From contig NZ_LT896716.1 of assembly GCF_900187405.1 (NCBI RefSeq), positions 744,001 through 808,000 of the forward strand: DNA of 64,000 bases, read 5' to 3'. The notes under the pieces were generated by a model. The model was given only the letters and a program-made list of their open reading frames with translations, searched no databases and was not told the DNA's origin. This stretch comes from Geobacter sp. DSM 9736 (GTDB lineage: Bacteria; Desulfobacterota; Desulfuromonadia; Geobacterales; Geobacteraceae). Shown here one piece after another: positions 1 through 64,000 of this stretch. Position numbers and translations under genes: made by a program. Every line of letters starts with the position of its first letter. Position 1 is the stretch's first letter.

Positions 1-1
1 G

Positions 2-730
2 GAAAAGGCGCGCAGGGAGTCCAAGGTGGAGGCAGGGATGGACAGAGGCTACAGTTCCCGCTTCACCGTTTCCTACGATACTGGCACCAGCTCCGATCTC
101 GCCGACAGTATCCTTTCCACCCTCGAAGATGCCTACAATCAGGTAGGTTCCGATCTTTCCCATTTTCCCACCTCGCGTGTCCCGCTGATAATCTATACGA
201 AGAAGGACTACCGCACCATAACGACGAGCCCGGAGTGGTCCGGAGGCCTGTATGACGGGAAAATCCGCCTTCCGGTTGGGGGGGCGAGCAAGCTGACTCC
301 CTTGCTGCAAGGTGTTCTGTTCCACGAATATACCCATGTCGTTGTCCAGGAACTGGCGGCCGGAAGGTGCCCTACCTGGTTGAACGAGGGGCTTGCGGAA
401 TATGAGGAACGCCGTGTCTTCGAAAGGCCCCTCACTGAGCTGAAACGCAGGATTCGGCAAGGCAGTGTGTTGTCCTTCGATACGCTGGAAAGATCCTTTG
501 CGTCCCTTGCGACAAATGACGTAGTACTGGCCTACGAGCAGAGCTATTCGCTGGTGTCCTACATGATCTCGACATACGGCTGGCACAAGGTGCGGGATAT
601 TCTTGTCAACCTGGGCGCCGGAATGAATCAGGAATCCGCCGTAACAGCAGCTCTGGAGGATTTCGGTCTGGATTTCCGGAAGGTGGTGGAGGAATGGACA
701 GCGTTCGCGGCAAAGGAATTCGCGGAGTAG
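2..730 (+). CDS. Peptidase MA-like zinc metallopeptidase domain (5' truncated)
   Basis: The reading frame is open to the left edge, so this is the C-terminal part of a longer protein; the GTG at 26 is only an internal candidate start. Counting from that GTG, a gluzincin zinc motif HEYTH lies at residues 100-104 and the likely third ligand Glu at 121 in WLNEGLAEYEE. This arrangement fits the peptidase MA-like families often found at the end of TPR or lipoprotein-like proteins in deltaproteobacteria. No signal peptide can be judged because the start is missing. The function is probably a periplasmic or cell-envelope peptidase, but the substrate is unknown. The next gene has its own promoter, so this ends a transcription unit. 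Confidence 0.7.
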   Translation, partial: EKARRESKVEAGMDRGYSSRFTVSYDTGTSSDLADSILSTLEDAYNQVGSDLSHFPTSRVPLIIYTKKDYRTITTSPEWSGGLYDGKIRLPVGGASKLTPLLQGVLFHEYTHVVVQELAAGRCPTWLNEGLAEYEERRVFERPLTELKRRIRQGSVLSFDTLERSFASLATNDVVLAYEQSYSLVSYMISTYGWHKVRDILVNLGAGMNQESAVTAALEDFGLDFRKVVEEWTAFAAKEFAE

Positions 731-739
731 AGGTTTATA

Positions 740-768
740 TTGACAGGTGACGGTTTCTGGTCTAATAA
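740..768 (+). promoter_or_regulatory. Sigma-70-type promoter of the Rrf2 regulator gene
   Basis: TTGACA at 740-745 and TAATAA at 763-768 are separated by 17 bp, 28 bp before the ATG. Two GGTC-TA words (GGTCTAA near 759 and GGTCCTA near 780) flank the -10 region and could be an autoregulatory site of the Rrf2 protein. That last point is inference. Confidence 0.6.
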
Positions 769-796
769 GAGACAAAATCGGTCCTAAAGGTGTTTT

Positions 797-1225
797 ATGA
801 TGGAGCTGACCCGCAAGGGTGAATATGCAATCAGGGGCATTATCTATCTGGCGCGCCTCCCTAAGGGGAAGGTAGCGCTCATCAGCGAGATTGCGGAAGC
901 CACGTGCGTTCCGCAAACATTCCTGGCAAAGATATTCCAGAGCTTCGCAAAACTCGGCCTAGTCAACTCCTACCGCGGCACTGGCGGTGGATTCGTTCTT
1001 GGCAGGCCGCCGGGGCAGATCACTCTGCGGGAGGTCGTGGAGGCGGTTGAGGGTCCCATCATGCCGAACCGTTGCCTGATAGCTGATGGTGGGTGCGATC
1101 ATGACAGAAAGTGTCTTGTTCACCCCGTGTGGCGGAAAGTGCAGCAGGAAGTTATTTCTATTCTCGACGGAGTCAGCATCGAGGATCTGGCGCGCGAGGT
1201 GGCCGACGGCGTCAACAGAAGCTAG
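797..1225 (+). CDS. Rrf2/IscR-family transcriptional regulator
   Basis: A 142-residue winged-helix regulator of the Rrf2 family. The N-terminal MELTRKGEYAIRGIIYLA and the following wing (TGGGGFVLGRP-like, seen as RGTGGGFVLGRP) are typical. Three cysteines around residues 94-107, spaced C-x6-C-x5-C, occupy the place of the Fe-S-binding cysteines of IscR and NsrR, so an iron-sulfur sensor is likely. There are two adjacent ATG codons (797, 800); 797 lies 6 nt after AAAGG. No isc or suf genes follow, so the target is not given by context. The next gene, a GGDEF-EAL protein, is 167 bp away and probably separate. Confidence 0.85.
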   Translation: MMELTRKGEYAIRGIIYLARLPKGKVALISEIAEATCVPQTFLAKIFQSFAKLGLVNSYRGTGGGFVLGRPPGQITLREVVEAVEGPIMPNRCLIADGGCDHDRKCLVHPVWRKVQQEVISILDGVSIEDLAREVADGVNRS

Positions 1226-1392
1226 AGCAGTAAAAGAAATTTTAGTGAATTTAAAGTAATAATACTTGAGTTACTCAGGGATCCCGATGTGGCGGCAGAA
1301 GTTCACGCATGTACGGTCACGGTACCAGCAGTAGCTGGGGGAGTGCTTTCTGATGTGGATTTAAACTCTCATTAAAGTAAAGCTTTTTCAGG

Positions 1393-3765
1393 GTGTGGCC
1401 GATAAGCAAACAAATGTCCAATGTCCCTGGAAATTACGTGACAAGATCCTTCAGAATACCGCTGCTTATAGCATGCATCTACGCACTTTTCGGGTCGTTG
1501 TGGGTTTATGTTTCCGACGACATCCTCTTCAAGGTGACGGAGGATTCGATCCGTCTGACTCGCCTGGCGACGCTCAAAGGGCTCTCTTACGTCGCATTCA
1601 CCACATTTCTCCTCTACTATGCGGTTCGCGTTCCTCTTCGGAAGCTCTTCAAGGTCGAGCTGGAGCTGAAAAGCCAGAAGAAGGAACTTGAGATGGCTCT
1701 GGCGCGGATGGCGGAGGAAAAAGCAAAAACCGAATCCATAATCGCCGGAATAGCCGACGGTATATCCATCCATGATGCCGACTATCGCATCATCTATCAG
1801 AACGAGGCTTTGCAGAACCTTCTGGGAAACCATGTAGGCAAACACTGTTTTCAAGCCTATCGCGGCAAAACTGAGGTTTGCGGAGACTGCGTTCTCGGAG
1901 ATATGTTCAGGGACGGCAAGACACGAAGGATCGAACGCACCGCGATCATCGGGAATAAGAAATTCTATCTCGACAATACCGTCTCCCCGATCCGCAATGC
2001 AGAGGGTAATATTGTCGCGGGTCTGGAGCTGATCAGGGATGTAACGGATCGCCGTAATTCCGATGAAAAGCTTCGCACGACCCAGGAATTCCTTGCTAAC
2101 CTCATGGAACTCGTGCCTATGCCCATATACGTGACCGGCACCGACGGAAAGCTCCGCATGGTCAACGACGCATGGGAGAAATTCACCGGAATTTCACGAG
2201 AAGAAGCGGTTGCAAGCCCCATCGGCCGCTTCTTTCAGAACGAGGTCGCACAGCAGTTCATGAGGACAGAGCCGGCTACGGGTGACGGAACCCTGCCTGT
2301 GACTACCGAGCAGTTCGTGAATTCCGGGGCCGGCCGGCAGTATTTCCATACGGTGAAGTTTCCTCTGCACGACTCGGCCGGATGCGTCGAGGCAGTAGGA
2401 GGTATCCTCGTCGATATAACAGAGCGCAAGAGGTTCGAAGAGCAGCTGGTATATCAGGCTACCCACGATTACCTGACGGGGCTCCCCAATCGCAACCTTC
2501 TCCATGAGCGACTCGATCAGGCCCTCGAATTCGAGTATCACAACAAGGGGCTGTTGGCGCTTCTTCTGCTCGATCTCGATAACTTCAAGATGATCAACGA
2601 CACTTTTGGCCATCCGGCCGGCGATCTGCTCCTCAAGGATGTTGCAGACAAGTTGAAGCACAACCTGCGTCAGTACGACACTTTTGCGCGGCTCGGAGGG
2701 GACGAATTCGTAATACTCATCCGCGATACCGAACGGAATCTGGACATAGGCAGAATAGCCGCCCGCATCCTCTCCATGTTCGATCATCCCATTACCCTTA
2801 AAGGGCAGGAGGTTTTCGTTACCGCAAGCATAGGGATAGCAATGTTCCCTGAGGATGGTGAGAGTGGGGAACTGCTTCTCAGAAACGCCGATGCCGCCAT
2901 GTTTCATGCTAAGAAAAAAGGAAAAAACAACTACCAGTTCTTCACCGAGGCTATTAATGCGGACGTTCACGAGCGGCTTGCCATGGAAACCAAGCTGCGT
3001 CGGGCACTTGAGCGGGAAGAATTCTCATTGCACTACCAGCCGCGGATCGAGATGTCTTCGGGGCGAATCAGCGGCATGGAGGCGCTCCTCAGATGGCAAC
3101 CCGACGGCGGCAAGTTAGTCTCCCCTGCAGAGTTCATTCCGCTGCTAGAAGAAACCGGACTTATCGTACCGGTGGAAGAGTGGGTGCTGCGGACCGCTTG
3201 CAGCCAGGCGAAGGCATGGCAGGATGCCGGGATGCAGAGGCTGCGGCTTGCCGTCAATATTTCCGCCCGCCATTTTTCCCAGGAAAACCTCCCTGACAAG
3301 ATTTCGCAGATTCTGTTCGAAACGGGGCTGGAGGCTGAATCTCTTGAAATCGAACTGACTGAGAGCATCATCATGAAGGATGTTGCCGAGTCCGTCCGCA
3401 AGCTCGATGCACTCAAGCGGATGGGGGTGACCTTTTCCATCGACGATTTCGGCACCGGCTACTCTTCTCTCAGCTACCTCAAGCGCTTTCCCATCGACGT
3501 ACTTAAAATCGACCGTTCCTTCGTGGACGGAATACCCCATGATTCCAGCGACACGACCATCGCAACGACCGTCATCGCAATGGCCCACAACCTCAACATG
3601 TCGGTTGTGGCCGAGGGGGTCGAAACCATGGAGCAACTCGCCTTCCTCGCCGAGAACAGCTGCGACGAATACCAGGGGTTCTATTTTTCCAAGCCACTCA
3701 CCGCGCCGGACTTCGCACGATTTCTCACCACTCGGAAGCCTGTAATGCGTCACGCCGCTACCTAA
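1393..3765 (+). CDS. Membrane PAS-PAS-GGDEF-EAL cyclic-di-GMP protein
   Basis: A 790-residue signalling protein. Two membrane helices (about residues 23-42 and 65-85) enclose a short periplasmic loop. They are followed by a coiled segment, a first PAS domain (about 110-230) holding a CxxC pair, a second PAS domain (about 235-350), a GGDEF domain and an EAL domain. The cyclase site GGDEF is intact, with an RxxD inhibitory site (RQYD) five residues upstream, and the usual Asp (GHPAGD) is kept at the guanine-selecting position. The phosphodiesterase motifs EALLRW, DDFGTG, LKIDRSF and the Gln of YQGFYFSKP are also intact. Both activities are therefore possible. The start is uncertain: GTG 1393 or ATG 1414, neither with a strong ribosome site. 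Confidence 0.9.
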   Translation: MWPISKQMSNVPGNYVTRSFRIPLLIACIYALFGSLWVYVSDDILFKVTEDSIRLTRLATLKGLSYVAFTTFLLYYAVRVPLRKLFKVELELKSQKKELEMALARMAEEKAKTESIIAGIADGISIHDADYRIIYQNEALQNLLGNHVGKHCFQAYRGKTEVCGDCVLGDMFRDGKTRRIERTAIIGNKKFYLDNTVSPIRNAEGNIVAGLELIRDVTDRRNSDEKLRTTQEFLANLMELVPMPIYVTGTDGKLRMVNDAWEKFTGISREEAVASPIGRFFQNEVAQQFMRTEPATGDGTLPVTTEQFVNSGAGRQYFHTVKFPLHDSAGCVEAVGGILVDITERKRFEEQLVYQATHDYLTGLPNRNLLHERLDQALEFEYHNKGLLALLLLDLDNFKMINDTFGHPAGDLLLKDVADKLKHNLRQYDTFARLGGDEFVILIRDTERNLDIGRIAARILSMFDHPITLKGQEVFVTASIGIAMFPEDGESGELLLRNADAAMFHAKKKGKNNYQFFTEAINADVHERLAMETKLRRALEREEFSLHYQPRIEMSSGRISGMEALLRWQPDGGKLVSPAEFIPLLEETGLIVPVEEWVLRTACSQAKAWQDAGMQRLRLAVNISARHFSQENLPDKISQILFETGLEAESLEIELTESIIMKDVAESVRKLDALKRMGVTFSIDDFGTGYSSLSYLKRFPIDVLKIDRSFVDGIPHDSSDTTIATTVIAMAHNLNMSVVAEGVETMEQLAFLAENSCDEYQGFYFSKPLTAPDFARFLTTRKPVMRHAAT

Positions 3766-3830
3766 GCCTTTCCAGCTCCTTTCTTTCCATCCAGACTTTA
3801 CGCCCTTTCGCTTTAACCACGGCCCCAGCG

Positions 3831-3860
3831 TTGACAATCGCCATTCCTTTCGACTACATT
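3831..3860 (+). promoter_or_regulatory. Promoter upstream of the J-domain-like gene
   Basis: TTGACA at 3831-3836 is followed by TACATT at 3855-3860 with an 18-bp spacer, about 90 bp before the next start codon. Confidence 0.5.
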
Positions 3861-3949
3861 GCTGCCACCTGACGCTTCGCCAACGGTACGGAGTTAGTGG
3901 ACCGGACCAAATTCCAGAGGGCCGCGGCACCGCCGCCACGTGATCTTCA

Positions 3950-5266
3950 ATGAAATCAAGGTACATACATACGCAGATTACTGAAATCGAGCGGAGGCGT
4001 AAGGAGTTCCATGCCGCCGAACGCCACCTTGTCCGGGCGGAGCGTGAGCTTGAGGAGCTGCGGGAGGAGATAGCCGAATTCGAACGATCATATGTCGAGA
4101 GGATGAAGGAGCGCCTCGCAGAGCTGGAAGCTCTTGAGCGAGAGATCAGGAAGCTGCCTGTTACAGATGCCGATAAAGGGAGTGCGGAGCGAACTTCAAG
4201 CCGCCGGCAGAGCCGGGTGCTCCTTGGTGACGATGCTGACGAGGAAATGCTCGTGCAGCGGCCTCATCGCAGGGAGGAGAACCTAAAGGAGCTCTATCGG
4301 CGGGTAGCGAAGACCATTCATCCCGATCTCTCATTGCAGGATTCCGAAAGGAAGAGACGGCAGAAGCTGATGGCCGACGCGAATCGTGCATACGCAGAGG
4401 AGGACATGGCTACCCTCCTGTGCATCCTCGACGAGTGGGAGAACCTTTCGGAGGAGGACATTCCCCCTTCTGAAGAAAGCGTCCTAGCCATGCGGACCTC
4501 CAGGGTAAGGGAAAGGATCCGGGAGGTAGAAGCTGAGATCCTGGGGCTCAGAAAAAGCGATGTATATACGCTGCTTAGGCAGGTCAAGCAGGGGAAGGCA
4601 CAGGGACAAGAAGTGCTGTCACATATGGCCGCGAAGATCGAGGCCGATATTCTGGCTGCCTGCAGGAAGCTCAACCACGCAGCTAGAAGGCGAGAAGCGA
4701 TCCAGTGTCCAGAAGGGGTGCGGAGCATGCTTTTTCCGTTTCTCAGCCCGATGGGATCGGTGTTCGTCCGCACTGCAGGATCCCGCAGCTTTCTCGACTG
4801 GCGTAGGTTGGGGGATGCGGTGGGGAGAGTGACGCTGCCTGCCGACAAGTCGGTGCGGCTCGATGTAGTGCCGGGGAGGGCGGCTGACCTTCATGCTGTA
4901 GAATGCGTGCCTGCCACGGGACTGAATGCTTGTTTCCTGTATGGTGCCTGCGATGGCGATGTACCTCATCTTCTCAAGTTTAAGGGACTGGAGGAGGTGT
5001 ACCTGTCAGGATCGGATATTTCTGGTGACGGGCTCATTCACCTTCTGGAGCTAACTAAACTGGAGAGGCTGTATCTCTACGATTCAGGGGTGGATCAGGA
5101 AGGGGTGCAATGCCTCAAGTATCTGAAGATGCTCAAGCACCTCACCATCAGCAATGGCCCTGCCGGGAATCTTTCAGTAGCTGAGCTCCAGAAGCTACTT
5201 CCCTCCTGCTCCATAATAAATCTTACTTTACAAAGACAGGCCGCTCCGGCAGTTGCAAAATCCTAG
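3950..5266 (+). CDS. Coiled-coil / J-domain-like / leucine-rich repeat protein
   Basis: A 438-residue cytosolic protein with an unusual architecture. Residues 1-70 are charged and heptad-like (coiled coil). Residues about 108-165 resemble a DnaJ J-domain, with the HPD tripeptide at 124-126 in KTIHPDL and a following helix QKLMADANRAYAE. A middle region of about 150 residues is unassigned. Residues about 335-415 form two to three leucine-rich repeats of the ribonuclease-inhibitor-like type (LEEVYLSGSDISGDGL, LERLYLYDSGVDQEGV). J-domains stimulate Hsp70 ATPases and leucine-rich repeats bind proteins, so this may be a specialised Hsp70 co-chaperone or adaptor. That is inference. No signal peptide is seen. 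The ribosome site is weak. Confidence 0.75.
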   Translation: MKSRYIHTQITEIERRRKEFHAAERHLVRAERELEELREEIAEFERSYVERMKERLAELEALEREIRKLPVTDADKGSAERTSSRRQSRVLLGDDADEEMLVQRPHRREENLKELYRRVAKTIHPDLSLQDSERKRRQKLMADANRAYAEEDMATLLCILDEWENLSEEDIPPSEESVLAMRTSRVRERIREVEAEILGLRKSDVYTLLRQVKQGKAQGQEVLSHMAAKIEADILAACRKLNHAARRREAIQCPEGVRSMLFPFLSPMGSVFVRTAGSRSFLDWRRLGDAVGRVTLPADKSVRLDVVPGRAADLHAVECVPATGLNACFLYGACDGDVPHLLKFKGLEEVYLSGSDISGDGLIHLLELTKLERLYLYDSGVDQEGVQCLKYLKMLKHLTISNGPAGNLSVAELQKLLPSCSIINLTLQRQAAPAVAKS

Positions 5267-5359
5267 TTTTGAGCTACATTTTTCATGAGTGGAGCGTTCG
5301 GATGGAGCTCTCAGGGCTCTATGCCGCATGCTCACAGCGCGAAGAGAAGGAGGCGCGAC

Positions 5360-5719
5360 ATGAAAGGGTACGAGATAACTAGAGAGTTAAGGGAGCGCCG
5401 CACCGGGAATGACCAGTTCATAAAATGGTGGCGCAAGGAAAACGACTTCCTGGATTACGACCTCATCGACAGATTCACTACCAATTTCCGTGACAGCGAG
5501 GAAATCTACGGTTTCGATCTTCTCGATACGGAAGAGATGTGGAATGAGGTAAAAAAGATCTGCGGGAACAGAGTGACCCGGATTACCCGTGACGGCAGTG
5601 ATTATCTGTCGTGGCAGCCCCCCCGGCCCGGGAAACAGAGACAGGAGTGTCTGTTCACTCCACAGTCGCTGATCAACATCTTCGACGCCGAGACAAAGGG
5701 TAACCCTGTGGATTCCTGA
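5360..5719 (+). CDS. Conserved-looking hypothetical protein, 119 aa
   Basis: The start was set at ATG 5360 because AAGGAGG lies at 5347-5353; a longer frame from 5285 would include an unlikely basic leader. The product is small, soluble and charged, with aromatic residues (FIKWWRKENDFLDYDL near the N terminus) and one Cys. There is no signal peptide, membrane segment or recognised motif. It follows the J-domain-like gene by 93 bp and is closed by a strong hairpin, so the two could be cotranscribed. Function unknown. Confidence 0.7.
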   Translation: MKGYEITRELRERRTGNDQFIKWWRKENDFLDYDLIDRFTTNFRDSEEIYGFDLLDTEEMWNEVKKICGNRVTRITRDGSDYLSWQPPRPGKQRQECLFTPQSLINIFDAETKGNPVDS

Positions 5720-5730
5720 TATGCGTTAAG

Positions 5731-5754
5731 GCCGGCCGGACATTTCCGGCCGGC
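5731..5754 (+). terminator. Terminator-like hairpin
   Basis: A perfect 10-bp stem (GCCGGCCGGA / TCCGGCCGGC) with a CATT loop follows the gene ending at 5719. The T tract is poor (TTCTCATTATAA), so it could act as a terminator or as an mRNA 3' stabiliser. Confidence 0.6.
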
Positions 5755-5943
5755 TTCTCATTATAACCCCCTCCATAAATGCCGCTTTACGGGAAACAGC
5801 TGTTGACACCGCCTCGCCGGTAAGTGTACAAAAGGGCGACTTTCACTTCAAACAACGCCGTGAGAACATTGCACCCCCAAGCGCATGTGCGGGCCTGTTC
5901 CGCAGCAGTTTCTCACAGCCTGTATTTTCCCGGGAGGCGGCAC

Positions 5944-7620
5944 ATGAGTACCGAACCGAACAAGATCATCTATACCATGATGCGGGTTTCCAAGTATTAC
6001 GACAAGAAACCGGTCATAAAGGACATTTCACTCTCCTATTTTTACGGGGCGAAGATCGGTGTCATCGGACTTAACGGCTCCGGTAAGAGCTCGCTTCTCA
6101 GGATCATGGCAGGGGTGGATAAGGATTTCAACGGCCAGGCCGTTCTCTCCCCCGGTTACACAGTTGGGTTCCTGGAGCAGGAACCGCAGCTGGACGAGAA
6201 GAAGACGGTGCGGGAGGTGGTCGAGGAGGGATGCCGGGAGACGGTAGATCTGCTTCGGGAGTTCAACGAGATTACAGAGAAGTTCTCCGATCCGGATGCG
6301 GATTTCGACAAGCTCATGGAACGTCAGGCGCAGGTGCAGGAGAAGCTCGATCATCTCGATGCCTGGGATCTGGACTCCCGGCTTGAGATGGCCATGGACG
6401 CTCTTCGGTGTCCTCCTGCCGATACGCAGGTGAGCGTTCTGTCGGGGGGAGAAAAGAGGCGGGTTGCGCTGTGCCGGCTCCTTCTCCAGAAGCCGGACAT
6501 TCTGCTTCTCGACGAACCGACCAACCATCTCGATGCCGAGTCTGTAGCTTGGCTGGAGCATCACCTTCAGAGTTACGAGGGGACCATTATTGCCGTCACC
6601 CATGATCGTTACTTTCTGGACAATGTTGCCGGGTGGATCCTGGAACTCGACAGGGGTGAGGGGATTCCCTGGAAGGGTAACTACTCGTCCTGGCTCGAAC
6701 AGAAGGAAAAACGCCTGGCGACGGAAGAGAAACAGGAAAGCGAGCGGCGAAAGACTCTCCAGCGAGAGCTGGATTGGATCAGGATGTCCCCAAAGGGTCG
6801 TCATGCCAAGAGCAAGGCACGTATTGCCTCGTACGAGCAGCTCCTCACCCAGGAGAGCGAAAAGCGTGCGCGGGACCTTGAAATCTACCTTCCGCCCGGG
6901 CCAAGGCTCGGGAATGTGGTTATCGAGGCTGAAGACGTAAGCAAAGCCTATGGCGATCGTCTGCTCGTGGAGGGGATGTCCTTTCGCCTGCCTCCCGGGG
7001 GGATTGTCGGCGTTATCGGCCCTAACGGTGCGGGTAAGACAACGTTGTTCAGGATGATAACCGGTCAGGAAAAGGCGGATTCCGGAGCGATACGTGTGGG
7101 AGATTCGGTAAAGCTTGCTTATGTGGACCAGAGCAGGACGCTTGATCAGGATAGGACCATCTGGGAGGTTATAACCGACGGTCAGGATACCCTTCAACTC
7201 GGGAAGCAGCAGGTAAATTCGCGTGCCTATGTCGCTCGGTTCAACTTCTCCGGCAGCGATCAGCAGAAGAAAGTGGGACTCCTTTCGGGGGGGGAGCGGA
7301 ACCGGGTGCATCTTGCCCGGATGCTAAAGGAAGGGGCAAACGTTCTGCTTCTCGATGAGCCGACCAATGATCTCGATGTCAACACCATGCGGGCACTGGA
7401 GGAGGCTTTGGAGAATTTCGCCGGATGTGCTGTGGTGATCAGCCACGACCGCTGGTTCCTTGACCGGATCGCCACACACATCCTCGCATTCGAGGGGGAG
7501 AGCAAGGTTGTATGGTTTGACGGCAACTACTCTGAATATGAAGCCGACAGGAAAGCGCGGCTTGGGGTGGACGCGGACCAGCCGCATCGGATAAAGTACC
7601 GGCAGCTGACGCGGGGTTGA
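5944..7620 (+). CDS. ettA: ABC-F ATPase EttA, energy-dependent translational throttle
   Basis: A 558-residue protein with two ABC ATPase domains and no membrane part. The first Walker A is GLNGSGKSS and the second GPNGAGKTT; the signatures are LSGGEKRRVAL and LSGGERNRVHL; the Walker B stretches are LLLDEPTNHLD and LLLDEPTNDLD. The linker contains SPKGRHAKSKARI, which matches the EttA tRNA-interaction linker and separates it from Uup and other ABC-F members. EttA binds the ribosomal E site and gates the first translocation according to the ATP/ADP ratio. ATG 5944 was chosen (GGGAGG 8 nt upstream, family length about 555); the frame extends upstream without ribosome site support. Confidence 0.95.
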   Translation: MSTEPNKIIYTMMRVSKYYDKKPVIKDISLSYFYGAKIGVIGLNGSGKSSLLRIMAGVDKDFNGQAVLSPGYTVGFLEQEPQLDEKKTVREVVEEGCRETVDLLREFNEITEKFSDPDADFDKLMERQAQVQEKLDHLDAWDLDSRLEMAMDALRCPPADTQVSVLSGGEKRRVALCRLLLQKPDILLLDEPTNHLDAESVAWLEHHLQSYEGTIIAVTHDRYFLDNVAGWILELDRGEGIPWKGNYSSWLEQKEKRLATEEKQESERRKTLQRELDWIRMSPKGRHAKSKARIASYEQLLTQESEKRARDLEIYLPPGPRLGNVVIEAEDVSKAYGDRLLVEGMSFRLPPGGIVGVIGPNGAGKTTLFRMITGQEKADSGAIRVGDSVKLAYVDQSRTLDQDRTIWEVITDGQDTLQLGKQQVNSRAYVARFNFSGSDQQKKVGLLSGGERNRVHLARMLKEGANVLLLDEPTNDLDVNTMRALEEALENFAGCAVVISHDRWFLDRIATHILAFEGESKVVWFDGNYSEYEADRKARLGVDADQPHRIKYRQLTRG

Positions 7621-7622
7621 GA

Positions 7623-7653
7623 GGAGCCGGCACTTGGTGCCGGCTCCTTTTTT
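7623..7653 (+). terminator. Rho-independent terminator of ettA
   Basis: An 11-bp stem GGAGCCGGCAC / GTGCCGGCTCC with a TTG loop is followed by a T run. Confidence 0.9.
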
Positions 7654-7673
7654 AACTTTATGAGGTTAGGTTG

Positions 7674-8912
7674 ATGTACAAAGTCCTGTTGGTCCTGTTT
7701 ACCTGGTTCCTTTTCAGCTACCCGCGCAGTGCTGCCGCGGGAGTTAGGACTGGTGCCGAAATTCTTGCTGACAGCGGGTTTGCGGAACTTGCCGGGAAGC
7801 GCGTAGGGCTGGTCACGAATCACACAGCCATGGCAGGGGGCCGGCACCTGATTGATCTGCTGGCGGATAGCGGAAAGGTGACGCTTGCGGCCCTTTTTGC
7901 CCCGGAACACGGCCTGCGTGGGCTGCAGGAGGATGGCGTCGCCATTGCGGAGGGAAGAGACGAGCGGACCGGGGTGAAGATATTCAGCCTCTATGGGAAG
8001 GACAAGAAGCCCACGCCTGAGATGCTCAAGAATGTTGATATTCTGCTGTTCGACATACAGGACATAGGCGCTCGTTTCTATACCTATATTTCCACTATGG
8101 GGCTTGCTATGCGGGCAGCTGCCGAGGCCGGCATCCCCTTTGTCGTTCTGGACCGTCCGAACCCCCTCGGCGGTCTTTACGTCGGCGGTCCTGTGCTGGA
8201 GAAGCGCTTCAGCTCATTTGTCGGTCTCTATCCCATTCCTGTAGCACATGGCCTCACGTCCGGAGAACTGGCCCTGATGATTAAAGGGGAGGGCATGCTC
8301 GAAGGTCTGGCAGGGCTCGATGTGCGGGTAGTGAGGATGGCCGGATGGCAGAGGGAAATGCAGTGGCCTGATACGGGCCTTCCCTGGATCCGAACGAGCC
8401 CCAATATCCCTGATTTCGAGACTTCGCTTCTTTACCCTGGTCTTTGTTTCATTGAGGCCACCGCAGTGAGCGAGGCGCGAGGAACCACTGAGCCTTTCAA
8501 GATGAGCGGAATCCCTCGACTTGATTCCACCGCGGTAGCAGCGGCTCTCAACGGAAAAGGCCTCCCAGGTGTAAAGTTCGAGCCTGTCAGCTTTACTCCC
8601 CGTTCACTCCCGGGAATGAGCAGCAGACCGAAGTTTTCCGGTACAGCTGTAAACGGCGTTCGTCTGGTTGTCACGGATCGACGTCTGTTTCAGCCGGTGG
8701 AGACGGGCGTCTATCTGCTAGAAGTAATGCATGCGAGTACAGCTGTTAACAAGGAGAAATTTTTTCAGCTTCCGGGCTTCGATCTGCTGGCTGGAACGGA
8801 CCGTTTGCGATTGTCCCTTAAAGACAAGACACCGGCAGGGGAGATTGTCGCAAGTTGGAGGAGTGGACTCGTGAAGTTCGGTGAAATGCGGCGCAACTAT
8901 TTACTCTATTGA
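7674..8912 (+). CDS. DUF1343 / NamZ-like exo-N-acetylmuramidase, exported
   Basis: A 412-residue protein with an N-terminal signal peptide (hydrophobic residues 4-16, cleavage probably after SAAA). The body matches the DUF1343 family: VGLVTNHTA, FAPEHGLRG, DIQDIGARFYTY and DRPNPLGG are all present. One characterised member, NamZ of Bacillus subtilis, is an exo-lytic beta-N-acetylmuramidase used in peptidoglycan recovery. By homology this enzyme may trim MurNAc from cell wall fragments in the periplasm. The start was set at ATG 7674 (GAGG 8 nt upstream) rather than TTG 7671. It stands alone between two terminator or promoter regions. Confidence 0.85.
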   Translation: MYKVLLVLFTWFLFSYPRSAAAGVRTGAEILADSGFAELAGKRVGLVTNHTAMAGGRHLIDLLADSGKVTLAALFAPEHGLRGLQEDGVAIAEGRDERTGVKIFSLYGKDKKPTPEMLKNVDILLFDIQDIGARFYTYISTMGLAMRAAAEAGIPFVVLDRPNPLGGLYVGGPVLEKRFSSFVGLYPIPVAHGLTSGELALMIKGEGMLEGLAGLDVRVVRMAGWQREMQWPDTGLPWIRTSPNIPDFETSLLYPGLCFIEATAVSEARGTTEPFKMSGIPRLDSTAVAAALNGKGLPGVKFEPVSFTPRSLPGMSSRPKFSGTAVNGVRLVVTDRRLFQPVETGVYLLEVMHASTAVNKEKFFQLPGFDLLAGTDRLRLSLKDKTPAGEIVASWRSGLVKFGEMRRNYLLY

Positions 8913-9074
8913 TCTTTCTCAGCTTTACCCTGTACGACAGCTTGCTTTATTTAATAAATAAAAAATAACAATATTGCCATCACTAGGCGAATGCGGATTT
9001 TTTCTTGCGTTGGCGTTATTCTTACATTAACCTTAAAAACGCCTTGTCATTATAGTCTTTTGGGAGGGAACACA

Positions 9075-10019
9075 ATGCCATATGCCGAGCCGGGAAAAAC
9101 AAAATTCCAGATTGATCTCCGTAGGCATCTGCGCGATCAGGACATATGTGACAATCTTGTACATCTGATCTGTGAAATTGCAGAGGCGAGCAAATACGTG
9201 ATCAACGCGGTGAGAACCGGGGATCTCGGCGTCGCTGGTACCTCAAATCTTTATGGTGAGGAGCAACTGGCCCTTGACGTACTGTCGGATCGCATAATAA
9301 GGAAGCGTCTCATTCATTCAGGGGTGGTCTGCAACATTGCGTCGGAGGAAATGGAGCAGATCTATGAGGTCAAGGGAAATGCGGACGGCCTTTACTCGGT
9401 GGCATATGATCCGTTGGACGGATCATCTCTCGTGGACGTCAATCTTGCTGTAGGTACCATCGTGTCGATTTACCGGGGGTGCGAACTCCTCCAGGAGGGG
9501 CGTCACCAGGTCGCCGCCATCTACATCCTCTACGGTCCAAGGGTGTCAATGGTTTATTCCGTCGGCAACGGAGTACATGAGTTTACGATGAATCACTTGA
9601 TGGAATACACCCTTACGCGGGAAAATGTCAGGATGAAACCGATGGGAGACATCTATTCTCCCGGCGGTCTGCGGAACAAGTACACTCCCGGGAACGAGAG
9701 CTTCATACGTCACCTGGAGGAGAAGGGGGCGAAGTTGAGATATTCAGGAGGATTCGTCCCTGACATAAATCAGGTGCTTATGAAGGGGAAGGGGCTTTTT
9801 ATGTATCCGGCGCTCAAAGGCTCCCCGAACGGGAAGCTTCGTCTGCTGTTCGAGCTTAATCCCATGGCGTTTCTGGTTGAAAACGCCGGGGGTGCCGCCA
9901 GTAACGGCCGATGCCGAATTCTGGACATCAAGCCGGAGAGTCTTGACCAGCGAGAGCCGGTTTACATAGGATGTAATGATGATGTAAATAAAGCAGTGGA
10001 ATTCGTTGCCAACGGATAA
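9075..10019 (+). CDS. fbp: Fructose-1,6-bisphosphatase class I
   Basis: A 314-residue enzyme of gluconeogenesis that removes the C1 phosphate of fructose-1,6-bisphosphate. The metal and phosphate binding signature YDPLDGSS is intact, followed by VGTIVSIYRG and the C-terminal NPMAFLVENAGGAASNG substrate region. ATG 9075 was selected because GGGAGG ends 8 nt before it; the open frame continues upstream to 8991 without support. An organism that assimilates acetate needs this step. The small acidic Cys protein gene follows after 11 bp, so the two form an operon closed by a terminator at 10328. Confidence 0.95.
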   Translation: MPYAEPGKTKFQIDLRRHLRDQDICDNLVHLICEIAEASKYVINAVRTGDLGVAGTSNLYGEEQLALDVLSDRIIRKRLIHSGVVCNIASEEMEQIYEVKGNADGLYSVAYDPLDGSSLVDVNLAVGTIVSIYRGCELLQEGRHQVAAIYILYGPRVSMVYSVGNGVHEFTMNHLMEYTLTRENVRMKPMGDIYSPGGLRNKYTPGNESFIRHLEEKGAKLRYSGGFVPDINQVLMKGKGLFMYPALKGSPNGKLRLLFELNPMAFLVENAGGAASNGRCRILDIKPESLDQREPVYIGCNDDVNKAVEFVANG

Positions 10020-10030
10020 AGGAAAGGTTC

Positions 10031-10303
10031 ATGGAAAAGGAAGAAAAGAAACCGCAACGGCTGTGTAGCGAGATTCAGCTGTTCGATCTCTGCACGAAAG
10101 ATGTGTGTAATCATCGGGATGGCCGGTACTGCACCAAGGGTGACATCCTCGCAAGGTTCGAGGCCATCAGCGAAGAAGAAGAACGTTCTCCAGAAATGAT
10201 AATGGCTGACGAACTCGATGAAGTCGAAGGCGCTGATGAAATCGGATATGACGAAGCATTCGGTGTCGATGAGTACGGCGAGGAATCAGACGAAGAGTAC
10301 TGA
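10031..10303 (+). CDS. Small acidic protein with a four-Cys N-terminal cluster
   Basis: A 90-residue protein. The N-terminal half holds four Cys (residue 12, then C-x4-C-x7-C in the stretch LCTKDVCNHRDGRYCTKG), a spacing suited to binding zinc or an iron-sulfur cluster. The C-terminal third is extremely acidic (more than half Asp/Glu) and low in complexity. There is no signal peptide. The ribosome site GGAAAGG sits just before the ATG. It lies 11 bp after fbp and is probably cotranscribed. Similar small proteins seem to occur in related genomes, but the function is not known to me. Confidence 0.75.
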   Translation: MEKEEKKPQRLCSEIQLFDLCTKDVCNHRDGRYCTKGDILARFEAISEEEERSPEMIMADELDEVEGADEIGYDEAFGVDEYGEESDEEY

Positions 10304-10327
10304 CATCAGAAATAGTCATGGATGTGT

Positions 10328-10353
10328 AAAAGCCGCTTTTAGAGCGGCTTTTT
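10328..10353 (+). terminator. Terminator of the fbp operon
   Basis: A 10-bp stem AAAAGCCGCT / AGCGGCTTTT with a 5-nt loop and a T run. Confidence 0.9.
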
Positions 10354-10433
10354 GCTTGATGGAGCCGGGCAAACTAAAGGTGCCTTATTCGATGCCGATA
10401 TGAACATGAACTCTCATCGAAACGGGGTGCCTC

Positions 10434-11885
10434 ATGAAACCTAAACTACTCATACTCGATGACGACACGGCAATCTTGCAGATGCTGAAGGCAGTTTTCT
10501 CGGGAGACGATCTGGAGCTCATCCTCGAGAGCGACAGCGACTCCGCCCTCAAACGTGTCATAACCGAGCATCCGAACGCAGCCATTTTCGATATCGGACT
10601 TCCGGTGAAGTCCGGGATCGAGGTCCTGCGGGAAGCGAAGAAGATGGACCCGGCATTGTCGGTGATTGTCGCAACGGGAAACAAAACGACGCAAAATGCT
10701 ATCGAGGCGATGCGCCATGGGGCTTATGATTATGTCACAAAGCCCTTTGATCTCAAGAAGCTTAAGACTCTCGTCTCCAAAGCCGTAGAGTGCAACCTCC
10801 TCAACCGGAAAGTGAGGTTCACTAAAGATCGAGAGCAACTGACTGAATACAGCGCAGAAGAAGATATCATGATCGGTTCATCTCCCGAGATGATCGAAAT
10901 CTGGAAAATGGTGGGTAAAGTCGCTGATTCCGATGCGACGATTCTGATTCAGGGGGAGAGTGGCACTGGGAAGGAACTCCTGGCACGGGCGATTTATGAC
11001 AATTCACGCCGCAGGAATCGTCCCTTTCTTGCGGTGAACTGTGCTGCCATGCCTGAATCTCTTCTGGAGAGCGAACTCTTCGGGCACGAGAAGGGGGCCT
11101 TTACCGATGCTCACTCCCGTCGGATCGGGAAATTCGAGCAGTGCAATGGGGGCACCATCTTCCTGGATGAAATAGGGGAGATGAGTATGGCGAATCAGGG
11201 GAAGCTTCTTAGGGTGCTAGAGAACCAGGAGTTCGAGCGCGTAGGTGGAAACGAGACAATCAAAGTCGACGTGCGTGTCATTGCCGCTACCAACCGCACA
11301 CTCGTAAATTCGATCAAGGAAAAGACGTTCCGGATGGACCTGTTTTATCGGCTCAGGGTCGTCTCTTTTTATCTGCCGCCGCTGCGTGAGAGGGTAGAGG
11401 ACATACCGCTGATGGTTGACCTATTCATCCGCAAGTTTTCCACAAAGTACGGAAAGAAGATCAAGGGAATTGCACCCGACGCTCTCGACATGCTCATCGC
11501 TCACCCATGGGAAGGAAATATCCGCGAGCTTAAGAATGTCATCAACTCCGCAACTGTTTTCTGCAAAGGCGACATTCTGATGCCCGATGACTTCGAATCG
11601 TTTCTTCAGGCGAAGGCAGGTTTCAAGGAGGTCGATCTCGATTCGGCGGGCGAAGACTACTATGCCGTCTTCTGGAACATGCTGGAGCCGGTGTTCGACG
11701 GGATCTGCATGAAGAACAAGGGGGCCATTTACGAGCACATCAACATGGGACTGGAAAAGGCGCTGATACATATGGCGATGGAAAAAAGCAACAACAACCA
11801 GGTTCTGGCTGCCAAGCTGCTCGGTATCAGCAGAAACACCCTGCGAGACCGGCTTGAACGATACAAAATCGGCGCTTCAGCTTAA
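10434..11885 (+). CDS. Sigma-54-dependent response regulator (NtrC family)
   Basis: A 483-residue regulator. The receiver has acidic residues at 9-11, phospho-acceptor Asp53 in FDIGLP and Lys in TKPFD. The AAA+ domain has Walker A GESGTGKE and the sigma-54 contact loop GAFTDA. The C-terminal Fis-type helix-turn-helix reads VLAAKLLGISRNTLRDRL. It opens sigma-54 promoters when phosphorylated. An extended linker of about 60 residues precedes the HTH, compared with a shorter one in NtrC. No histidine kinase lies next to it, so it is an orphan here. The start ATG 10434 is preceded by GGGG only, a moderate ribosome site. Confidence 0.93.
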   Translation: MKPKLLILDDDTAILQMLKAVFSGDDLELILESDSDSALKRVITEHPNAAIFDIGLPVKSGIEVLREAKKMDPALSVIVATGNKTTQNAIEAMRHGAYDYVTKPFDLKKLKTLVSKAVECNLLNRKVRFTKDREQLTEYSAEEDIMIGSSPEMIEIWKMVGKVADSDATILIQGESGTGKELLARAIYDNSRRRNRPFLAVNCAAMPESLLESELFGHEKGAFTDAHSRRIGKFEQCNGGTIFLDEIGEMSMANQGKLLRVLENQEFERVGGNETIKVDVRVIAATNRTLVNSIKEKTFRMDLFYRLRVVSFYLPPLRERVEDIPLMVDLFIRKFSTKYGKKIKGIAPDALDMLIAHPWEGNIRELKNVINSATVFCKGDILMPDDFESFLQAKAGFKEVDLDSAGEDYYAVFWNMLEPVFDGICMKNKGAIYEHINMGLEKALIHMAMEKSNNNQVLAAKLLGISRNTLRDRLERYKIGASA

Positions 11886-11904
11886 CTTCGATTAAAGACT
11901 TAAA

Positions 11905-11937
11905 AAAGGCAGGCTCTCAGGGGGCCTGCCTTTTTTT
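11905..11937 (+). terminator. Bidirectional terminator between convergent genes
   Basis: The stem AAAGGCAGGC / GCCTGCCTTT (10 bp, 9-nt loop) is flanked by A and T runs. It lies between the NtrC-type gene and the leftward gene ending at 11954, so it can serve both. Confidence 0.9.
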
Positions 11938-11953
11938 CTTACATTTGTGCAAC

Positions 11954-12427
11954 TCATGCGGCTTGGCGGTGTATCTTTAATCCACAGAGGTTCATCTCCC
12001 TTTCCAGCTTGTCCTGCGTTATCCCTAGCGCTTTGCAGATCGATTCAGTGTCACTCTTGTAACGATCCATCGCCATGAGGATCAAGGCCTTCTTCAGAGA
12101 GTTTGAAAGCTTGTCAAGAATGTGCGTCTTTGATGTCTCTGAAATGATGGAAAAGAGCGGCTGCAGGTTCTTTTCGAAAAGTTGCGCACTCTCATCGATT
12201 TTTCTGCTGGTATCTCTAGTCATCTTGTTCACCTTGATCATGTTGCTTACGAAATCGTTCATGTGCTCCTGAACGTATCGCAGTGTATCCCAATGGTTAT
12301 CAACAAGCATTACCCTTGATGTGGAAGTTTCCTTCCCTCCACCCATTTTTTCGACCATCACCACTTCCATCATGCGGAATGAATAGTCGCCGTCTCTCTC
12401 AGTAGGAATTACGTATCGGTGTCCCAT
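11954..12427 (-). CDS. Small protein with Fis-like C-terminal HTH
   Basis: A 157-residue protein. ATG 12427 was chosen because GGAAAGGA lies 7 nt upstream; a longer frame to 12475 would overlap the cytochrome gene by 20 bp. The middle is helical, and the last 35 residues (ESICKALGITQDKLEREMN) resemble the Fis/NtrC helix-turn-helix, similar to the C terminus of the NtrC-type protein on the other side. There is no AAA+ or receiver domain. It lies 28 bp downstream of the three-haem cytochrome gene and is probably cotranscribed, so it may be a DNA-binding accessory regulator. The function is inferred only. Confidence 0.65.
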   Translation of the reverse strand: MGHRYVIPTERDGDYSFRMMEVVMVEKMGGGKETSTSRVMLVDNHWDTLRYVQEHMNDFVSNMIKVNKMTRDTSRKIDESAQLFEKNLQPLFSIISETSKTHILDKLSNSLKKALILMAMDRYKSDTESICKALGITQDKLEREMNLCGLKIHRQAA

Positions 12428-12455
12428 ATATGTATCCTTTCCGTCTGCTCCGAAC

Positions 12456-13046
12456 CTAAACCTGATGGCAGGCATAGCAGAGTTTGCTACGTTCTTTATC
12501 TATAGCCAGATGATTTTTCTTCTTGTTAAGAGGGTTGTGACAGGTCAGACAGCCTATTTTGCCGTCAACAAGAACCATGTTGGGGTCCAGTTTTTCCAGG
12601 CGCTTATACTGGGGACTCGCATAGGCATAGCTACCGTAGTCCATACCTATCGGATGGCTCCCAAGGACGCTGTTGAGGTCGATCCTGCGGTTGACACTAT
12701 CGTTTTTATAACGTATCTCGCGCCCAGGAGCATTGATTCCGTCGTGACATGCAATGCAGTCAACTGTAAAGGTATCGAGTTCCATCACTTCACCAGTCCG
12801 GAGTCGGGCTTGAACGGTATTAACGAATATCTCACCGTATGGGGATTCTGATGCTTCTTTGGCCATCCGCAGTTTGTTGATGTAATCCATCTTTTCCTGA
12901 TTGTCTTGAAGTTGTGTAGAGAAGGCGCAGTTTCCGTACTCTTCATCCTGTTGGTCGTCATAGGCCAGCACGGTGCTGCAGCCCAGCAGCAGGGTCGATA
13001 TGACAATCATTGTGAGGTTCTTGTTCCGATATCGCCGTGGTGACAT
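12456..13046 (-). CDS. Three-haem c-type cytochrome, putative lipoprotein
   Basis: A 196-residue exported protein. The N-terminal hydrophobic stretch ends in LLLGCSTV, a lipobox, so it may be lipid-anchored. Three haem c motifs CxxCH are present (CIACH, CLTCH, CYACH), the last only two residues from the C terminus. No recognised catalytic domain is seen; it is probably an electron-transfer protein in the periplasm or outer membrane. It has a good ribosome site (AAGGAG). The downstream HTH gene is likely in the same operon. The 361-bp upstream region is shared with the divergent gene at 13408. Confidence 0.85.
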   Translation of the reverse strand: MSPRRYRNKNLTMIVISTLLLGCSTVLAYDDQQDEEYGNCAFSTQLQDNQEKMDYINKLRMAKEASESPYGEIFVNTVQARLRTGEVMELDTFTVDCIACHDGINAPGREIRYKNDSVNRRIDLNSVLGSHPIGMDYGSYAYASPQYKRLEKLDPNMVLVDGKIGCLTCHNPLNKKKNHLAIDKERSKLCYACHQV

Positions 13047-13407
13047 GCCCTTCTCCTTCCCTATTCTTTTGCTCTTGATGTTACAATACTGATACCAATG
13101 GGAGGCCTCATAGAGGTAAAAGATGAAAGTGGCCGATATCTTTCATTTTAATCTTCAAGATGAAAGGTGCTTAAGGGGTGATTCAGGCAGGGTGTTTTGA
13201 TGGAACTCTGAACATCAAATTTCTGCACATTCGAATAATTGGTGAAATTCCGGACGCTTGGACATAAGGAAGAGATGCTGAACATGGTGGCGAAATTGAA
13301 CAGGGGGAATTCGCTCGAAGGAAGCTTCCAACATTTGTGATGCTATGGTATAAGTACGACCTACCGTGCATGCTGCATGGTGGCTCCATTCCTGGAAGGA
13401 GGACTAG
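13047..13407. promoter_or_regulatory. Divergent intergenic region with small inverted repeats
   Basis: No gene is seen here. ATGAAAG at 13123-13129 and CTTTCAT at 13140-13146 form a 7-bp inverted repeat, and ATCTTCAAGAT at 13151-13161 is a palindrome with a second GATGAAAG just after it. These may be regulator sites for the cytochrome operon. An AAGGAGG ribosome site for the rightward gene is at 13396-13402. No convincing -35/-10 pair was found. Confidence 0.35.
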
Positions 13408-14571
13408 ATGAAAATCCGTCAGATCCGAACCCTGCCATGGCTGTTCATATTATTGATGTTCATACCTACCCACCTCCTGGCGGCTGTTAAATCCACCACC
13501 GGCATCACACAGGGCCAATTTGCGGCTATGCTCGTATCCACATTCCGCTGGGAACAGGCTTTGCCGGATGTACCGCGGGAGGCTGACTATCTTTCCATCC
13601 TTGAAGGACGACGCATATTTCGTATGGAAGCAGAAGAGTATTATGACAAAAGAAAAGATAATGCATCTGTGAAAGAATATCCTCTTTACGGTTCATTTAC
13701 AGGTTCGGGTTGGGTAAGCGGTGTCTCTACCCCCACAACGGTACACTTTCACCTGATACTTCCAAACGAGGGAGACTACATGCTGATCGTCTCCAGCAAA
13801 GGTGAGAGCCAGCAATGGAAAGCGGGAGGAAAGACGTTCTTAGTGAATGCCGGGGACCGTCTAAAGGAGAACGTTGCAGGGACTGTTCATCTGAAGGCGG
13901 GTGCACAGGAGATTTCCGTGGTATTGCCGCCGGAAGGAGCAATAGATTATCTGGTTCTCGAAGCTCCCCCCCTGGCACCGATTTCTCCGCTGAAGGGGTG
14001 GAAGTTCAACGAGCCTGTTACCATGGGAGATGTGGCGGAGGTAGCGGCTTCCCTGCTCGGGTGGGAGGGCCTGCTCCCCGACGACGGGAACAAACCTGTT
14101 GATATGGCAGTAGCGGAGGCAGCCAAGCTTCCCCCTGCGGCGACTACTACGGATGTCCAGTATCTGGGGCCGTTTCATGCAAAACAGTGGGTGCGGGCGG
14201 GGTTTGCGCCCGTATGGCTGCACGTGCCGTTTACAGTCGAGGCACCCGCCGTATACCGTATAAAGCTAAACGCCCTCGGCGAGAGGCTGGCGGTAGAGCT
14301 GGACGGAAACAGAATGGTTAAGGAAGGAAAGCCTTATCTTGACTGGATCGATCTCGGCCTGCACCGTCTTTCCGAAGGAACCCATACAATTGGCATCGAT
14401 CTCGGACCGCGAGGAGGAGCAGACGTGGTAAGGCTGGAGAAGAAGAAATCATCCCCCGCCGATTATCTTGCCGCAACCGGACTGCAGGGAAAACCGTCAG
14501 ACCCCGTCACCAGGGAGCAGGCGGACAAGATACTTACATCCCTGGCGGAACGTTTTACAGAACGAAAGTAA
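13408..14571 (+). CDS. Exported hypothetical protein with duplicated beta-rich domain
   Basis: A 387-residue protein with a clear signal peptide (hydrophobic residues 10-25, cleavage near LLAA). Two similar halves (about 45-195 and 200-380) each carry a segment on length and depth of beta-strands typical of galactose-binding-like folds: SGWVSG...VHFHLILPNEGDYMLIV in the first and QWVRAGFAP...VPFTVEAPAVYRI in the second. No catalytic residues are recognised. It is probably periplasmic or outer-surface, perhaps carbohydrate-binding. It ends 7 bp before comEC and may be cotranscribed with it. Function unknown. Confidence 0.7.
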   Translation: MKIRQIRTLPWLFILLMFIPTHLLAAVKSTTGITQGQFAAMLVSTFRWEQALPDVPREADYLSILEGRRIFRMEAEEYYDKRKDNASVKEYPLYGSFTGSGWVSGVSTPTTVHFHLILPNEGDYMLIVSSKGESQQWKAGGKTFLVNAGDRLKENVAGTVHLKAGAQEISVVLPPEGAIDYLVLEAPPLAPISPLKGWKFNEPVTMGDVAEVAASLLGWEGLLPDDGNKPVDMAVAEAAKLPPAATTTDVQYLGPFHAKQWVRAGFAPVWLHVPFTVEAPAVYRIKLNALGERLAVELDGNRMVKEGKPYLDWIDLGLHRLSEGTHTIGIDLGPRGGADVVRLEKKKSSPADYLAATGLQGKPSDPVTREQADKILTSLAERFTERK

Positions 14572-14578
14572 CCTCCTG

Positions 14579-16969
14579 ATGGAGAGGCCGCTTCTTCTTC
14601 CCCTGCTGTCCGTGATTGCCGGCCTCTCCCTTGCTTCATTCTCGTTTTTCATCCCACCTCTAGTGTCGTTGCCGCTCCTGGTTGTTGGAGTGGCAGCGCT
14701 TTTTCCCAAGAGCCGCGTACCGTTTTCAATAGTGATCTCCCTCCTGTTTCTCCTATGGGGAAACCTTACGCTCATTCCGTTTTTGAACCCCCAGTTGCCG
14801 CCGAGACACATTTCCCATTTCATTACGGATCAGGAGCAGATTGTCGAAGGGGTGGTAGACACCCGCCCGCAACGCACCGAGTACGGAAGCAGACTGTTCA
14901 TTCAGGCTGAGAAAATATGCAGAAGAGACGGTTACTTCCCGGTTTCAGGGCGCCTGCTCGTTACGGTTGAGGAGGGAGGTATACCCTATATTTCCGGCGA
15001 CAGGGTCAGATTTTTTGCACGTTTGCGCGCACCCCGGAACTATGGTCTGCCTGGTGAATACGATTACGTCCGGCATCTCGCCCTACGCGACGTCTTTGTC
15101 ACAGCATTCGTGAAACGACACGACCAGATAATCCTTATGCAGCAGGAGGCGGCGTTTCCCCTTCAGCGTCTTTTAGACCGAGTAGCCGCTCGGATCGGCG
15201 GCTTCTTGGACACTCATGCTCCTCCTGTGGAGGCCGCAGTGCTAAGAGCGCTCCTGATCGGCGAGCAGGGGGCTGTCCCGAGGTCCCTCAATGATGCGTA
15301 TGCACGTAGCGGCGTCAATCATATTCTTTCGATATCCGGTTTTCACATGGGTATCATTGCCCTCGTTTCGTTCCAACTCCTCTTTCAGCTCGCTGCCAGG
15401 TCCGAATATCTGCTCCTTCACTGCAACCTGCGCCGCTTCATACTGCTCAGTACGCTGCCTGTGATGATCTTCTACATGCTGCTGAGCGGCGGAGCTCCAG
15501 CTACACTCCGTTCGGTCATAATGCTTGCTGCTTTAATGTTAGGCCTTGCGCTGGAGAGGCACACCGAGCCGCTCGACTCTTTTGTGCTGGCTGCTTTTAC
15601 CATTCTTCTTCTAACTCCTGCCGCGCTTTTCGACATCTCATTCCAGCTTTCCTTTGCGGCCCTCTGGGGATTGCTGGTGCTTACGCCCATGCTGATGTCT
15701 CCTTTCCATAATCTACAGGAAGGGGCGCCGCGGAGACTCCTTCTTTTTCTTGCGGCTTCTGTGGCGGCTACCGCCGCCACCATGCTTCCCGTCGCTTACT
15801 ACTTTCACAGAGTTTCTCTAGCCGGGTTACTTTCGAACTTTTTCATCGTGCCTCTCATGGGTTATGGTGCCGTGGTTACGGGGTTTCTGGCACTTCCCCT
15901 GATCTGGATCGCGCCTCCGCTTGCTTCATCGCTCGTTACCGTGGCCTCCTTCTTTGTCTGGCTTTCAAACGTGATCATAGGCCGGCTCGCTGCTCTTCCC
16001 GTTATCAACTCTCTTAATCCCACGCTCCCTGTGCTGCTCCTCTTTTTTCTCTTCGGACTAGCGCTGACTTTTCTCAGAGGTTGGGCCAGAACCGCCTGCT
16101 GCACTTTCGCCGGTGGGGCCTGCATCTTTTTTCTCACCGCCGGACATTTTCGTGGCCAGGGAGAGATGCAGATCGCCTTCCTCAGCGTAGGGCAGGGAGA
16201 GGCTACCCTCATCACTCTTCCCGACGGGAAGCACATGCTTATCGATGGCGGAGGGCGGCCTATGGGTGGCTCTTCTGACGGGAGGTCCGTGGGAGAGCGC
16301 CTGCTGGCGCCGGCTCTCCGTTCGCTTGGAGCAAACAAAATTGATTACCTTGTGCTCACTCACCCTCACCCGGACCACACGCAGGGGCTTCTTTACGTTG
16401 CGGAAAACTTTAGTATCGGGGAATTTTGGGAGGGGGAAGCTTCGGTTCCATCTTCCGAGTACCTGGAGCTTAAGCGAATTTTGGAGGTGCGCAGTGTACC
16501 TGCGCGGAGGCTTAATTCTGCTTCGGGAGCTCACCGCCTGGGTGAGGTTCTCATAGAGCCGCTTTCGCCGTCCCCACGTGTGCTCCGGGGGGATATAAAC
16601 GAGGATTCCCTGGTTTTCCGGCTTTCATGCCGCGGCGTCAGCGTGCTTTTCACCGGAGATATCGGTTTCTCCACCGAAGAAAAGCTTCTACTTCGCCCGG
16701 AGCTGCTGAAGTGCACTGTGCTCAAGGTAGCGCACCATGGAAGCAGGCACTCAACCTCGGAGAAGTTTCTGGATGCCGCAGCACCTAAAGCCGCACTGAT
16801 CTCGGCGGGATACCGTAATGTGTTTCATCTTCCCTCTCAGCAGACCGTCGACCGTCTCAGCCGGAAGGGGGTTACCATCTGGCGGACTGATCGTGACGGC
16901 ACCGTATACCTGTCCTGCGACGGCAGCAGCGGCCGGTGGACGCTTGGCGGCACCCGGCAATTTGATTGA
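14579..16969 (+). CDS. comEC: ComEC/Rec2 family DNA uptake channel
   Basis: A 796-residue inner-membrane protein. The N-terminal soluble/OB-like part (DUF4131 type) is followed by the polytopic Competence domain, with the signature around SGFHMGIIAL, and by a C-terminal metallo-beta-lactamase domain with intact LTHPHPDH and a later AHHGS. ComEC carries single-stranded DNA across the inner membrane during natural transformation, and its C-terminal domain is thought to degrade one strand. The start was placed at ATG 14579 because upstream codons overlap the previous gene and give a non-membrane leader. No other com genes are in view. Confidence 0.92.
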   Translation: MERPLLLPLLSVIAGLSLASFSFFIPPLVSLPLLVVGVAALFPKSRVPFSIVISLLFLLWGNLTLIPFLNPQLPPRHISHFITDQEQIVEGVVDTRPQRTEYGSRLFIQAEKICRRDGYFPVSGRLLVTVEEGGIPYISGDRVRFFARLRAPRNYGLPGEYDYVRHLALRDVFVTAFVKRHDQIILMQQEAAFPLQRLLDRVAARIGGFLDTHAPPVEAAVLRALLIGEQGAVPRSLNDAYARSGVNHILSISGFHMGIIALVSFQLLFQLAARSEYLLLHCNLRRFILLSTLPVMIFYMLLSGGAPATLRSVIMLAALMLGLALERHTEPLDSFVLAAFTILLLTPAALFDISFQLSFAALWGLLVLTPMLMSPFHNLQEGAPRRLLLFLAASVAATAATMLPVAYYFHRVSLAGLLSNFFIVPLMGYGAVVTGFLALPLIWIAPPLASSLVTVASFFVWLSNVIIGRLAALPVINSLNPTLPVLLLFFLFGLALTFLRGWARTACCTFAGGACIFFLTAGHFRGQGEMQIAFLSVGQGEATLITLPDGKHMLIDGGGRPMGGSSDGRSVGERLLAPALRSLGANKIDYLVLTHPHPDHTQGLLYVAENFSIGEFWEGEASVPSSEYLELKRILEVRSVPARRLNSASGAHRLGEVLIEPLSPSPRVLRGDINEDSLVFRLSCRGVSVLFTGDIGFSTEEKLLLRPELLKCTVLKVAHHGSRHSTSEKFLDAAAPKAALISAGYRNVFHLPSQQTVDRLSRKGVTIWRTDRDGTVYLSCDGSSGRWTLGGTRQFD

Positions 16970-17004
16970 CACTCCCTCACCCATCTGTTATTTCCATAGC
17001 AGGT

Positions 17005-17031
17005 TTGACGCAGGCACTTTGGTTCTATAAG
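17005..17031 (+). promoter_or_regulatory. Possible promoter of the receiver-GGDEF gene
   Basis: TTGACG at 17005-17010 and TATAAG at 17026-17031 with a 15-bp spacer, slightly short. It would drive the GGDEF-hisS unit. Confidence 0.35.
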
Positions 17032-17071
17032 CTTGTATAGCCGCTTCACCAGCCGATTCATGGAGTCTTCT

Positions 17072-18481
17072 ATGGAAAGGATACTGATAGTCGACAGCGA
17101 TCCCTTCTTCCGGGATGTTTTTTCAGGACTTCTCCGACACGAAGGGTATTCTACGGATACAGCTGCGTCCGGTGCCGAGGCATTCGCGAAGCTTCAGGGC
17201 GGCGATTATCAGGTCGTGGTAACAGAGCTGGTGCTTCCGGACGTCACGGGGCTGGATATCCTTTCGCGCGTCAAGGAGCATGATCGCTCCATTGAAGTCG
17301 TAGTAGCCACCGGCCATGCAAATGTCGAAACGGCGATCCAGGCCCTGAAAAACGGTGCCCGGGATTATCTAGTAAAGCCCGTGAACCATGATGAGTTCAG
17401 GCACAGCGTCAGCGTCTCACTTGAACAGCGCCGGCTTCTCGACGAGAACCAGGAACTGAAACGCCTCGTGAGCCTCTTCCAGGCGAGCCAGGCGATAGCC
17501 AATTGTCTGGACGTCGAGCGGATAGGCGAGATGGTTGTTAGCGCGCTTTCCAGAGAAACAGGGGTCGAGCGCGGGCTTGCTTTTTTTCCCGACGATGAAG
17601 GTTACTTATCGCTCAAGGGACTCAAGGAGCTGGACGAGGCGGCCGGCCGTGCCCTCGCGGAGCTGGTGGCGGCGGCTTTCGGGCGCAGAAGCGCCAAGTC
17701 CGATCCGATCCTTTTTCTCCGTGACTTCCTGCCGCAGGATGATCATCTCGCCCCGGCCCGGCAGGCGGATTTGCGCGAGGCTCTCCTGCTAGCGGTGAGG
17801 ACCAAGGGGAAGCTGCTGGGGGTTGTGGCGCTTTTCAATGACCGGGGCAAGACGCTTCCTTCGGACGTGGAGCGGAAGAACCTGAACTTCCTGCTTGACC
17901 AGTCCTCCCTCGCTTTCGAGAACGCGGTGCGCTATACCACCGCCCGCAATCTCGTGAACATCGATGAGGTCACAGGGCTTTTCAACTACCGGTACCTGGA
18001 GACCGCCCTTGACCGGGAGATCAAGCGGGCAGAGCGGTACCGCTCCTCACTCTCCGTGGTTTTTCTCGACATCGACCAGTTCAAGGATGTGAACGACACC
18101 CACGGGCATCTTATCGGCAGCTCGGTGCTCAGAGAAGTGGGTGCTCTGATCAAAAGACTCGTACGAGAGGTGGATACGGTAATCCGCTATGGAGGAGACG
18201 AGTACACGATAATCCTGGTGGAGAGCACCAACGTGGGAGCTGCCAGCGCGTCCGAGCGTGTACGTAAGGCCGTCGAGGAACATGTCTTCATGGCGGAAGA
18301 GGGATACAACATCAGGCTCACCGCGAGCCTCGGCTACGCCTGTTATCCCGATGACTCGACATCTTACCGGGAGCTCCTCGAAATGGCCGACCAGGCGATG
18401 TACAAAGGTAAGTTCAGCGGAAAGAACGTAGTGTTTCATATCGGGCAGCAGACGGGCGGGGATAACGAGCAAGGAGAGTGA
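17072..18481 (+). CDS. gacA: Receiver-GAF-like-GGDEF protein, Hypr-type (cGAMP synthase GacA-like)
   Basis: A 469-residue protein: receiver (1-120), GAF-like region (135-290) and GGDEF domain (300-460). In the GGDEF domain the usual GHxxGD reads GHLIGS, so Ser350 replaces the Asp that selects guanine (PleD Asp344). This substitution defines Hypr GGDEF enzymes, which make 3',3'-cGAMP in Geobacter (GSU1658, GacA). Gene order next to hisS and acnB also matches that locus as I remember it. The active loop is GGDEY (374-378) with RxxD at 365-368. The receiver has Glu52 where the phospho-acceptor Asp should be (TELVLPD), although Asp8/Asp10 and Lys102 remain. Starts at 17060 or 17072 are possible; 17072 has GGAG upstream. 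Confidence 0.85.
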   Translation: MERILIVDSDPFFRDVFSGLLRHEGYSTDTAASGAEAFAKLQGGDYQVVVTELVLPDVTGLDILSRVKEHDRSIEVVVATGHANVETAIQALKNGARDYLVKPVNHDEFRHSVSVSLEQRRLLDENQELKRLVSLFQASQAIANCLDVERIGEMVVSALSRETGVERGLAFFPDDEGYLSLKGLKELDEAAGRALAELVAAAFGRRSAKSDPILFLRDFLPQDDHLAPARQADLREALLLAVRTKGKLLGVVALFNDRGKTLPSDVERKNLNFLLDQSSLAFENAVRYTTARNLVNIDEVTGLFNYRYLETALDREIKRAERYRSSLSVVFLDIDQFKDVNDTHGHLIGSSVLREVGALIKRLVREVDTVIRYGGDEYTIILVESTNVGAASASERVRKAVEEHVFMAEEGYNIRLTASLGYACYPDDSTSYRELLEMADQAMYKGKFSGKNVVFHIGQQTGGDNEQGE

Positions 18482-18486
18482 CGGGC

Positions 18487-19749
18487 GTGGCGATTACTGG
18501 CATCAAGGGATTCAACGACATACTTCCGGGGGAAGTGGAGAAGTGGCAGCACATCGAGGCGACGGCGCGGCGGATTTTCGAGCTGTACGGGTTCGCCGAG
18601 ATCCGGATTCCCATCCTGGAGAAGACGGAGCTGTTCGCCCGCTCCATAGGTGATGCCACCGATATCGTCGAAAAGGAGATGTACTCCTTCGTCGACAAGG
18701 GCGAGAACCGCGTCACCATGCGCCCCGAGGGGACGGCGAGCGTGATGCGCGCCTTCATCGAACACAAGCTATACGCGGCGGACCAGGTTGCGAAGCTCTA
18801 CTACATGGGTCCGATGTTCCGATACGAGCGCCCGCAGAAGGGGCGCTACCGCCAGTTTCACCAGATCGGCGCCGAGGTGACCGGAGTCACCGACCCGAAG
18901 ATCGACGCCCAGGTCCTCTCCATGCTCTGCCACTTTTTCGCGGAACTCGGGCTCAACGAGCCGCGGCTGGAGATCAATTCCCTGGGGTGCAAGGAGTGTC
19001 GCCCTGTTTACCGCAACGCTCTCAAGGAATTTCTCGCAAGAAAGATCGACCAGCTGTGCGAAGACTGTACGAGGCGCTACGACACGAACCCGCTTCGCGC
19101 CCTCGACTGCAAGTCCGCCGGGTGCAAGGAGGCGACCGCAGGAGCGCCTTCCGTCCTCGACCACCTCTGCCAGGGGTGCGCCGACCACTTCGCCTCCACC
19201 CGCCGGTACCTGGAAGGGGTGGGGACCGCCTACGCCATCAACCCGCGTATGGTGCGGGGGCTCGACTACTACACTCGAACCACTTTTGAACTCGTCACGG
19301 GACTTCTCGGCGCCCAGAGCGCTGTGGCCGCAGGCGGGCGCTACGACGGTCTCATCTCCGAGCTAGGCGGTCCGCAGCTTCCCGGGATCGGCTTCGCAAT
19401 GGGGGTCGAGCGGGTAGCCCTTCTTCTTGACGGGCGCGAGTTCCGCAGACGCCCCGACCTCTTCATCGCCGCCATCGGCGAAGCGGCACAGTTCGAGGCG
19501 TTCCGGCTGATGAACAGCCTCCAGCAGTTGGGGGTGTCAGTTGAGATCGACTACGAGGGGAAGAGCCTCAAAAGCCAGATGCGCCGCTCCGACAAGTTCA
19601 ACAGCCGCTTCACCCTTATCATCGGGGAGGACGAACTAAGTCGCGGGACGGCGGTTATCAAGAACATGGACGCGGGGGTGCAGAAGGACGTCGAGCTAGA
19701 TGCCGAGCGGGTGGCGGAAACTATAAGTAAAGGGTCAGCGGCTTGTTGA
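18487..19749 (+). CDS. hisS: Histidyl-tRNA synthetase
   Basis: A 420-residue class II aminoacyl-tRNA synthetase that charges tRNA-His. Visible features are the N-terminal IKGFNDILP, motif 2 FRYERPQKGRYRQFHQ, the His-specific GLDYYTRTTFE and motif 3 near GIGFAMGVER. An internal Cys-rich insertion (residues about 165-235, with CKECR, CEDC, CQGC) suggests zinc binding. GTG 18487 is favoured: AAGGAG lies 10 nt upstream, and the family usually begins a few residues before this motif. GTG 18478 overlaps the previous stop codon and sits too close to the ribosome site. It is cotranscribed with the GGDEF gene upstream. Confidence 0.96.
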   Translation: MAITGIKGFNDILPGEVEKWQHIEATARRIFELYGFAEIRIPILEKTELFARSIGDATDIVEKEMYSFVDKGENRVTMRPEGTASVMRAFIEHKLYAADQVAKLYYMGPMFRYERPQKGRYRQFHQIGAEVTGVTDPKIDAQVLSMLCHFFAELGLNEPRLEINSLGCKECRPVYRNALKEFLARKIDQLCEDCTRRYDTNPLRALDCKSAGCKEATAGAPSVLDHLCQGCADHFASTRRYLEGVGTAYAINPRMVRGLDYYTRTTFELVTGLLGAQSAVAAGGRYDGLISELGGPQLPGIGFAMGVERVALLLDGREFRRRPDLFIAAIGEAAQFEAFRLMNSLQQLGVSVEIDYEGKSLKSQMRRSDKFNSRFTLIIGEDELSRGTAVIKNMDAGVQKDVELDAERVAETISKGSAAC

Positions 19750-19760
19750 TGCTATGAGAA

Positions 19761-19780
19761 GAGGGGGCCGCAGCCCCCTC
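19761..19780. terminator. GC-rich hairpin between convergent genes
   Basis: An 8-bp stem GAGGGGGC / GCCCCCTC with a CGCA loop between hisS and the leftward small gene. It has no T run. Confidence 0.5.
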
Positions 19781-19796
19781 GCGACACTCGGTAATC

Positions 19797-20060
19797 CTAC
19801 TTCTCCTCCTGCGGCCCTTTCGGGTGCGGCGTCCACGATTCGGTCTGCTTGGTGTCCACCATGTCCGCCCCGTCCCCCATCCATGCGATATCGGGTAGCT
19901 CCCGCGGGTCGCAGACGTTTTCGGCGGCCTTCGCCTTGGCTAGGCAGATGTTGCACTGCACCGTAGGCTCGGACGAGAGGGCGTGGACCAGATCGATCTT
20001 GTTCTCTGCGTTCAGCACGCACATGTGTTGATTGTGATGTTCCTGGTCGCTGCAGTTCAT
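19797..20060 (-). CDS. Small Cys-containing hypothetical protein, 87 aa
   Basis: The ribosome site AAGGAGG lies 6 nt before the ATG, which supports a real gene. The product has five Cys, including C-x2-C in VQCNICLAKA, plus C-terminal basic and acidic stretches and several His near the start (HHNQHMC). There is no signal peptide or membrane segment. It may be a small metal-binding protein. It is convergent with hisS and divergent from acnB. Function unknown. Confidence 0.7.
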   Translation of the reverse strand: MNCSDQEHHNQHMCVLNAENKIDLVHALSSEPTVQCNICLAKAKAAENVCDPRELPDIAWMGDGADMVDTKQTESWTPHPKGPQEEK

Positions 20061-20238
20061 GAGCTCCTCCTTCCGGGAATTTCATTTCTTCCCTTCTTCA
20101 GTTAACCACATATCCTCCTCTTTTCAACGATTCCGCTCCTCGCAAAGCAGCTCATTATAGGCTGTCCACGTCCGATCACCTCTTCGGATGGATTGTTGAA
20201 AGATTAGGTTCTTATTAGGTAATATTTATTCTTCCGAA

Positions 20239-20275
20239 TTGACAAATGAGGGGGAAGAGTGTATACAGTATGCAC
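20239..20275 (+). promoter_or_regulatory. acnB promoter with overlapping operator
   Basis: TTGACA at 20239-20244 and TATACA at 20262-20267 are separated by exactly 17 bp. An inverted repeat GTGTATAC-A-GTATGCAC (20259-20275, 7 of 8 positions symmetric) covers the -10 element, placed for repression. The half-site resembles GntR-family operators, but the regulator is not identified. Confidence 0.7.
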
Positions 20276-20352
20276 CCGTGGACCGGGTGAAATGAGTATT
20301 TAAGTCCCTTATTGCGGTAATTTCAGGGAACCATACAGGAGGAGGATGAGAG

Positions 20353-22902
20353 ATGATTGAAGCGTATCTGCAGCACGAAGCCGAAAGAAAGGCGCAGGGT
20401 ATCCCGGCGCTCCCTCTTAACCCGGAGCAGACAGCGGAGCTGTGCAAGCTGCTCGAAAATCCCCCGGCAGGGAAGGAAGCATTTCTTCTCAACCTGCTCA
20501 AGGAGCGCGTTTCCCCCGGCGTCGACCCCGCCGCCGAAGTGAAGGCGAAGTTCCTTGCCGAGATCGTGAAGGGCGCCAAGAAGTCCCCCCTCGTCTCAAA
20601 AAAGGAAGCGGTCCAGATCCTCGGGACGATGATGGGCGGCTACAACGTGGCACCGCTGGTCGAGGCGCTGAAGGATGCCGAGCTGGCCGACGAGGCTGCC
20701 TGCGCTCTCTCCGGAATGACGCTCGTCTATGACGGTTTCGATGCCGTTGTCGCGCTCTCCAAGTCCAACGCCGCTGCCAAGAAGGTCGTCGAATCGTGGG
20801 CCAACGCCGAGTGGTTCACCAAGCGCCCGGCCGTTCCCGAGACAATCAAGGTGAAGGTCTTCAAGGTCGAAGGGGAGATCAACACCGACGACTTCTCGCC
20901 TGCAGGCGACGCCTGGAGCCGTCCCGACATCCCCCTCCACGCTCTTGCCATGGGCAAGACCCGCTTCCCGAACCGTCTTGCCCAGATCGCCGAGTGGCGT
21001 GCAGCAGGCAACCAGGTTGCCTTCGTGGGCGACGTGGTCGGCACCGGTTCCTCCCGCAAGTCGGCCTGCAACAGCGTGCTGTGGCACATCGGCCAGGAGA
21101 TCCCGGCCGTTCCCAACAAGAAGACCGCAGGCGTCATCATCGGCGGCGTCATCGCCCCGATCTTCTTCAATACTGCCCAGGATTCCGGCGCCCTCCCCAT
21201 CAAGGCGGACGTGACCAAGATGAACGACGGCGACGTGATCACCATCAACACCAAGAAGGGTGAGATCACCAACGAGAAGGGTGACGTCATCTCCACCTTC
21301 AAGCTCGCCCCCAACACCATCGCCGACGAGTTCCGCGCCGGCGGCCGCATTCCGCTCATCATCGGCCGTGCAGTCACCGAGAAGGCCCGCAAGGCTCTCG
21401 GCCTCGGCGACACCGACGTCTTCACGCTGCCGGTCAACCCGGCTCCTAAAGCAGGCCAGGGTTACTCCCTTGCCCAAAAGATGGTCGGCAAAGCCTGCGG
21501 CGTAGCCGGCGTTCTCCCCGGCAGCGCCTGCGACCCGATAATGACCACTGTAGGAAGCCAGGACACCACCGGCCCGATGACCGCCGACGAGCTCAAAGAG
21601 CTCGCCTGCCTCAAGTTCCTCTCGCCGATGTTCATGCAGTCGTTCTGCCACACCGCGGCCTATCCGAAGCCAGCCGACGTGAAGATGCACAAGAACCTGC
21701 CGAAGTTCATCACAGAGCGGGGCGGGGTGCCCCTCAAGCCCGGCGACGGCGTCATCCACAGCTGGCTCAACCGTCTCCTGCTCCCCGACACCGTGGGGAC
21801 CGGCGGCGACTCCCATACCCGTTTCCCGATCGGCATCAGCTTCCCGGCAGGTTCCGGCCTCGTTGCCTTCGCCGGCGCGATGGGGTTCATGCCCCTCGAT
21901 ATGCCGGAGTCGGTCCTCGTCCGCTTCAAGGGCAAGCTCAACCCGGGCATCACCCTGCGTGACGTGGTGAACGCCATCCCCTACTGGGCGATCAAGCAGG
22001 GCAAGCTCACCGTGCCCAAGAAGAACAAGGTCAACATCTTCAACGGCCGCATCCTGGAGATGGAAGGTCTTCCCGACCTCTCCGTGGAGCAGGCCTTCGA
22101 GCTCACCGACGCCGCCGCCGAGCGCTCCGCCGCAGCCGGCTGCATCCAGCTCTCCAAGGAGTCGGTTGCCACCTACCTGCGCTCCAACGTGGCCCTCATG
22201 AAGAAGATGATCGCCGAGGGTTACCAGGATGCCAAGACCCTCCAGAACCGCATCGACGCGGTGAACGAGTGGCTCAAGAACCCGCAGCTCCTGGAAGCCG
22301 ACAAGAACGCGCAGGAGACCGGCGCTTACGCCGACGTGATCGAGATCGATCTCGCCGAGATCACCGAACCGATCCTCGCCTGCCCCAACGATCCGGACGA
22401 CGTGAAGCTCCTCTCCGAGGTGGCCAACACCCCCATCCAGGACGTCTTCATCGGCTCCTGCATGACCAACATCGGCCACTTCCGCGCCGCCGCCGAAATC
22501 TGGCGTGGCCAGAAGTTCAACCCGGCCGTACGCACCTGGATCTGCCCGCCGACCCGGATGGATCAGGCCCAGCTCAAGGACGAGGCATACTTCGCCGTGT
22601 ACAGCGCCATGGGCGCCCGCGTCGAAATCGCCGGCTGCTCGCTCTGCATGGGTAACCAGGCACGCGTGCCCGACGGGGTGAACATGTTCTCCACCTCCAC
22701 CCGTAACTTCGACGACAGGATCGGGGACGGCGCGAAGGTCTTCCTTGGCTCCGGCGAGCTCGGCGCGATCATCACCAACCTTGGCCGCATCCCGACCAAG
22801 GAGGAGTATTTCGCAGCGATCAAGGAGAAGGTCGAGCCGAAGAAGGACGCGATCTACAAGTACCTGCAGTTCGACGAGATGCCTGAGTACGCGGGTGCCT
22901 AA
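20353..22902 (+). CDS. acnB: Aconitate hydratase B
   Basis: An 849-residue TCA-cycle enzyme converting citrate to isocitrate through cis-aconitate. The AcnB arrangement is clear: an N-terminal HEAT-like domain, then the swivel domain (residues about 165-375), then the catalytic part with [11 protein letters not shown]. The 4Fe-4S ligands are seen in IGSCMTN and CSLCMGN. Family length is about 860. The ribosome site GGAGGAGG precedes the ATG. Aconitase B is the main acetate-oxidation aconitase in Geobacter. It has its own promoter and operator, and a terminator follows. Confidence 0.97.
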
Positions 22903-22944
22903 GCACCGCGTGTGAGACGCTAGGTATAATCTGAGATGCAATCG

Positions 22945-22980
22945 ACCCCCGTCCGGGCTTTCCCGGCGGGGGTTCTTTTT
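22945..22980 (+). terminator. Terminator of acnB
   Basis: A GC-rich imperfect stem (ACCCCCGTCCGGG / CCCGGCGGGGGT, loop CTTT region) is followed by TTCTTTTT. Confidence 0.9.
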
Positions 22981-23030
22981 GATTTGCTAGATGCTGCGTC
23001 TAACGCTCAATGCATTGAAGGAATATCAAT

Positions 23031-23498
23031 ATGAACTATGAAGAGAAGCTGAATATTTTCATCGCCGCGCAAGGCCTTGCGGCGGAGCACCTTGTATTCG
23101 AGGCCTCCTGCCATTCGGTGGCCGAAGCGGCGGTGGCCGCCGGGATAACGGAGCGCGACCTGGTGAAGAGCATCTGCATGATCGGGCGCACCGGTCGCCT
23201 TATCGTTGCGATAGTGAAGGGGGAGGACCGGGCCGACCGGCGGCGGGTCGGGGACCTCCTGGGGGAGAAGGCGCCGCGGCTGGCGAAGAGCGAGGAGATT
23301 CTGGAGCGCACCGGCTACCCGTGCGGCGGGACTCCCCCCTTCGGATTTGAGGCGACCTTCATTGTGGATGAAAGGGTGATGGAGATGCCGCTGGTCTATG
23401 CTGGTGGCGGTACCGCAACGTCGCTTGTCAGGGTTGCACCGGCGGAGATTGTTCGGCTGGGCGGGATCGTGGGGGCGGTCAGGGTGCGTGAGGTGTAG
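23031..23498 (+). CDS. YbaK/EbsC-type aminoacyl-tRNA editing domain protein
   Basis: A 155-residue single-domain protein of the YbaK/EbsC/ProX family. These free-standing domains deacylate mischarged tRNAs such as Cys-tRNA-Pro or Ala-tRNA-Pro. Typical features are ASCHSVAEAA, the conserved Lys in DLVKSIC and the loop GYPCGGTPPFGF. Its exact substrate cannot be told from the sequence. It stands alone, with a weak ribosome site, between the acnB terminator and a convergent gene. Confidence 0.88.
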   Translation: MNYEEKLNIFIAAQGLAAEHLVFEASCHSVAEAAVAAGITERDLVKSICMIGRTGRLIVAIVKGEDRADRRRVGDLLGEKAPRLAKSEEILERTGYPCGGTPPFGFEATFIVDERVMEMPLVYAGGGTATSLVRVAPAEIVRLGGIVGAVRVREV

Positions 23499-23529
23499 CA
23501 ACCGAGTGGCTAATTCTTGAATCTTGATC

Positions 23530-24075
23530 TCAACGTACCTCCGGATTACCTCCGGTACTAGTCCCAGCGCCCCCGTTGCCGGTGCCGCCTGTTCCGGTCC
23601 CGGTGCTGCCTTCGGAGGCCGTACCGGTGCCTGGCTGCTGGGGTTCGGTGCCGCCGGTACCGCTATCGGTCCCGGTGCTGCCGGCTTCTGTATCCTCGCT
23701 GCCGCCAGTGTCTGTGCCCTTGTCGCGGTTGTCTGTTTCCTTCTCCTTGGTGCTTTTTGCGGGTCCGGTGCCGCCAGCTCCCGTACCAGTGTCACTTAAA
23801 CCGGTGCTCGGCTCGATCTTGCCGGTACTGGGGTCTTTTTTTACAGGGCCAGTTCTGACGGTGGGACTTGAAGCAGGGCCGGGCGGGGTGGTCCCAGTGG
23901 TTACACCAGGTGCAGGCGCGGGTGGTGGGTTCGTTCCGCCACTGGTGGTCCCGCTAGTGCCGCTGCCGGCCATAATGCCCCCCCAGGTCCCACTGTTAGC
24001 ACCCGCGTCCAAGGCGAGCCCGGATAATGCTACCAGTGCCATGGTACTGAATATGATTCGTATGGCATTGAACAT
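23530..24075 (-). CDS. Exported Gly/Thr/Pro-rich low-complexity protein
   Basis: A 181-residue protein with a signal peptide (hydrophobic residues 5-24, cleavage near DAGA) and a strong ribosome site AAAGGAGG. The mature part is almost wholly Gly, Thr, Ser and Pro, with irregular TGTGGTG-type repeats and a charged middle (STKEKETDNRDKGT). There are no Cys or aromatic clusters. It may be an extracellular or cell-wall-associated spacer-like protein, but no family is recognised. The opposite strand is open over a similar length because of the repeat codon bias and is judged not to be a gene. Confidence 0.65.
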   Translation of the reverse strand: MFNAIRIIFSTMALVALSGLALDAGANSGTWGGIMAGSGTSGTTSGGTNPPPAPAPGVTTGTTPPGPASSPTVRTGPVKKDPSTGKIEPSTGLSDTGTGAGGTGPAKSTKEKETDNRDKGTDTGGSEDTEAGSTGTDSGTGGTEPQQPGTGTASEGSTGTGTGGTGNGGAGTSTGGNPEVR

Positions 24076-24228
24076 CAGGTGCCTCCTTTCGCAGGTCTTC
24101 CGTAAGAATAAGTATAGGCCGTAATCCTTAAGCTACAAGAATCCATCGGTGGTGGTTGAATGGATGTCACCGCCGCGTGCGTTCACCGATCACAATTGTC
24201 CAGTTCCTTATCCGTAGTTCCCCGCCCC

Positions 24229-24945
24229 TCAGTAACCCCCAAACAGCGGCCCCTCATCGAACCTGCGTTTCCAGTCGTCGTACCCGATGACGTAATTGTA
24301 GCCGCAGACGGTGGAGAGTCGCCGTCCTTGGAGGCAGTCGCGTATCCGCATGCCTCCTGCGACGGTCTGCCCCGCCAGGCCGAAGGGGTTGTACTTCATG
24401 GCGTCGCCATCGAGAAAGACGTAGTCGCAGATGAAGAGCACGTCTTCGAAGACGTACAACGTGAAGCCGGGGGTATGGCCACCGATGTGGAAGGCTTCGA
24501 TGCCGTTGTGGGTGAAATTCTGTTCGAAGGTGACGTCGAAAGGGAAGGGGCGGCTGATGTCGTGGAGCGAATCTTCGCGGTGGATATGCACCTCCGCCGA
24601 AAAGTGCTCCCGGTAGAGGTTGGAGGCGCCGAGAAAATGGTGGTGGGTGAACAGGATCGCATCCGCCCGCTTCAAGGAGCTGTCGAACGATGAGGGACAG
24701 TCGACCCAGCAGGGACCGTGTGCTGTCTCGATGTGATAGGCCGCGTGCTCGAGGCCGAGCGGCGGCTGGGAGTTCAGTCGGGTTACCTTGTCGGTCACCG
24801 GCGTCCCTATGACCTTATACCGGCCGGAGCACTCCTCGGCAGTGATGAAACGGCTGCTCGCCGCACCGCAGAAAGGACAGCGGTCGGGATGAAAGCCGAT
24901 CATGTTGAATCCGCAAACGAGGCAGACATACTGCTCGACCTTCAT
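24229..24945 (-). CDS. Rubredoxin-like zinc ribbon plus metallo-beta-lactamase-fold protein
   Basis: A 238-residue protein. Residues 8-27 carry two CxxCG knuckles (CLVCG, CPFCG), forming a rubredoxin-like metal site. The rest is a metallo-beta-lactamase fold: THHHFLGASN, HIGGHTPG and an Asp in FICDYVFL. The usual HxHxDH motif has lost its Asp and last His (HHHFLG), and the final GH position reads GYN, so the second metal site looks absent. It may have one metal or none, or act as a redox or binding protein. The ribosome site AGGAGG is strong. There is no signal peptide. Confidence 0.8.
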   Translation of the reverse strand: MKVEQYVCLVCGFNMIGFHPDRCPFCGAASSRFITAEECSGRYKVIGTPVTDKVTRLNSQPPLGLEHAAYHIETAHGPCWVDCPSSFDSSLKRADAILFTHHHFLGASNLYREHFSAEVHIHREDSLHDISRPFPFDVTFEQNFTHNGIEAFHIGGHTPGFTLYVFEDVLFICDYVFLDGDAMKYNPFGLAGQTVAGGMRIRDCLQGRRLSTVCGYNYVIGYDDWKRRFDEGPLFGGY

Positions 24946-24978
24946 ACGACCTCCTCTGCAACCGCGTCTTTCCCAGTT

Positions 24979-25152
24979 TTATTGCAGTTTCCCGACAACT
25001 CCTCTGAATTCCTCCTCCGTAAAGGCCCGCATCGTCTCCGCGCGAACGTTTCCGAGAGCCCCGAGCGCCAGAGAGCAAGGGAAAGTGTTGTCAAAGCAGC
25101 GGCAGAGCAGAGCCGCCAGTGGCCTGCCCCGGAACCGGTTTTCCAGCGTCAC
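24979..25152 (-). CDS. Possible small protein, 57 aa
   Basis: A frame from GTG 25152 ends with MRAFTEEEFRGVVGKLQ, which reads like a genuine C terminus. It lies 33 bp upstream of the beta-lactamase-fold gene in the same direction, so an operon is possible. Two Cys (CRCFDN...PC) are present. A weak point is that no good ribosome site precedes the GTG; GGAGGG is about 14 nt away. It could also be the remnant of a longer gene. Confidence 0.3.
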   Translation of the reverse strand: MTLENRFRGRPLAALLCRCFDNTFPCSLALGALGNVRAETMRAFTEEEFRGVVGKLQ

Positions 25153-25269
25153 GTCTGGGCCTGACACCCTCCACCCTGAACACAAAGTATGGTGGTCAGG
25201 CTTTGCATTTGCCGTTTGGCCGCTATACTCTCTAAACTGTAATTTATCCTCCTGAAGGCAGAGGCTCCG

Positions 25270-25782
25270 ATGCAAAAAATCCTTTTTCTTTCCCTCCTCC
25301 TTCTCACAAACGATCTTCTGGGTTCCGATCTCCCTGAGGTGCGCACCGTCCCCAGCGTCAATGTTTCCCGCTACATGGGAGAGTGGTATGAAATTGCGCG
25401 GTACCCCGCCAGGTTCCAAGAGGGATGTCTCGCTTCCAGCGCCACGTACAACCTCCGTCCCGATGGTGAGATTGATGTAATCAACAGATGTCGGGATGAA
25501 GAGGACGGGAGGCTGCGGGAGGCGAAAGGGAAGGCATGGGTTGTTGATTCGACGAGTAATGCCAAGCTCAAGGGCTCCTTCTTCTGGCCGTTCCGCGGGG
25601 ATTACTGGATCATTGATCTGGGGAAGGAGTACGAGTATGCAGTTGTCGCCACCCCTGATCGAAAATATCTCTGGATCCTCGGAAGGAAGCCTGCTTTGGG
25701 AAAGGACGTCCTCGATGGAATCCTGCAGCGGCTGAAGGAGCAGCGGTTCGATCCGGAGAAGCTTATTTGGCGTAGGGATTAG
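25270..25782 (+). CDS. Lipocalin (Blc-like), exported
   Basis: A 170-residue bacterial lipocalin with an N-terminal signal peptide (residues 1-18). The lipocalin signature is seen in YMGEWYEIARYP, and the second and third conserved regions in GDYWIIDLG and YLWILGRKP. The barrel binds hydrophobic ligands such as lysophospholipids; E. coli Blc is an outer-membrane lipoprotein. No lipobox Cys is present here, so this form is probably soluble in the periplasm. A terminator follows. A TTGCAT...TATACT pair (25203-25229, 15-bp spacer) may be a weak promoter. Confidence 0.92.
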   Translation: MQKILFLSLLLLTNDLLGSDLPEVRTVPSVNVSRYMGEWYEIARYPARFQEGCLASSATYNLRPDGEIDVINRCRDEEDGRLREAKGKAWVVDSTSNAKLKGSFFWPFRGDYWIIDLGKEYEYAVVATPDRKYLWILGRKPALGKDVLDGILQRLKEQRFDPEKLIWRRD

Positions 25783-25828
25783 GGGAGGGGAGGTATCTCC
25801 TGCAAGCGCGAGTTTGCGCGAACTCGTA

Positions 25829-25856
25829 AAAGGACAGGCTGCCTTGCCTGTCCTTT
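25829..25856 (+). terminator. Terminator after the lipocalin gene
   Basis: A perfect 11-bp stem AAAGGACAGGC / GCCTGTCCTTT with a 6-nt loop. It also has an A run on its left, so it may serve the leftward small gene ending at 25895. Confidence 0.85.
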
Positions 25857-25894
25857 CGACTCCGTCTCGCGTTACATTTCACGCTTACGGTTCA

Positions 25895-26047
25895 TCATTT
25901 CTTGAGAACTCCCCCGAGGATCTTAAGCCTCAGGATCTCGTGCTCCTCCATCCAGTGCAGGCGATGCGCCTTCACCGGGGCCGGGTGCCTTTCATCCTTT
26001 GGATGCCTTTTGAATAACCTCTGCAGCGATTTTACGAAAGATGCCAT
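25895..26047 (-). CDS. Small basic protein, 50 aa
   Basis: A short frame starting at ATG 26047 with AAAAGGAG 9 nt upstream. The product is strongly basic and His-rich (KRHPKDERHPAPVKAHRLHW), with an amphipathic C terminus (EEHEILRLKILGGVLKK). There is no membrane segment. It may bind nucleic acid or membranes; no family is recognised. It ends next to the bidirectional-looking terminator. Confidence 0.55.
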   Translation of the reverse strand: MASFVKSLQRLFKRHPKDERHPAPVKAHRLHWMEEHEILRLKILGGVLKK

Positions 26048-26292
26048 GGTGCTACTCCTTTTCCTTCCTCTCCGAGAGGCTTGCCCTGTTACTATTCTGT
26101 TTGAATTGTGTTCCTATTCTACCCCTCCTTCTCCTCCGAATTCCAGTTGTTTCAGCGGAGCGTGTCTGGAAAGTAAGATATGTCGGCTATAATTATTCCA
26201 GCCAATACTGTCGTTCCCTCGCTCCTTAAGCGCCGCCGACGTCATGTGCAGGGGCCTGGACGTCAACGCCTGCATCCTCAACAGGAGAGGCC

Positions 26293-27990
26293 GTGAAAAC
26301 AATTGCCGGCGAGTTTGCGTTTTTCATGCGGGGAAAGGCACGTCAGAACCTGAAGGTTCTGCTCCTGTACTGCCTGTTTCTGCTTGTGATGGCCCTTACG
26401 TATGCAAAACTCTTCCAGCATTTCATGTGGACCCTGGAAGGGCGCCATTACTCCTACATTGCCGGAATCTACTGGGTGATCACGGTGATGACGACCCTCG
26501 GCTTCGGGGATATCACCTTCCATACTGACGAGGGGTACATTTTTGCCGGGATCGTGACGGTTTCAGGAGTTGTCTTCCTGCTGATTTTGCTGCCCTTCGG
26601 AATCGTCAGCATGTTCCTTGCCCCATGGATCGAGCATCGCTTGAGATTTCGTCCGGCATTGACGGTTCCGGAGGGGACAAAGGGTCACATTCTCATATTC
26701 GGAATGGATTCGGTGACGAGGGCTTTGATTCGAAAGCTTCAGGCACAGGGCATACCTTTTTTCATTACGATGGAAAAGTTCGAGGAGGTGCAGCGCCTGG
26801 AGGAGGACGAAGGGATACGGGCGGTGTACGGCAACCCTTCGGACGCGGAGGTGTTGAAGAGGCTCCTGGTTTCGCAGGCGCGGCAGATAATTGCCAATCT
26901 CGGAGATACGGATAATACCAACCTCATCCTCACCGTTCGAGCCCTCTGTGCGACGCCGATTGCGGCGATTGTGGAAGAACCGCGCTATGCGGATATTCTG
27001 AAACTGGCGGGAGCGGATCAGGTGATCCCTCTGAAACAGATTCTCGGGCACTACCTGGCTATCCGGGCTACCACGAAGGGGGCATCAGCGCACGTTCTCG
27101 ACTCGTTCGGCGAACTTCTCATTGCCGAACTTCCCGTGTACGGCACCCCCTTTGCCGGTCTCCGGCTGAGCGATGCGCGCATCAGGGAAGATACGGGCAT
27201 GACGATAATCGGCGTGTGGGAGCGGGGCAAAATGGTTGTTCCTACGGCGGAGACCCTCCTTCCGGAGGATGGGGTGATCGTGCTGCTGGCAAAACAGGAG
27301 CAGTTGGATGCGCTGGAGAAGATGGTGGGGGGGAGGGCCGAGGATGACCTCGTCGTGATCCTCGGCCATGGCCGTATCGGCTGCTCTGCCGCAACGTTCC
27401 TGGACAACAGGCAGATCCCGTTCGTTCTGGTGGACAAGATTGCGAGCACCGACTGCACCGAACATATCGTGGTCATGGGTGATGCTACGAGCCCTTCGCT
27501 CCTCAAGGGTGCGGCCATCGAGGATGCCAAGGGACTGATCGCCACGACGAATGACGACGGAGTGAACATATTTTTCACGCTCGCTTCACGTCACATCAAT
27601 CCCCACATCCGGATCGTCGCGCGTGCAAACAGGGAAGAGAACGTGGACGAACTCTACGCGGCGGGCGCCGACTTCGTCGTTTCCAACGCCTCTGTGGGGG
27701 CTACCATCCTGATGAACATCCTCGAGAAGAAGGAGTCGGTGTTCCTTTCCGAAGGCATGCAGATCTTCCGCTATCGTGTGCCTGCCGCCATGGACGGAAT
27801 GACCCTTGCCTCGTCTCGCATCCGCACGCTTACCGGGAGCACCGTCATAGCAATCCTTCCATCCGATGACACCGAAGCCGCAATTCTGCCTCCTCCGGAG
27901 ACGGTGCTGAGGCAGGGGATGACATTGATGTTCGTCGGCACCTCGGAACAGGAAATTCGCAGCCGGACGCTCTTCAGGGGGAAGAGCTGA
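26293..27990 (+). CDS. Potassium channel with tandem RCK domains (GsuK-like)
   Basis: A 565-residue two-helix potassium channel fused to two RCK (TrkA-N/TrkA-C) domains. TM1 is about residues 21-40, the pore filter TLGFGD is at 68-73 (a GFG variant of TVGYGD) and TM2 is about 84-112. The first RCK has a divergent nucleotide loop (FGMDSVTRA); the second has a classical GHGRIG. The architecture matches GsuK of Geobacter sulfurreducens, which is gated by NAD, ADP and calcium. It would set potassium flux and membrane potential. The start is GTG 26293 with AGGAG upstream. No transport gene is adjacent. Confidence 0.92.
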   Translation: MKTIAGEFAFFMRGKARQNLKVLLLYCLFLLVMALTYAKLFQHFMWTLEGRHYSYIAGIYWVITVMTTLGFGDITFHTDEGYIFAGIVTVSGVVFLLILLPFGIVSMFLAPWIEHRLRFRPALTVPEGTKGHILIFGMDSVTRALIRKLQAQGIPFFITMEKFEEVQRLEEDEGIRAVYGNPSDAEVLKRLLVSQARQIIANLGDTDNTNLILTVRALCATPIAAIVEEPRYADILKLAGADQVIPLKQILGHYLAIRATTKGASAHVLDSFGELLIAELPVYGTPFAGLRLSDARIREDTGMTIIGVWERGKMVVPTAETLLPEDGVIVLLAKQEQLDALEKMVGGRAEDDLVVILGHGRIGCSAATFLDNRQIPFVLVDKIASTDCTEHIVVMGDATSPSLLKGAAIEDAKGLIATTNDDGVNIFFTLASRHINPHIRIVARANREENVDELYAAGADFVVSNASVGATILMNILEKKESVFLSEGMQIFRYRVPAAMDGMTLASSRIRTLTGSTVIAILPSDDTEAAILPPPETVLRQGMTLMFVGTSEQEIRSRTLFRGKS

Positions 27991-28036
27991 AGCAGAGATC
28001 TCTGCCTTTCGTTGCCGTCTCAATGCAGCTTTTTTA

Positions 28037-28468
28037 TCACGGTGACGAGAGCGGCACAAACTCCTTCGGCTCGAAATTCGTCTCCATGCTCCAGGTCTGG
28101 GCGAGACATCCCTCCACCCTGAATACAGCCAGGATGTCCTTCCCCATCTGCTCCACCCATGGTTTCAGAAACTCCCGGCCGGGGCTGTTGATGATTTCTT
28201 CCGTAAAATGCGGATCCTTTATCTGTGCGGCCCTTCCTCTTACCCGCACCTGTATGTTCTTCTGCCAGTCATTGAAGCACAACTCGACCGCAGGGTTGGC
28301 GACGAGCTGGTTGCAGAGGTCTTTCATCGTTCCTGTATGGAAGACGATGCCCCTATCGTCGGCGCGGTATAGGAGCATCCCGCGTACCCGCGGTTCTCCA
28401 TTTTCGGTGGTGGCGAGGAAAAACGCTGGATTTCTGTTGATGAGGTCGAGCAGTTCGTTCCGGTTCAC
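28037..28468 (-). CDS. Pyridoxamine 5'-phosphate oxidase-like flavoprotein
   Basis: A 143-residue PPOX/split-barrel protein. The start was moved to GTG 28468 because AGGAGG lies 6 nt upstream; the longer frame from ATG 28495 lacks this. Typical elements are FFLATTENGEPRVRGM, GIVFHTGTMKDLCNQL and VRVRGRAAQI. These small proteins bind FMN or F420 and often reduce or detoxify small molecules; the exact substrate is unknown. It is convergent with the K+ channel gene. Confidence 0.85.
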   Translation of the reverse strand: MNRNELLDLINRNPAFFLATTENGEPRVRGMLLYRADDRGIVFHTGTMKDLCNQLVANPAVELCFNDWQKNIQVRVRGRAAQIKDPHFTEEIINSPGREFLKPWVEQMGKDILAVFRVEGCLAQTWSMETNFEPKEFVPLSSP

Positions 28469-28558
28469 AGTCTGCCTCCTGGTCTGTTTTTGCATCAGGA
28501 TATGACGGCGGTCCGGAATTGGCTTTCGGTATTCTGCCCGATTTTTACGGAATGCTGC

Positions 28559-29434
28559 TCAACCTCGAGTCCTGCGGTATTCGGAGGGGGTGGTGGCGTA
28601 ATGCTGCTGAAAACAGGTGGCGAAATGTGAGGGGGTGGCAAAGCCGCACCGCAGGCCGATTGCAGTGATGTTCTCGTTTCCGGCGAGAAGCAGCAGGCGG
28701 GCCTTCTGGAGACGGAGGCGGATCAGGTACTCGAGCGGAGGGTGCCCGGTCTCCTGCCGGAAGACGCGGCTGAAATGGGCGGTGGACATGGCGGCGATTC
28801 GGGCCATGTCGGCCACTTGCAGTTTTCTGTCGTAGTGGCGGTGGAGGTGCTCGATGACCCGGTGGATGTCGATGCGCTCGCCGATCCGGTCGGCCTTCTC
28901 CGGAAGGGGAAATGCCGCCCGGATGATGGAGTGGACGATCCTTGTCCCGATGGCGTCGAGCAGTACGTCGCGCCCCGGCAGCCGGGCGTCGGCTTCCTTC
29001 ATGAACTCCTTGAGGAGGATGATCAGTTCCGGCCCCGGGGAAAAGCTGCGAAAGTCGAAAGGCTGTCGCGGGATCGCGGGATACCGGTAAAGTTCTTCCT
29101 CGAAGTGCTCCCGTTCCACCATTATGGCGATGTAGCGTGGGGGCGTGTCGGAGATGATTTCCTGGTGCTCCGCATCCGGGTCCATTGCCATGACCTGCCC
29201 CGCTTGGAGGATTCGTACCTCTCCGCCTGCCACCATCTTCGTCTGATCGTCGAAACCCATTACGAAAGAGTAGGCGGGATGCGAGTGGTCGGGGGTGACC
29301 GCGTAGAAACAGGGACCGACGGCGGGGACGAAGAGGGCGACCCGGCGCCCGACGAAGCACTCGACGTAGCGGAGCTGTTCCGGCGAAACGTCCCCCACGA
29401 GACTCCTGATGCAGTTGATCTCTTCGGCAATCAT
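28559..29434 (-). CDS. AraC-family transcriptional regulator
   Basis: A 291-residue regulator. The N-terminal two thirds form a cupin-like sensor domain, and the last 100 residues contain two HTH motifs (VADMARIAAMSTAHFSRVF and AIGLRCGFATPSHFATCF) typical of AraC/XylS proteins. ATG 29434 was chosen for its GGAGGG ribosome site; the frame is open further upstream. The ligand is unknown. The gene lies downstream of, and in the same direction as, the TPR membrane protein gene, 84 bp away. Confidence 0.9.
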   Translation of the reverse strand: MIAEEINCIRSLVGDVSPEQLRYVECFVGRRVALFVPAVGPCFYAVTPDHSHPAYSFVMGFDDQTKMVAGGEVRILQAGQVMAMDPDAEHQEIISDTPPRYIAIMVEREHFEEELYRYPAIPRQPFDFRSFSPGPELIILLKEFMKEADARLPGRDVLLDAIGTRIVHSIIRAAFPLPEKADRIGERIDIHRVIEHLHRHYDRKLQVADMARIAAMSTAHFSRVFRQETGHPPLEYLIRLRLQKARLLLLAGNENITAIGLRCGFATPSHFATCFQQHYATTPSEYRRTRG

Positions 29435-29518
29435 GCAACCCTCCAATAGTACAAACAAGCCGAACGGAACATCCCGATATATCTGATCGGGAGAATCCGA
29501 AGGCACCGGCTAAGCGAT

Positions 29519-31042
29519 CTACCGCTGTTCCTGCGCCCTGCGCTTGAGTTCCTTTGCCACCTCGATATTCGCTCTCGCAGGCGCGGAGGTCGGATCGATC
29601 CTGAGCACCGTATCGAAGAGCTCTATCGCCCGGTCGTACTGCTCCTTGCGTCCGTAACAGATTCCCAGCTCGTTGTATGTCTCGACATTCCTGGGATTGA
29701 GTTCGAGGGCTCTTGTCAGTGCCGTTATCGCCTCGTCCACCTGATCGTCCTTCAACAGTGCGCATCCGAGGCCGTGGTGGGGGAGGTAGTGGCCGGGGGC
29801 CTTCCCCGCCGCGTCCCGCCAGAGGGTGACGCTGTTTTTCCAGACGCCGTTTCGCTCCACCGTCAAGGCTCCCCAGAAGAGGATCAGAATTGCGAAGACG
29901 GCTCCTGCAATCGTCTGTCGGTTCACCTTTGTCTGGGCCGGTGCGGAAGGCGGCGGCATGAGGAGGGCGCACAGGAAGGGGGCCGCGCCGAGGAGCGGAA
30001 AGTAGAGGTAGCGATCGTTCATCAGCGTCATGAGGGGCACGATCTGGGAGACGGGGATGAGTCCGATGAAGAAGATCGCGTACCAGAAGAAAATGGTGCG
30101 CCTGTGCAGCCACAGAGCCAATCCGACGGCGGCGAGAGCCGTGAGCAGAAGGAAGGAGAGGGCGACTTCCGCATCGATGCCGGTGCGCACGGGGGGGGCG
30201 TACCAGGCGCTCAGTTCGGTCGGCCAGAAGATCATCCCCAGGTAGCGGGCTAGTACAGGCAACATGGTGAGGGCGGTGGTGTAAAGGCTCCCTCCCGGGT
30301 AGTGGTACGCCTTGCCTCCGTCGAACTCAGGGTTCTGTGACTGCATGGAGAGGAGGGCGACAACCCCGGCGGCGGCGATGTAGGGTATGAGGTCGATCCA
30401 TACGCTCCTGGATCTGTCCCTGCGGAAACAGAGGTTGTAGAGGAGCAGGATCGGCGGGAGGATCACTGCCACCGACTTGGCGAGGAGCGCGAGTATGAAT
30501 GCCGCGATTGAAAGCAGGTACCAGGCGGTTCCTTTCCTTCCCCGTTGGTCGCGGTGAAGCACGTACCAGTAAATGGCGGGGAGAAAGAAGAGCATGGCCA
30601 GCACGTTCTTTCTCTGGGAGATCCACGCCACCGATTCCACCTGGAGGGGGTGGACGAGGAAGATGAGTGCGGCGAAGAAGGCCCAGAGGTGGCGGCTGTG
30701 CAGGCGGGTCAGCAGCAGGTAGAGAAGGACCCCGTTTCCCGCGTGGAGTAGGATGTTCGTGAAGAGAAAGCCCGACGCGTTCATCCCGAAGAGGGTGTAG
30801 TCGAGCATATAGGAAAGGATCTGGATCGGCGCGTAGTTCCCCGCATAATAGGTCGTGAAGGCGGTGCGTATGTTGTCCCAGGAGAAGCCGCGGACAGCCT
30901 CGTTTTTCGTGACGTAGGTGGGGTCATCCCACCCGGTGAGGAATTCGTGGTCGAGAAGCGAGCCGTAGATGGCGAAGGAGACCGCCACTAGGAGAAGGGG
31001 GGGCAGGAGCAGGCGGAGGAGTTCATAATGCTTTTCACGCAT
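29519..31042 (-). CDS. Polytopic membrane protein with C-terminal TPR (glycosyltransferase-like)
   Basis: A 507-residue protein. About ten to twelve membrane helices are visible from residue 12 to 390, with an early GWDDPTYV (DD after TM1) and LVHPLQVESVAWISQRKN, which are hallmarks of the TMTC/DUF1736-like and GT-C glycosyltransferase families. The last 110 residues contain three TPR units (GHYLPHHGLGCALL, NVETYNELGICYGRKEQYDRAIELF). It may transfer a sugar from a lipid carrier to a protein at the periplasmic face. ATG 31042 was chosen over TTG 31078; both lack a strong ribosome site. Confidence 0.8.
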   Translation of the reverse strand: MREKHYELLRLLLPPLLLVAVSFAIYGSLLDHEFLTGWDDPTYVTKNEAVRGFSWDNIRTAFTTYYAGNYAPIQILSYMLDYTLFGMNASGFLFTNILLHAGNGVLLYLLLTRLHSRHLWAFFAALIFLVHPLQVESVAWISQRKNVLAMLFFLPAIYWYVLHRDQRGRKGTAWYLLSIAAFILALLAKSVAVILPPILLLYNLCFRRDRSRSVWIDLIPYIAAAGVVALLSMQSQNPEFDGGKAYHYPGGSLYTTALTMLPVLARYLGMIFWPTELSAWYAPPVRTGIDAEVALSFLLLTALAAVGLALWLHRRTIFFWYAIFFIGLIPVSQIVPLMTLMNDRYLYFPLLGAAPFLCALLMPPPSAPAQTKVNRQTIAGAVFAILILFWGALTVERNGVWKNSVTLWRDAAGKAPGHYLPHHGLGCALLKDDQVDEAITALTRALELNPRNVETYNELGICYGRKEQYDRAIELFDTVLRIDPTSAPARANIEVAKELKRRAQEQR

Positions 31043-31113
31043 GCCGAGAACTATATTTCCGCCTGCGGAAACAATCAATCAATTTGTGCGTAAGATTCGA
31101 AGACGATAAGGGT

Positions 31114-31275
31114 TCAGTGGCCTTTCGGTGGTCTGTCCCGCCAGCTGAAGGTAGTGTTGCCGCAGCCCGGGCAGTTCGGTACCGTCAGTCCCTCTTCCAC
31201 ATGAACAAGCTCACCGCAGCGCTGACATCGAAAATCGCCGCTGTTATGGATCTCTTCACCGGCCTTTACGGTCAT
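31114..31275 (-). CDS. Small zinc-ribbon protein, 53 aa
   Basis: A short gene with AAGGAG 7 nt before ATG 31275. The product has two CxxCG knuckles, CQRCG and CPGCG, 18 residues apart, followed by NTTFSWR, like the C-terminal ribbon of DUF1451-type proteins. It should bind one zinc. It lies 71 bp upstream of the TPR membrane protein gene, with the peptidoglycan-binding gene upstream in the same direction. The function is unknown beyond metal binding. Confidence 0.8.
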   Translation of the reverse strand: MTVKAGEEIHNSGDFRCQRCGELVHVEEGLTVPNCPGCGNTTFSWRDRPPKGH

Positions 31276-31387
31276 TGGTGTCACTCCTTCCCACGTATCA
31301 ACGTGATGTCGTAATAACCTCTGCGCCGGCCCCTTCCCGGCGTGCAGGTCCGTTCTTCACCGACTTGCCGCGATGGAATTTCCCGCA

Positions 31388-31639
31388 CTATTCGCCGAGA
31401 GATCGCTGCTGCACCTCGGCGAGCTTTCTCCAGGTGGGGCCTTCGGCTTCTATCAGGCCATTGGGGTTAGCGCTGAAGCGGCTCTGAAAATCTTTTATGG
31501 CCCTGATAGTTTCGTTCCCGCAGAGGCCGTCATCAGGTCCGGGGTCAAGGCCGGCGGTTTTAAGAAGTCGCTGCACCCTCATGACATCCTGTTTCAGGTT
31601 AGCTCCATTCTTGCCCACAGAATCCGTCAATGCGCCCAT
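31388..31639 (-). CDS. Peptidoglycan-binding domain protein, 83 aa
   Basis: ATG 31639 has AGGAGG upstream; the frame runs further up without support. The protein contains a PG_binding_1-like three-helix domain: VMRVQRLLKTAGLDPGPDDG...NETIRAIKDFQ. There is no signal peptide, so it may work in the cytosol, in a phage-like particle or as a spanin-type partner, or it may be exported another way. No lysozyme domain is attached. Confidence 0.75.
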   Translation of the reverse strand: MGALTDSVGKNGANLKQDVMRVQRLLKTAGLDPGPDDGLCGNETIRAIKDFQSRFSANPNGLIEAEGPTWRKLAEVQQRSLGE

Positions 31640-31685
31640 TGTATTCCTCCTGATAATCTGCAAGGGGAAGGACCGCGGGTATAGT

Positions 31686-32519
31686 CTAACCCTTCAGGAA
31701 ATCCAGCAGTGCCCGGTTGACCTCCTCAGGGTGTGTCCAGTTAAGGCCATGGGGACCTCCCGGCACAACGACGAGCCGACTCTCTTCCGCGAACTGTTTC
31801 ATCCTTGCCGCTGTGGCAGCCAGCGGCAGAGTGCGGTCGTCGTCCCCATGTATTACGAGTGTTGGAATCCGGATTTTCTTCAGATCGGACCGGAAGTCTG
31901 TCAGCCAGGAACGCACGCACTCGAAGGTACCCACAGGGGATGCTGCAGCAGCGATGTTCCAGCTGAGGTGAAGCGCTTCTTCGCTGATCCGCGTGCTCCC
32001 CAGGGATTCGGCACTGTAGAAGTTCTCCAGAAACGTGGAGAGAAAAGCGGGACGGTCCTCGATGATCGACTTCTGGATTCCGTTGAATACGCTTTCTTCT
32101 ATACCCTCCGGGTTGTCCGAGGCTTTCAGCAGGCAGGGTGTGATGGCCGCCATGAAGACGGCTTTGCTTATCCGGTCGGAGCCGTGGGTGCCAAGATAGC
32201 GGGCCACTTCACCTCCTCCCATTGAGAACCCCACCAGGGTTACGTCCCGGAGATCGAGCTTCGTGATGATGGTGTGGAGATCGTTGGTGAGGGTGTCGTA
32301 GTCGTAGCCGGAAGTCGGCTTGGACGAATGGCCGAACCCTCTACGGTCATAGGTAATGACCCGGTAGCCCGAGTTCACCAGGATCGGCAGCTGCCTCTCC
32401 CAGGAGGCGCTGCTGAGCGGCCAGCCATGAATTAGCACCACCGGTTGCCCCGAGCCGTGGTCTTCGTAGTAGATGTCGATGTTGCAGGAGTTTTCCCTGC
32501 CGACCGTTATGAAGTTCAT
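31686..32519 (-). CDS. Alpha/beta hydrolase
   Basis: A 277-residue alpha/beta hydrolase close to the chloroperoxidase/esterase group. The oxyanion loop HGWPLSSASW, the nucleophile elbow GFSMGG (Ser), the acid in VIHGDDDRTLP and the catalytic His in GGPHGLNW are all present. The substrate cannot be predicted. ATG 32519 has AAAGGAG 6 nt upstream; the earlier ATG 32525 lies on the ribosome site itself. No signal peptide. Confidence 0.92.
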   Translation of the reverse strand: MNFITVGRENSCNIDIYYEDHGSGQPVVLIHGWPLSSASWERQLPILVNSGYRVITYDRRGFGHSSKPTSGYDYDTLTNDLHTIITKLDLRDVTLVGFSMGGGEVARYLGTHGSDRISKAVFMAAITPCLLKASDNPEGIEESVFNGIQKSIIEDRPAFLSTFLENFYSAESLGSTRISEEALHLSWNIAAAASPVGTFECVRSWLTDFRSDLKKIRIPTLVIHGDDDRTLPLAATAARMKQFAEESRLVVVPGGPHGLNWTHPEEVNRALLDFLKG

Positions 32520-32653
32520 AGGCATCTCCTTTCCTTTACCCTACCTCAGAAGGGTATCACCTCCCAAGGGGAGTTCAAATGCGTCCCGGCATAGAGTCGG
32601 TGTAGGAGGTTCAACCGATCAGCCGCCGCTGCGGGTGCCGGTCGGGAGAGACG

Positions 32654-32685
32654 AAAAAGGGACAGGTTTTCGCCCGTCCCTTTTT
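32654..32685. terminator. Bidirectional-type terminator
   Basis: The stem AAAAAGGGAC / GTCCCTTTTT with an AGG/CCC extension, loop and flanking A/T runs lies downstream of the leftward PAS/Cys-rich gene. Confidence 0.85.
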
Positions 32686-32705
32686 TCACCCTCATTTCTT
32701 CTCGC

Positions 32706-33110
32706 TCAACCGCAGTTGCAGGCAGCGCACGTTCCCGTAGCGCATTTGTCGGGAATCATCCCTTCCTTGGCCCATTCGGTGATGTCTGCGGCGAAATGGA
32801 GGTATAGCTCTTTACTTCCGGAAAGAGGGATCCAGTAGGAATCGAGGACACCCCCGGCGAAGTCGAAGTAGCCGACGACCCGCTTGGCCGTCTGCTCCGA
32901 AAGCGCCTGGTTGGCCAGGCACCCTTTGTGATGTTTTTTCTCTCCCATGTCGACGCAGCGGATGCCGGTGGGATAGCCGGCGGTCTCGCCGGCGCGGTTT
33001 ACGGCAAGAATCGTCCGGTCCTTGTGGACGAGCATTACGGGGAAGGGGAAGTTGTCGGTGAAGAGGTGGAAGTTACTGCGGATTTCCTCGGTGATTTCGT
33101 GTGCTGCCAT
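32706..33110 (-). CDS. PAS-like small protein with Cys-rich tail
   Basis: A 134-residue protein with AAGGAG before the ATG. Residues about 14-110 look like a PAS sensor fold (PFPVMLVHKDRTILAVNRAGE). The C terminus is CATGTCAACNCG, giving C-x4-C-x2-C-x-C, well suited to bind As(III) or another soft metal. It follows acr3 in the same direction by 177 bp, so a role in arsenic sensing or sequestration is suggested by context. Function not established. Confidence 0.65.
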   Translation of the reverse strand: MAAHEITEEIRSNFHLFTDNFPFPVMLVHKDRTILAVNRAGETAGYPTGIRCVDMGEKKHHKGCLANQALSEQTAKRVVGYFDFAGGVLDSYWIPLSGSKELYLHFAADITEWAKEGMIPDKCATGTCAACNCG

Positions 33111-33287
33111 GAGTGCTCCTTTTGAAGCCTTCTTTTGTACACGGGGGTACCCCGCGGTGGAAGGTTACGGTTTTGTGAGGACGGTGGAGAAATGCAGATA
33201 ATTCAGGAGCACCTGATGGGCAGCTGCCTGGGGCTTAGTCGTGATGCCAGAGACGAAGAGCCTACAGGACAACTTCTTGCTGTCGAT

Positions 33288-34355
33288 TCAAGGTTCGACT
33301 TTCAGTCCATGCGGACTGAAATGCCGGCGCTGGAACCAGAAGGCGACGTTCACGAGCCCTATCATCACAGGAACCTCCACGAGAGGCCCGATGACGGCGG
33401 CGAAGGCAGCTCCGGAATTGAGCCCGAACACAGCCACTGCCACGGCAATTGCCAACTCGAAATTGTTGCTCGCGGCGGTAAAGGCAAGGGTCGTAGTTTT
33501 GGAGTAATCCGCTCCGAGTTTTTTTCCCATCCAGAAGGAGACGAGGAACATGACGACGAAGTAGATCAGCATCGGGATTGCGATCCGGATTACGTCGAGA
33601 GGGAGCTGGACGATGAGGTTCCCCTTGAGGCTGAACATCACGACGATCGTGAAGAGGAGTGCAATCAAGGTTATCGGGCCGATGCGCGGGACGACTTCGC
33701 GGTGGTATCGATCCACGCCCATAGCCTTGACGCCAACGAACCGCGTCACCGCTCCCGCAATACATGGGATGCCGAGATAGATGAAGACGCTTTCGGCGAT
33801 CTGGCCAATGCTGACATCCACGACAGCCCCGGAAACCCCGAGCAGCGGCGGGAGGATGGTTATGAAGAACCATGCATAGATGCTGTAGAAGAGGACCTGG
33901 AAAATGCTGTTGAAGGCAACAAGTCCGGCAGCGTATTCGGTGTTACCTTTGGCCAGTTCATTCCATACGATGACCATGGCGATGCAGCGGGCAAGGCCTA
34001 TCATGATGAGGCCGACGAGGTACTCCGGCTTGTCATGGAGAAAGACAATGGCGAGGATGAACATCAGGACCGGACCGATCAGCCAGTTCTGCACGAGCGA
34101 CAGTCCGAGAATCTTCTTGTTGTGGAATACCTCGGGCATTTCCTCGTACTTCACCTTGGCAAAAGGGGGATACATCATAAGAATGAGGCCAGCTGCGATA
34201 GGTATGTTCGTAGTCCCAACCTGAAAGAGGTTGATGAAGTGTTCAATGCCGGGGACGAAGTAGCCGAGGCCGACACCGAGAGCCATGGCTGCGAAAATCC
34301 AAAAGGTCAGCCAACGGTCAAGAAAAGACAGCTTTCGCGAGATACTTTCAGACAT
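33288..34355 (-). CDS. acr3: ACR3-family arsenite efflux transporter
   Basis: A 355-residue inner-membrane protein with about ten helices, belonging to the ACR3 arsenite permease family. The conserved [13 protein letters not shown], with the essential Cys, and [12 protein letters not shown] are seen. It expels arsenite, and sometimes antimonite, using the proton gradient. ATG 34355 has GGAGG 9 nt upstream; the earlier frame to 34370 is less likely. A perfect ArsR-type inverted repeat at 34419-34438 lies upstream, so expression should be induced by arsenic through the adjacent ArsR. Confidence 0.96.
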
Positions 34356-34418
34356 TACACTTCCTCCCAAATTGTCACGTAATTATATTTATTCAATGAG
34401 CTGTTTTTCCTTATTGCA

Positions 34419-34438
34419 ATATTCGTCTGGGCGAATAT
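34419..34438 (-). promoter_or_regulatory. ArsR-type operator upstream of acr3
   Basis: A perfect inverted repeat ATATTCG-TCTGGG-CGAATAT, the same motif as at 34805-34824. A TATAAT lies downstream on the minus strand (34387-34382). Confidence 0.75.
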
Positions 34439-34455
34439 ACTGGCGCAAAAAAAAT

Positions 34456-34794
34456 TCAGGCGCACCTGTTGTCGCTGCCGAATCCCGCTAACGTTTCGCG
34501 GTCTGCGATGGTTGTCTTGTTCTTGAGGAGCTGCTTTTTCAGGATGGGTATGAGCTCCCTCTGAATATCCCCGCTGCCTGCAATCGAATAATAGATCCAG
34601 AGTCCGCAACGGCGATCGTTAACCCAACCAGCCTTCCGGAGATGGCCAAGGTGGCGCGATATGGTTGGCTGAGGGAGTTTGAGCGCCGCAATGATGTCAC
34701 ACACACATAACTCCCCTTCCGCAAGAAGGAGAGCCAGTATTCGAAGCCGTGTCTCATCGGCCAGACTTTTGTAGAGTTGAGCGTCCTGTTTCAT
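34456..34794 (-). CDS. arsR: ArsR-family arsenic-responsive repressor
   Basis: A 112-residue ArsR/SmtB winged helix. ELCVCDII carries the CVCD metal site on the recognition helix region, diagnostic for As(III)/Sb(III) sensing, and LPQPTISRHLGHLRKAGWV is the DNA-reading helix and wing. The start is ATG 34794; the frame runs up to 34968 but over the promoter. The promoter reads TTGACT-17-TATATT on the minus strand, with the operator placed within it. It should repress itself, acr3 and possibly the divergent cytochrome operon. Confidence 0.93.
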   Translation of the reverse strand: MKQDAQLYKSLADETRLRILALLLAEGELCVCDIIAALKLPQPTISRHLGHLRKAGWVNDRRCGLWIYYSIAGSGDIQRELIPILKKQLLKNKTTIADRETLAGFGSDNRCA

Positions 34795-34801
34795 GGACGG
34801 A

Positions 34802-34830
34802 AATATATTCGCATAAGAGAATATAGTCAA
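34802..34830 (-). promoter_or_regulatory. arsR promoter with ArsR operator, shared divergent region
   Basis: On the minus strand, TTGACT (34830-34825), a 17-bp spacer and TATATT (34807-34802). The operator ATATTCG-CATAAG-AGAATAT (34805-34824, one mismatch from the perfect repeat upstream of acr3) fills the spacer and -10. The rightward cytochrome gene starts 40 bp away. Confidence 0.75.
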
Positions 34831-34864
34831 GGCTATTGGGCAGCCGGATAAGGGGGAGACTAAG

Positions 34865-35179
34865 ATGAAAGGCCTTAGGTCAAATATTGCGGGAGTGGGG
34901 TTTTTGATGTTTGCGGTCACTGCGTTTGCGGTCGTTGGCGGGGGAGACATCGTTCTCAAGGGAGGCAAAGCTGGGCCTGCGCATTTCAGTCACAGTGTAC
35001 ACGTCGAAGCGGCTAACACAGGCTGCAAGGAGTGCCATCCCAAACTCTACTTGGACGTGAAACAGCACAAGTCCGTAAAGATGGCAGATATGCAGAAGGG
35101 AAAATCCTGCGGAGCCTGCCACAACGGCAAAAGGGCGTTCGGCGTCAAGGGAGACTGCGCCAAGTGTCATAAAAAGTGA
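34865..35179 (+). CDS. Three-haem cytochrome c7-type protein
   Basis: A 104-residue periplasmic cytochrome with a signal peptide (residues 8-25). Three CxxCH motifs are seen (CKECH, CGACH, CAKCH), together with HFSHSVHV supplying distal His ligands, as in the PpcA/cytochrome c7 fold of about 70-80 mature residues. It would pass electrons to or from the downstream oxidoreductase. The ribosome site is GGGGGAG. It is the first gene of the rightward operon that starts beside the ArsR operator. Its N-terminal part is longer than in PpcA. Confidence 0.9.
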   Translation: MKGLRSNIAGVGFLMFAVTAFAVVGGGDIVLKGGKAGPAHFSHSVHVEAANTGCKECHPKLYLDVKQHKSVKMADMQKGKSCGACHNGKRAFGVKGDCAKCHKK

Positions 35180-35189
35180 GGAGGAACAT

Positions 35190-35488
35190 ATGTTATCCAA
35201 GAGACAGCAGGAAGCTTATGTAAATTTTTATGATTCCGCTCGAAAGAATACTTCCTTGAGCCAAAGGTGACCTTGATGGTCCATTTTGCAGCCGCTATTT
35301 CTCAAGGATGCTACCCGTGAATGGAGCACTACCTTGGCGTTGCCAAGGAAGAAGGGTTAACAGAAGATGAGATCGGTGCGGTCCAGGCAATTGTGATGGC
35401 AGTTTCTGCAGGGAAAGTTAATGCCCAGGTGCGAGAGGCCGCGACTCGGCAGGCCGCTAAAGAAAAGAAAAGATCATTGCAGTCATAG
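35190..35488 (+). pseudogene. AhpD/CMD-like selenoprotein gene with frameshift
   Basis: The start is ATG 35190 with GAGGAGG upstream. The first 20-odd codons (MLSKRQQEAYVNFYDSARKN) are in one frame, and the rest (LEPKVTLMVHFAAAISQGC...) continues in the -1 frame from about 35255 to TAG 35488. One base is missing near 35250, or a -1 shift occurs. In the second frame, TGA 35318-35320 stands at the second Cys of the redox motif: C-Y-P-(TGA)-M-E-H, like CxxC-x2-H in AhpD/carboxymuconolactone-decarboxylase proteins. AhpD-like selenoproteins are known in bacteria. After the TGA the frame stays open for 55 codons with a natural ending. It would be a small thiol/selenol peroxidase-type or arsenic-linked protein. 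Confidence 0.7.
35318..35348 (+). promoter_or_regulatory. Candidate bacterial SECIS element
   Basis: After the in-frame TGA, 11 nt separate it from a perfect 7-bp hairpin CCTTGGC-GTT-GCCAAGG (35332-35348), with ACCC (35313-35316) and GGGT (35353-35356) as a possible lower stem. The E. coli fdhF SECIS also needs 11 nt between UGA and the upper stem-loop and a G at the start of the loop; here the loop begins with G. Confidence 0.6.
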
Positions 35489-35513
35489 ATAAGAAAACAA
35501 CCAGGAGGGCTTC

Positions 35514-36287
35514 ATGGAGAAGGATGTTTTGGTCAGGATGCAGGAAGACCTGGAGCGGGCTCTGAAAAAACCTGCCGAGAAGCGACGATGGGCGATGCTT
35601 CTCGATACGCGCAAGTGCACGAAATGCAGCGCCTGCACCGTTGCCTGCGCGTCTGAAAACAAGCTTCCTCCGGGGCAGTGGTACCGCCCGGTATGGGAAG
35701 AAGAGAAGGGAACCTACCCGAAATTGCAGCGGATAGCACTTCCGAGGCCCTGTCTCCAGTGCGACAAGCCGCCATGCGTATCGGTATGCCCGGTGAAAGG
35801 TCCTGACGGCGCGACATGGAAAGAGACCAAAGGGATTGGCGCCGGCATCGTTCCGATCAACTATGCCAAATGCATCGGATGCGGCAAATGCGTACCCGGC
35901 TGCCCTTACGGCGCACGGTTTCTCGACAATGGAAAATTCCATACTGAGGGAGCACCCCGGATCGAGAAGTATGAAACAATGCCTTCATTCGAATATGGCA
36001 AGAACTGGCCTCGCCAGGGAAAGAACCAGCCGGTGGGTAACGCCCGCAAGTGCCACTTCTGCATGCATCGTCTTGCGAACGGTATGCTTCCGCAGTGTAT
36101 CAGTTCCTGCGTCTGCCGCATGGGATACTTCGGTGACGAGAATGACGCAGAAAGCCTCATCGCCCAGACCATAAAGGCGAACAAGGCAAACCTTCAGATC
36201 CTCAAGAAGAACCTGGGAACGCTCCCCCGCGTCTACTATCTGGGGCAGACGGACCTGTCCATCTTCAACAAGCACCTGAAAGCCTGA
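35514..36287 (+). CDS. Four-cluster Fe-S subunit of a molybdopterin oxidoreductase
   Basis: A 257-residue ferredoxin-type electron-transfer subunit like TtrB, ArrB or PsrB. Cys clusters read CTKCSACTVAC, CLQCDKPPCVSVCP, CIGCGKCVPGCP and a last group CHFCM...CISSC, consistent with four 4Fe-4S centres. It has no Tat signal and would be exported with the catalytic partner. AGGAGG precedes the ATG. The catalytic gene follows 170 bp later, after a repeat element. No NrfD-type membrane subunit is nearby, so the c7 cytochrome may be the electron partner. Confidence 0.9.
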   Translation: MEKDVLVRMQEDLERALKKPAEKRRWAMLLDTRKCTKCSACTVACASENKLPPGQWYRPVWEEEKGTYPKLQRIALPRPCLQCDKPPCVSVCPVKGPDGATWKETKGIGAGIVPINYAKCIGCGKCVPGCPYGARFLDNGKFHTEGAPRIEKYETMPSFEYGKNWPRQGKNQPVGNARKCHFCMHRLANGMLPQCISSCVCRMGYFGDENDAESLIAQTIKANKANLQILKKNLGTLPRVYYLGQTDLSIFNKHLKA

Positions 36288-36290
36288 CAA

Positions 36291-36412
36291 GGCTGTTGAA
36301 AAACAGCCGTCTCGCCGGCGTCCTTGAAAGGCGCCGTTTGCGTCGTAGCGGTGCACTGCTGTGCTTGCGTGGGGCTTCTATGGGTCGACGATCTGACTGT
36401 TTTTGAACAGCC
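36291..36412. repeat. Inverted-repeat element (MITE/REP-like)
   Basis: A 122-bp element between the Fe-S and Mo-subunit genes. The left end GGCTGTTGAAAAACAG (36291-36306) and the right end CTGTTTTTGAACAGCC (36397-36412) are inverted repeats with one mismatch, and the left end itself forms a GGCTGTT/AACAGCC hairpin. The interior has further small hairpins. There is no coding sequence. It resembles non-autonomous mobile repeats; copy number cannot be judged here. Confidence 0.55.
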
Positions 36413-36457
36413 CGACATTTGAATAAATGGGCTGTGACATAATTTGCGGAGGGAAAA

Positions 36458-39400
36458 ATGGCTGACAAAATGGCTGATACTATAAAAGAAGAAAAAGCAG
36501 GCGTCTCACGTAGAAAATTTTTAAAAACTTCGGCAGTGGTTGGTTGTGGAGCACTCGTCGCATCGCAGCTCGACTTCGCGCGTGGCCTGATCGCGCGGGT
36601 AGAGGCGGGAGAAATCTCGCCGTTCGACGCGTACGAATTGATGAAGGCTGAGAATACGCTCTACACCGTGTGCCTGAACTGCAATACCGGCTGCGGGATC
36701 AAGGTCAAGATCATGGATGGCGTCGCGGTCAAGATCGACGGCAACCCCTACAATCCGTTCACGCTGCATCCGCATCATCCCATGAAGGCCGAACTCTCTA
36801 AAATGGCCAAGGTGGACGGGGCGATATGTCCGAAGGGTCAAGCGGCGCACCAGGGTGCCTATGACCCTTACCGGATTCGCAAGGTGCTGAAGCGTGCCGG
36901 GAAGCGTGGTGAAGGGAAATGGATTTCAGTCCCCTTCGATCAGGCAGTGGACGAGATAGTGAATGGCGGACTCCTTTTCAAGCACGTTCCGGGAGAGGAA
37001 AACCGGCTCGTGACGGGTCTGAAGGACGTATATGCGTTGAGGGACCACAAAGTGTACGAGGAGATGGCAGCCGATGTAGCCGCGATCCGCAAAAAGAAGA
37101 TGACGGTTGCAGATTTCAAGGCGAAGCACGCCGCAAACCTGGACAAGCTCATTGATCCGGAACACCCCGATTTCGGGCCCAAGAACAATCAGTTCGTCTA
37201 CTTCTGGGGGCGAAAGAAGGGCGGACGCAGCGATTTTTCCAAGCGCTTCACGGAGCAGTTCGGTACCGTCAACACCCACGGACACACCACCGTGTGTCAG
37301 GGCTCCCTCTACTTCGCCTGCAAGGCTATGAGCGAGCAGTACACCGGCAGCGACTTCAAGGAGGGGCAGAAGTTCTACTGGCAGACCGACCTTGAGAACG
37401 CCGAGTACGTTCTCTTCGTCGGCTCAAACCTCTTCGACGGGAACTACGGCCCACCGAACCGCACCCCGCGGCTCATTTCGCGGCTCGTGGAAGGGAAGAC
37501 CAAGTGCACTGTCCTCGATCCCCGTTTTACCAAACTCGCCGCCAAAGGAAACAGGTGGGTTCCCATCCTCCCCGGCACCGATGCCGCCTTCGCCATGGGG
37601 ATGACTCGGTGGATACTGGAGAACAAGCGGTTCGATGCCAGATACCTTGCAAACTGCAACAAGGCTGCTGCGGCTGCGGACAAGGAATCGACCTGGTCGA
37701 ATGGTGCTTGGCTCGTGAAGCTGGACAAAGAGGGCAAGCCGACGACATTCCTTCGGGCGTCGGAAATCGGGCTGAAGGCCAAGGAAGTGCGCAAGGACAA
37801 GGACGGGAAGGATTTCGACTTTGAATACCTCGTGGCGATGAAGGACGGGAAGCCGGTGGCCTTCGATCCCAACGACGATAAGGAGGCGGTGGAGGGAGAA
37901 CTTTTCGTCACGGCAGAGATCCCGGCGGAGAAGGGGCCTGTTAAAGTTAAGAGCTCGCTTCAGATCATGCTGGAGGCTGCGCAGGAGAAGAGTCTGGCCG
38001 ATTACGCCAAGATCTGCGGCATCGATCCGGGCGTCATTGAGGCGACGGCAAAGGAATTTACATCATTCGGGAAGAAGGCGTCGGTGGATATGCACCGGGG
38101 GCCTGCCCAGCACACCAACGGTTTTTACAACATCGGGTCGTTGATGAACCTCAACCTTCTGGTGGGCAACTTCGACTGGAAGGGGGGAATGATTGCCCCT
38201 TCGACCTACAATGCCGACGGTACCAAAACCGAGAAGCAACCCTTCAACTTCAAGAAGATAACTCCTAAGGGGCCAAAGGCATTCGGGCTTTCGGTCATCC
38301 GCCATGATGCCAAGTACGAGGAGTCGACGCTCTTCAAGGGGAAGGAGAGCTATCCCGCCAAGCGCAACTGGTGGCCGCTTGCGTCAGATGTGTATGAAGA
38401 GATCCTCCCCTCCATCGCCGATGCCTATCCTTACCCCGTAAAGGTAATGTTCTCCTACATGGGTGCGCCAACCTATTCACTTCCGGCAGGTCATACGAAT
38501 ATCGACGCACTCACGAATCTCGACAGGCTTCCCCTTTACTTCGCCAGCGATATTCTGGTCGGTACGACTTCCATGTACGCCGACTATATCTTCCCCGACC
38601 TTCACTTTCTGGAGCGCTGGGAAATGCAGGGCTCACACCCCAACATGCCGGTGAAGGTCCAGCCGCTGCGGAATCCGGTCATTGCTTCCCCCAACGAGGT
38701 GGTGAAGGTGTTCGGAGAAGAGCAGCCGATCTCCTACGAGACGCTGTGGCTTGCTCTGGCCGAACGGTTGGGGCTTCCCGGCTTCGGCCCGAACGGCTTC
38801 GGCCAAAGGCAGCCGCTTGCCCGTCCGGACGACTTCTACCTGCGGATGGTGGCGAACCTCGCCAATGACGGGAAGGAGCCGGTTCCTGATGCCTCTTCGG
38901 AAGAGATCGAAATATTCCTGAAAGGGAGGCGTCACCTGCCGAAGAACGTGTTCGATCCGGAGAGATGGAAGGCCGTCTGCGGAGGCAACTGGGCCAAAGC
39001 CGTCTATGTTCTTAATCGTGGCGGACGCTTCGACACCCAGGAGAACTCCTATAAAGGTGATCACGTAGCCAACAAGTACGGCAAGCAGATCAACCTCTAT
39101 CAGGAGAAGACGTACAAGTGCAAGGATGCCTTCACCGGGAAAAACTACTACGGTATGGCGCGGTATGTGCCCGTCGCGGATACGCTGGATAAAGCCCCGA
39201 CCGAGCTTTCCAAAGGTTACGACCTGCACCTCATCACCCAGCGGGACATCCGGATGACCAAGTCCCGTACTATCACCCATCAGTACCTGACGGAGATGAT
39301 GCCGGAGAACGAGATCATTCTTAATACCGGGGATGCCAAACGCTTGGGAATCAAGGACGGGCAGAAGGTAAAGGTGGTCTCGGCTACGAATCCGGAAGGT

Positions 39401-39694
39401 GTGTGGGACCTGAAAAACGGGACGAAGAAACCGATGGTCGGCAAGGTGAAGGTGACTGAGACTATCCGGCCCGGCATCATCACCTTCACCCTCGGCCACG
39501 GCATGTGGGCTACCGGGGCGGACGACATGGAGATCGACGGCAAGGTCGTGAAGGGTGATCCGCGCCGCGCCCGTGGGGTGCATGCAAATGCCGCAATGTG
39601 GACCGACCCGCATCTGAAGAACACCTGCATGATAGACAAGGTGGGGGGTAGCGTCTCCTTCTACGACACAAAGGTGAAGCTGGTAAAAGTTTAG
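36458..39694 (+). CDS. Tat-exported molybdopterin oxidoreductase (TtrA/ArrA-like)
   Basis: A 1078-residue catalytic subunit of the DMSO-reductase family. A Tat motif SRRKFLK lies at 17-23. An N-terminal 4Fe-4S set is at Cys72, 75, 79 and 124 (CLNCNTGC, then ICPKG). The likely molybdenum ligand is Cys280 in TTVCQGS. The length fits tetrathionate reductase TtrA (about 1000) better than arsenate reductase ArrA (about 850), and the insertions around 170-240 and 420-500 are TtrA-like. Its operon begins beside an ArsR operator, so arsenate, or another oxyanion such as tetrathionate or selenate, must be considered. It probably works in the periplasm with the Fe-S subunit and c7 cytochrome. Confidence 0.88.
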   Translation: MADKMADTIKEEKAGVSRRKFLKTSAVVGCGALVASQLDFARGLIARVEAGEISPFDAYELMKAENTLYTVCLNCNTGCGIKVKIMDGVAVKIDGNPYNPFTLHPHHPMKAELSKMAKVDGAICPKGQAAHQGAYDPYRIRKVLKRAGKRGEGKWISVPFDQAVDEIVNGGLLFKHVPGEENRLVTGLKDVYALRDHKVYEEMAADVAAIRKKKMTVADFKAKHAANLDKLIDPEHPDFGPKNNQFVYFWGRKKGGRSDFSKRFTEQFGTVNTHGHTTVCQGSLYFACKAMSEQYTGSDFKEGQKFYWQTDLENAEYVLFVGSNLFDGNYGPPNRTPRLISRLVEGKTKCTVLDPRFTKLAAKGNRWVPILPGTDAAFAMGMTRWILENKRFDARYLANCNKAAAAADKESTWSNGAWLVKLDKEGKPTTFLRASEIGLKAKEVRKDKDGKDFDFEYLVAMKDGKPVAFDPNDDKEAVEGELFVTAEIPAEKGPVKVKSSLQIMLEAAQEKSLADYAKICGIDPGVIEATAKEFTSFGKKASVDMHRGPAQHTNGFYNIGSLMNLNLLVGNFDWKGGMIAPSTYNADGTKTEKQPFNFKKITPKGPKAFGLSVIRHDAKYEESTLFKGKESYPAKRNWWPLASDVYEEILPSIADAYPYPVKVMFSYMGAPTYSLPAGHTNIDALTNLDRLPLYFASDILVGTTSMYADYIFPDLHFLERWEMQGSHPNMPVKVQPLRNPVIASPNEVVKVFGEEQPISYETLWLALAERLGLPGFGPNGFGQRQPLARPDDFYLRMVANLANDGKEPVPDASSEEIEIFLKGRRHLPKNVFDPERWKAVCGGNWAKAVYVLNRGGRFDTQENSYKGDHVANKYGKQINLYQEKTYKCKDAFTGKNYYGMARYVPVADTLDKAPTELSKGYDLHLITQRDIRMTKSRTITHQYLTEMMPENEIILNTGDAKRLGIKDGQKVKVVSATNPEGVWDLKNGTKKPMVGKVKVTETIRPGIITFTLGHGMWATGADDMEIDGKVVKGDPRRARGVHANAAMWTDPHLKNTCMIDKVGGSVSFYDTKVKLVKV

Positions 39695-39723
39695 TAACGG
39701 AAACGTTAAAAACCAGTCACTTG

Positions 39724-39757
39724 ACGGGCTCCTGCATGGGGAGCCCGTTTTTTTTTA
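39724..39757 (+). terminator. Terminator of the oxidoreductase operon
   Basis: A 9-bp stem ACGGGCTCC / GGAGCCCGT with loop, then eight to nine T. Confidence 0.92.
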
Positions 39758-39831
39758 AGTATGGAGCTAAAGTCGAATGAGTATACACCGATTCGCCTTA
39801 AAGATATTTTATCCTAAGGAGGATGTCATTG

Positions 39832-40599
39832 ATGAAAAAGTACATCTCATTACTTGCCTGTGCCCTGCTCGCGACTGCCGCTGTCGCCCAGGCGGAAACC
39901 GTCAAGCTGCACGGTTCGACTACCTGCCAGAAACGTATCTTCGAGCCGGGCAAGGAGGCACTAAAGAAAGCAACCGGAATCGATCTGGAGCTCGTCGGTA
40001 ACGGCACCGGCAACGGACTCGAAGACCTAGTGGCAGGCAAGGCTGATGCATCCATGGCTTCGGAAGAACTGGCGGACGCCGTGGCAAGCATGAAGGCCGC
40101 CACCGGCAAGGATGCCCCGGCCGACCTCAAGCCCAACGTCATAACAAGCGACGTCATCAAAGTCATCGTCAACCCGGCCAATCCGGTTTCGAAACTTTCC
40201 AAGGACCAGCTCAAAGGGCTTCATACCGGAACCATCGACAACTGGAAAGAAGTCGGCGGTGCGGACCAGCCCGTCATCGTCGTTACCTCTCATGCCGGGT
40301 CCGCTACCCGCAAGGTGTTTTCCAAGGTAATGATGGATAACGCCAAATACGTCGACGGCGCCATCGAGGTGAAAACCACCCGTGAAGAAATCGATAACGT
40401 CGGTCAGCTCCCGGAGGCGATCGGGGCGGTGAGCATGGGATTCATAAACCTGCCTGGTAACAAGGAGAAGGTGAAGATAGTGGAGACTCCGGAGATCAGC
40501 CGGCCGCTGATGCTGATTACCCGTGGCGAGCCTTCGGCAAAGGTGAAAAAGGTACTCGACTTCTTCACGGGTGAAGGGAAGAAGTACATCAAGGATTAG
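39832..40599 (+). CDS. PstS-like periplasmic oxyanion-binding protein
   Basis: A 255-residue exported protein (signal peptide to about residue 21, AQAET) of the PBP_like/PstS family: LHGSTTCQKRIFEPGKEALKK and VTSHAGSATRKVFSKVM are phosphate-binding-like loops. No ABC permease or ATPase genes are adjacent, so it is either a lone binding protein or serves a sensor such as the chemoreceptor gene 72 bp downstream. Given the upstream region it may bind phosphate or arsenate. ATG 39832 was chosen: AAGGAGG (39816-39822) is 9 nt away, whereas ATG 39823 touches it. Confidence 0.85.
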   Translation: MKKYISLLACALLATAAVAQAETVKLHGSTTCQKRIFEPGKEALKKATGIDLELVGNGTGNGLEDLVAGKADASMASEELADAVASMKAATGKDAPADLKPNVITSDVIKVIVNPANPVSKLSKDQLKGLHTGTIDNWKEVGGADQPVIVVTSHAGSATRKVFSKVMMDNAKYVDGAIEVKTTREEIDNVGQLPEAIGAVSMGFINLPGNKEKVKIVETPEISRPLMLITRGEPSAKVKKVLDFFTGEGKKYIKD

Positions 40600-40671
40600 T
40601 GAACCGATGCCTTAACGCAGGGGGGGCGGCAACGTCCCCCCTCCACGCAATGTAGTCTGGGAAAGAGCTCG

Positions 40672-43152
40672 ATGACCATCAAGACAAAACTTTTCGCCAA
40701 TATGTTTCTGACAATCGCCGGCATCGTGATCATCGCCGGCTTCAGCTTGGCCGGCATGCGCTTCGTGCAATCCAAGCTGTCTGTTCTGACGGAAAAGTCG
40801 ACTCCATATCAGCTGAAGACCATCGAGTTGCAACGCGCAGTGCAGGAACATACCTCTAACCTCCTCAAGCTGGTCGGCTCCACGTCACCTCAAGAGCTGG
40901 CTGCAGCACGAAGCGATCTGGAAAAAACGCTGGCGGAGGTAACGAATATTTCTACGGAGCTCGCCTCTTTCAAGGGAAATGCGTCCGTCGAAGGAACGGA
41001 GAAGCAGCATCTTGATGAACTGGCCGCCATTACGGCCGATCTTATCCGGACCGTAGGTGAGAAGCTCAAGGCACGGGAAGAGGCCGGGAAGGCCGATCTT
41101 CTTATGAAAGGAAAGCTTCAGCAGATCAGCCAGAAGCTTAAGGAGATGGACGGAGCCATGAAAAAGCTCCAGAAGGGTTCCATGACCCAGCTCTCCACCT
41201 CCAACGAAAGCGTGAAGCAGATCAGCCAGCGTGTGAAGAATGTCCAGGCCACGATGAACGCCATCAACGACGTCAAGATGGCCCTGCTCCAGGTTGCCGC
41301 CGCCGAGAACAAGACCGGGGTCACGGTCGCCCGTAGCCAGTACACGGTGGCCTCCCGGTGGGTGACGACAGGCGCCTTGGCTAAAGCCGAAAAGGACACC
41401 GCTGCCGTAAAAAGTCTTATGGATGGCATCAACGAAATAACGAAGCAGGTAACCGGCCCTGGTGGCCTTATCGAGACCAAGAACGCCATCATCGCAGCTC
41501 CTACCGAAGACCTCAAGAAGCACTTCAATGAGACACACGCGGCAGCCTTGCAGAAGCTGGCCCAGATGACGGTCATCATGGGGGACCTGGTCGAGAAGGC
41601 GGCGGAAGTCAACACAAGTGAGAACAAGCGGTTCGAGGACTCTTTAAAGGGCTCCGAATCTGCAAGTTCAGTAATGTCGATGAACTCCGACCTCGTAGCC
41701 ATAGGAGGGGATATCAGAAGCCTCACCAGGGAACTTTTCGATGCGGAAAATGCGCAGGAACTCGCAACGGTGCGTGCCGAGCTTGAGCGAAAGTTCGCCC
41801 AAGCTGATGCAGTGCGTGCGAGAGTGCAGTCCGGCTACGGGTCTCAGGTGCGCCAACTTCGGGATGTGCTCGGCTCGCTCCAGGAGATACGCAGTCTCCT
41901 GCTGGCCAAGGACGGGGTTGTCGTCAAGCTGCAGCATTCCCTCGACGTAACTCGGCAGGCACAGGCCCTAAACGAGAAGCTCAAGGGTGTTGTGGCTGCC
42001 CAGCGGGAAGAGGGCAGGAAAGGGATGACGAGCGCCCAGGAGGAACAGAGCAAAGCTGTTAAATCCGTAAATACGGTCTTCCGTTCCAACATCGCCACGG
42101 TAAGCATCATCGGTCTGGTGGTGCTCATACTCGGGATTGCCTTCAGTGTCCTCCTCGTGAGAAGCATCACTAAGCCGATCAAGGCATTGAGCGATATGGC
42201 GGAAAAATTCGGCAACGGAGATTTCAGTGTACATCTTGATGACAAGCGCAAAGACGAGTTCGGTCAGCTGGCAAGTCATTTCAACAGTGCTGTGGTGCGG
42301 CTGAAGGAAATCACGGGAGGATTGCGGCAGGCGATCAACAATCTTGCGGATCATTCCAGGGATCTCACGCAGACAGCGGAGGAGCTGAACCGCGGAGCCC
42401 AGCAGCAGGCAAGCCAAGTCGCCCAGGCGGCCACGGCAATGACCGAAATGAACCAGACTATCCAGGAAGTTGCTGCCAATGCTGGCAATGCTGCGCAAGC
42501 GACCTCCAACTCTCTTTCCATAGCTTCAGGGGGAAAGGAGACCGTCGGGAACACAGTGAATGGTATGGAAGAGATAGCCAAGGCGGTTCGGGATACTGCC
42601 CAGAGCATAAGCCAGCTCGGTACCAGCTCCGAACGGATCGGCGATATTGTCAACACAATCAACGAGATCGCGGACCAGACGAACCTGCTGGCGCTGAACG
42701 CGGCAATTGAAGCGGCCCGCGCCGGGGATGCCGGTATGGGGTTTGCCGTGGTTGCAGATGAGGTGCGAAACCTTGCGGAGCGAACTACGCAGGCAACCAG
42801 CGAGATAGGCGGCATGATCCGGGAGATCCAGTCCCAGACTAAGCAGTCGGTGGTTTCGATGCAATCCGGAACTCGGCGTGTCGAGGAGGGAGTAGCTCTT
42901 GCAGGCGAAGCGAAGGACGCCTTGGAGAAAATTGTAGATGCCTCGAGCCAGGGAGCCGATATGGTTACGCGAATTGCCACTGCTGCCGAGCAGCAGTCAG
43001 CGACTGCTTCCGAGGTCTCGGCCAGTATGGAAAAAATCGAGGACATTACCCGTTCGACGGAATCAGCTACGGGGGAAATCAACCGTGCGGCACAGGAGCT
43101 GGCTGGGTTGGCGGATAACCTTAACAAAATGGCAGGTTGGTTTAAATGTTGA
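40672..43152 (+). CDS. Methyl-accepting chemotaxis protein
   Basis: An 826-residue transmembrane chemoreceptor. TM1 is about residues 12-32; a long helical periplasmic segment runs to about 470; TM2 is about 475-497; HAMP follows ([21 protein letters not shown]); and the signalling tip is [20 protein letters not shown] with flanking methylation helices. It signals through CheA/CheW. No CheB/CheR pentapeptide tail is present. The sensor part is unusually long and coiled, with no recognised dCache. The PstS-like gene upstream could supply a binding-protein ligand, but this is inference. Confidence 0.93.
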
Positions 43153-43190
43153 TTCCTTGAATAAGAGAGATTTGTAACTTAAAAGACCGT

Positions 43191-43219
43191 AAAAGGCCCG
43201 TGAGTTCCACGGGCCTTTT
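43191..43219 (+). terminator. Terminator of the chemoreceptor gene
   Basis: A perfect 12-bp stem AAAAGGCCCGTG / CACGGGCCTTTT with a 5-nt loop. Confidence 0.95.
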
Positions 43220-43322
43220 CACGCTTTAAAGGTCTCACCGAAGCATTCCAGCGAGCCGCCCGTAAATTACGCTCCTCATCGCCGATACAGGACGCACTCC
43301 CGTGGCGGCTTGCGGTTAGCAC

Positions 43323-43490
43323 CTAGTCGAACATGGCAATGCATGGTTCCATGAACATCATTTCAAGTTCGGTGGTATCAAGTTCATCCTCTTTTCCGGG
43401 AGTGGTGTCCGTATCTGCCAAATAGGTGCACCCGCCTTCGAAACACCAGTTGAGGTTCAGATCTGTGCTTTCAATGTTCATGTCTCTCAT
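43323..43490 (-). CDS. Small acidic Cys-containing peptide, 55 aa
   Basis: A short gene with AAGGAAGGAGG upstream of ATG 43490. The peptide has three Cys (WCFEGGCTY and MEPCIAMFD), a very acidic middle (DTDTTPGKEDELDTTELE) and no membrane segment. It resembles precursor peptides in its leader/core appearance, but no maturase is next to it, so the function is open. It is divergent from the BioD-like gene across a 24-bp palindrome at 43571. Confidence 0.6.
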   Translation of the reverse strand: MRDMNIESTDLNLNWCFEGGCTYLADTDTTPGKEDELDTTELEMMFMEPCIAMFD

Positions 43491-43570
43491 GGCTGGCCCC
43501 TCCTTCCTTTGAAATGATTATAGCACAATTTGAATATCAATTTCACACCTCTCGCTTTGCCCATCCGAAC

Positions 43571-43594
43571 TGTATACCGTAACTTCGGTATACA
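43571..43594. promoter_or_regulatory. 24-bp palindromic operator candidate
   Basis: A perfect inverted repeat TGTATACCG-TAACTT-CGGTATACA lies between the divergent small peptide gene and the BioD-like gene. It looks like a binding site for a dimeric repressor; the regulator is unknown. TATACCG also appears near the MarR gene operator (49349-49355). Confidence 0.55.
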
Positions 43595-43664
43595 TTATTG
43601 TCTTCCGAATCCAGCCGCTTTATCGTATCGATACAACAGTAAAGACGCGTAGGGGGAACACGTA

Positions 43665-44762
43665 ATGTGCAAAAAGATTTTCGTCGCTGCTACCGGGCAG
43701 CATTGCGGCAAGACAACTATCAGCATCTCTCTGCTTCACCTGGCCCGGCAGATGTACGGCCAGGTAGCTTTCATGAAGCCAATAGGCCCGAAATGCATGA
43801 CATTCAACGACATTGTCGTAGACAAGGACGCTGCCCTGATGGCAGGCATCTACGGGCTGGAGGAGGATATCGCCTTCATGTCTCCGGTGGTTCTGGGCCG
43901 CGGGTCGACAAAACAGTACCTAGACGGGCTGCAATCCAGGGAGGCTGCTGAGGAGCGGATACGGGAAGCCTGCAACAAACTTGAGAGCAAGTCGGAGTTT
44001 CTCGTGGTGGAAGGGTCGGGGCATGGCGGAGTCGGGTCAGTGATCGGGCTCAATAATGCACGTGTTGCGCGGGCCGTGGATGCCCCGGTGGTGATGGTCG
44101 CCGGTGGCGGTATCGGCAACGTCATAGACGCAGTGGAATTGAACCTTCCCCTTTACGAGCGGGAAGGGGTGGAGGTGAAGCTTCTCCTCGTGAACAAGCT
44201 CTTGCCGGAGAAGCGTGAGGAGTCGCTTTCATACCTGCGGAAGGCTTTTGCCCCAAGGGGTCTTATGGTGGCAGGCGCCTTCGATTTTTCTCCAGTGCTC
44301 GCCGATCCGACCCTCGCTCACATCTCACGGCTTCTCGGGCATCCGCTTCTAGGCGACACCTCGCAGCGAAACAGGATCATTCACCACATCCAGCTCGGCG
44401 CGGCATCCTCGCAAAAGGTAGTGGACGGGCTCCTCCCCTCGACTCTACTAGTCACCACCAGCTCCCGCGATGAACTCATCGTCACCATCTCCTCCCTCTA
44501 CCACATTCCCGAATACCGAGAGAGGATTGCCGGGCTCGTCATCCCGGGGCACGCGCCGATCTCCCCTATAACCCAGCAGATCCTCACTGAGAGCGGGGTC
44601 CCGTATTTAAGGATTGTCGAGACGACGGCGGAGGTTTTTTCAAAGGTGACTGATCATGTATCGAAGATAAGTGCCGATGACCGGGAAAAAATCGATCTCA
44701 TCAGGTCTTCTGCGGAAAGGGTCCTGCGAGGGGGGGTGGTGGAGGAGCTCCTTAAGGCGTAA
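43665..44762 (+). CDS. BioD-like P-loop plus DRTGG domain protein (Pta N-terminal-like)
   Basis: A 365-residue protein. The N-terminal half is a BioD/dethiobiotin-synthetase-like NTPase with P-loop AATGQHCGKTT and a VVEGSGHGG region. The C-terminal half (about 220-330) resembles the DRTGG domain. The same pair forms the N-terminal regulatory part of long phosphotransacetylases (Pta), but here the acetyltransferase part is absent. It may be a stand-alone regulator of acetyl-CoA metabolism. A strong 24-bp palindrome lies upstream. The ribosome site is AGGGGGAA. Confidence 0.8.
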   Translation: MCKKIFVAATGQHCGKTTISISLLHLARQMYGQVAFMKPIGPKCMTFNDIVVDKDAALMAGIYGLEEDIAFMSPVVLGRGSTKQYLDGLQSREAAEERIREACNKLESKSEFLVVEGSGHGGVGSVIGLNNARVARAVDAPVVMVAGGGIGNVIDAVELNLPLYEREGVEVKLLLVNKLLPEKREESLSYLRKAFAPRGLMVAGAFDFSPVLADPTLAHISRLLGHPLLGDTSQRNRIIHHIQLGAASSQKVVDGLLPSTLLVTTSSRDELIVTISSLYHIPEYRERIAGLVIPGHAPISPITQQILTESGVPYLRIVETTAEVFSKVTDHVSKISADDREKIDLIRSSAERVLRGGVVEELLKA

Positions 44763-44886
44763 GTTCTTCCGGGAGTCTGTGGATCAGATTGAATCTCTAT
44801 CGAAATAGAGTGGGGTGGGAGGCGCAGTTGCGACTAAGGTGTTACAATTTGCGTGTTAGTTTCGAACTTTCATCAGGAGGCCTGTC

Positions 44887-45390
44887 GTGACGAGGAACCT
44901 AGAGACGAGACGGGTAAAGGAGGCGGTGGAGCTACAGGTCACTGCGGTCAAGATGTTTGCTGCACGACTCTCGGCACGCGACACTGCGGGGCTGGAATCT
45001 GATTTCGCGGAGCTCGAGCGGGCAGTGGCCGACCTTCGGGGGGTGGTGGAGTCCCTTCCGCACGTCCACCATTCGGGCAATGGAGGGAAGGGGATCGAGA
45101 CCGGTGGCGGCAAGGATGCGCTGGAACCTCAGGTAAGCGCGGTGCAGGCGTCGGCATCGCGGCTGTCGGCACAAGATACCGACAGTCTCGACTCCGATCT
45201 CTTCCAACTGGAGCGGGCAGTCGCAGGGCTTCGCGGGGTTTTCGAATCAATGCCGGAAACCCACCTGCGGGAGTCCTCCCCCGGGGCTCCGGCAGCCTCG
45301 CCTGCAACGACTCGTCCCGAGCGGGAAGCTAAGGGTGCGGAGACTGCGGACGGAACTCAGAGGCACCGTGACAAGCCAAATGAATTCTGA
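44887..45390 (+). CDS. Hypothetical protein with two tandem helical repeats
   Basis: A 167-residue protein starting at GTG with AGGAGG 5 nt upstream. Two about-50-residue repeats are clear: VTAVKMFAARLSARDT...LERAVADLRGVVESLP (residues about 17-57) and VSAVQASASRLSAQDT...LERAVAGLRGVFESMP (about 84-124). They are linked by a Gly-rich hinge and followed by a Pro/Ala/Glu-rich tail. Each repeat is amphipathic helix. No known family, signal peptide or membrane segment is recognised. Confidence 0.6.
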   Translation: MTRNLETRRVKEAVELQVTAVKMFAARLSARDTAGLESDFAELERAVADLRGVVESLPHVHHSGNGGKGIETGGGKDALEPQVSAVQASASRLSAQDTDSLDSDLFQLERAVAGLRGVFESMPETHLRESSPGAPAASPATTRPEREAKGAETADGTQRHRDKPNEF

Positions 45391-45419
45391 GCATTCTCCC
45401 TGCTTCCGGGTCGGGATGG

Positions 45420-45584
45420 TTATCTCTTCGAGCCGGTGTGTTTTACGCCTGTGATGATCGCGATGCCGACGAGGATCAGGACGGCGATGCCGATGTGGCT
45501 AGATTTCACCCCGGCAAGGAGCAGAGCCCAGACGATTCCCCCGATGACGAAGGCGTAGCCGATGAGGTAGAGGACGAGCGACAT
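45420..45584 (-). CDS. Small two-helix membrane protein, 54 aa
   Basis: ATG 45584 has GGAGAAG upstream. The product has two hydrophobic helices (residues 3-24 and 30-47), split by VKSSHIG and ending KHTGSKR. It would be an inner-membrane peptide of unknown role. It is convergent with the repeat protein gene. Confidence 0.65.
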   Translation of the reverse strand: MSLVLYLIGYAFVIGGIVWALLLAGVKSSHIGIAVLILVGIAIITGVKHTGSKR

Positions 45585-45821
45585 TGCGACTTCTCCACAT
45601 AAGGATGTGTGGTATCTGCTATGGACCAGCCGGTACGGGTACTGGTTGAATAAACTATATCAACCCTTCACGAGTGGTCAAAGCAGGCCGAACAGATTCT
45701 CTCTTTGCTGAGGGAGTGTCAATAACAGGTTCAGGTTGAATCAACGGTGCGGAGTGGGATTGAAAAGGGAGAGTGCTTCGGCAACAAGCCTCTCCCGTTT
45801 TTCAATATTGTGCTGATTCCA

Positions 45822-46106
45822 TCAGCCTCCCAGTGTAAGATGTCCCAATGTGGCTTCTGCATCATCCAGTTTTTGCTTCAATATTATCAACTCTCTGATA
45901 GTGTAGACAGCTGTACCCCTGGAGATTTCTAAATTAAGCTTCGATATCCGGGACTGGATGCTGTCCACTTCCTGTCCACAGTTTCTGACTAGCATCTGAC
46001 ATTCCTTTATGCACTTCTCGTCATGCCCTACATGAGCATGCTCAACCGCCATAGCCGTACCTGTTCCAATAAAAGATGCCGCCAGAAGCATGATGATCTT
46101 TTTCAT
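45822..46106 (-). CDS. Small exported hypothetical protein, 94 aa
   Basis: A strong ribosome site (AAGGAG) and signal peptide (MKKIIMLLAASFIGTGTAMA) are present. The mature part has a His-rich start (EHAHVGHDEKC), three Cys and a coiled helix (VDSIQSRISKLNLEISRGT). It may be a periplasmic metal-binding or stress protein. No family recognised. Confidence 0.7.
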   Translation of the reverse strand: MKKIIMLLAASFIGTGTAMAVEHAHVGHDEKCIKECQMLVRNCGQEVDSIQSRISKLNLEISRGTAVYTIRELIILKQKLDDAEATLGHLTLGG

Positions 46107-46595
46107 TTTTCACTCCTTGTAAATATTTTTGGCTGCTAATTCAGCACCCGTTTACTACTTATAAAAGCATCAGGCGTGCCATTTTCCAATTACCTGAAAT
46201 TGCAGCCATTTTTCTGTCTTGTTTCGTTTTATGAACAATAATCTTCTTTACACTGGATGATATTCGACAATGGATTTTCAGGGATCACATATCGCTGAGG
46301 TCGCTCCCGGCTGTTCCACTCCTTTTCCCCCATCCATACAAACACCTCTCCATCCTTCCTGACATAGGTCGTGCGGCCTTTACTGCTGTTCTGTTCTTGC
46401 GGTTTCGAGCTGACGTGCTGTCCACTACCTCCCCTCCTTTTTACCGGTCTCTTGGTGGACGGTATCCAGAATCGAGATATTATTAGGAAGGAAATCGGAA
46501 ACAGACTTTCCTTTATGGGAAGACGCCTCGATGTTTTCGTGCCGAAATGGGGAGGGCTCCCTTCGTCAGCGCAGGGATTGCGGGAGTGGAAGTGG
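46107..46595. other. 489-bp region without a confident gene
   Basis: No good promoter or terminator is seen. A leftward frame ending near 46229 reads GRTTYVRKDGEVFVWMGEKEW... and looks protein-like, but has no ATG/GTG start with a ribosome site except a weak GTG that would give 38 residues. It may be a decayed gene. A rightward frame extends into this region from the response regulator but lacks support. Confidence 0.3.
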
Positions 46596-47009
46596 ATGGA
46601 AGAGCAACTTGCATGCGAGACGGTAAAACCGCTGATTCTTGTGGCGGAAGATGACGCCATGGCAGGCGAGCTTGTCAGGGATGTGCTCGAAATGTGGGGG
46701 TTCGACACAAATCTGGCACGTAACGGCGAAGACGCAGTGGACCTGTGGGAACAGCGGCATTACGACTTGATACTGATGGATATACAGATGCCGAAGCTTG
46801 ATGGTATCAGTGCGACCTCGTTGATCCGGCAGAAGGAAAAAGAACGCGGAGGTCATACACCGATTGTGGCATTTACCGCCTTCGCCTTTGGCAAGGACAG
46901 GGAGAGATGTCTCGCTGCCGGTATGGATGCATATCTGACCAAGCCGCTTGACTTCTCCGAAGGAAAGCGGGTCATAACGGCACTTATCGGCAGGTCCGGG
47001 ACTTCCTGA
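46596..47009 (+). CDS. Single-domain response regulator (CheY/Spo0F-like)
   Basis: A 137-residue receiver domain protein: acidic pair EDDAMAG, phospho-acceptor Asp in LILMDIQMPKLDG and Lys in LTKPLD. There is no output domain, so it probably relays phosphate or regulates a partner by contact. ATG 46596 has GGAG 9 nt upstream; the frame is open further upstream but encodes an unlikely leader. No kinase is adjacent. Confidence 0.88.
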   Translation: MEEQLACETVKPLILVAEDDAMAGELVRDVLEMWGFDTNLARNGEDAVDLWEQRHYDLILMDIQMPKLDGISATSLIRQKEKERGGHTPIVAFTAFAFGKDRERCLAAGMDAYLTKPLDFSEGKRVITALIGRSGTS

Positions 47010-47033
47010 TTCGGCTGATCCTATTTCATCCGC

Positions 47034-48758
47034 TTACACCGGCGCCCCCGCCAGGGTGAGTGCCGCTTCTTCTCCGACCCCTCCGAATCTTTCATGGATC
47101 TCCTCCGCCCGCCTTAGCGCTGAACCTATATTTGGAAGGATGTTGCGTGCTCCCATGATTCTGGGGAGGTTCGATGTATAGATGATTCTTTTCGGTTGAC
47201 GTCGTGCGCCGCAAAGGATGAGGGTACGTCCCGAGGCGTGGAGCCTTTCGTAGAAGCGCTCGATGGCATGCAGTCCGGTCCCGTCGACGGCGGTAGTGTG
47301 GCGCAGGCGCAGGATCACTATATTCGTAAGGCCATCGGTGGGAATGTCGTTTAGCTTTTCGGCGGCACCGAAAAGAAGGGGTCCCTGGATATAGAACATG
47401 CTCACGTAGTGCGGGATGCTGTGGTTTTGGACAATGTGCCGCCGCGCCTCTTCCAGCGCTTCCGGCGTCACCGGAGCCACCACCGTGGTGCGGGAGACCT
47501 GATAAATGTAGAGCAGGGCCGCAAGCGTCATTCCGACTTCGACGGCTATGGTGAGATCGGCAAAGACAGTAAGAAGAAAGGTGATGACCCAGACTGCGAT
47601 GTCCTTCATTTCCAGCTTGAGGATCATCGGGACTTCGCGCCATTCCCCCATGTTGTAGGCAACCACGAGCAGAACTGCGGAAAGAGTGCCGAGCGGGATG
47701 AACTGGGCTAGGGGCGCAGCTATGAGGATAACGAGTAGAAGCGTGAACGCGTGGATCATCCCCGCGACGGGGGTGCGGGCGCCGGAACGGATGTTTGTTG
47801 CGGTGCGGGCGATGGCGCCGGTGACCGGAATTCCCCCGAAAAGCGGTACTGCAATATTCGCTACTCCCTGAGCTACCAGTTCGACGTTGGAGTTGTGCCG
47901 GTCTCCGCTCATGGAGTCGGCAACGACTGCTGACAGGAGGCTTTCTATGGCTGCGAGGAGTGCTACGGTGATTGCCGAGGGGAGTAGCGGGAATATGAGG
48001 TCGACGCGGAATTCGGGAAACGCGATATCAGGAAACCCTGTGGGAATACCGCCGAACCGGCTTCCGATTGTTTCAACCGGCAGGTCGAAAAGCGCCACGG
48101 CCGTCGTAGCCCCTATTAGGGCGACTATCGAGCCCGGAACCCGCTTAGTCAGCCGTGCCACTCCGATCACGACCGTAAGGGAAAGGAGCGCAAGGAGGAT
48201 AGTGCCGGGACTGACGGCGGCAATGTTGTTTCCGATCCACACCATGCGGTGCAGGAATTCGCTCGGAACTACCCCCGGTCCGGAGATGCCGAGAAAATCT
48301 TTGATCTGGGTCGATGCTATGAGGACGGCGATGCCGTTTGTGAAGCCTATGACGACCGGTCGCGGGATAAACTTCACTGCATTTCCAAGTCCCGTTATGC
48401 CTAAAATGAGGAGGATTACCCCTGCCATCATAGTTACCATCAGCAGTCCGGAGAGGGAGTAACGGGCTATTATGGCGGCGATGACCACGACGAAAGCTCC
48501 CGTGGGACCACCTATCTGTGTCCGTGAGCCACCCAGCGCGGAAATGAGAAAACCCGCGATGACGGCAGTATATATTCCTGCCTGAGGGGTTACGCCTGAT
48601 GAAATGCCGAAAGCCATTGCTAGAGGAAGGGCGACAAGTCCGACGGTGATGCCGGCCGTGGCGTCCGCGGCTAGATCGGAGCGGGTGTAGTTGCGAAGCG
48701 AGATGAGAGACTTGGGGGTCCAGGATGAGCAATTGGGCGTTGATCGTCGAGTTTCCAT
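47034..48758 (-). CDS. SulP-family anion transporter with STAS domain
   Basis: A 574-residue membrane protein: about 11-14 helices (residues 28-430) with the SulP signatures GLVALPLAMAFGI and GGSRTQIGGPTGAF, and a C-terminal STAS domain (about 445-555). Members carry sulfate, bicarbonate or other anions. A MarR gene lies directly upstream in the same direction (56-bp gap), so a regulated operon is likely. The ribosome site is GAGGAG. The substrate is not determined. Confidence 0.92.
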   Translation of the reverse strand: METRRSTPNCSSWTPKSLISLRNYTRSDLAADATAGITVGLVALPLAMAFGISSGVTPQAGIYTAVIAGFLISALGGSRTQIGGPTGAFVVVIAAIIARYSLSGLLMVTMMAGVILLILGITGLGNAVKFIPRPVVIGFTNGIAVLIASTQIKDFLGISGPGVVPSEFLHRMVWIGNNIAAVSPGTILLALLSLTVVIGVARLTKRVPGSIVALIGATTAVALFDLPVETIGSRFGGIPTGFPDIAFPEFRVDLIFPLLPSAITVALLAAIESLLSAVVADSMSGDRHNSNVELVAQGVANIAVPLFGGIPVTGAIARTATNIRSGARTPVAGMIHAFTLLLVILIAAPLAQFIPLGTLSAVLLVVAYNMGEWREVPMILKLEMKDIAVWVITFLLTVFADLTIAVEVGMTLAALLYIYQVSRTTVVAPVTPEALEEARRHIVQNHSIPHYVSMFYIQGPLLFGAAEKLNDIPTDGLTNIVILRLRHTTAVDGTGLHAIERFYERLHASGRTLILCGARRQPKRIIYTSNLPRIMGARNILPNIGSALRRAEEIHERFGGVGEEAALTLAGAPV

Positions 48759-48814
48759 TGACTCCTCAGGATCTGCGGAAGGCCGCAGCGACCTTCCCAG
48801 GGCAGCCGTCTGTT

Positions 48815-49321
48815 TCAGTCTTCTTTTGATACGTTCAATTCTTCTGCGCCTATCAACCGCGGAGGTACTCCCTGTGCGCCTAGAATCGTCACGAGCTTTT
48901 CAAGTCCGTGCATAATTTCCGCCCGCTCCTGCTGGGGGAGTGTCTCCAGGCCACGTGCTATGGTGCTGGTGGCAACTTCAGGCGAATGTTCGACAAGTGC
49001 CATTCCTTCTTCCGTCAGAGTTATCTCGACCACCCGACGGTCTTCTTCGGAGCGCGTCCGCGCCACCAAGCCGCGTTTTTCAAGTCGGTCGAGGATTCCT
49101 CCTACTGTCGCAGGGTGAAGATACATGCGGCGGGCAAGGCTCGTGAGGCTCAATGGACCTAACCTGGCGATTGTCATTATGGCCCATGCCTGTGGGCCGG
49201 TTAGGCCGGTTTCCTTTTCTACCTTTTTCGACTGTTCATTTACCACTTGAAAGACTCTGCGGATATTGTCAAGAATTTCGGCAACTTCTAGCTCGGCGGG
49301 CGTAGGTGTGAGTCCTGGCAT
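48815..49321 (-). CDS. MarR-family transcriptional regulator
   Basis: A 168-residue winged-helix repressor with LTGPQAWAIMTIARLGPLSL and the recognition helix and wing YLHPATVGGILDRLEKRGLV...SEEDRRVV. ATG 49321 has AAAGG 5 nt upstream; the longer frame to 49387 crosses the operator. It lies upstream of the SulP gene and is likely autoregulated through the 36-bp inverted repeat at 49334-49369. The ligand is unknown. Confidence 0.92.
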   Translation of the reverse strand: MPGLTPTPAELEVAEILDNIRRVFQVVNEQSKKVEKETGLTGPQAWAIMTIARLGPLSLTSLARRMYLHPATVGGILDRLEKRGLVARTRSEEDRRVVEITLTEEGMALVEHSPEVATSTIARGLETLPQQERAEIMHGLEKLVTILGAQGVPPRLIGAEELNVSKED

Positions 49322-49333
49322 AGATACCTTTGC

Positions 49334-49369
49334 TATGCAAAAATTTTGTATACCGTGCATTTTTGCATA
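49334..49369 (-). promoter_or_regulatory. MarR-type operator
   Basis: A perfect 11-bp inverted repeat TATGCAAAAAT / ATTTTTGCATA separated by 14 bp (which itself contains TTGTATAC) lies just upstream of the MarR gene, over its likely promoter. Confidence 0.65.
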
Positions 49370-49586
49370 TCTAACATTGTATAACAACGTTTTTTTATTC
49401 TAATTTGTGGGCATTTAGTTTCGTAAGTGGCAGTGGGAAACAAGGCTGCTCTTTATTGAGGGCGGCCGTTGCGTTGACTGAGGGTTCAGCCGTGGTAAAC
49501 AGATAACTAACAGTATGTAAAATCATTCCGGTCGCAATCGGCTCAGACGGGGCGACCGAACCGTGCAGATGGAAAGGAGAGCCTAG

Positions 49587-50099
49587 ATGTCGACACGCAT
49601 TCAGAAAATCACCCCCTTTCTGTGGTTCGAGAACCAGGCCGAAGAGGCTGTAGGTTATTATACGTCCATTTTCAATAATTCCCGGATTACCAGCACTACT
49701 TACTATAGTGCGGAAGGGGCAGAGGTTTCTGGACGGCCAAAAGGGACAGTCATGACCGTTGCATTCCAACTGGAAGGTCAGGATTTTATAGCCTTGAACG
49801 GCGGGCCATACTTTACATTCAACCAGGCGATATCGTTCGTTGTGAACTGCGAATCTCAGGAGGAACTGGATTACTTTTGGGAGAGGCTCTCGGAAGGGGG
49901 GGACCCAAAGTCGCAACAGTGTGGCTGGCTTAAGGACCGATACGGCGTCTCCTGGCAGGTTGTGCCGACCGTTCTGGGAGAACTCCTGAATGGTCCAGAT
50001 GCCGACCGATCGCGAAGGGTTATGAAGGTGATGCTGCAGATGACCAAGATCGACATAGAGGATCTTATGGCCGCAGCTCAGGGCGCGGGTGTCACTTAG
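49587..50099 (+). CDS. PhnB-like VOC superfamily protein
   Basis: A 170-residue glyoxalase/bleomycin-resistance-fold protein of the PhnB/3-demethylubiquinone type: ITPFLWFENQAEEAVGYYTS, PKGTVMTVAFQLEGQDFIALNGG and DRYGVSWQVVP. The metal-binding or catalytic residues are not clear, and many members have unknown substrates. AAAGGAG precedes the ATG. It stands alone, divergent from the MarR operon. Confidence 0.88.
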   Translation: MSTRIQKITPFLWFENQAEEAVGYYTSIFNNSRITSTTYYSAEGAEVSGRPKGTVMTVAFQLEGQDFIALNGGPYFTFNQAISFVVNCESQEELDYFWERLSEGGDPKSQQCGWLKDRYGVSWQVVPTVLGELLNGPDADRSRRVMKVMLQMTKIDIEDLMAAAQGAGVT

Positions 50100-50114
50100 A
50101 ATTGTAAAAAAAAA

Positions 50115-50138
50115 CCTTCCATTCCTGGAAGGCTTTCT
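50115..50138. terminator. Hairpin between convergent genes
   Basis: CCTTCCA / TGGAAGG with a TTCC loop is flanked by A8 on the left and CTTTCT on the right. It can end both the PhnB-like and Hsp20 transcripts. Confidence 0.7.
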
Positions 50139-50152
50139 GCACTTACACAGTC

Positions 50153-50653
50153 TCAGTGAATCGTAATTTTTTTAACTTTCTCTTTTGATTCTTCCGTTCT
50201 GGGGATTCTGATTTCAAGTACCCCATCCTTGAATGTGGCCGAAGCTTCCTCCGTCTTCACTTCAGTAGGGAGGAAGATGCTCCGGCTGAATGAGCCGTAC
50301 GACCGTTCGAGCTGGTAGTAGTCCTTGTTTTCCACCTTCTCTTCTTTTTTCTTCTCTCCCGAAATAGTGAGAACGTTTTCTTTGAAAGTGACATCTATCT
50401 CCTCTTTTGAGATGCCTGGAACTTCTGCTTTGACCACTACGCTGTTCCCCTCTTCAAAGACATCCACATGTGGTGCATGAACCTGTTCGAACTCGGAAAA
50501 GGACCTTGACCATGGTGTCCGAGTCAACAGGGAGAAAGGATGCTTGAAGAATTCGTCGAACATCCTTTCCATCCTTTCCATCTCATGAAAAGGGGATAGC
50601 GCCATTTGCGGAGTCCTTGGACCAAGATCTTTAGTTCCTCTTCTTTCTGCCAT
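50153..50653 (-). CDS. Hsp20-family small heat-shock protein
   Basis: A 166-residue alpha-crystallin chaperone. The crystallin domain (about 60-155) has VVKAEVPGISKEEIDV and the A-x-F-K-D-G-V-L motif (ATFKDGVLEIRIPR), with a C-terminal KKITIH tail lacking a strict IxI. It holds unfolded proteins in large oligomers. GGGAGG precedes the ATG. It has a sigma-70-type promoter, TTGAAA-16-GATAAT, on the minus strand. No heat-shock CIRCE element is seen. Confidence 0.95.
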   Translation of the reverse strand: MAERRGTKDLGPRTPQMALSPFHEMERMERMFDEFFKHPFSLLTRTPWSRSFSEFEQVHAPHVDVFEEGNSVVVKAEVPGISKEEIDVTFKENVLTISGEKKKEEKVENKDYYQLERSYGSFSRSIFLPTEVKTEEASATFKDGVLEIRIPRTEESKEKVKKITIH

Positions 50654-50695
50654 GGCTTGTTCCTCCCTTCTCCTGATTCATCTCCCTGACTAAAT

Positions 50696-50723
50696 ATTAT
50701 CAAAAGATGAGAATGAATTTCAA
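50696..50723 (-). promoter_or_regulatory. Promoter of the Hsp20 gene
   Basis: On the minus strand, TTGAAA (50723-50718), a 16-bp spacer and GATAAT (50701-50696). Confidence 0.55.
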
Positions 50724-50944
50724 CGTGTAAGTTTTGTTTTCATCAACGATAATAGGTGACTAGGGGTTGAGGGGGCGTCAGCAAGCCTCTGAAATGTGGT
50801 GAGGAACCCACATGAGCTTGGAACCGGAACGAAGGCTTTGACAAAAGCATTCATAATGCTTGTGTTGTCATTTCATTACGTCTGGAGTATCTTCCAGATT
50901 TACGTGTACAGGCGATTAAGACCCGCCATGGAGTGGATCGGGAT

Positions 50945-52075
50945 ATGAGGGCTTCGCAGAGGTTGCTAAAGAAGATGGATCGGCTTGTAGGTAAGCCTGC
51001 CGTTGCACTTCTTCCTTCGCCTCCCAGACGGGAGATTCCGCAGCATCCGCGGAGAATACTGGTTATACGCCCCGGCGGCATAGGTGATGCGGTACAATTG
51101 ATTCCCACCTTGGGTACGTTGCTTGATCTATTTCCGGGAGTAACCATAGATGTCCTGGCAGAGCGACGAAACGCGGGCGTCTTTGCTCTCTGGAGCGGAG
51201 TCGGTACGGTATACCGCTATGATACCCTTTCGGACCTTTTTGCCCTCCTTGGCCGTGAATACGATGTGGTGATAGATACGGAGCAGTGGCATCGCCTTTC
51301 CGCAGTGGTTGCAAGATCTATACGTGCCCGAGTATCCATAGGGTTCGGGACGAACGAGAGAAAGCGGCTCTTTACAGAAGTGGTGCCTTACTCTCAAGAG
51401 ATGCATGAAACCTTCTCATTCCTGAATCTGCTCCGTCCTCTCGGGCTGCACGAACTACATGAAATTCCCTCTAAGTTTCTTTCGGTTCCTCCTTCGGCAA
51501 AGGCGCGAGCGACGGATATGCTTGGATGTTACGTCACTAAGCCGTTTGTGGTTCTGTTTCCGGGTGCGAGCATCCCTGAGCGCCGCTGGGGGGCGGAACG
51601 TTTTCGTGCTGTTGCTGAGGCGTTGTGCTGCCGCGGGATACCTATAGCTGTGGTTGGTGGCAATGAAGACCGAAACGCAGGGACGGTAATTACTGCGGGA
51701 AATGTCGGACTGGATCTCACCGGCAGGAGTTCACTCATTGAAGCTGCTGCCATTATTGAAAAAGCCTCGGTTCTGGTCTCAGGCGATTCAGGTCTTCTTC
51801 ATATAGGTGCGGCTCTCGGCATTCCCACAGTCTCGCTCTTCGGGCCGGGGAGAGCAGACAAATGGGCGCCGATGGGCGAAAGTCACATTGTCATCAACAG
51901 GCGGTTACCTTGCTCTCCATGTACGATCTTCGGCTATACTCCGAGATGCACGAGAGGGGTTCAATGCATGTCTGAGACAGGCGTGGACGAGGTAGCGCAG
52001 AGTGTCCTTAAGCTGGTTCAGCATCAGAGCGCCCGCTGTAACGAAAGAATTCCAACAAAACCCTTGACACCTTGA
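50945..52075 (+). CDS. GT9-family glycosyltransferase (heptosyltransferase-like)
   Basis: A 376-residue glycosyltransferase of the ADP-heptose:LPS heptosyltransferase family: RILVIRPGGIGDAVQLIP at the start, LFPGASIPERRWG and SGDSGLLHIGAALGIPTVSLFG. These enzymes add heptose to the lipopolysaccharide core. The start is uncertain: ATG 50945 or GTG 50933, neither with a clear ribosome site. A short inverted repeat AAGCATT-CAT-AATGCTT lies upstream (50845-50861). The 3' end overlaps the tRNA-Val promoter. Confidence 0.9.
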   Translation: MRASQRLLKKMDRLVGKPAVALLPSPPRREIPQHPRRILVIRPGGIGDAVQLIPTLGTLLDLFPGVTIDVLAERRNAGVFALWSGVGTVYRYDTLSDLFALLGREYDVVIDTEQWHRLSAVVARSIRARVSIGFGTNERKRLFTEVVPYSQEMHETFSFLNLLRPLGLHELHEIPSKFLSVPPSAKARATDMLGCYVTKPFVVLFPGASIPERRWGAERFRAVAEALCCRGIPIAVVGGNEDRNAGTVITAGNVGLDLTGRSSLIEAAAIIEKASVLVSGDSGLLHIGAALGIPTVSLFGPGRADKWAPMGESHIVINRRLPCSPCTIFGYTPRCTRGVQCMSETGVDEVAQSVLKLVQHQSARCNERIPTKPLTP

Positions 52076-52092
52076 GTTTGAACTGGTATCAG
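52064..52092 (+). promoter_or_regulatory. Promoter of tRNA-Val
   Basis: TTGACA (52064-52069), a 17-bp spacer and TATCAG (52087-52092), with the tRNA starting 17 bp later. Confidence 0.65.
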
Positions 52093-52108
52093 TGTTGTGT
52101 TTTTACGC

Positions 52109-52183
52109 AGGCGCGTAGCTCAGGGGGAGAGCGCTACCTTGACACGGTAGAGGTCGGCGGTTCGAGACCGCCCGCGCCTACCA
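52109..52183 (+). tRNA. tRNA-Val (GAC)
   Basis: A 75-nt cloverleaf with acceptor AGGCGCG / CGCGCCT, discriminator A and encoded CCA, and anticodon loop TTGACAC. The T stem is GGCGG / CCGCC. Confidence 0.97.
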
Positions 52184-52212
52184 TTAAAACAGTGCGAAGT
52201 CGGAGGAACTGC

Positions 52213-52239
52213 AGGGGCATCGAAGTTCGATGCCTCTTT
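52213..52239 (+). terminator. Hairpin between tRNA-Val and thrS
   Basis: The stem AGGGGCATCGA / TCGATGCCTCT (one G-T pair, 3-nt loop) is followed by TTTCTGTT. It is probably a tRNA terminator, or a leader hairpin for thrS. Confidence 0.65.
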
Positions 52240-52255
52240 CTGTTACGGGGCATCC

Positions 52256-54166
52256 ATGAGTGAAATCACGATAACGCTGCCGGATGGTTCATCCAGGACG
52301 CTGCCAGAGGGCGCAACCATCTTTGACGCCGCCGCATCCATAGGCGCCGGGCTTGCCAAGGCTGCCATCGCCGGAAAGGTGGATGGCCAACTGGTAGACG
52401 TAGCTGCTGTGGTGCCGGACCGTGCAAAGGTCGAGATAATAACGGAGAAAAGCCCGGAGGCACTCGAGATCATCCGCCACTCCACTTCACACCTCATGGC
52501 CCAGGCGGTCAAAGAGCTTTTTCCTGACGCGAAAGTGACTATCGGTCCTGCTATTGAAACCGGCTTCTACTACGACTTCGACGTCCAAAAGCCCTTTTCC
52601 CCTGAAGATCTTGAAAAAATTGAACGAAAGATGGCCGAACTTGCAAGCGCAAACCTTAAGATAGAACGCCAGGTTCTTTCGAAGGCGGAAGCGCTCGAGC
52701 TTTTTGGCCGGATGGGGGAAATCTACAAGGTTGAACTGATCGAAGATCTGCCTGCTGAGACAGTGTCGGTGTATCGTCAGGGCAGCTTTGTCGATCTCTG
52801 TCGAGGTCCCCATCTTCCCTCCACGTCGTGGTGCAAGGCTTTCAAGGTAACATCCATAGCCGGAGCGTACTGGCGTGGCGACGAAAAACGGAAAATGCTC
52901 CAGCGGGTCTACGGCACTGCGTTCATTGATAAAAAAGAGCTTGATGCATATCTGATGAGGCTTGAGGAGGCAAAGCGTCGCGACCATAGAAAGCTGGGGC
53001 GCGAACTGGACCTCTTTTCCTTTTCTGACGAAGTGGGCGCAGGACTCGTAATCTGGCATCCCAAGGGGGCCATGCTGCGAACCGTCCTCGAGGATTTCGA
53101 AAGAAAGGAGCATTTCCGGCGGGGATACGATATTGTTCTGGGCCCCCAGATTCTGAAAACAGAGCTGTGGCAGCGGTCCGGGCATTACGAAAACTACCGC
53201 GAAAACATGTATTTTACCGAGGTGGATGAGCAGAGCTACGGTGTGAAGCCTATGAACTGCCTCTCCCACATGATGATATACAAGTCCCAGCTCCGCAGTT
53301 ATCGCGACCTGCCCCTGCGTTTCTTCGAGCTTGGGACTGTTCATCGGCACGAGAGGGCCGGAGTGCTTCATGGACTCCTTCGTGTCCGCGGTTTTACCCA
53401 GGATGATGCACACATCCTCTGCACACCGGAGCAGCTCGATGAAGAAATCAAGGGAGTCATATCATTTGTTAATGATGTGATGGGCATTTTCGGCTTCGAG
53501 TATGAGATGGAACTTTCCACCCGTCCGGAGAAATCCATAGGCTCCGATGAGGATTGGGAGCGAGCGACGAACGCTCTCCTGGGTGCGCTACGTGATACCG
53601 GTCGACCCTTCGAGATCAATGAAGGGGATGGTGCTTTCTACGGGCCGAAGATAGATATCAAGCTGCGCGACGCTCTTGACAGGAGATGGCAGTGTGCTAC
53701 AATCCAGTGCGATTTTACCCTGCCGGAGCGCTTTGATCTTACCTATATAGACGCTGGGGGTGAAAAAAAGCGCCCGGTCATGGTGCATCGGGTTATTCTC
53801 GGTGCCATTGAACGGTTCATCGGTGTCCTTATCGAGCACTACGCCGGAAGTTTCCCCGTTTGGCTTTCTCCTGTGCAGGCGATAGTGCTGACAGTAACGG
53901 ATGCTCAGCAGCCCTTCGCGGAAGAGGTGTTTCAGCAGTTGCGCCAACTTGGAATCAGGGTTCAGAAGGATTTTCGAAATGAAAAGCTAGGATTCAAGAT
54001 TCGGGAAGCCCAGTTGCAGAAAATCCCGTACATGCTTGTAATCGGAAACCAGGAAGTGGAATCTGCCACTGTAACCCCGAGGCAGCGGGATGGACAGAAC
54101 CTTCCTGCAATGAAGATTGATCAGTTCTGTGAACATATAGAGAAGGAAGTCCGAAGTTTTCATTAG
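52256..54166 (+). CDS. thrS: Threonyl-tRNA synthetase
   Basis: A 636-residue class II synthetase charging tRNA-Thr. The domains are an N-terminal TGS-type domain (1-60), the editing domain with [11 protein letters not shown] (about 80-95), the catalytic core with the zinc Cys in MNCLSHM, motif 2 [15 protein letters not shown], and the C-terminal anticodon-binding domain. It begins the conserved cluster thrS-infC-rpmI-rplT-pheS-pheT. A hairpin precedes the start. Confidence 0.97.
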
Positions 54167-54177
54167 GAGGTGGCACC

Positions 54178-54693
54178 ATAGCTAAACCTACAGTTAACAT
54201 CAATCAGGCAATCCGAGCACGGGAAGTTCGAGTCATCGGTGCCGACAGCGAACAATTGGGGATTCTTCCCATCGGGGAGGCGCTGTCACTGGCCGAGAGC
54301 CAACAGCTGGATCTTGTTGAGGTGTCGCCGACTGCCGTTCCTCCGGTTTGCCGAATCATGGACTTCGGGAAATACAAGTATCAGCAGAGTAAAAAGCTTC
54401 AAGAGGCAAAAAAGAAGCAGGTGCAGGTACAACTTAAGGAAGTCAAGCTTCGTCCGAAAACAGACGAGCATGACCTTCAGTTCAAGATAAAGCATGTCCG
54501 CCGATTCCTGGAGGAAGGGAATAAAGCAAAAATAACCCTCGTATTCCGCGGGAGGGAGATTACCCACATGAACCTGGGGCAGAAGGCCCTTGACAGGTTT
54601 ACCGAGGAATTGCAGGATATTGCGGTAGTCGAAGTAAAGCCTAAAATGGAAGGGCGCAGCATGTTCATGATTGTCGCCCCGAAAAAATCATAG
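54178..54693 (+). CDS. infC: Translation initiation factor IF-3, AUA start
   Basis: A 171-residue IF-3 that binds the 30S subunit and checks initiator codons. No ATG, GTG or TTG is placed correctly: the conserved N-terminal sequence [13 protein letters not shown] follows ATA 54178, which has AGGAGG 7 nt upstream. Rare AUU or AUA starts in infC are known and let IF-3 limit its own synthesis by rejecting poor codons. The first ATG (54256) would delete 26 conserved residues. It lies 11 bp after thrS. Confidence 0.95.
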
Positions 54694-54713
54694 AGACTGC
54701 AGAGGAGAACAGA

Positions 54714-54911
54714 ATGCCTAAGCTCAAGACCAACAGGGGCGCTGCCAAACGGTTCAAGAGGACCGGTTCCGGTAAGATCAAACGCAGCCATGCATTTACA
54801 AGTCATATCCTGACTTCTAAGACCCGGAAGAACAAGCGGAACCTTCGCAAGGGAGCGATTGTTGAAGCTGTAGATCACAAGAATGTCGCACGTCTGATTC
54901 CCTATCTGTAG
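54714..54911 (+). CDS. rpmI: Ribosomal protein bL35
   Basis: A 65-residue, very basic protein of the 50S subunit. The typical start [15 protein letters not shown] and the [16 protein letters not shown] core are present. It follows infC by 20 bp in the usual order. Confidence 0.98.
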
Positions 54912-54984
54912 AATACAGTGTCCGTGAACCGTGAGGAAACGTCTCCCCTTGCGGATCCGGCAAAATTCACTAAAGGAGTAGTAA

Positions 54985-55338
54985 ATGCCAAGAGTAAAAC
55001 GTGGATTCAAAGCGAGACAGCGAAGAAACAAGGTCCTGAAACTTGCAAAAGGTTACCGGGGTGCTCGTTCGAAGCTTTTCAGAAGCGCTACTGAAGCTGT
55101 TGATCGCGCCCTTAATTATGCGTTCAGAGACCGTCGAGTTAAAAAACGCGATTTCCGTTCTCTATGGATTACCCGCATAAATGCTGCCTCTCGGCAGAAC
55201 GGGCTTTCCTACAGCAAGCTCATCCATGGGCTCAAATCTGCAAATGTACAGATAGACCGTAAAGTACTTGCTGATCTTGCGGTTTCGGATCCACGAGGAT
55301 TCGCGGAAATCGCCGTACTTGCCAAGGCGAAGATCTAA
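54985..55338 (+). CDS. rplT: Ribosomal protein bL20
   Basis: A 117-residue 50S assembly protein starting [30 protein letters not shown]20 often represses the infC-rpmI-rplT mRNA in other bacteria; whether it does so here was not tested. A terminator hairpin follows before pheS. Confidence 0.98.
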
Positions 55339-55360
55339 CACTCTATCTACTGGTGGACAT

Positions 55361-55393
55361 AAGGAAATGGGCTTGGGCTCATTTCCTTTTTTT
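55361..55393 (+). terminator. Terminator/attenuator between rplT and pheS
   Basis: AAGGAAATG / CATTTCCTT with a 10-nt GC loop is followed by seven T. It lies directly before pheS and could be a partial read-through terminator. Confidence 0.85.
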
Positions 55394-55412
55394 ATCGGAA
55401 AAAGGTTTGATA

Positions 55413-56429
55413 ATGAGAGAGAAACTCGAGGCGCTTCTCGAAGCTGCAGTGTCAGAAATTCAGAAGGCGACGAGCGAAGATGCCCTTCAGGAACTGCGGG
55501 TTAAATATCTCGGGAAAAAGGGAGAGCTCACCACCATCATGAAAAGTATTGGTGCGCTCTCGCCTGACGATCGTCCTGCCATGGGACAGGTCGTCAACTC
55601 TGTAAGGGACCGGCTTGAGGAGCAGCTTCAGCTTAATCTCGGCATCGTTCGGGAATCGCAGAAGGCGGCAAGGCTGCGTGAGGAGCGAATCGACATAACT
55701 TTGCCCGGGCGCCGCAGGCCTATGGGGAGCAAGCACCCGGTAACTCTCATAATCGAGGAGATATCCGAAATATTTGCAGGGCTGGGATTTCAGGTGGCGG
55801 AAGGGCCGGAAATCGAGCTTGATTATTACAACTTCGAAGCTCTGAATTTCCCTAAAGACCATCCCGCACGTGATATGCAGGATACTTTCTTTGTTGATGA
55901 AAAGCGCCTGCTTCGCACGCACACTTCTCCGGTACAGATCAGGACGATGCTGAAGCATGCTCCTCCGGTACGGATCATAGCACCGGGGACAGTTTATAGA
56001 TGCGACTCTGACGCTACGCATTCTCCTATGTTTCATCAGATCGAAGGGCTCATGGTTGACAAGGGTATTACCTTCGGCGACCTCAAAGGCATCCTTACTA
56101 TTTTCATAAATCAGCTTTTCGGAAGCGGGACGGGAGTGCGGCTGCGTCCCAGTTTCTTCCCTTTTACTGAGCCGAGCGCGGAAGTCGATATCGCTTGCGT
56201 GATATGTAAGGGAAAAGGGTGCCGGGTGTGCAAGAACTCGGGCTGGCTGGAAATTCTGGGAGCCGGCATGGTGGACCCCGAGGTGTTCAGGCATGTTAAG
56301 TATGATTCTGAAGCGGTGTCGGGTTTTGCATTCGGAATGGGAATCGAAAGAATAGCAATGCTCAAGTTTGGAATCAGCGACATGCGATTGCTCTTCGAAA
56401 ACGACATCCGGTTCCTGTCCCAGTTCTGA
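55413..56429 (+). CDS. pheS: Phenylalanyl-tRNA synthetase alpha subunit
   Basis: A 338-residue catalytic subunit of the alpha2-beta2 enzyme. The N-terminal coiled coil, GSKHPVTL near residue 90, motif 2 (THTSPVQIRTM, FHQIEGLMVDKG) and motif 3 (FAFGMGIERIAMLKFG) are seen. ATG 55413 has AAAGG upstream; the longer frame to 55353 runs through the terminator. It pairs with pheT 56 bp downstream. Confidence 0.97.
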   Translation: MREKLEALLEAAVSEIQKATSEDALQELRVKYLGKKGELTTIMKSIGALSPDDRPAMGQVVNSVRDRLEEQLQLNLGIVRESQKAARLREERIDITLPGRRRPMGSKHPVTLIIEEISEIFAGLGFQVAEGPEIELDYYNFEALNFPKDHPARDMQDTFFVDEKRLLRTHTSPVQIRTMLKHAPPVRIIAPGTVYRCDSDATHSPMFHQIEGLMVDKGITFGDLKGILTIFINQLFGSGTGVRLRPSFFPFTEPSAEVDIACVICKGKGCRVCKNSGWLEILGAGMVDPEVFRHVKYDSEAVSGFAFGMGIERIAMLKFGISDMRLLFENDIRFLSQF

Positions 56430-56485
56430 TTGCGATCTTTTGTATTGCTTTAGGAATATGACTATAACTCCATGAAAGTGCGAAT

Positions 56486-58891
56486 ATGATCGTTAGCTAT
56501 AATTGGTTGAAGGAATTTGTCGAGTTCGATCTCCCCCCCGAGGAGTTGGCACATTTGCTGACTATGCTTGGGCTCGAGGTCGAGGGGATGGAGCGCCGTT
56601 TCGGCGATCTAGACAACGTAGTCGTCGCACAGGTTATCGATAAGCAGCAGCACCCCAACGCCGACAAGCTTTCCCTTTGCAAGGTGGACAATGGCGCAGA
56701 GATACTCGGCATAGTCTGCGGTGCTCAGAATTTCAAGGCGGGAGACAAGGTCGCCCTGGCGCAGATCGGAGCAGTTCTGCCCGGGGATTTTCGCATCAAA
56801 AAATCGAAGATCCGTGGAGAAGAGTCGAGTGGTATGCTCTGCTCGGAGAAAGAGTTGGGCCTGGCAGAGGACTCGGCTGGCATCATGATCCTTCCCCAGG
56901 ATCTCCAGTTGGGCACCCCTGTTTTTGATGCTCTCGGATTAAAGGATACCATTTTTGAGGTCGGACTAACGCCAAACCGTGCGGATTGCCTTAGCGTCGT
57001 GGGGATCGCCCGTGAAGTAGCTGCAAAGTTAGGGAAACGCATTTCGTATCCCGTCCAGAAAGTTGTGGAGAGCGGCGCACCCATTGATACCGTTGCCTCG
57101 GTGACAGTTGAAGATCCTCATGGCTGCCCACGATACACAGCGCGCTACATTTCAGGTTGCACAATCGGTCCTTCCCCCCAGTGGCTGGTAAACCGGTTGC
57201 AAGCGGTAGGTATGCGCTCCATCAATAATGTGGTCGATGTGACGAATTACGTACTCCTTGAGTATGGGCACCCGCTCCATGCATTCGATTTCGATCTTCT
57301 CACCGCGCGAAAGATCGTCGTAAAACGAGCATCTGACCAAGACAAATTCACTACCCTCGATGGACAGGAACGCGTCCTTATCTCCACCGACCTTACGATC
57401 TGCGACGGGGAAAAGGCTGTTGCACTAGCGGGAATAATGGGGGGAGGGAATTCCGAGATCCGTGATGTGACGCGTAATATTCTGCTTGAAAGCGCATATT
57501 TTGCTCCTTCCGGTATCCGGCGCACTAGCAAGCGCCTGGGCCTTCATACAGAGTCCTCCCACCGTTTCGAGCGCGGCACCGACATAAACATTCTGACGAG
57601 GGCGCTTGACCGCGCTGCCTCTCTCATTGCAGAACTGGCTTCCGGTAGTGTTGCTACTGGAGTCATAGATGTGTATCCTCAGCCTGTCGAGCAACGAAAA
57701 ATCACCCTTAACTGCAGCAAAGTCAACAAATTGCTCGGCCTTGATCTTTCCGAACAGGAGATAGTTCACTTTCTTGAAAGGCTCGAATTCAAGGCCAAGC
57801 AGATCGAACGGGGTGTGTACGAGATCGTTATTCCGACCTTCCGGGTGGATATCGAGCGGGAAATAGATCTGATAGAGGAGGTAGCACGACTTAACGGCTA
57901 CGAACGGATCCCTGTCACTATGCCGCTTGCACGAGTCTTTTCTGATCGCCCCCCCCGACATCAGCGTCTGGAAACCCAGATACGAAGTCTCTTGGTTGAT
58001 CAAGGATTCAACGAAGTCATTAACTTCAGTTTCGTATCACCCTCTGCATTGGAAAAGCTGCTGCCGGAGGCTGATGTCGCCCCTCCTGTCCCCATCAAGC
58101 TTCTTAATCCCCTGGCAGAAGAGCAGTCGGTTATGCGTACAACGCTTATTTCCGGACTGCTCGAGACAGTAAAGCGAAACTTGAACTTCAGAACCATGAC
58201 CCTTCGGATCTTCGAGCTTCGTCGTATATACCTTGCTCATCCCGAACGGGAACTGCCCGAAGAACCAATGATGCTCGGTGCTGTTATGGTGGGGCGGCGC
58301 AATCCCGAAGGGTGGAATCAGGGGAAAGAAGAGGTTGATTTTTACGATGCCAAGGGTGTGGCTGAGCATTTGCTCGCTTCTCTCAGAATACGGCAGCCTC
58401 TCTTCTCCACGAGCGACCTGCCGCCATATTTTCACCCGGGCAAATCATGCCGGATTTTCAGCGGGACTGAGGCTGTCGGTTCTGTCGGGGAGCTGCATCC
58501 GACTGTTTCGGAGAACTTCGGGATCGATAAGCAGATATTTTACATCGAATTTAACTTCGAGAAGCTGTTATCTCACGTTGATGCCGTGCCAACCATTGTG
58601 CCGCCTCCACGTTTCCCTGATACTTTCCGTGACGTGGCTCTCCTTCTTGACGAGGAGCTTCCTGCGCAGGATGTTGTTGGATATCTGCAGGCTCTGAACG
58701 TTCCGGAACTGGAAGGCATCGATATTTTTGATTTTTACAAAGGAGAGCATGTTCCCGAGGGCAAGAAGAGCATAGCTATCAGGATTCGCTACCGTTCTGC
58801 CGATAGGACACTGACTGATGACGAAGTAAACCCTATTCACCAGCGTCTGGTTGAAAAAATGGTAAAGAATCTAAAAGCATCCATTCGATAA
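56486..58891 (+). CDS. pheT: Phenylalanyl-tRNA synthetase beta subunit
   Basis: An 801-residue subunit carrying the EMAP/tRNA-binding-like domain (about 40-150, with GMLCSEKELGL), the B3/B4 editing domain, B5 and the C-terminal ferredoxin-fold anticodon domain (PRFPDTFRDVALL). It needs PheS to charge tRNA-Phe. Start ATG 56486; no strong ribosome site is seen. Confidence 0.97.
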   Translation: MIVSYNWLKEFVEFDLPPEELAHLLTMLGLEVEGMERRFGDLDNVVVAQVIDKQQHPNADKLSLCKVDNGAEILGIVCGAQNFKAGDKVALAQIGAVLPGDFRIKKSKIRGEESSGMLCSEKELGLAEDSAGIMILPQDLQLGTPVFDALGLKDTIFEVGLTPNRADCLSVVGIAREVAAKLGKRISYPVQKVVESGAPIDTVASVTVEDPHGCPRYTARYISGCTIGPSPQWLVNRLQAVGMRSINNVVDVTNYVLLEYGHPLHAFDFDLLTARKIVVKRASDQDKFTTLDGQERVLISTDLTICDGEKAVALAGIMGGGNSEIRDVTRNILLESAYFAPSGIRRTSKRLGLHTESSHRFERGTDINILTRALDRAASLIAELASGSVATGVIDVYPQPVEQRKITLNCSKVNKLLGLDLSEQEIVHFLERLEFKAKQIERGVYEIVIPTFRVDIEREIDLIEEVARLNGYERIPVTMPLARVFSDRPPRHQRLETQIRSLLVDQGFNEVINFSFVSPSALEKLLPEADVAPPVPIKLLNPLAEEQSVMRTTLISGLLETVKRNLNFRTMTLRIFELRRIYLAHPERELPEEPMMLGAVMVGRRNPEGWNQGKEEVDFYDAKGVAEHLLASLRIRQPLFSTSDLPPYFHPGKSCRIFSGTEAVGSVGELHPTVSENFGIDKQIFYIEFNFEKLLSHVDAVPTIVPPPRFPDTFRDVALLLDEELPAQDVVGYLQALNVPELEGIDIFDFYKGEHVPEGKKSIAIRIRYRSADRTLTDDEVNPIHQRLVEKMVKNLKASIR

Positions 58892-58986
58892 AAATTGGTT
58901 GATTATCTTCTGACCCTATGTTATAAACCAAACGCGTTGCGCCGAGCCTGTTAATATAACCGAAACTTCAGTGTATTGAGGTAGTT

Positions 58987-59262
58987 ATGACCAAAGCTGA
59001 CATTGTTGAAAAGATATATGAAAAAGTAGGATTTTCTAAAAAAGAATCGGCTGAACTGGTCGAGCTCGTGTTCGATATTCTGAAAGCGACCCTTGAACAG
59101 GGTGATAAGATTAAAATCGCTGGGTTTGGAAATTTTGTAGTAAAAGAGAAAGCCGACCGCCGGGGCAGGAATCCACAAACAGGCGAAGAGATAGTCATAA
59201 CTGCCAGGAAAGTACTCACCTTCAAGCCAAGTCAGGTACTTAAAGCCTCTATTAACAGCTGA
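58987..59262 (+). CDS. ihfA: Integration host factor alpha subunit
   Basis: A 91-residue HU/IHF-fold DNA-bending protein: MTKADIVEKIYEKVGFSKKES and the beta-arm loop RRGRNPQTGEEI. The alpha assignment rests on its place after pheT, the usual location. IHF helps sigma-54 activators contact their promoters. The ribosome site is GAGG. Confidence 0.95.
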   Translation: MTKADIVEKIYEKVGFSKKESAELVELVFDILKATLEQGDKIKIAGFGNFVVKEKADRRGRNPQTGEEIVITARKVLTFKPSQVLKASINS

Positions 59263-59286
59263 ACAATCTTCATCTGAGGTTGCACA

Positions 59287-59619
59287 ATGGCAATCGGTAT
59301 TCCCGATAAGCTTTTTTTTAAAATCGGGGAGGTAGCCGAACTGGCTTCGTTGCGACCGTCGGTTCTTCGTTTCTGGGAATCCGAATTCCCAGCCTTGAAG
59401 CCGAACAAGAGCAGGACCGGGCAACGGCTTTACTCACGGAAGGATGTCGAAACTGTATTGGAAATCAAACGCCTTCTCTACGTGGAAAAGCTTACGATCG
59501 AAGGTGCCCGGAAGCATCTGATGTCAAAAAAGAAAGCAGAACCTCAGGACGCACATCGTGTGCATGCTATAATCAGTGAAGTCCGGCAAGATCTTCTGAG
59601 TTTTCGGGATCTGCTATAA
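59287..59619 (+). CDS. MerR-family transcriptional regulator
   Basis: A 110-residue MerR-type regulator: FKIGEVAELASLRPSVLRFWESEFPALKP and the wing QRLYSRKDVETV. There is no Cys metal site, so it probably does not sense a metal. It follows ihfA by 24 bp, a conserved gene order in this group. The ligand is unknown. Confidence 0.9.
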   Translation: MAIGIPDKLFFKIGEVAELASLRPSVLRFWESEFPALKPNKSRTGQRLYSRKDVETVLEIKRLLYVEKLTIEGARKHLMSKKKAEPQDAHRVHAIISEVRQDLLSFRDLL

Positions 59620-59630
59620 ACTATGAATAA

Positions 59631-59707
59631 CGGGGCGTAGCGCAGCCTGGTAGCGCACTAGACTGGGGGTCTAGTGGTCGCTGGTTCGAATCCAGTCGCC
59701 CCGACCA
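59631..59707 (+). tRNA. tRNA-Pro (GGG)
   Basis: A 77-nt cloverleaf with acceptor CGGGGCG / CGCCCCG, discriminator A and encoded CCA. The anticodon loop CTGGGGG gives GGG. It starts 11 bp after the MerR gene and is probably cotranscribed. Confidence 0.98.
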
Positions 59708-59712
59708 TCTTC

Positions 59713-59747
59713 AAAAAGGTTTACAGGTCCTCTGTAAACCTTTTTTT
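59713..59747 (+). terminator. Terminator after tRNA-Pro
   Basis: A perfect 14-bp stem AAAAAGGTTTACAG / CTGTAAACCTTTTT with a 5-nt loop and a T run. Confidence 0.97.
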
Positions 59748-59842
59748 ATAACTTCGCCCCTGTTTTCCTATCTGCTTGCATCTCCGATTCGACCATTATC
59801 CATTACTCCTCTATGCATATTACTATTATCCAGCGGGGGGAT

Positions 59843-60589
59843 ATGAAAATTCTGATTACCAACGATGACGGAATTCTTTCTCCTGGAATACAGACACTCG
59901 CCGCAGTTTTGCGTGAAATCGGTGACGTAGCGGTCGTTGCCCCTGACCGGGAGCGAAGTGCCGTAAGCCATGCACTCACACTGCATCAGCCATTGAGGGC
60001 GACACGTTTGGCCGAAAACACATTTGCCGTAGACGGGACTCCCACCGATTGTGTCAATCTCGGCATTCATCAGCTTCTCACTTTTCGCCCAGACATTATA
60101 GTTTCCGGCATAAATCGCGGCGCCAACTTGGGTGACGACATTTCCTATTCAGGTACAGTTTCAGCTGCCATGGAAGCGACTCTAATGGGAATTCCCGCCT
60201 TTGCCATTTCACTGGCCTCCATTGCCGAAGATGCAAATTATGATGCAGCTGCAGCAGTTGCATTGAAGCTTGTACATGTTATCCTTGATAAAGGCTTGCC
60301 TCCAGATACATTTCTCAATGTCAATGTCCCTGATCTGCCGGCTACTGCGCTTCTCCCTCCTGTCGTGACTACTCAGGGGAAGCGTCGCTACGAAGGGATG
60401 ATCATCAATAAAGTTGACCCCAGGGGACGAAACTACTATTGGATAGGCAGTGTAGGGATGGACTTTCTCGACATCGACGGTAGCGATTACAGCGCCGTCT
60501 CCCGTGGCCACGTTTCCATTACGCCGCTTCATCTCGATTTGACAAATTACAAGGCCCTGAATGTGCTGAAGAAGTGGCAGTGGCTCTGA
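59843..60589 (+). CDS. surE: 5'/3'-nucleotidase SurE
   Basis: A 248-residue survival protein that removes phosphate from nucleoside monophosphates. The metal site ILITNDDG is at the N terminus, with VSGINRGANLGDDISYSGTVSA in the core. ATG 59843 has GGGGGG upstream; an upstream ATG at 59813 lacks support. The cluster surE-pcm-rpoS is conserved. Confidence 0.97.
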   Translation: MKILITNDDGILSPGIQTLAAVLREIGDVAVVAPDRERSAVSHALTLHQPLRATRLAENTFAVDGTPTDCVNLGIHQLLTFRPDIIVSGINRGANLGDDISYSGTVSAAMEATLMGIPAFAISLASIAEDANYDAAAAVALKLVHVILDKGLPPDTFLNVNVPDLPATALLPPVVTTQGKRRYEGMIINKVDPRGRNYYWIGSVGMDFLDIDGSDYSAVSRGHVSITPLHLDLTNYKALNVLKKWQWL

Positions 60590-60654
60590 GACTGGACTTT
60601 TGTAGGCCTCTTTGTTATATTCCGGCGACTATTTTGTAAGGTCCCGGATACGAC

Positions 60655-61326
60655 ATGAATTACGATACTGCACGCAAGCGGATGATTGACTCTCAGATCA
60701 TTGGCGGAGGCATCACTGATCAACGTGTGATCGAGGCGCTTGGCAAGGTACCCCGTCATCTTTTTGTAGAAGAGGCGATGGCTGCCAGGGCCTACGGTGA
60801 TTCTTCCTTGCCGATAGGAGAAAAACAGACTATCTCGCAACCTTACATGGTTGCTTTAATGTCCCAGCTCCTCCTGCTCAAGGGGAAAGAGAAGGTGCTG
60901 GAATTAGGAACCGGCTCAGGATATCAGACAGCGGTTCTGGCAATGCTTTCAGCTCACGTTTACACCATAGAGCGGATACGTCCTCTGGCGCTGCGTGCTC
61001 GCAAGACGCTCGATCAACTCGGGCTGCTGAATGTTAACCTCAGAATAGGGGACGGTTCCATAGGATGGAATGACGAAGCCCCCTTTGATGCCATTCTCGT
61101 TACAGCGGGAGCCCCAGAAATTCCCACCACCCTGCTTGAGCAGCTTGACGTAGGAGGCAGGCTGGTAATTCCGATCGGTGAGCACCATTCCCAAATGCTT
61201 GTCAGAATCACCAAAGAGGGGGATGGCACGTTTCTGAGGGAAAACATCGGGGAGTGCAGGTTCGTGAAGCTGATCGGAAAACAGGGATGGAATGAAGAAG
61301 ACCGAGGTACCCTCAATACTAACTGA
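60655..61326 (+). CDS. pcm: Protein-L-isoaspartate O-methyltransferase
   Basis: A 223-residue repair enzyme using SAM to methylate isoaspartyl residues. The SAM site [16 protein letters not shown] and the substrate loop [15 protein letters not shown] are present. It lies between surE and rpoS. The start region has a modest ribosome site. Confidence 0.97.
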
Positions 61327-61343
61327 CTTCTCAAGGAGCCCTC

Positions 61344-62309
61344 ATGGATACTGAGGAACTGATCGAAGTGTTTGAAGAAGAAGGAACTCACGGACAGGCT
61401 GAAGAATTTGTAGAGCCAGAGCCGGAAGCGCTCCAATGTGAAGAAGAAATAGAAGAGGAAGAAGTAAAGGTACCGGAAGAGCATTTTGACGATGCCATAA
61501 AACTCTATCTGCGGGAAATCCAGAAGACGAAACTGCTGACTGCGGAAGAAGAGAAGGAACTGGCACGCCGTATAGCCAAAGGAGATAAGGCGGCGCGGGA
61601 CAAGATGGTTGAGTCAAACCTGCGACTCGTCGTCAAGATTGCCAAGCGTTACATAAACCGCGGTCTTCCCTTCCTCGACCTGATCGAAGAAGGGAATATG
61701 GGACTTATAAAGGCAGTAGAGCGGTTCAAGCTGTCAAAGGAATGCCGCTTCTCAACCTATGCAACCTGGTGGATCCGCCAGTCCATCGAACGCGCCCTTG
61801 TCAACCAGTCACGCACCATTCGCCTGCCTGTCCATGTCTCGGATGACATCAACAAGATGTTGCGCGTAACGAGAGAACTGATCCAGCGGATGAACAGGGA
61901 GCCTTCAGTTAAGGAAGTGGCTGCGGAAATGGATGCTACTCCCGTCTACGTGAGAAGGCTTATGGTTCTTTTAAAGAAGACCTACTCAATCGAGCGTCCC
62001 ATGGGGGAGAACAACGATTACTTCCTGATAGACACCATCGAAGACACATCTACCGTATCGCCTGCTGTACTTCTCGAGGATGTAAACAAGCACGAAATGG
62101 TCACCAAATGGTTCGAGACCCTTTCCGACAGCGAAAAGAAGATTCTGACACTCCGGTTCGGCCTTGACGACAAGGAGCCTCAGACTCTCGATACAATAGG
62201 CCGCAGCTTCGGCGTAACAAGGGAGAGGATACGGCAGATCGAGGCGAAGTCGCTAGAAAAGCTTCGTAAACTTGTGGAAACAACGGATGCAGCAAATGTT
62301 ATGAAATAG
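61344..62309 (+). CDS. rpoS: RNA polymerase sigma factor RpoS
   Basis: A 321-residue sigma-70-family stationary-phase factor. An acidic N terminus of about 40 residues is followed by region 1.2/2.1 [21 protein letters not shown], region 2 [17 protein letters not shown] and [16 protein letters not shown], region 3 and the region 4 [22 protein letters not shown]. In Geobacter, RpoS controls metal respiration and oxygen tolerance. It overlaps no neighbour and is 17 bp after pcm. Confidence 0.96.
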
Positions 62310-62317
62310 GAGGATCG

Positions 62318-62833
62318 ATGGAAGAGCTGAAGAAAATAATAAGGGATATACCGGATTTTCCCAAGAAAGGAATCATATTTAAGGACATAACGACTCTGCT
62401 GTCTGACGCAAAGTCGTACCAGCGGATGGTGGACCTGATCGCACACCGCTACGTCGGCGACAAAATTGATAAAGTTGTCGGTGTCGAGGCAAGGGGCTTC
62501 ATAATCGGAGCTGCGCTTGCCTATAAGCTCGGCGCAGGTATCGTCCTCGTGCGGAAACCGGGAAAACTTCCTGCCGAAACCTTCAAGAAGAGCTATGACC
62601 TTGAGTACGGCACTGACACGCTGGAAATCCATTGTGACTCCATAAAAAGAGGTGAGCGAGTCCTGATAGCGGACGATCTTTTGGCAACAGGGGGGACGAT
62701 GTCGGCAGTAGTCGACATGGTGAAGAGCATGGGTGGAGAAGTCGTCGAGTGCTGCTTCATGGCAGAACTTGAATTCCTAGATGGCAGAAGCAGGCTCCCC
62801 GAGAAAAAGGTATTTTCGTTGCTGAAATTCTGA
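62318..62833 (+). CDS. apt: Adenine phosphoribosyltransferase
   Basis: A 171-residue purine salvage enzyme making AMP from adenine and PRPP. The PRPP loop [16 protein letters not shown] and the start [21 protein letters not shown] are typical. It lies 8 bp after rpoS, so it is cotranscribed. Confidence 0.98.
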
Positions 62834-62858
62834 AATATGCTCTCGCAGGTGGAAACAC

Positions 62859-62887
62859 TTGCAATGAATCACCAACTGGAGTATAAA
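62859..62887 (+). promoter_or_regulatory. Promoter of the tRNA-Arg pair
   Basis: TTGCAA (62859-62864), a 17-bp spacer and TATAAA (62882-62887), 14 bp before the first tRNA. Confidence 0.7.
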
Positions 62888-62901
62888 AGCGATCTTGGTT
62901 T

Positions 62902-62978
62902 GTCCCCGTAGCTCAGCTGGATAGAGCACTTCCCTCCTAAGGAAGGGGTCGGACGTTCGAATCGTCTCGGGGACGCCA
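62902..62978 (+). tRNA. tRNA-Arg (CCT)
   Basis: A 77-nt cloverleaf, acceptor GTCCCCG / CGGGGAC, discriminator G and encoded CCA. The anticodon loop CTCCTAA gives CCT. Confidence 0.97.
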
Positions 62979-63002
62979 TCAATAAATCCGGCAATGGGAT
63001 AA

Positions 63003-63079
63003 GCGCTCGTAGCTCAGCTGGATAGAGTACCTGGCTTCGAACCAGGGTGTCGGGAGTTCGAATCTCTCCGAGCGCGCCA
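63003..63079 (+). tRNA. tRNA-Arg (TCG)
   Basis: A 77-nt cloverleaf, acceptor GCGCTCG / CGAGCGC, discriminator G and encoded CCA. The anticodon loop CTTCGAA gives TCG. It is 24 bp after the first tRNA-Arg. Confidence 0.97.
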
Positions 63080-63108
63080 AGTCACGCATCTTCCGCGGGA
63101 CATATCCA

Positions 63109-63137
63109 TTGACAACCTTAGGGTAACATAGTATAAG
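63109..63137 (+). promoter_or_regulatory. Promoter of tRNA-Cys
   Basis: TTGACA (63109-63114), a 17-bp spacer and TATAAG (63132-63137). Confidence 0.8.
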
Positions 63138-63176
63138 AGTCACTCCGTGGGGCTGTAGTAGCACGGGTGCCTATAC

Positions 63177-63251
<75 letters not shown>

Positions 63252-63258
63252 CAAAATC

Positions 63259-63290
63259 AAGGGGTTAGCCAATCAAGGCTAACCCCTTTT
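63259..63290 (+). terminator. Terminator after tRNA-Cys
   Basis: A 12-bp stem AAGGGGTTAGCC / GGCTAACCCCTT with a 6-nt loop and T run. Confidence 0.95.
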
Positions 63291-63296
63291 GCTTTG

Positions 63297-63320
63297 CGCG
63301 TGGCCTCTCGCGTGGCCTCT
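63297..63320. repeat. Two tandem copies of a 12-bp repeat
   Basis: CGCGTGGCCTCT occurs twice in a row just past the tRNA-Cys terminator, followed by T5. It may be part of an integration scar, since tRNA 3' ends are common attachment sites. No integrase gene is visible. Confidence 0.5.
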
Positions 63321-63503
63321 TTTTCGTTGGGAATAAGTGCAACGAATAGAGACGAGGAGAGTTCCAGGGAGACCTACCCCCTACTCAGAACTTCTAAACC
63401 CATCCATGCGTATCCGCCGCAAGGGTTAGAAATTCTTGCTTCACGAAATGAGCGCGAGAAGAGTAGGAAATTCGAAAGACTGCGTTTTTTTCTGGGAGGT
63501 AAA

Positions 63504-64000
63504 ATGGCGGCTGATATTAAGGAGCTCGTACAGCGATATAAGGAAGACCGTGAGTCGGTATACAACACGTGGTTTATCGACAACCAGACGAGGATTAAAG
63601 CCTTCCGCTCGATACGACGGGGGGTCATAGAAGTTATCGAGGCGATCAAGGCCGGCACATTTGGCAATGACTTCAAAGGGTCACCGCTGGAGTTCGTTCT
63701 TACCTGCATTACCGAGCAAAAACAGGTCTTCGAAGGTGCTGCACATCCCTTTTACTGGAAACCGAAGCTGCGCATTCCTGATATCTATGAAAATGATGAG
63801 AATAAAGCTGCCTTTGCGCGCTTCCTTGAGAGTTGTCTTTCCTGCTCAACGGCTGATCGAATTATACGGGAGATTCTCCTCCTGGATGACTGGCGCATAA
63901 AGGGGCTGGGCCCTGCTGTTGCCAACATTCTCTACTTTCTCCACCCGACCCACATGCCTCCCTTCAATACGGCGATGCTCAATGGCTTCAATACTGTCTT
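63504..64000 (+). CDS. Unidentified protein, cut by the right edge
   Basis: ATG 63504 has GGGAGG 5 nt upstream and the frame stays open for 165 codons to the window end. The visible part is helical and charged, with WRIKGLGPAVANILYFLHP, a helix-hairpin-helix-like GLG stretch, followed by PPFNTAMLNGFN. No signal peptide. A nucleic-acid or defence-island function is possible because it follows a tRNA group, but no family is recognised. Confidence 0.6.
   Translation, partial: MAADIKELVQRYKEDRESVYNTWFIDNQTRIKAFRSIRRGVIEVIEAIKAGTFGNDFKGSPLEFVLTCITEQKQVFEGAAHPFYWKPKLRIPDIYENDENKAAFARFLESCLSCSTADRIIREILLLDDWRIKGLGPAVANILYFLHPTHMPPFNTAMLNGFNTV

Follow-up and report, generated by a model that had tools for sequence, protein, structure and literature searches.

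Positions 35190-35488 (+) of the window, the 64-kb stretch of DNA analysed here, hold a CMD/AhpD-like selenoprotein gene that is split between two reading frames, a feature confirmed as real in the sequence. The history that we favour, with fair confidence, runs as follows. An extra copy of a CxxU CMD/AhpD-like selenoprotein gene would have been acquired, probably by horizontal transfer, and would have landed in an arsenic-linked molybdenum-enzyme operon, where it now separates the c7 cytochrome gene from the Fe-S gene. One base would then have been lost near 35250, and translation of this copy would now halt at 35268, so that the gene would be a newly formed pseudogene or, at most, one that yields little product. 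An intact paralogue in the same genome could supply the activity. The features of the locus are collected in Table 1.

Table 1. Features of the split selenoprotein gene and its operon (positions in the window)
Feature	Position	Strand	Basis
Acr3 arsenite efflux transporter	33288..34370	-	TIGR00832, 449.6 bits (cut-off 282.8)
ArsR/SmtB-family regulator	34456..34794	-	NF033788, over cut-off
c7-type triheme cytochrome, operon gene upstream	34865..35179	+	TIGR04257, over cut-off
Shine-Dalgarno GGAGGA (itself at ~35178-35183) and spacer, upstream of the ATG	35178..35189	+	Sequence
Gene part 1, frame 0: N-terminus of the family, MLSKRQQEAYVNFYDSARKNT, followed by residues out of frame up to the TGA stop	35190..35270	+	Sequence; HMM positions 1-26
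Frame change to -1 (one base short)	35247..35255 by alignment; outer limits 35234-35268 by stop codons	+	Alignment with paralogue and relatives
Gene part 2, frame -1: CMD/AhpD-like core, which contains CYPU, and the C-terminal helix	35252..35488	+	Translation, homology, PF02627
ATG in frame -1 just past the stop of frame 0, where a shortened product might restart (speculative)	35276..35278	+	Sequence
TGA almost certainly read as selenocysteine, CxxU	35318..35320	+	Sec/Cys pairs in relatives, SECIS, sel genes
Bacterial SECIS hairpin, 7 bp, loop GUU, loop 18 nt past the TGA	35332..35348	+	Comparative test and published model
4Fe-4S electron-transfer subunit, next gene downstream	35514..36287	+	Profile searches
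Molybdopterin oxidoreductase, Tat-type signal, TtrA/ArrA-like	36458..39694	+	Profile searches

Structure of the split gene

Read directly from the ATG at 35190, frame 0 gives MLSKRQQEAYVNFYDSARKNTSLSQR and ends at the TGA at 35268-35270. The -1 frame reads FLEPKVTLMVHFAAAISQGCYP-TGA-MEHYLGVAKEEGL...KRSLQS; the part that follows the TGA is MEHYLGVAKEEGLTEDEIGAVQAIVMAVSAGKVNAQVREAATRQAAKEKKRSLQS, up to the stop at 35486-35488. A family HMM was built without the broken gene and run against its own genome. It matched the locus twice, with model positions 1-26 in frame 0 at 35190-35267 (E 4e-4) and with model positions 11-94 in frame -1 at 35219-35470 (E 2e-33). Chance similarity is excluded because the -1 half also matches the paralogue (E 4e-28) and sequences from 61 other genomes of the class (E 1e-26 to 1e-5). 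An earlier, sequence-only reading had proposed a strong ribosome site and a one-base break near 35250. The first is present as GGAGGA ahead of the ATG. The second is borne out by the two-frame HMM matches, by the alignment, and by the distance from ATG to stop, which, at 299 nt, is a single nucleotide less than 100 codons.

The frame break

Intact relatives read the family consensus MLPxKQxKAYxxFYDSARxNxILDPKTTLLVHLAAAMAxGCxPU in one piece, and the frame of the broken gene thus changes between its own N-T and L-E, at about 35247-35255. Single-frame read-through is found in 60 of the 66 distinct family sequences. The six exceptions are the window gene, three N-terminally damaged copies (L046, L076 and L085), a contig-edge fragment (L091) and a copy from a metagenome-assembled genome (MAG) that is also frameshifted, but at another place (L113). 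Apart from the UGA, the window copy lacks the single continuous reading frame, and it probably makes no full protein any more.

Residues invariant in the family are retained in the -1 half, whose comparison with the nearest relatives (pN 0.12-0.18, pS 0.63-0.91) points to strong past purifying selection. The break would therefore be either young or a sequence error. Both readings accommodate the shortfall of a single base, and the retention of every conserved residue, of the Shine-Dalgarno sequence and of the SECIS element, with pN far below pS, counts against the favoured history in that it would also be expected of a gene still in use or of an error of assembly. An assembly or base-calling error, with the operon of the living cell carrying a second CxxU selenoprotein gene that is intact, is accordingly a serious, though clearly less probable, explanation; the genomes compared include one of the genus, this one, and hence a single copy of the locus. 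Against such an error, the genome is one finished contig, and the long housekeeping genes of the same 64-kb window and the 1078-aa molybdenum subunit have open, unbroken frames, which argues for a low rate of indel errors. The unbroken genes speak for a real mutation without proving it.

Expression of the window gene despite the break is improbable. The ribosome would have to slip by -1 on A-AAG (35243-35246) or start again at the ATG at 35276; the resulting selenoprotein would depend on two recoding events or be without its first helix. The A-AAG does lie inside the interval permitted for the break, which offers only single-codon slips of this kind; AAAGG and a TGA stand just ahead of the ATG at 35276, and the -1 half is well conserved. 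However, the relatives are in one frame here, and a product restarted at that ATG would miss, from the predicted fold, the whole of helix 1 (residues 4-18) and some of helix 2. A scan for slippery heptamers of the form X XXY YYZ found none in the usable interval; the sole one, at 35222, precedes the -1-frame stop at 35231 and is unusable. Programmed -1 frameshifting, which had been offered as one option in the sequence-only reading, was rejected on the absence of a usable heptamer, the absence of conservation and the straight read-through of the relatives. A doubly recoded functional gene, in which a -1 slip (or the restart) and Sec insertion together would give a selenoprotein tuned to the arsenic-linked operon, is given only a slight chance. 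Because 60 relatives read through and no slippery heptamer falls in the usable interval, the frame break most probably reflects the recent loss of a single base, or else an error of assembly.

Selenocysteine and the SECIS hairpin

A CxxU followed by a His is the AhpD-type redox motif. In the window gene, CYPU is encoded at 35309-35320, with TGA in place of the codon for the second active-site cysteine, and the His codon follows at 35327-35329. The codon at this site was compared in the 66 distinct sequences, window copy included, and is TGA in 54, TGC in 10, TTA in one and CGA in one; Sec and Cys thus replace each other among homologues. Overall, 62 of the 277 genomes of the class hold a family relative. 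Most relatives carry one TGA, which lies at this codon wherever the sequence was read, and the remaining ones mostly have Cys.

The finished contig (3,957,683 bases, or 3.96 Mb; completeness 99.99) also encodes the selenocysteine machinery, with selB at C1:2919096, tRNA-Sec (selC) at C1:1417762, selA at C1:3439621 and selD at C1:2274293. All four score over curated cut-offs. The selD gene itself holds one TGA.

In the TGA forms of the family, a hairpin of 7 bp begins 11 nt past the TGA. Pairing is kept in about 98% of cells in the Sec forms; sliding one side lowers it to 18-58%. The Cys forms, from which the hairpin is gone, show 49%. In a set of 25 sequences, 14 compensatory cells were counted, as against 3.0 in shuffles, a value reached in none of 500. 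Folding of the window hairpin as a single sequence is mildly significant (z -1.6), and the comparative test is decisive. The published bacterial SECIS model has a G in the first two loop positions, a loop 16-37 nt from the UGA and a stem of 4-16 bp (PMC13188914). The window hairpin agrees with this model in the length of its stem, the size of its loop, the G that opens the loop and the distance of 18 nt. Two further sequences, L044 (TTA, Leu) and L085 (CGA, Arg), still keep the hairpin, as expected from recent loss of Sec, which both apparently underwent; one of them has lost its N-terminus.

A reading of the TGA as an ordinary stop, with the downstream similarity as a relic, is very improbable, even in a gene already broken upstream, since TGA is the commonest codon at the site and goes with the hairpin, the Cys forms are without it, and the sel genes are present; hairpin covariation and the Sec/Cys pairs led us to reject it. 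In our view, comparative sequence evidence settles the Sec reading of the gene family, and Sec insertion in the intact relatives is inferred from it. The Sec in the second Cys position of CxxC, the occurrence of U or C in related genomes and the presence of selA, selB, selC and selD, all raised in the sequence-only reading, have thus held up.

Protein family and fold

The -1 half alone scores 35.8 bits against PF02627 (gathering cut-off 23), which places it in the CMD/AhpD superfamily. The fold predicted for the intact relative L056 (pLDDT 87) is an all-helical CMD fold of four helices, with C41 and U44 at the start of the helix at 42-54, and it matches PDB entries 3bey and 7y4r (RclX) and the AhpD core. 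The AhpD-like assignment originally made from the letters alone therefore stands. The same solved proteins, 3bey (O27018) and 7y4r, are the best matches by sequence profile, at 21-24% identity, but judging by their entry titles they are not selenoproteins.

CMD-like and distant AhpD CxxU selenoproteins have already been catalogued (PMC13188914; PMC1794560). The CMD-like (PF02627) or GSU3128 (NF041047) selenoproteins likewise have a small single-domain CMD fold with Sec second in CxxU and occur in Geobacter and its relatives. Against NF041047 (cut-off 110), however, the window gene, frame-broken as it is, scores 27.3 bits and the intact relatives score 26-37, which sets them apart as a separate subgroup. 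The C-terminal domain of the ArsM/AhpD fusion (NF041537) and of MduS (NF045649) is the best profile match of the intact relatives (E 7e-16 to 2e-11), and the stand-alone gene is a neighbour of arsM in L055, L061 and L022/L063. Unlike these two families, the subgroup consists of a stand-alone domain with no fused methyltransferase, far under the whole-protein cut-offs; the window gene, a single domain, reaches 34.8 bits against NF041537, whose cut-off is 510. The arsenosugar biosynthesis-associated peroxidase-like family TIGR04169 is also AhpD-like and found in an arsenic context, but the present family scores 21-33 bits against a cut-off of 120. Membership in the GSU3128, TIGR04169 or ArsM fusion families was rejected on these scores. 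The subgroup is a known protein type in outline, yet it passes none of the specific NCBIfam models matched. A role in thiol/selenol redox chemistry or metal(loid) binding may be proposed, with about an even chance of being right.

The operon and the origin of the copy

The c7/Fe-S/molybdenum operon (34865-39694) lies beside arsR and acr3, and related loci are L115-L132. The arsenic linkage suggested in the sequence-only reading is real here, through acr3 and arsR, and it recurs in the clade, through arsM and acr3. The molybdenum subunit scores 111.7 bits against the ArrA model NF041714 (cut-off 1600) and 475 against the TtrA profile (cut-off 1750), far below both cut-offs; arsenate and antimonate are among the candidate substrates. 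The gene had been placed between the c7 cytochrome and the molybdenum oxidoreductase; the cytochrome side of this placement is correct, and the next gene downstream is that of the Fe-S subunit (35514-36287), with the molybdenum gene starting at 36458.

The molybdenum subunit has relatives, with identities of up to 86%, in 17 further genomes of this class, which makes 18 of 277 when its own is counted. At the junctions read, where both genes were found, the gap between the c7 and Fe-S genes is a few to about 50 nt, with no gene between. It follows that the selenoprotein gene was inserted in this lineage, late and not as an integral part. Its status as a core part of the molybdenum operon was rejected on its absence from these junctions, and the specific role in this operon that had been proposed for it found no support.

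The intact Sec paralogue (L018) lies at C1:1870580-1870861 and is 65% identical to the window gene, whose best match, at 77%, is L066 from a Myxococcota MAG. A tree of 64 columns groups the window gene, with weak support, with Desulfobacterota and Neomarinimicrobiota sequences. Duplication of the paralogue as the source is not favoured, given these identities and the different, weakly supported tree positions of the two genes.

Genomic neighbourhood of the family

Members of clade A, which holds the window gene, lie in many cases beside hgcAB, arsM or acr3, and those of clade B beside hslO (Hsp33) or selA. In Geobacterales and one Myxococcota MAG, an intact Cys or Sec form stands directly 3' of the mercury methylation genes hgcA-hgcB (L019/L057, L020/L100, L021/L060, L023, L024/L064, L025, L026/L067, L034/L070 and L066). 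The CMD gene lies 409-428 nt behind hgcA in 8 of the 13 order-level relatives listed, and hgcA-hgcB score over the NCBIfam cut-offs where tested. Oryzomonas japonica, a culturable member of Geobacterales, has a Cys form in this place. In the literature, no mention was found of a CMD/alkylhydroperoxidase gene adjoining hgcA; a selenoproteome review lists both, separately. The genome studied here has hgcAB as well (L133, C1:2364764), in this case with no CMD gene behind.

Another subgroup stands directly upstream of selA, and of selB where checked (L042, L044, L047, L087, L088, L092, L096-L099, L101, L102, L104, L105 and L108), and a further one upstream of hslO. The relative G187 encodes, within its arsenic island, another and distinct member of the CMD family, whose tail is rich in Cys (L163, 10990-11274); its gene adjoins a thioredoxin-like and a DsbD-like gene.

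On its own, the broken copy is of modest interest. The analysis adds SECIS and Sec/Cys data, backed by covariation, on a subgroup of stand-alone CxxU CMD proteins whose scores lie under the tested NCBIfam cut-offs, and the locus may serve as an example of how such a selenoprotein gene moves from one operon to another and is later broken. Since the clade recurs next to arsM, acr3 and, most of all, hgcAB, a role in handling arsenic or mercury through thiol/selenol chemistry can be put directly to the test.
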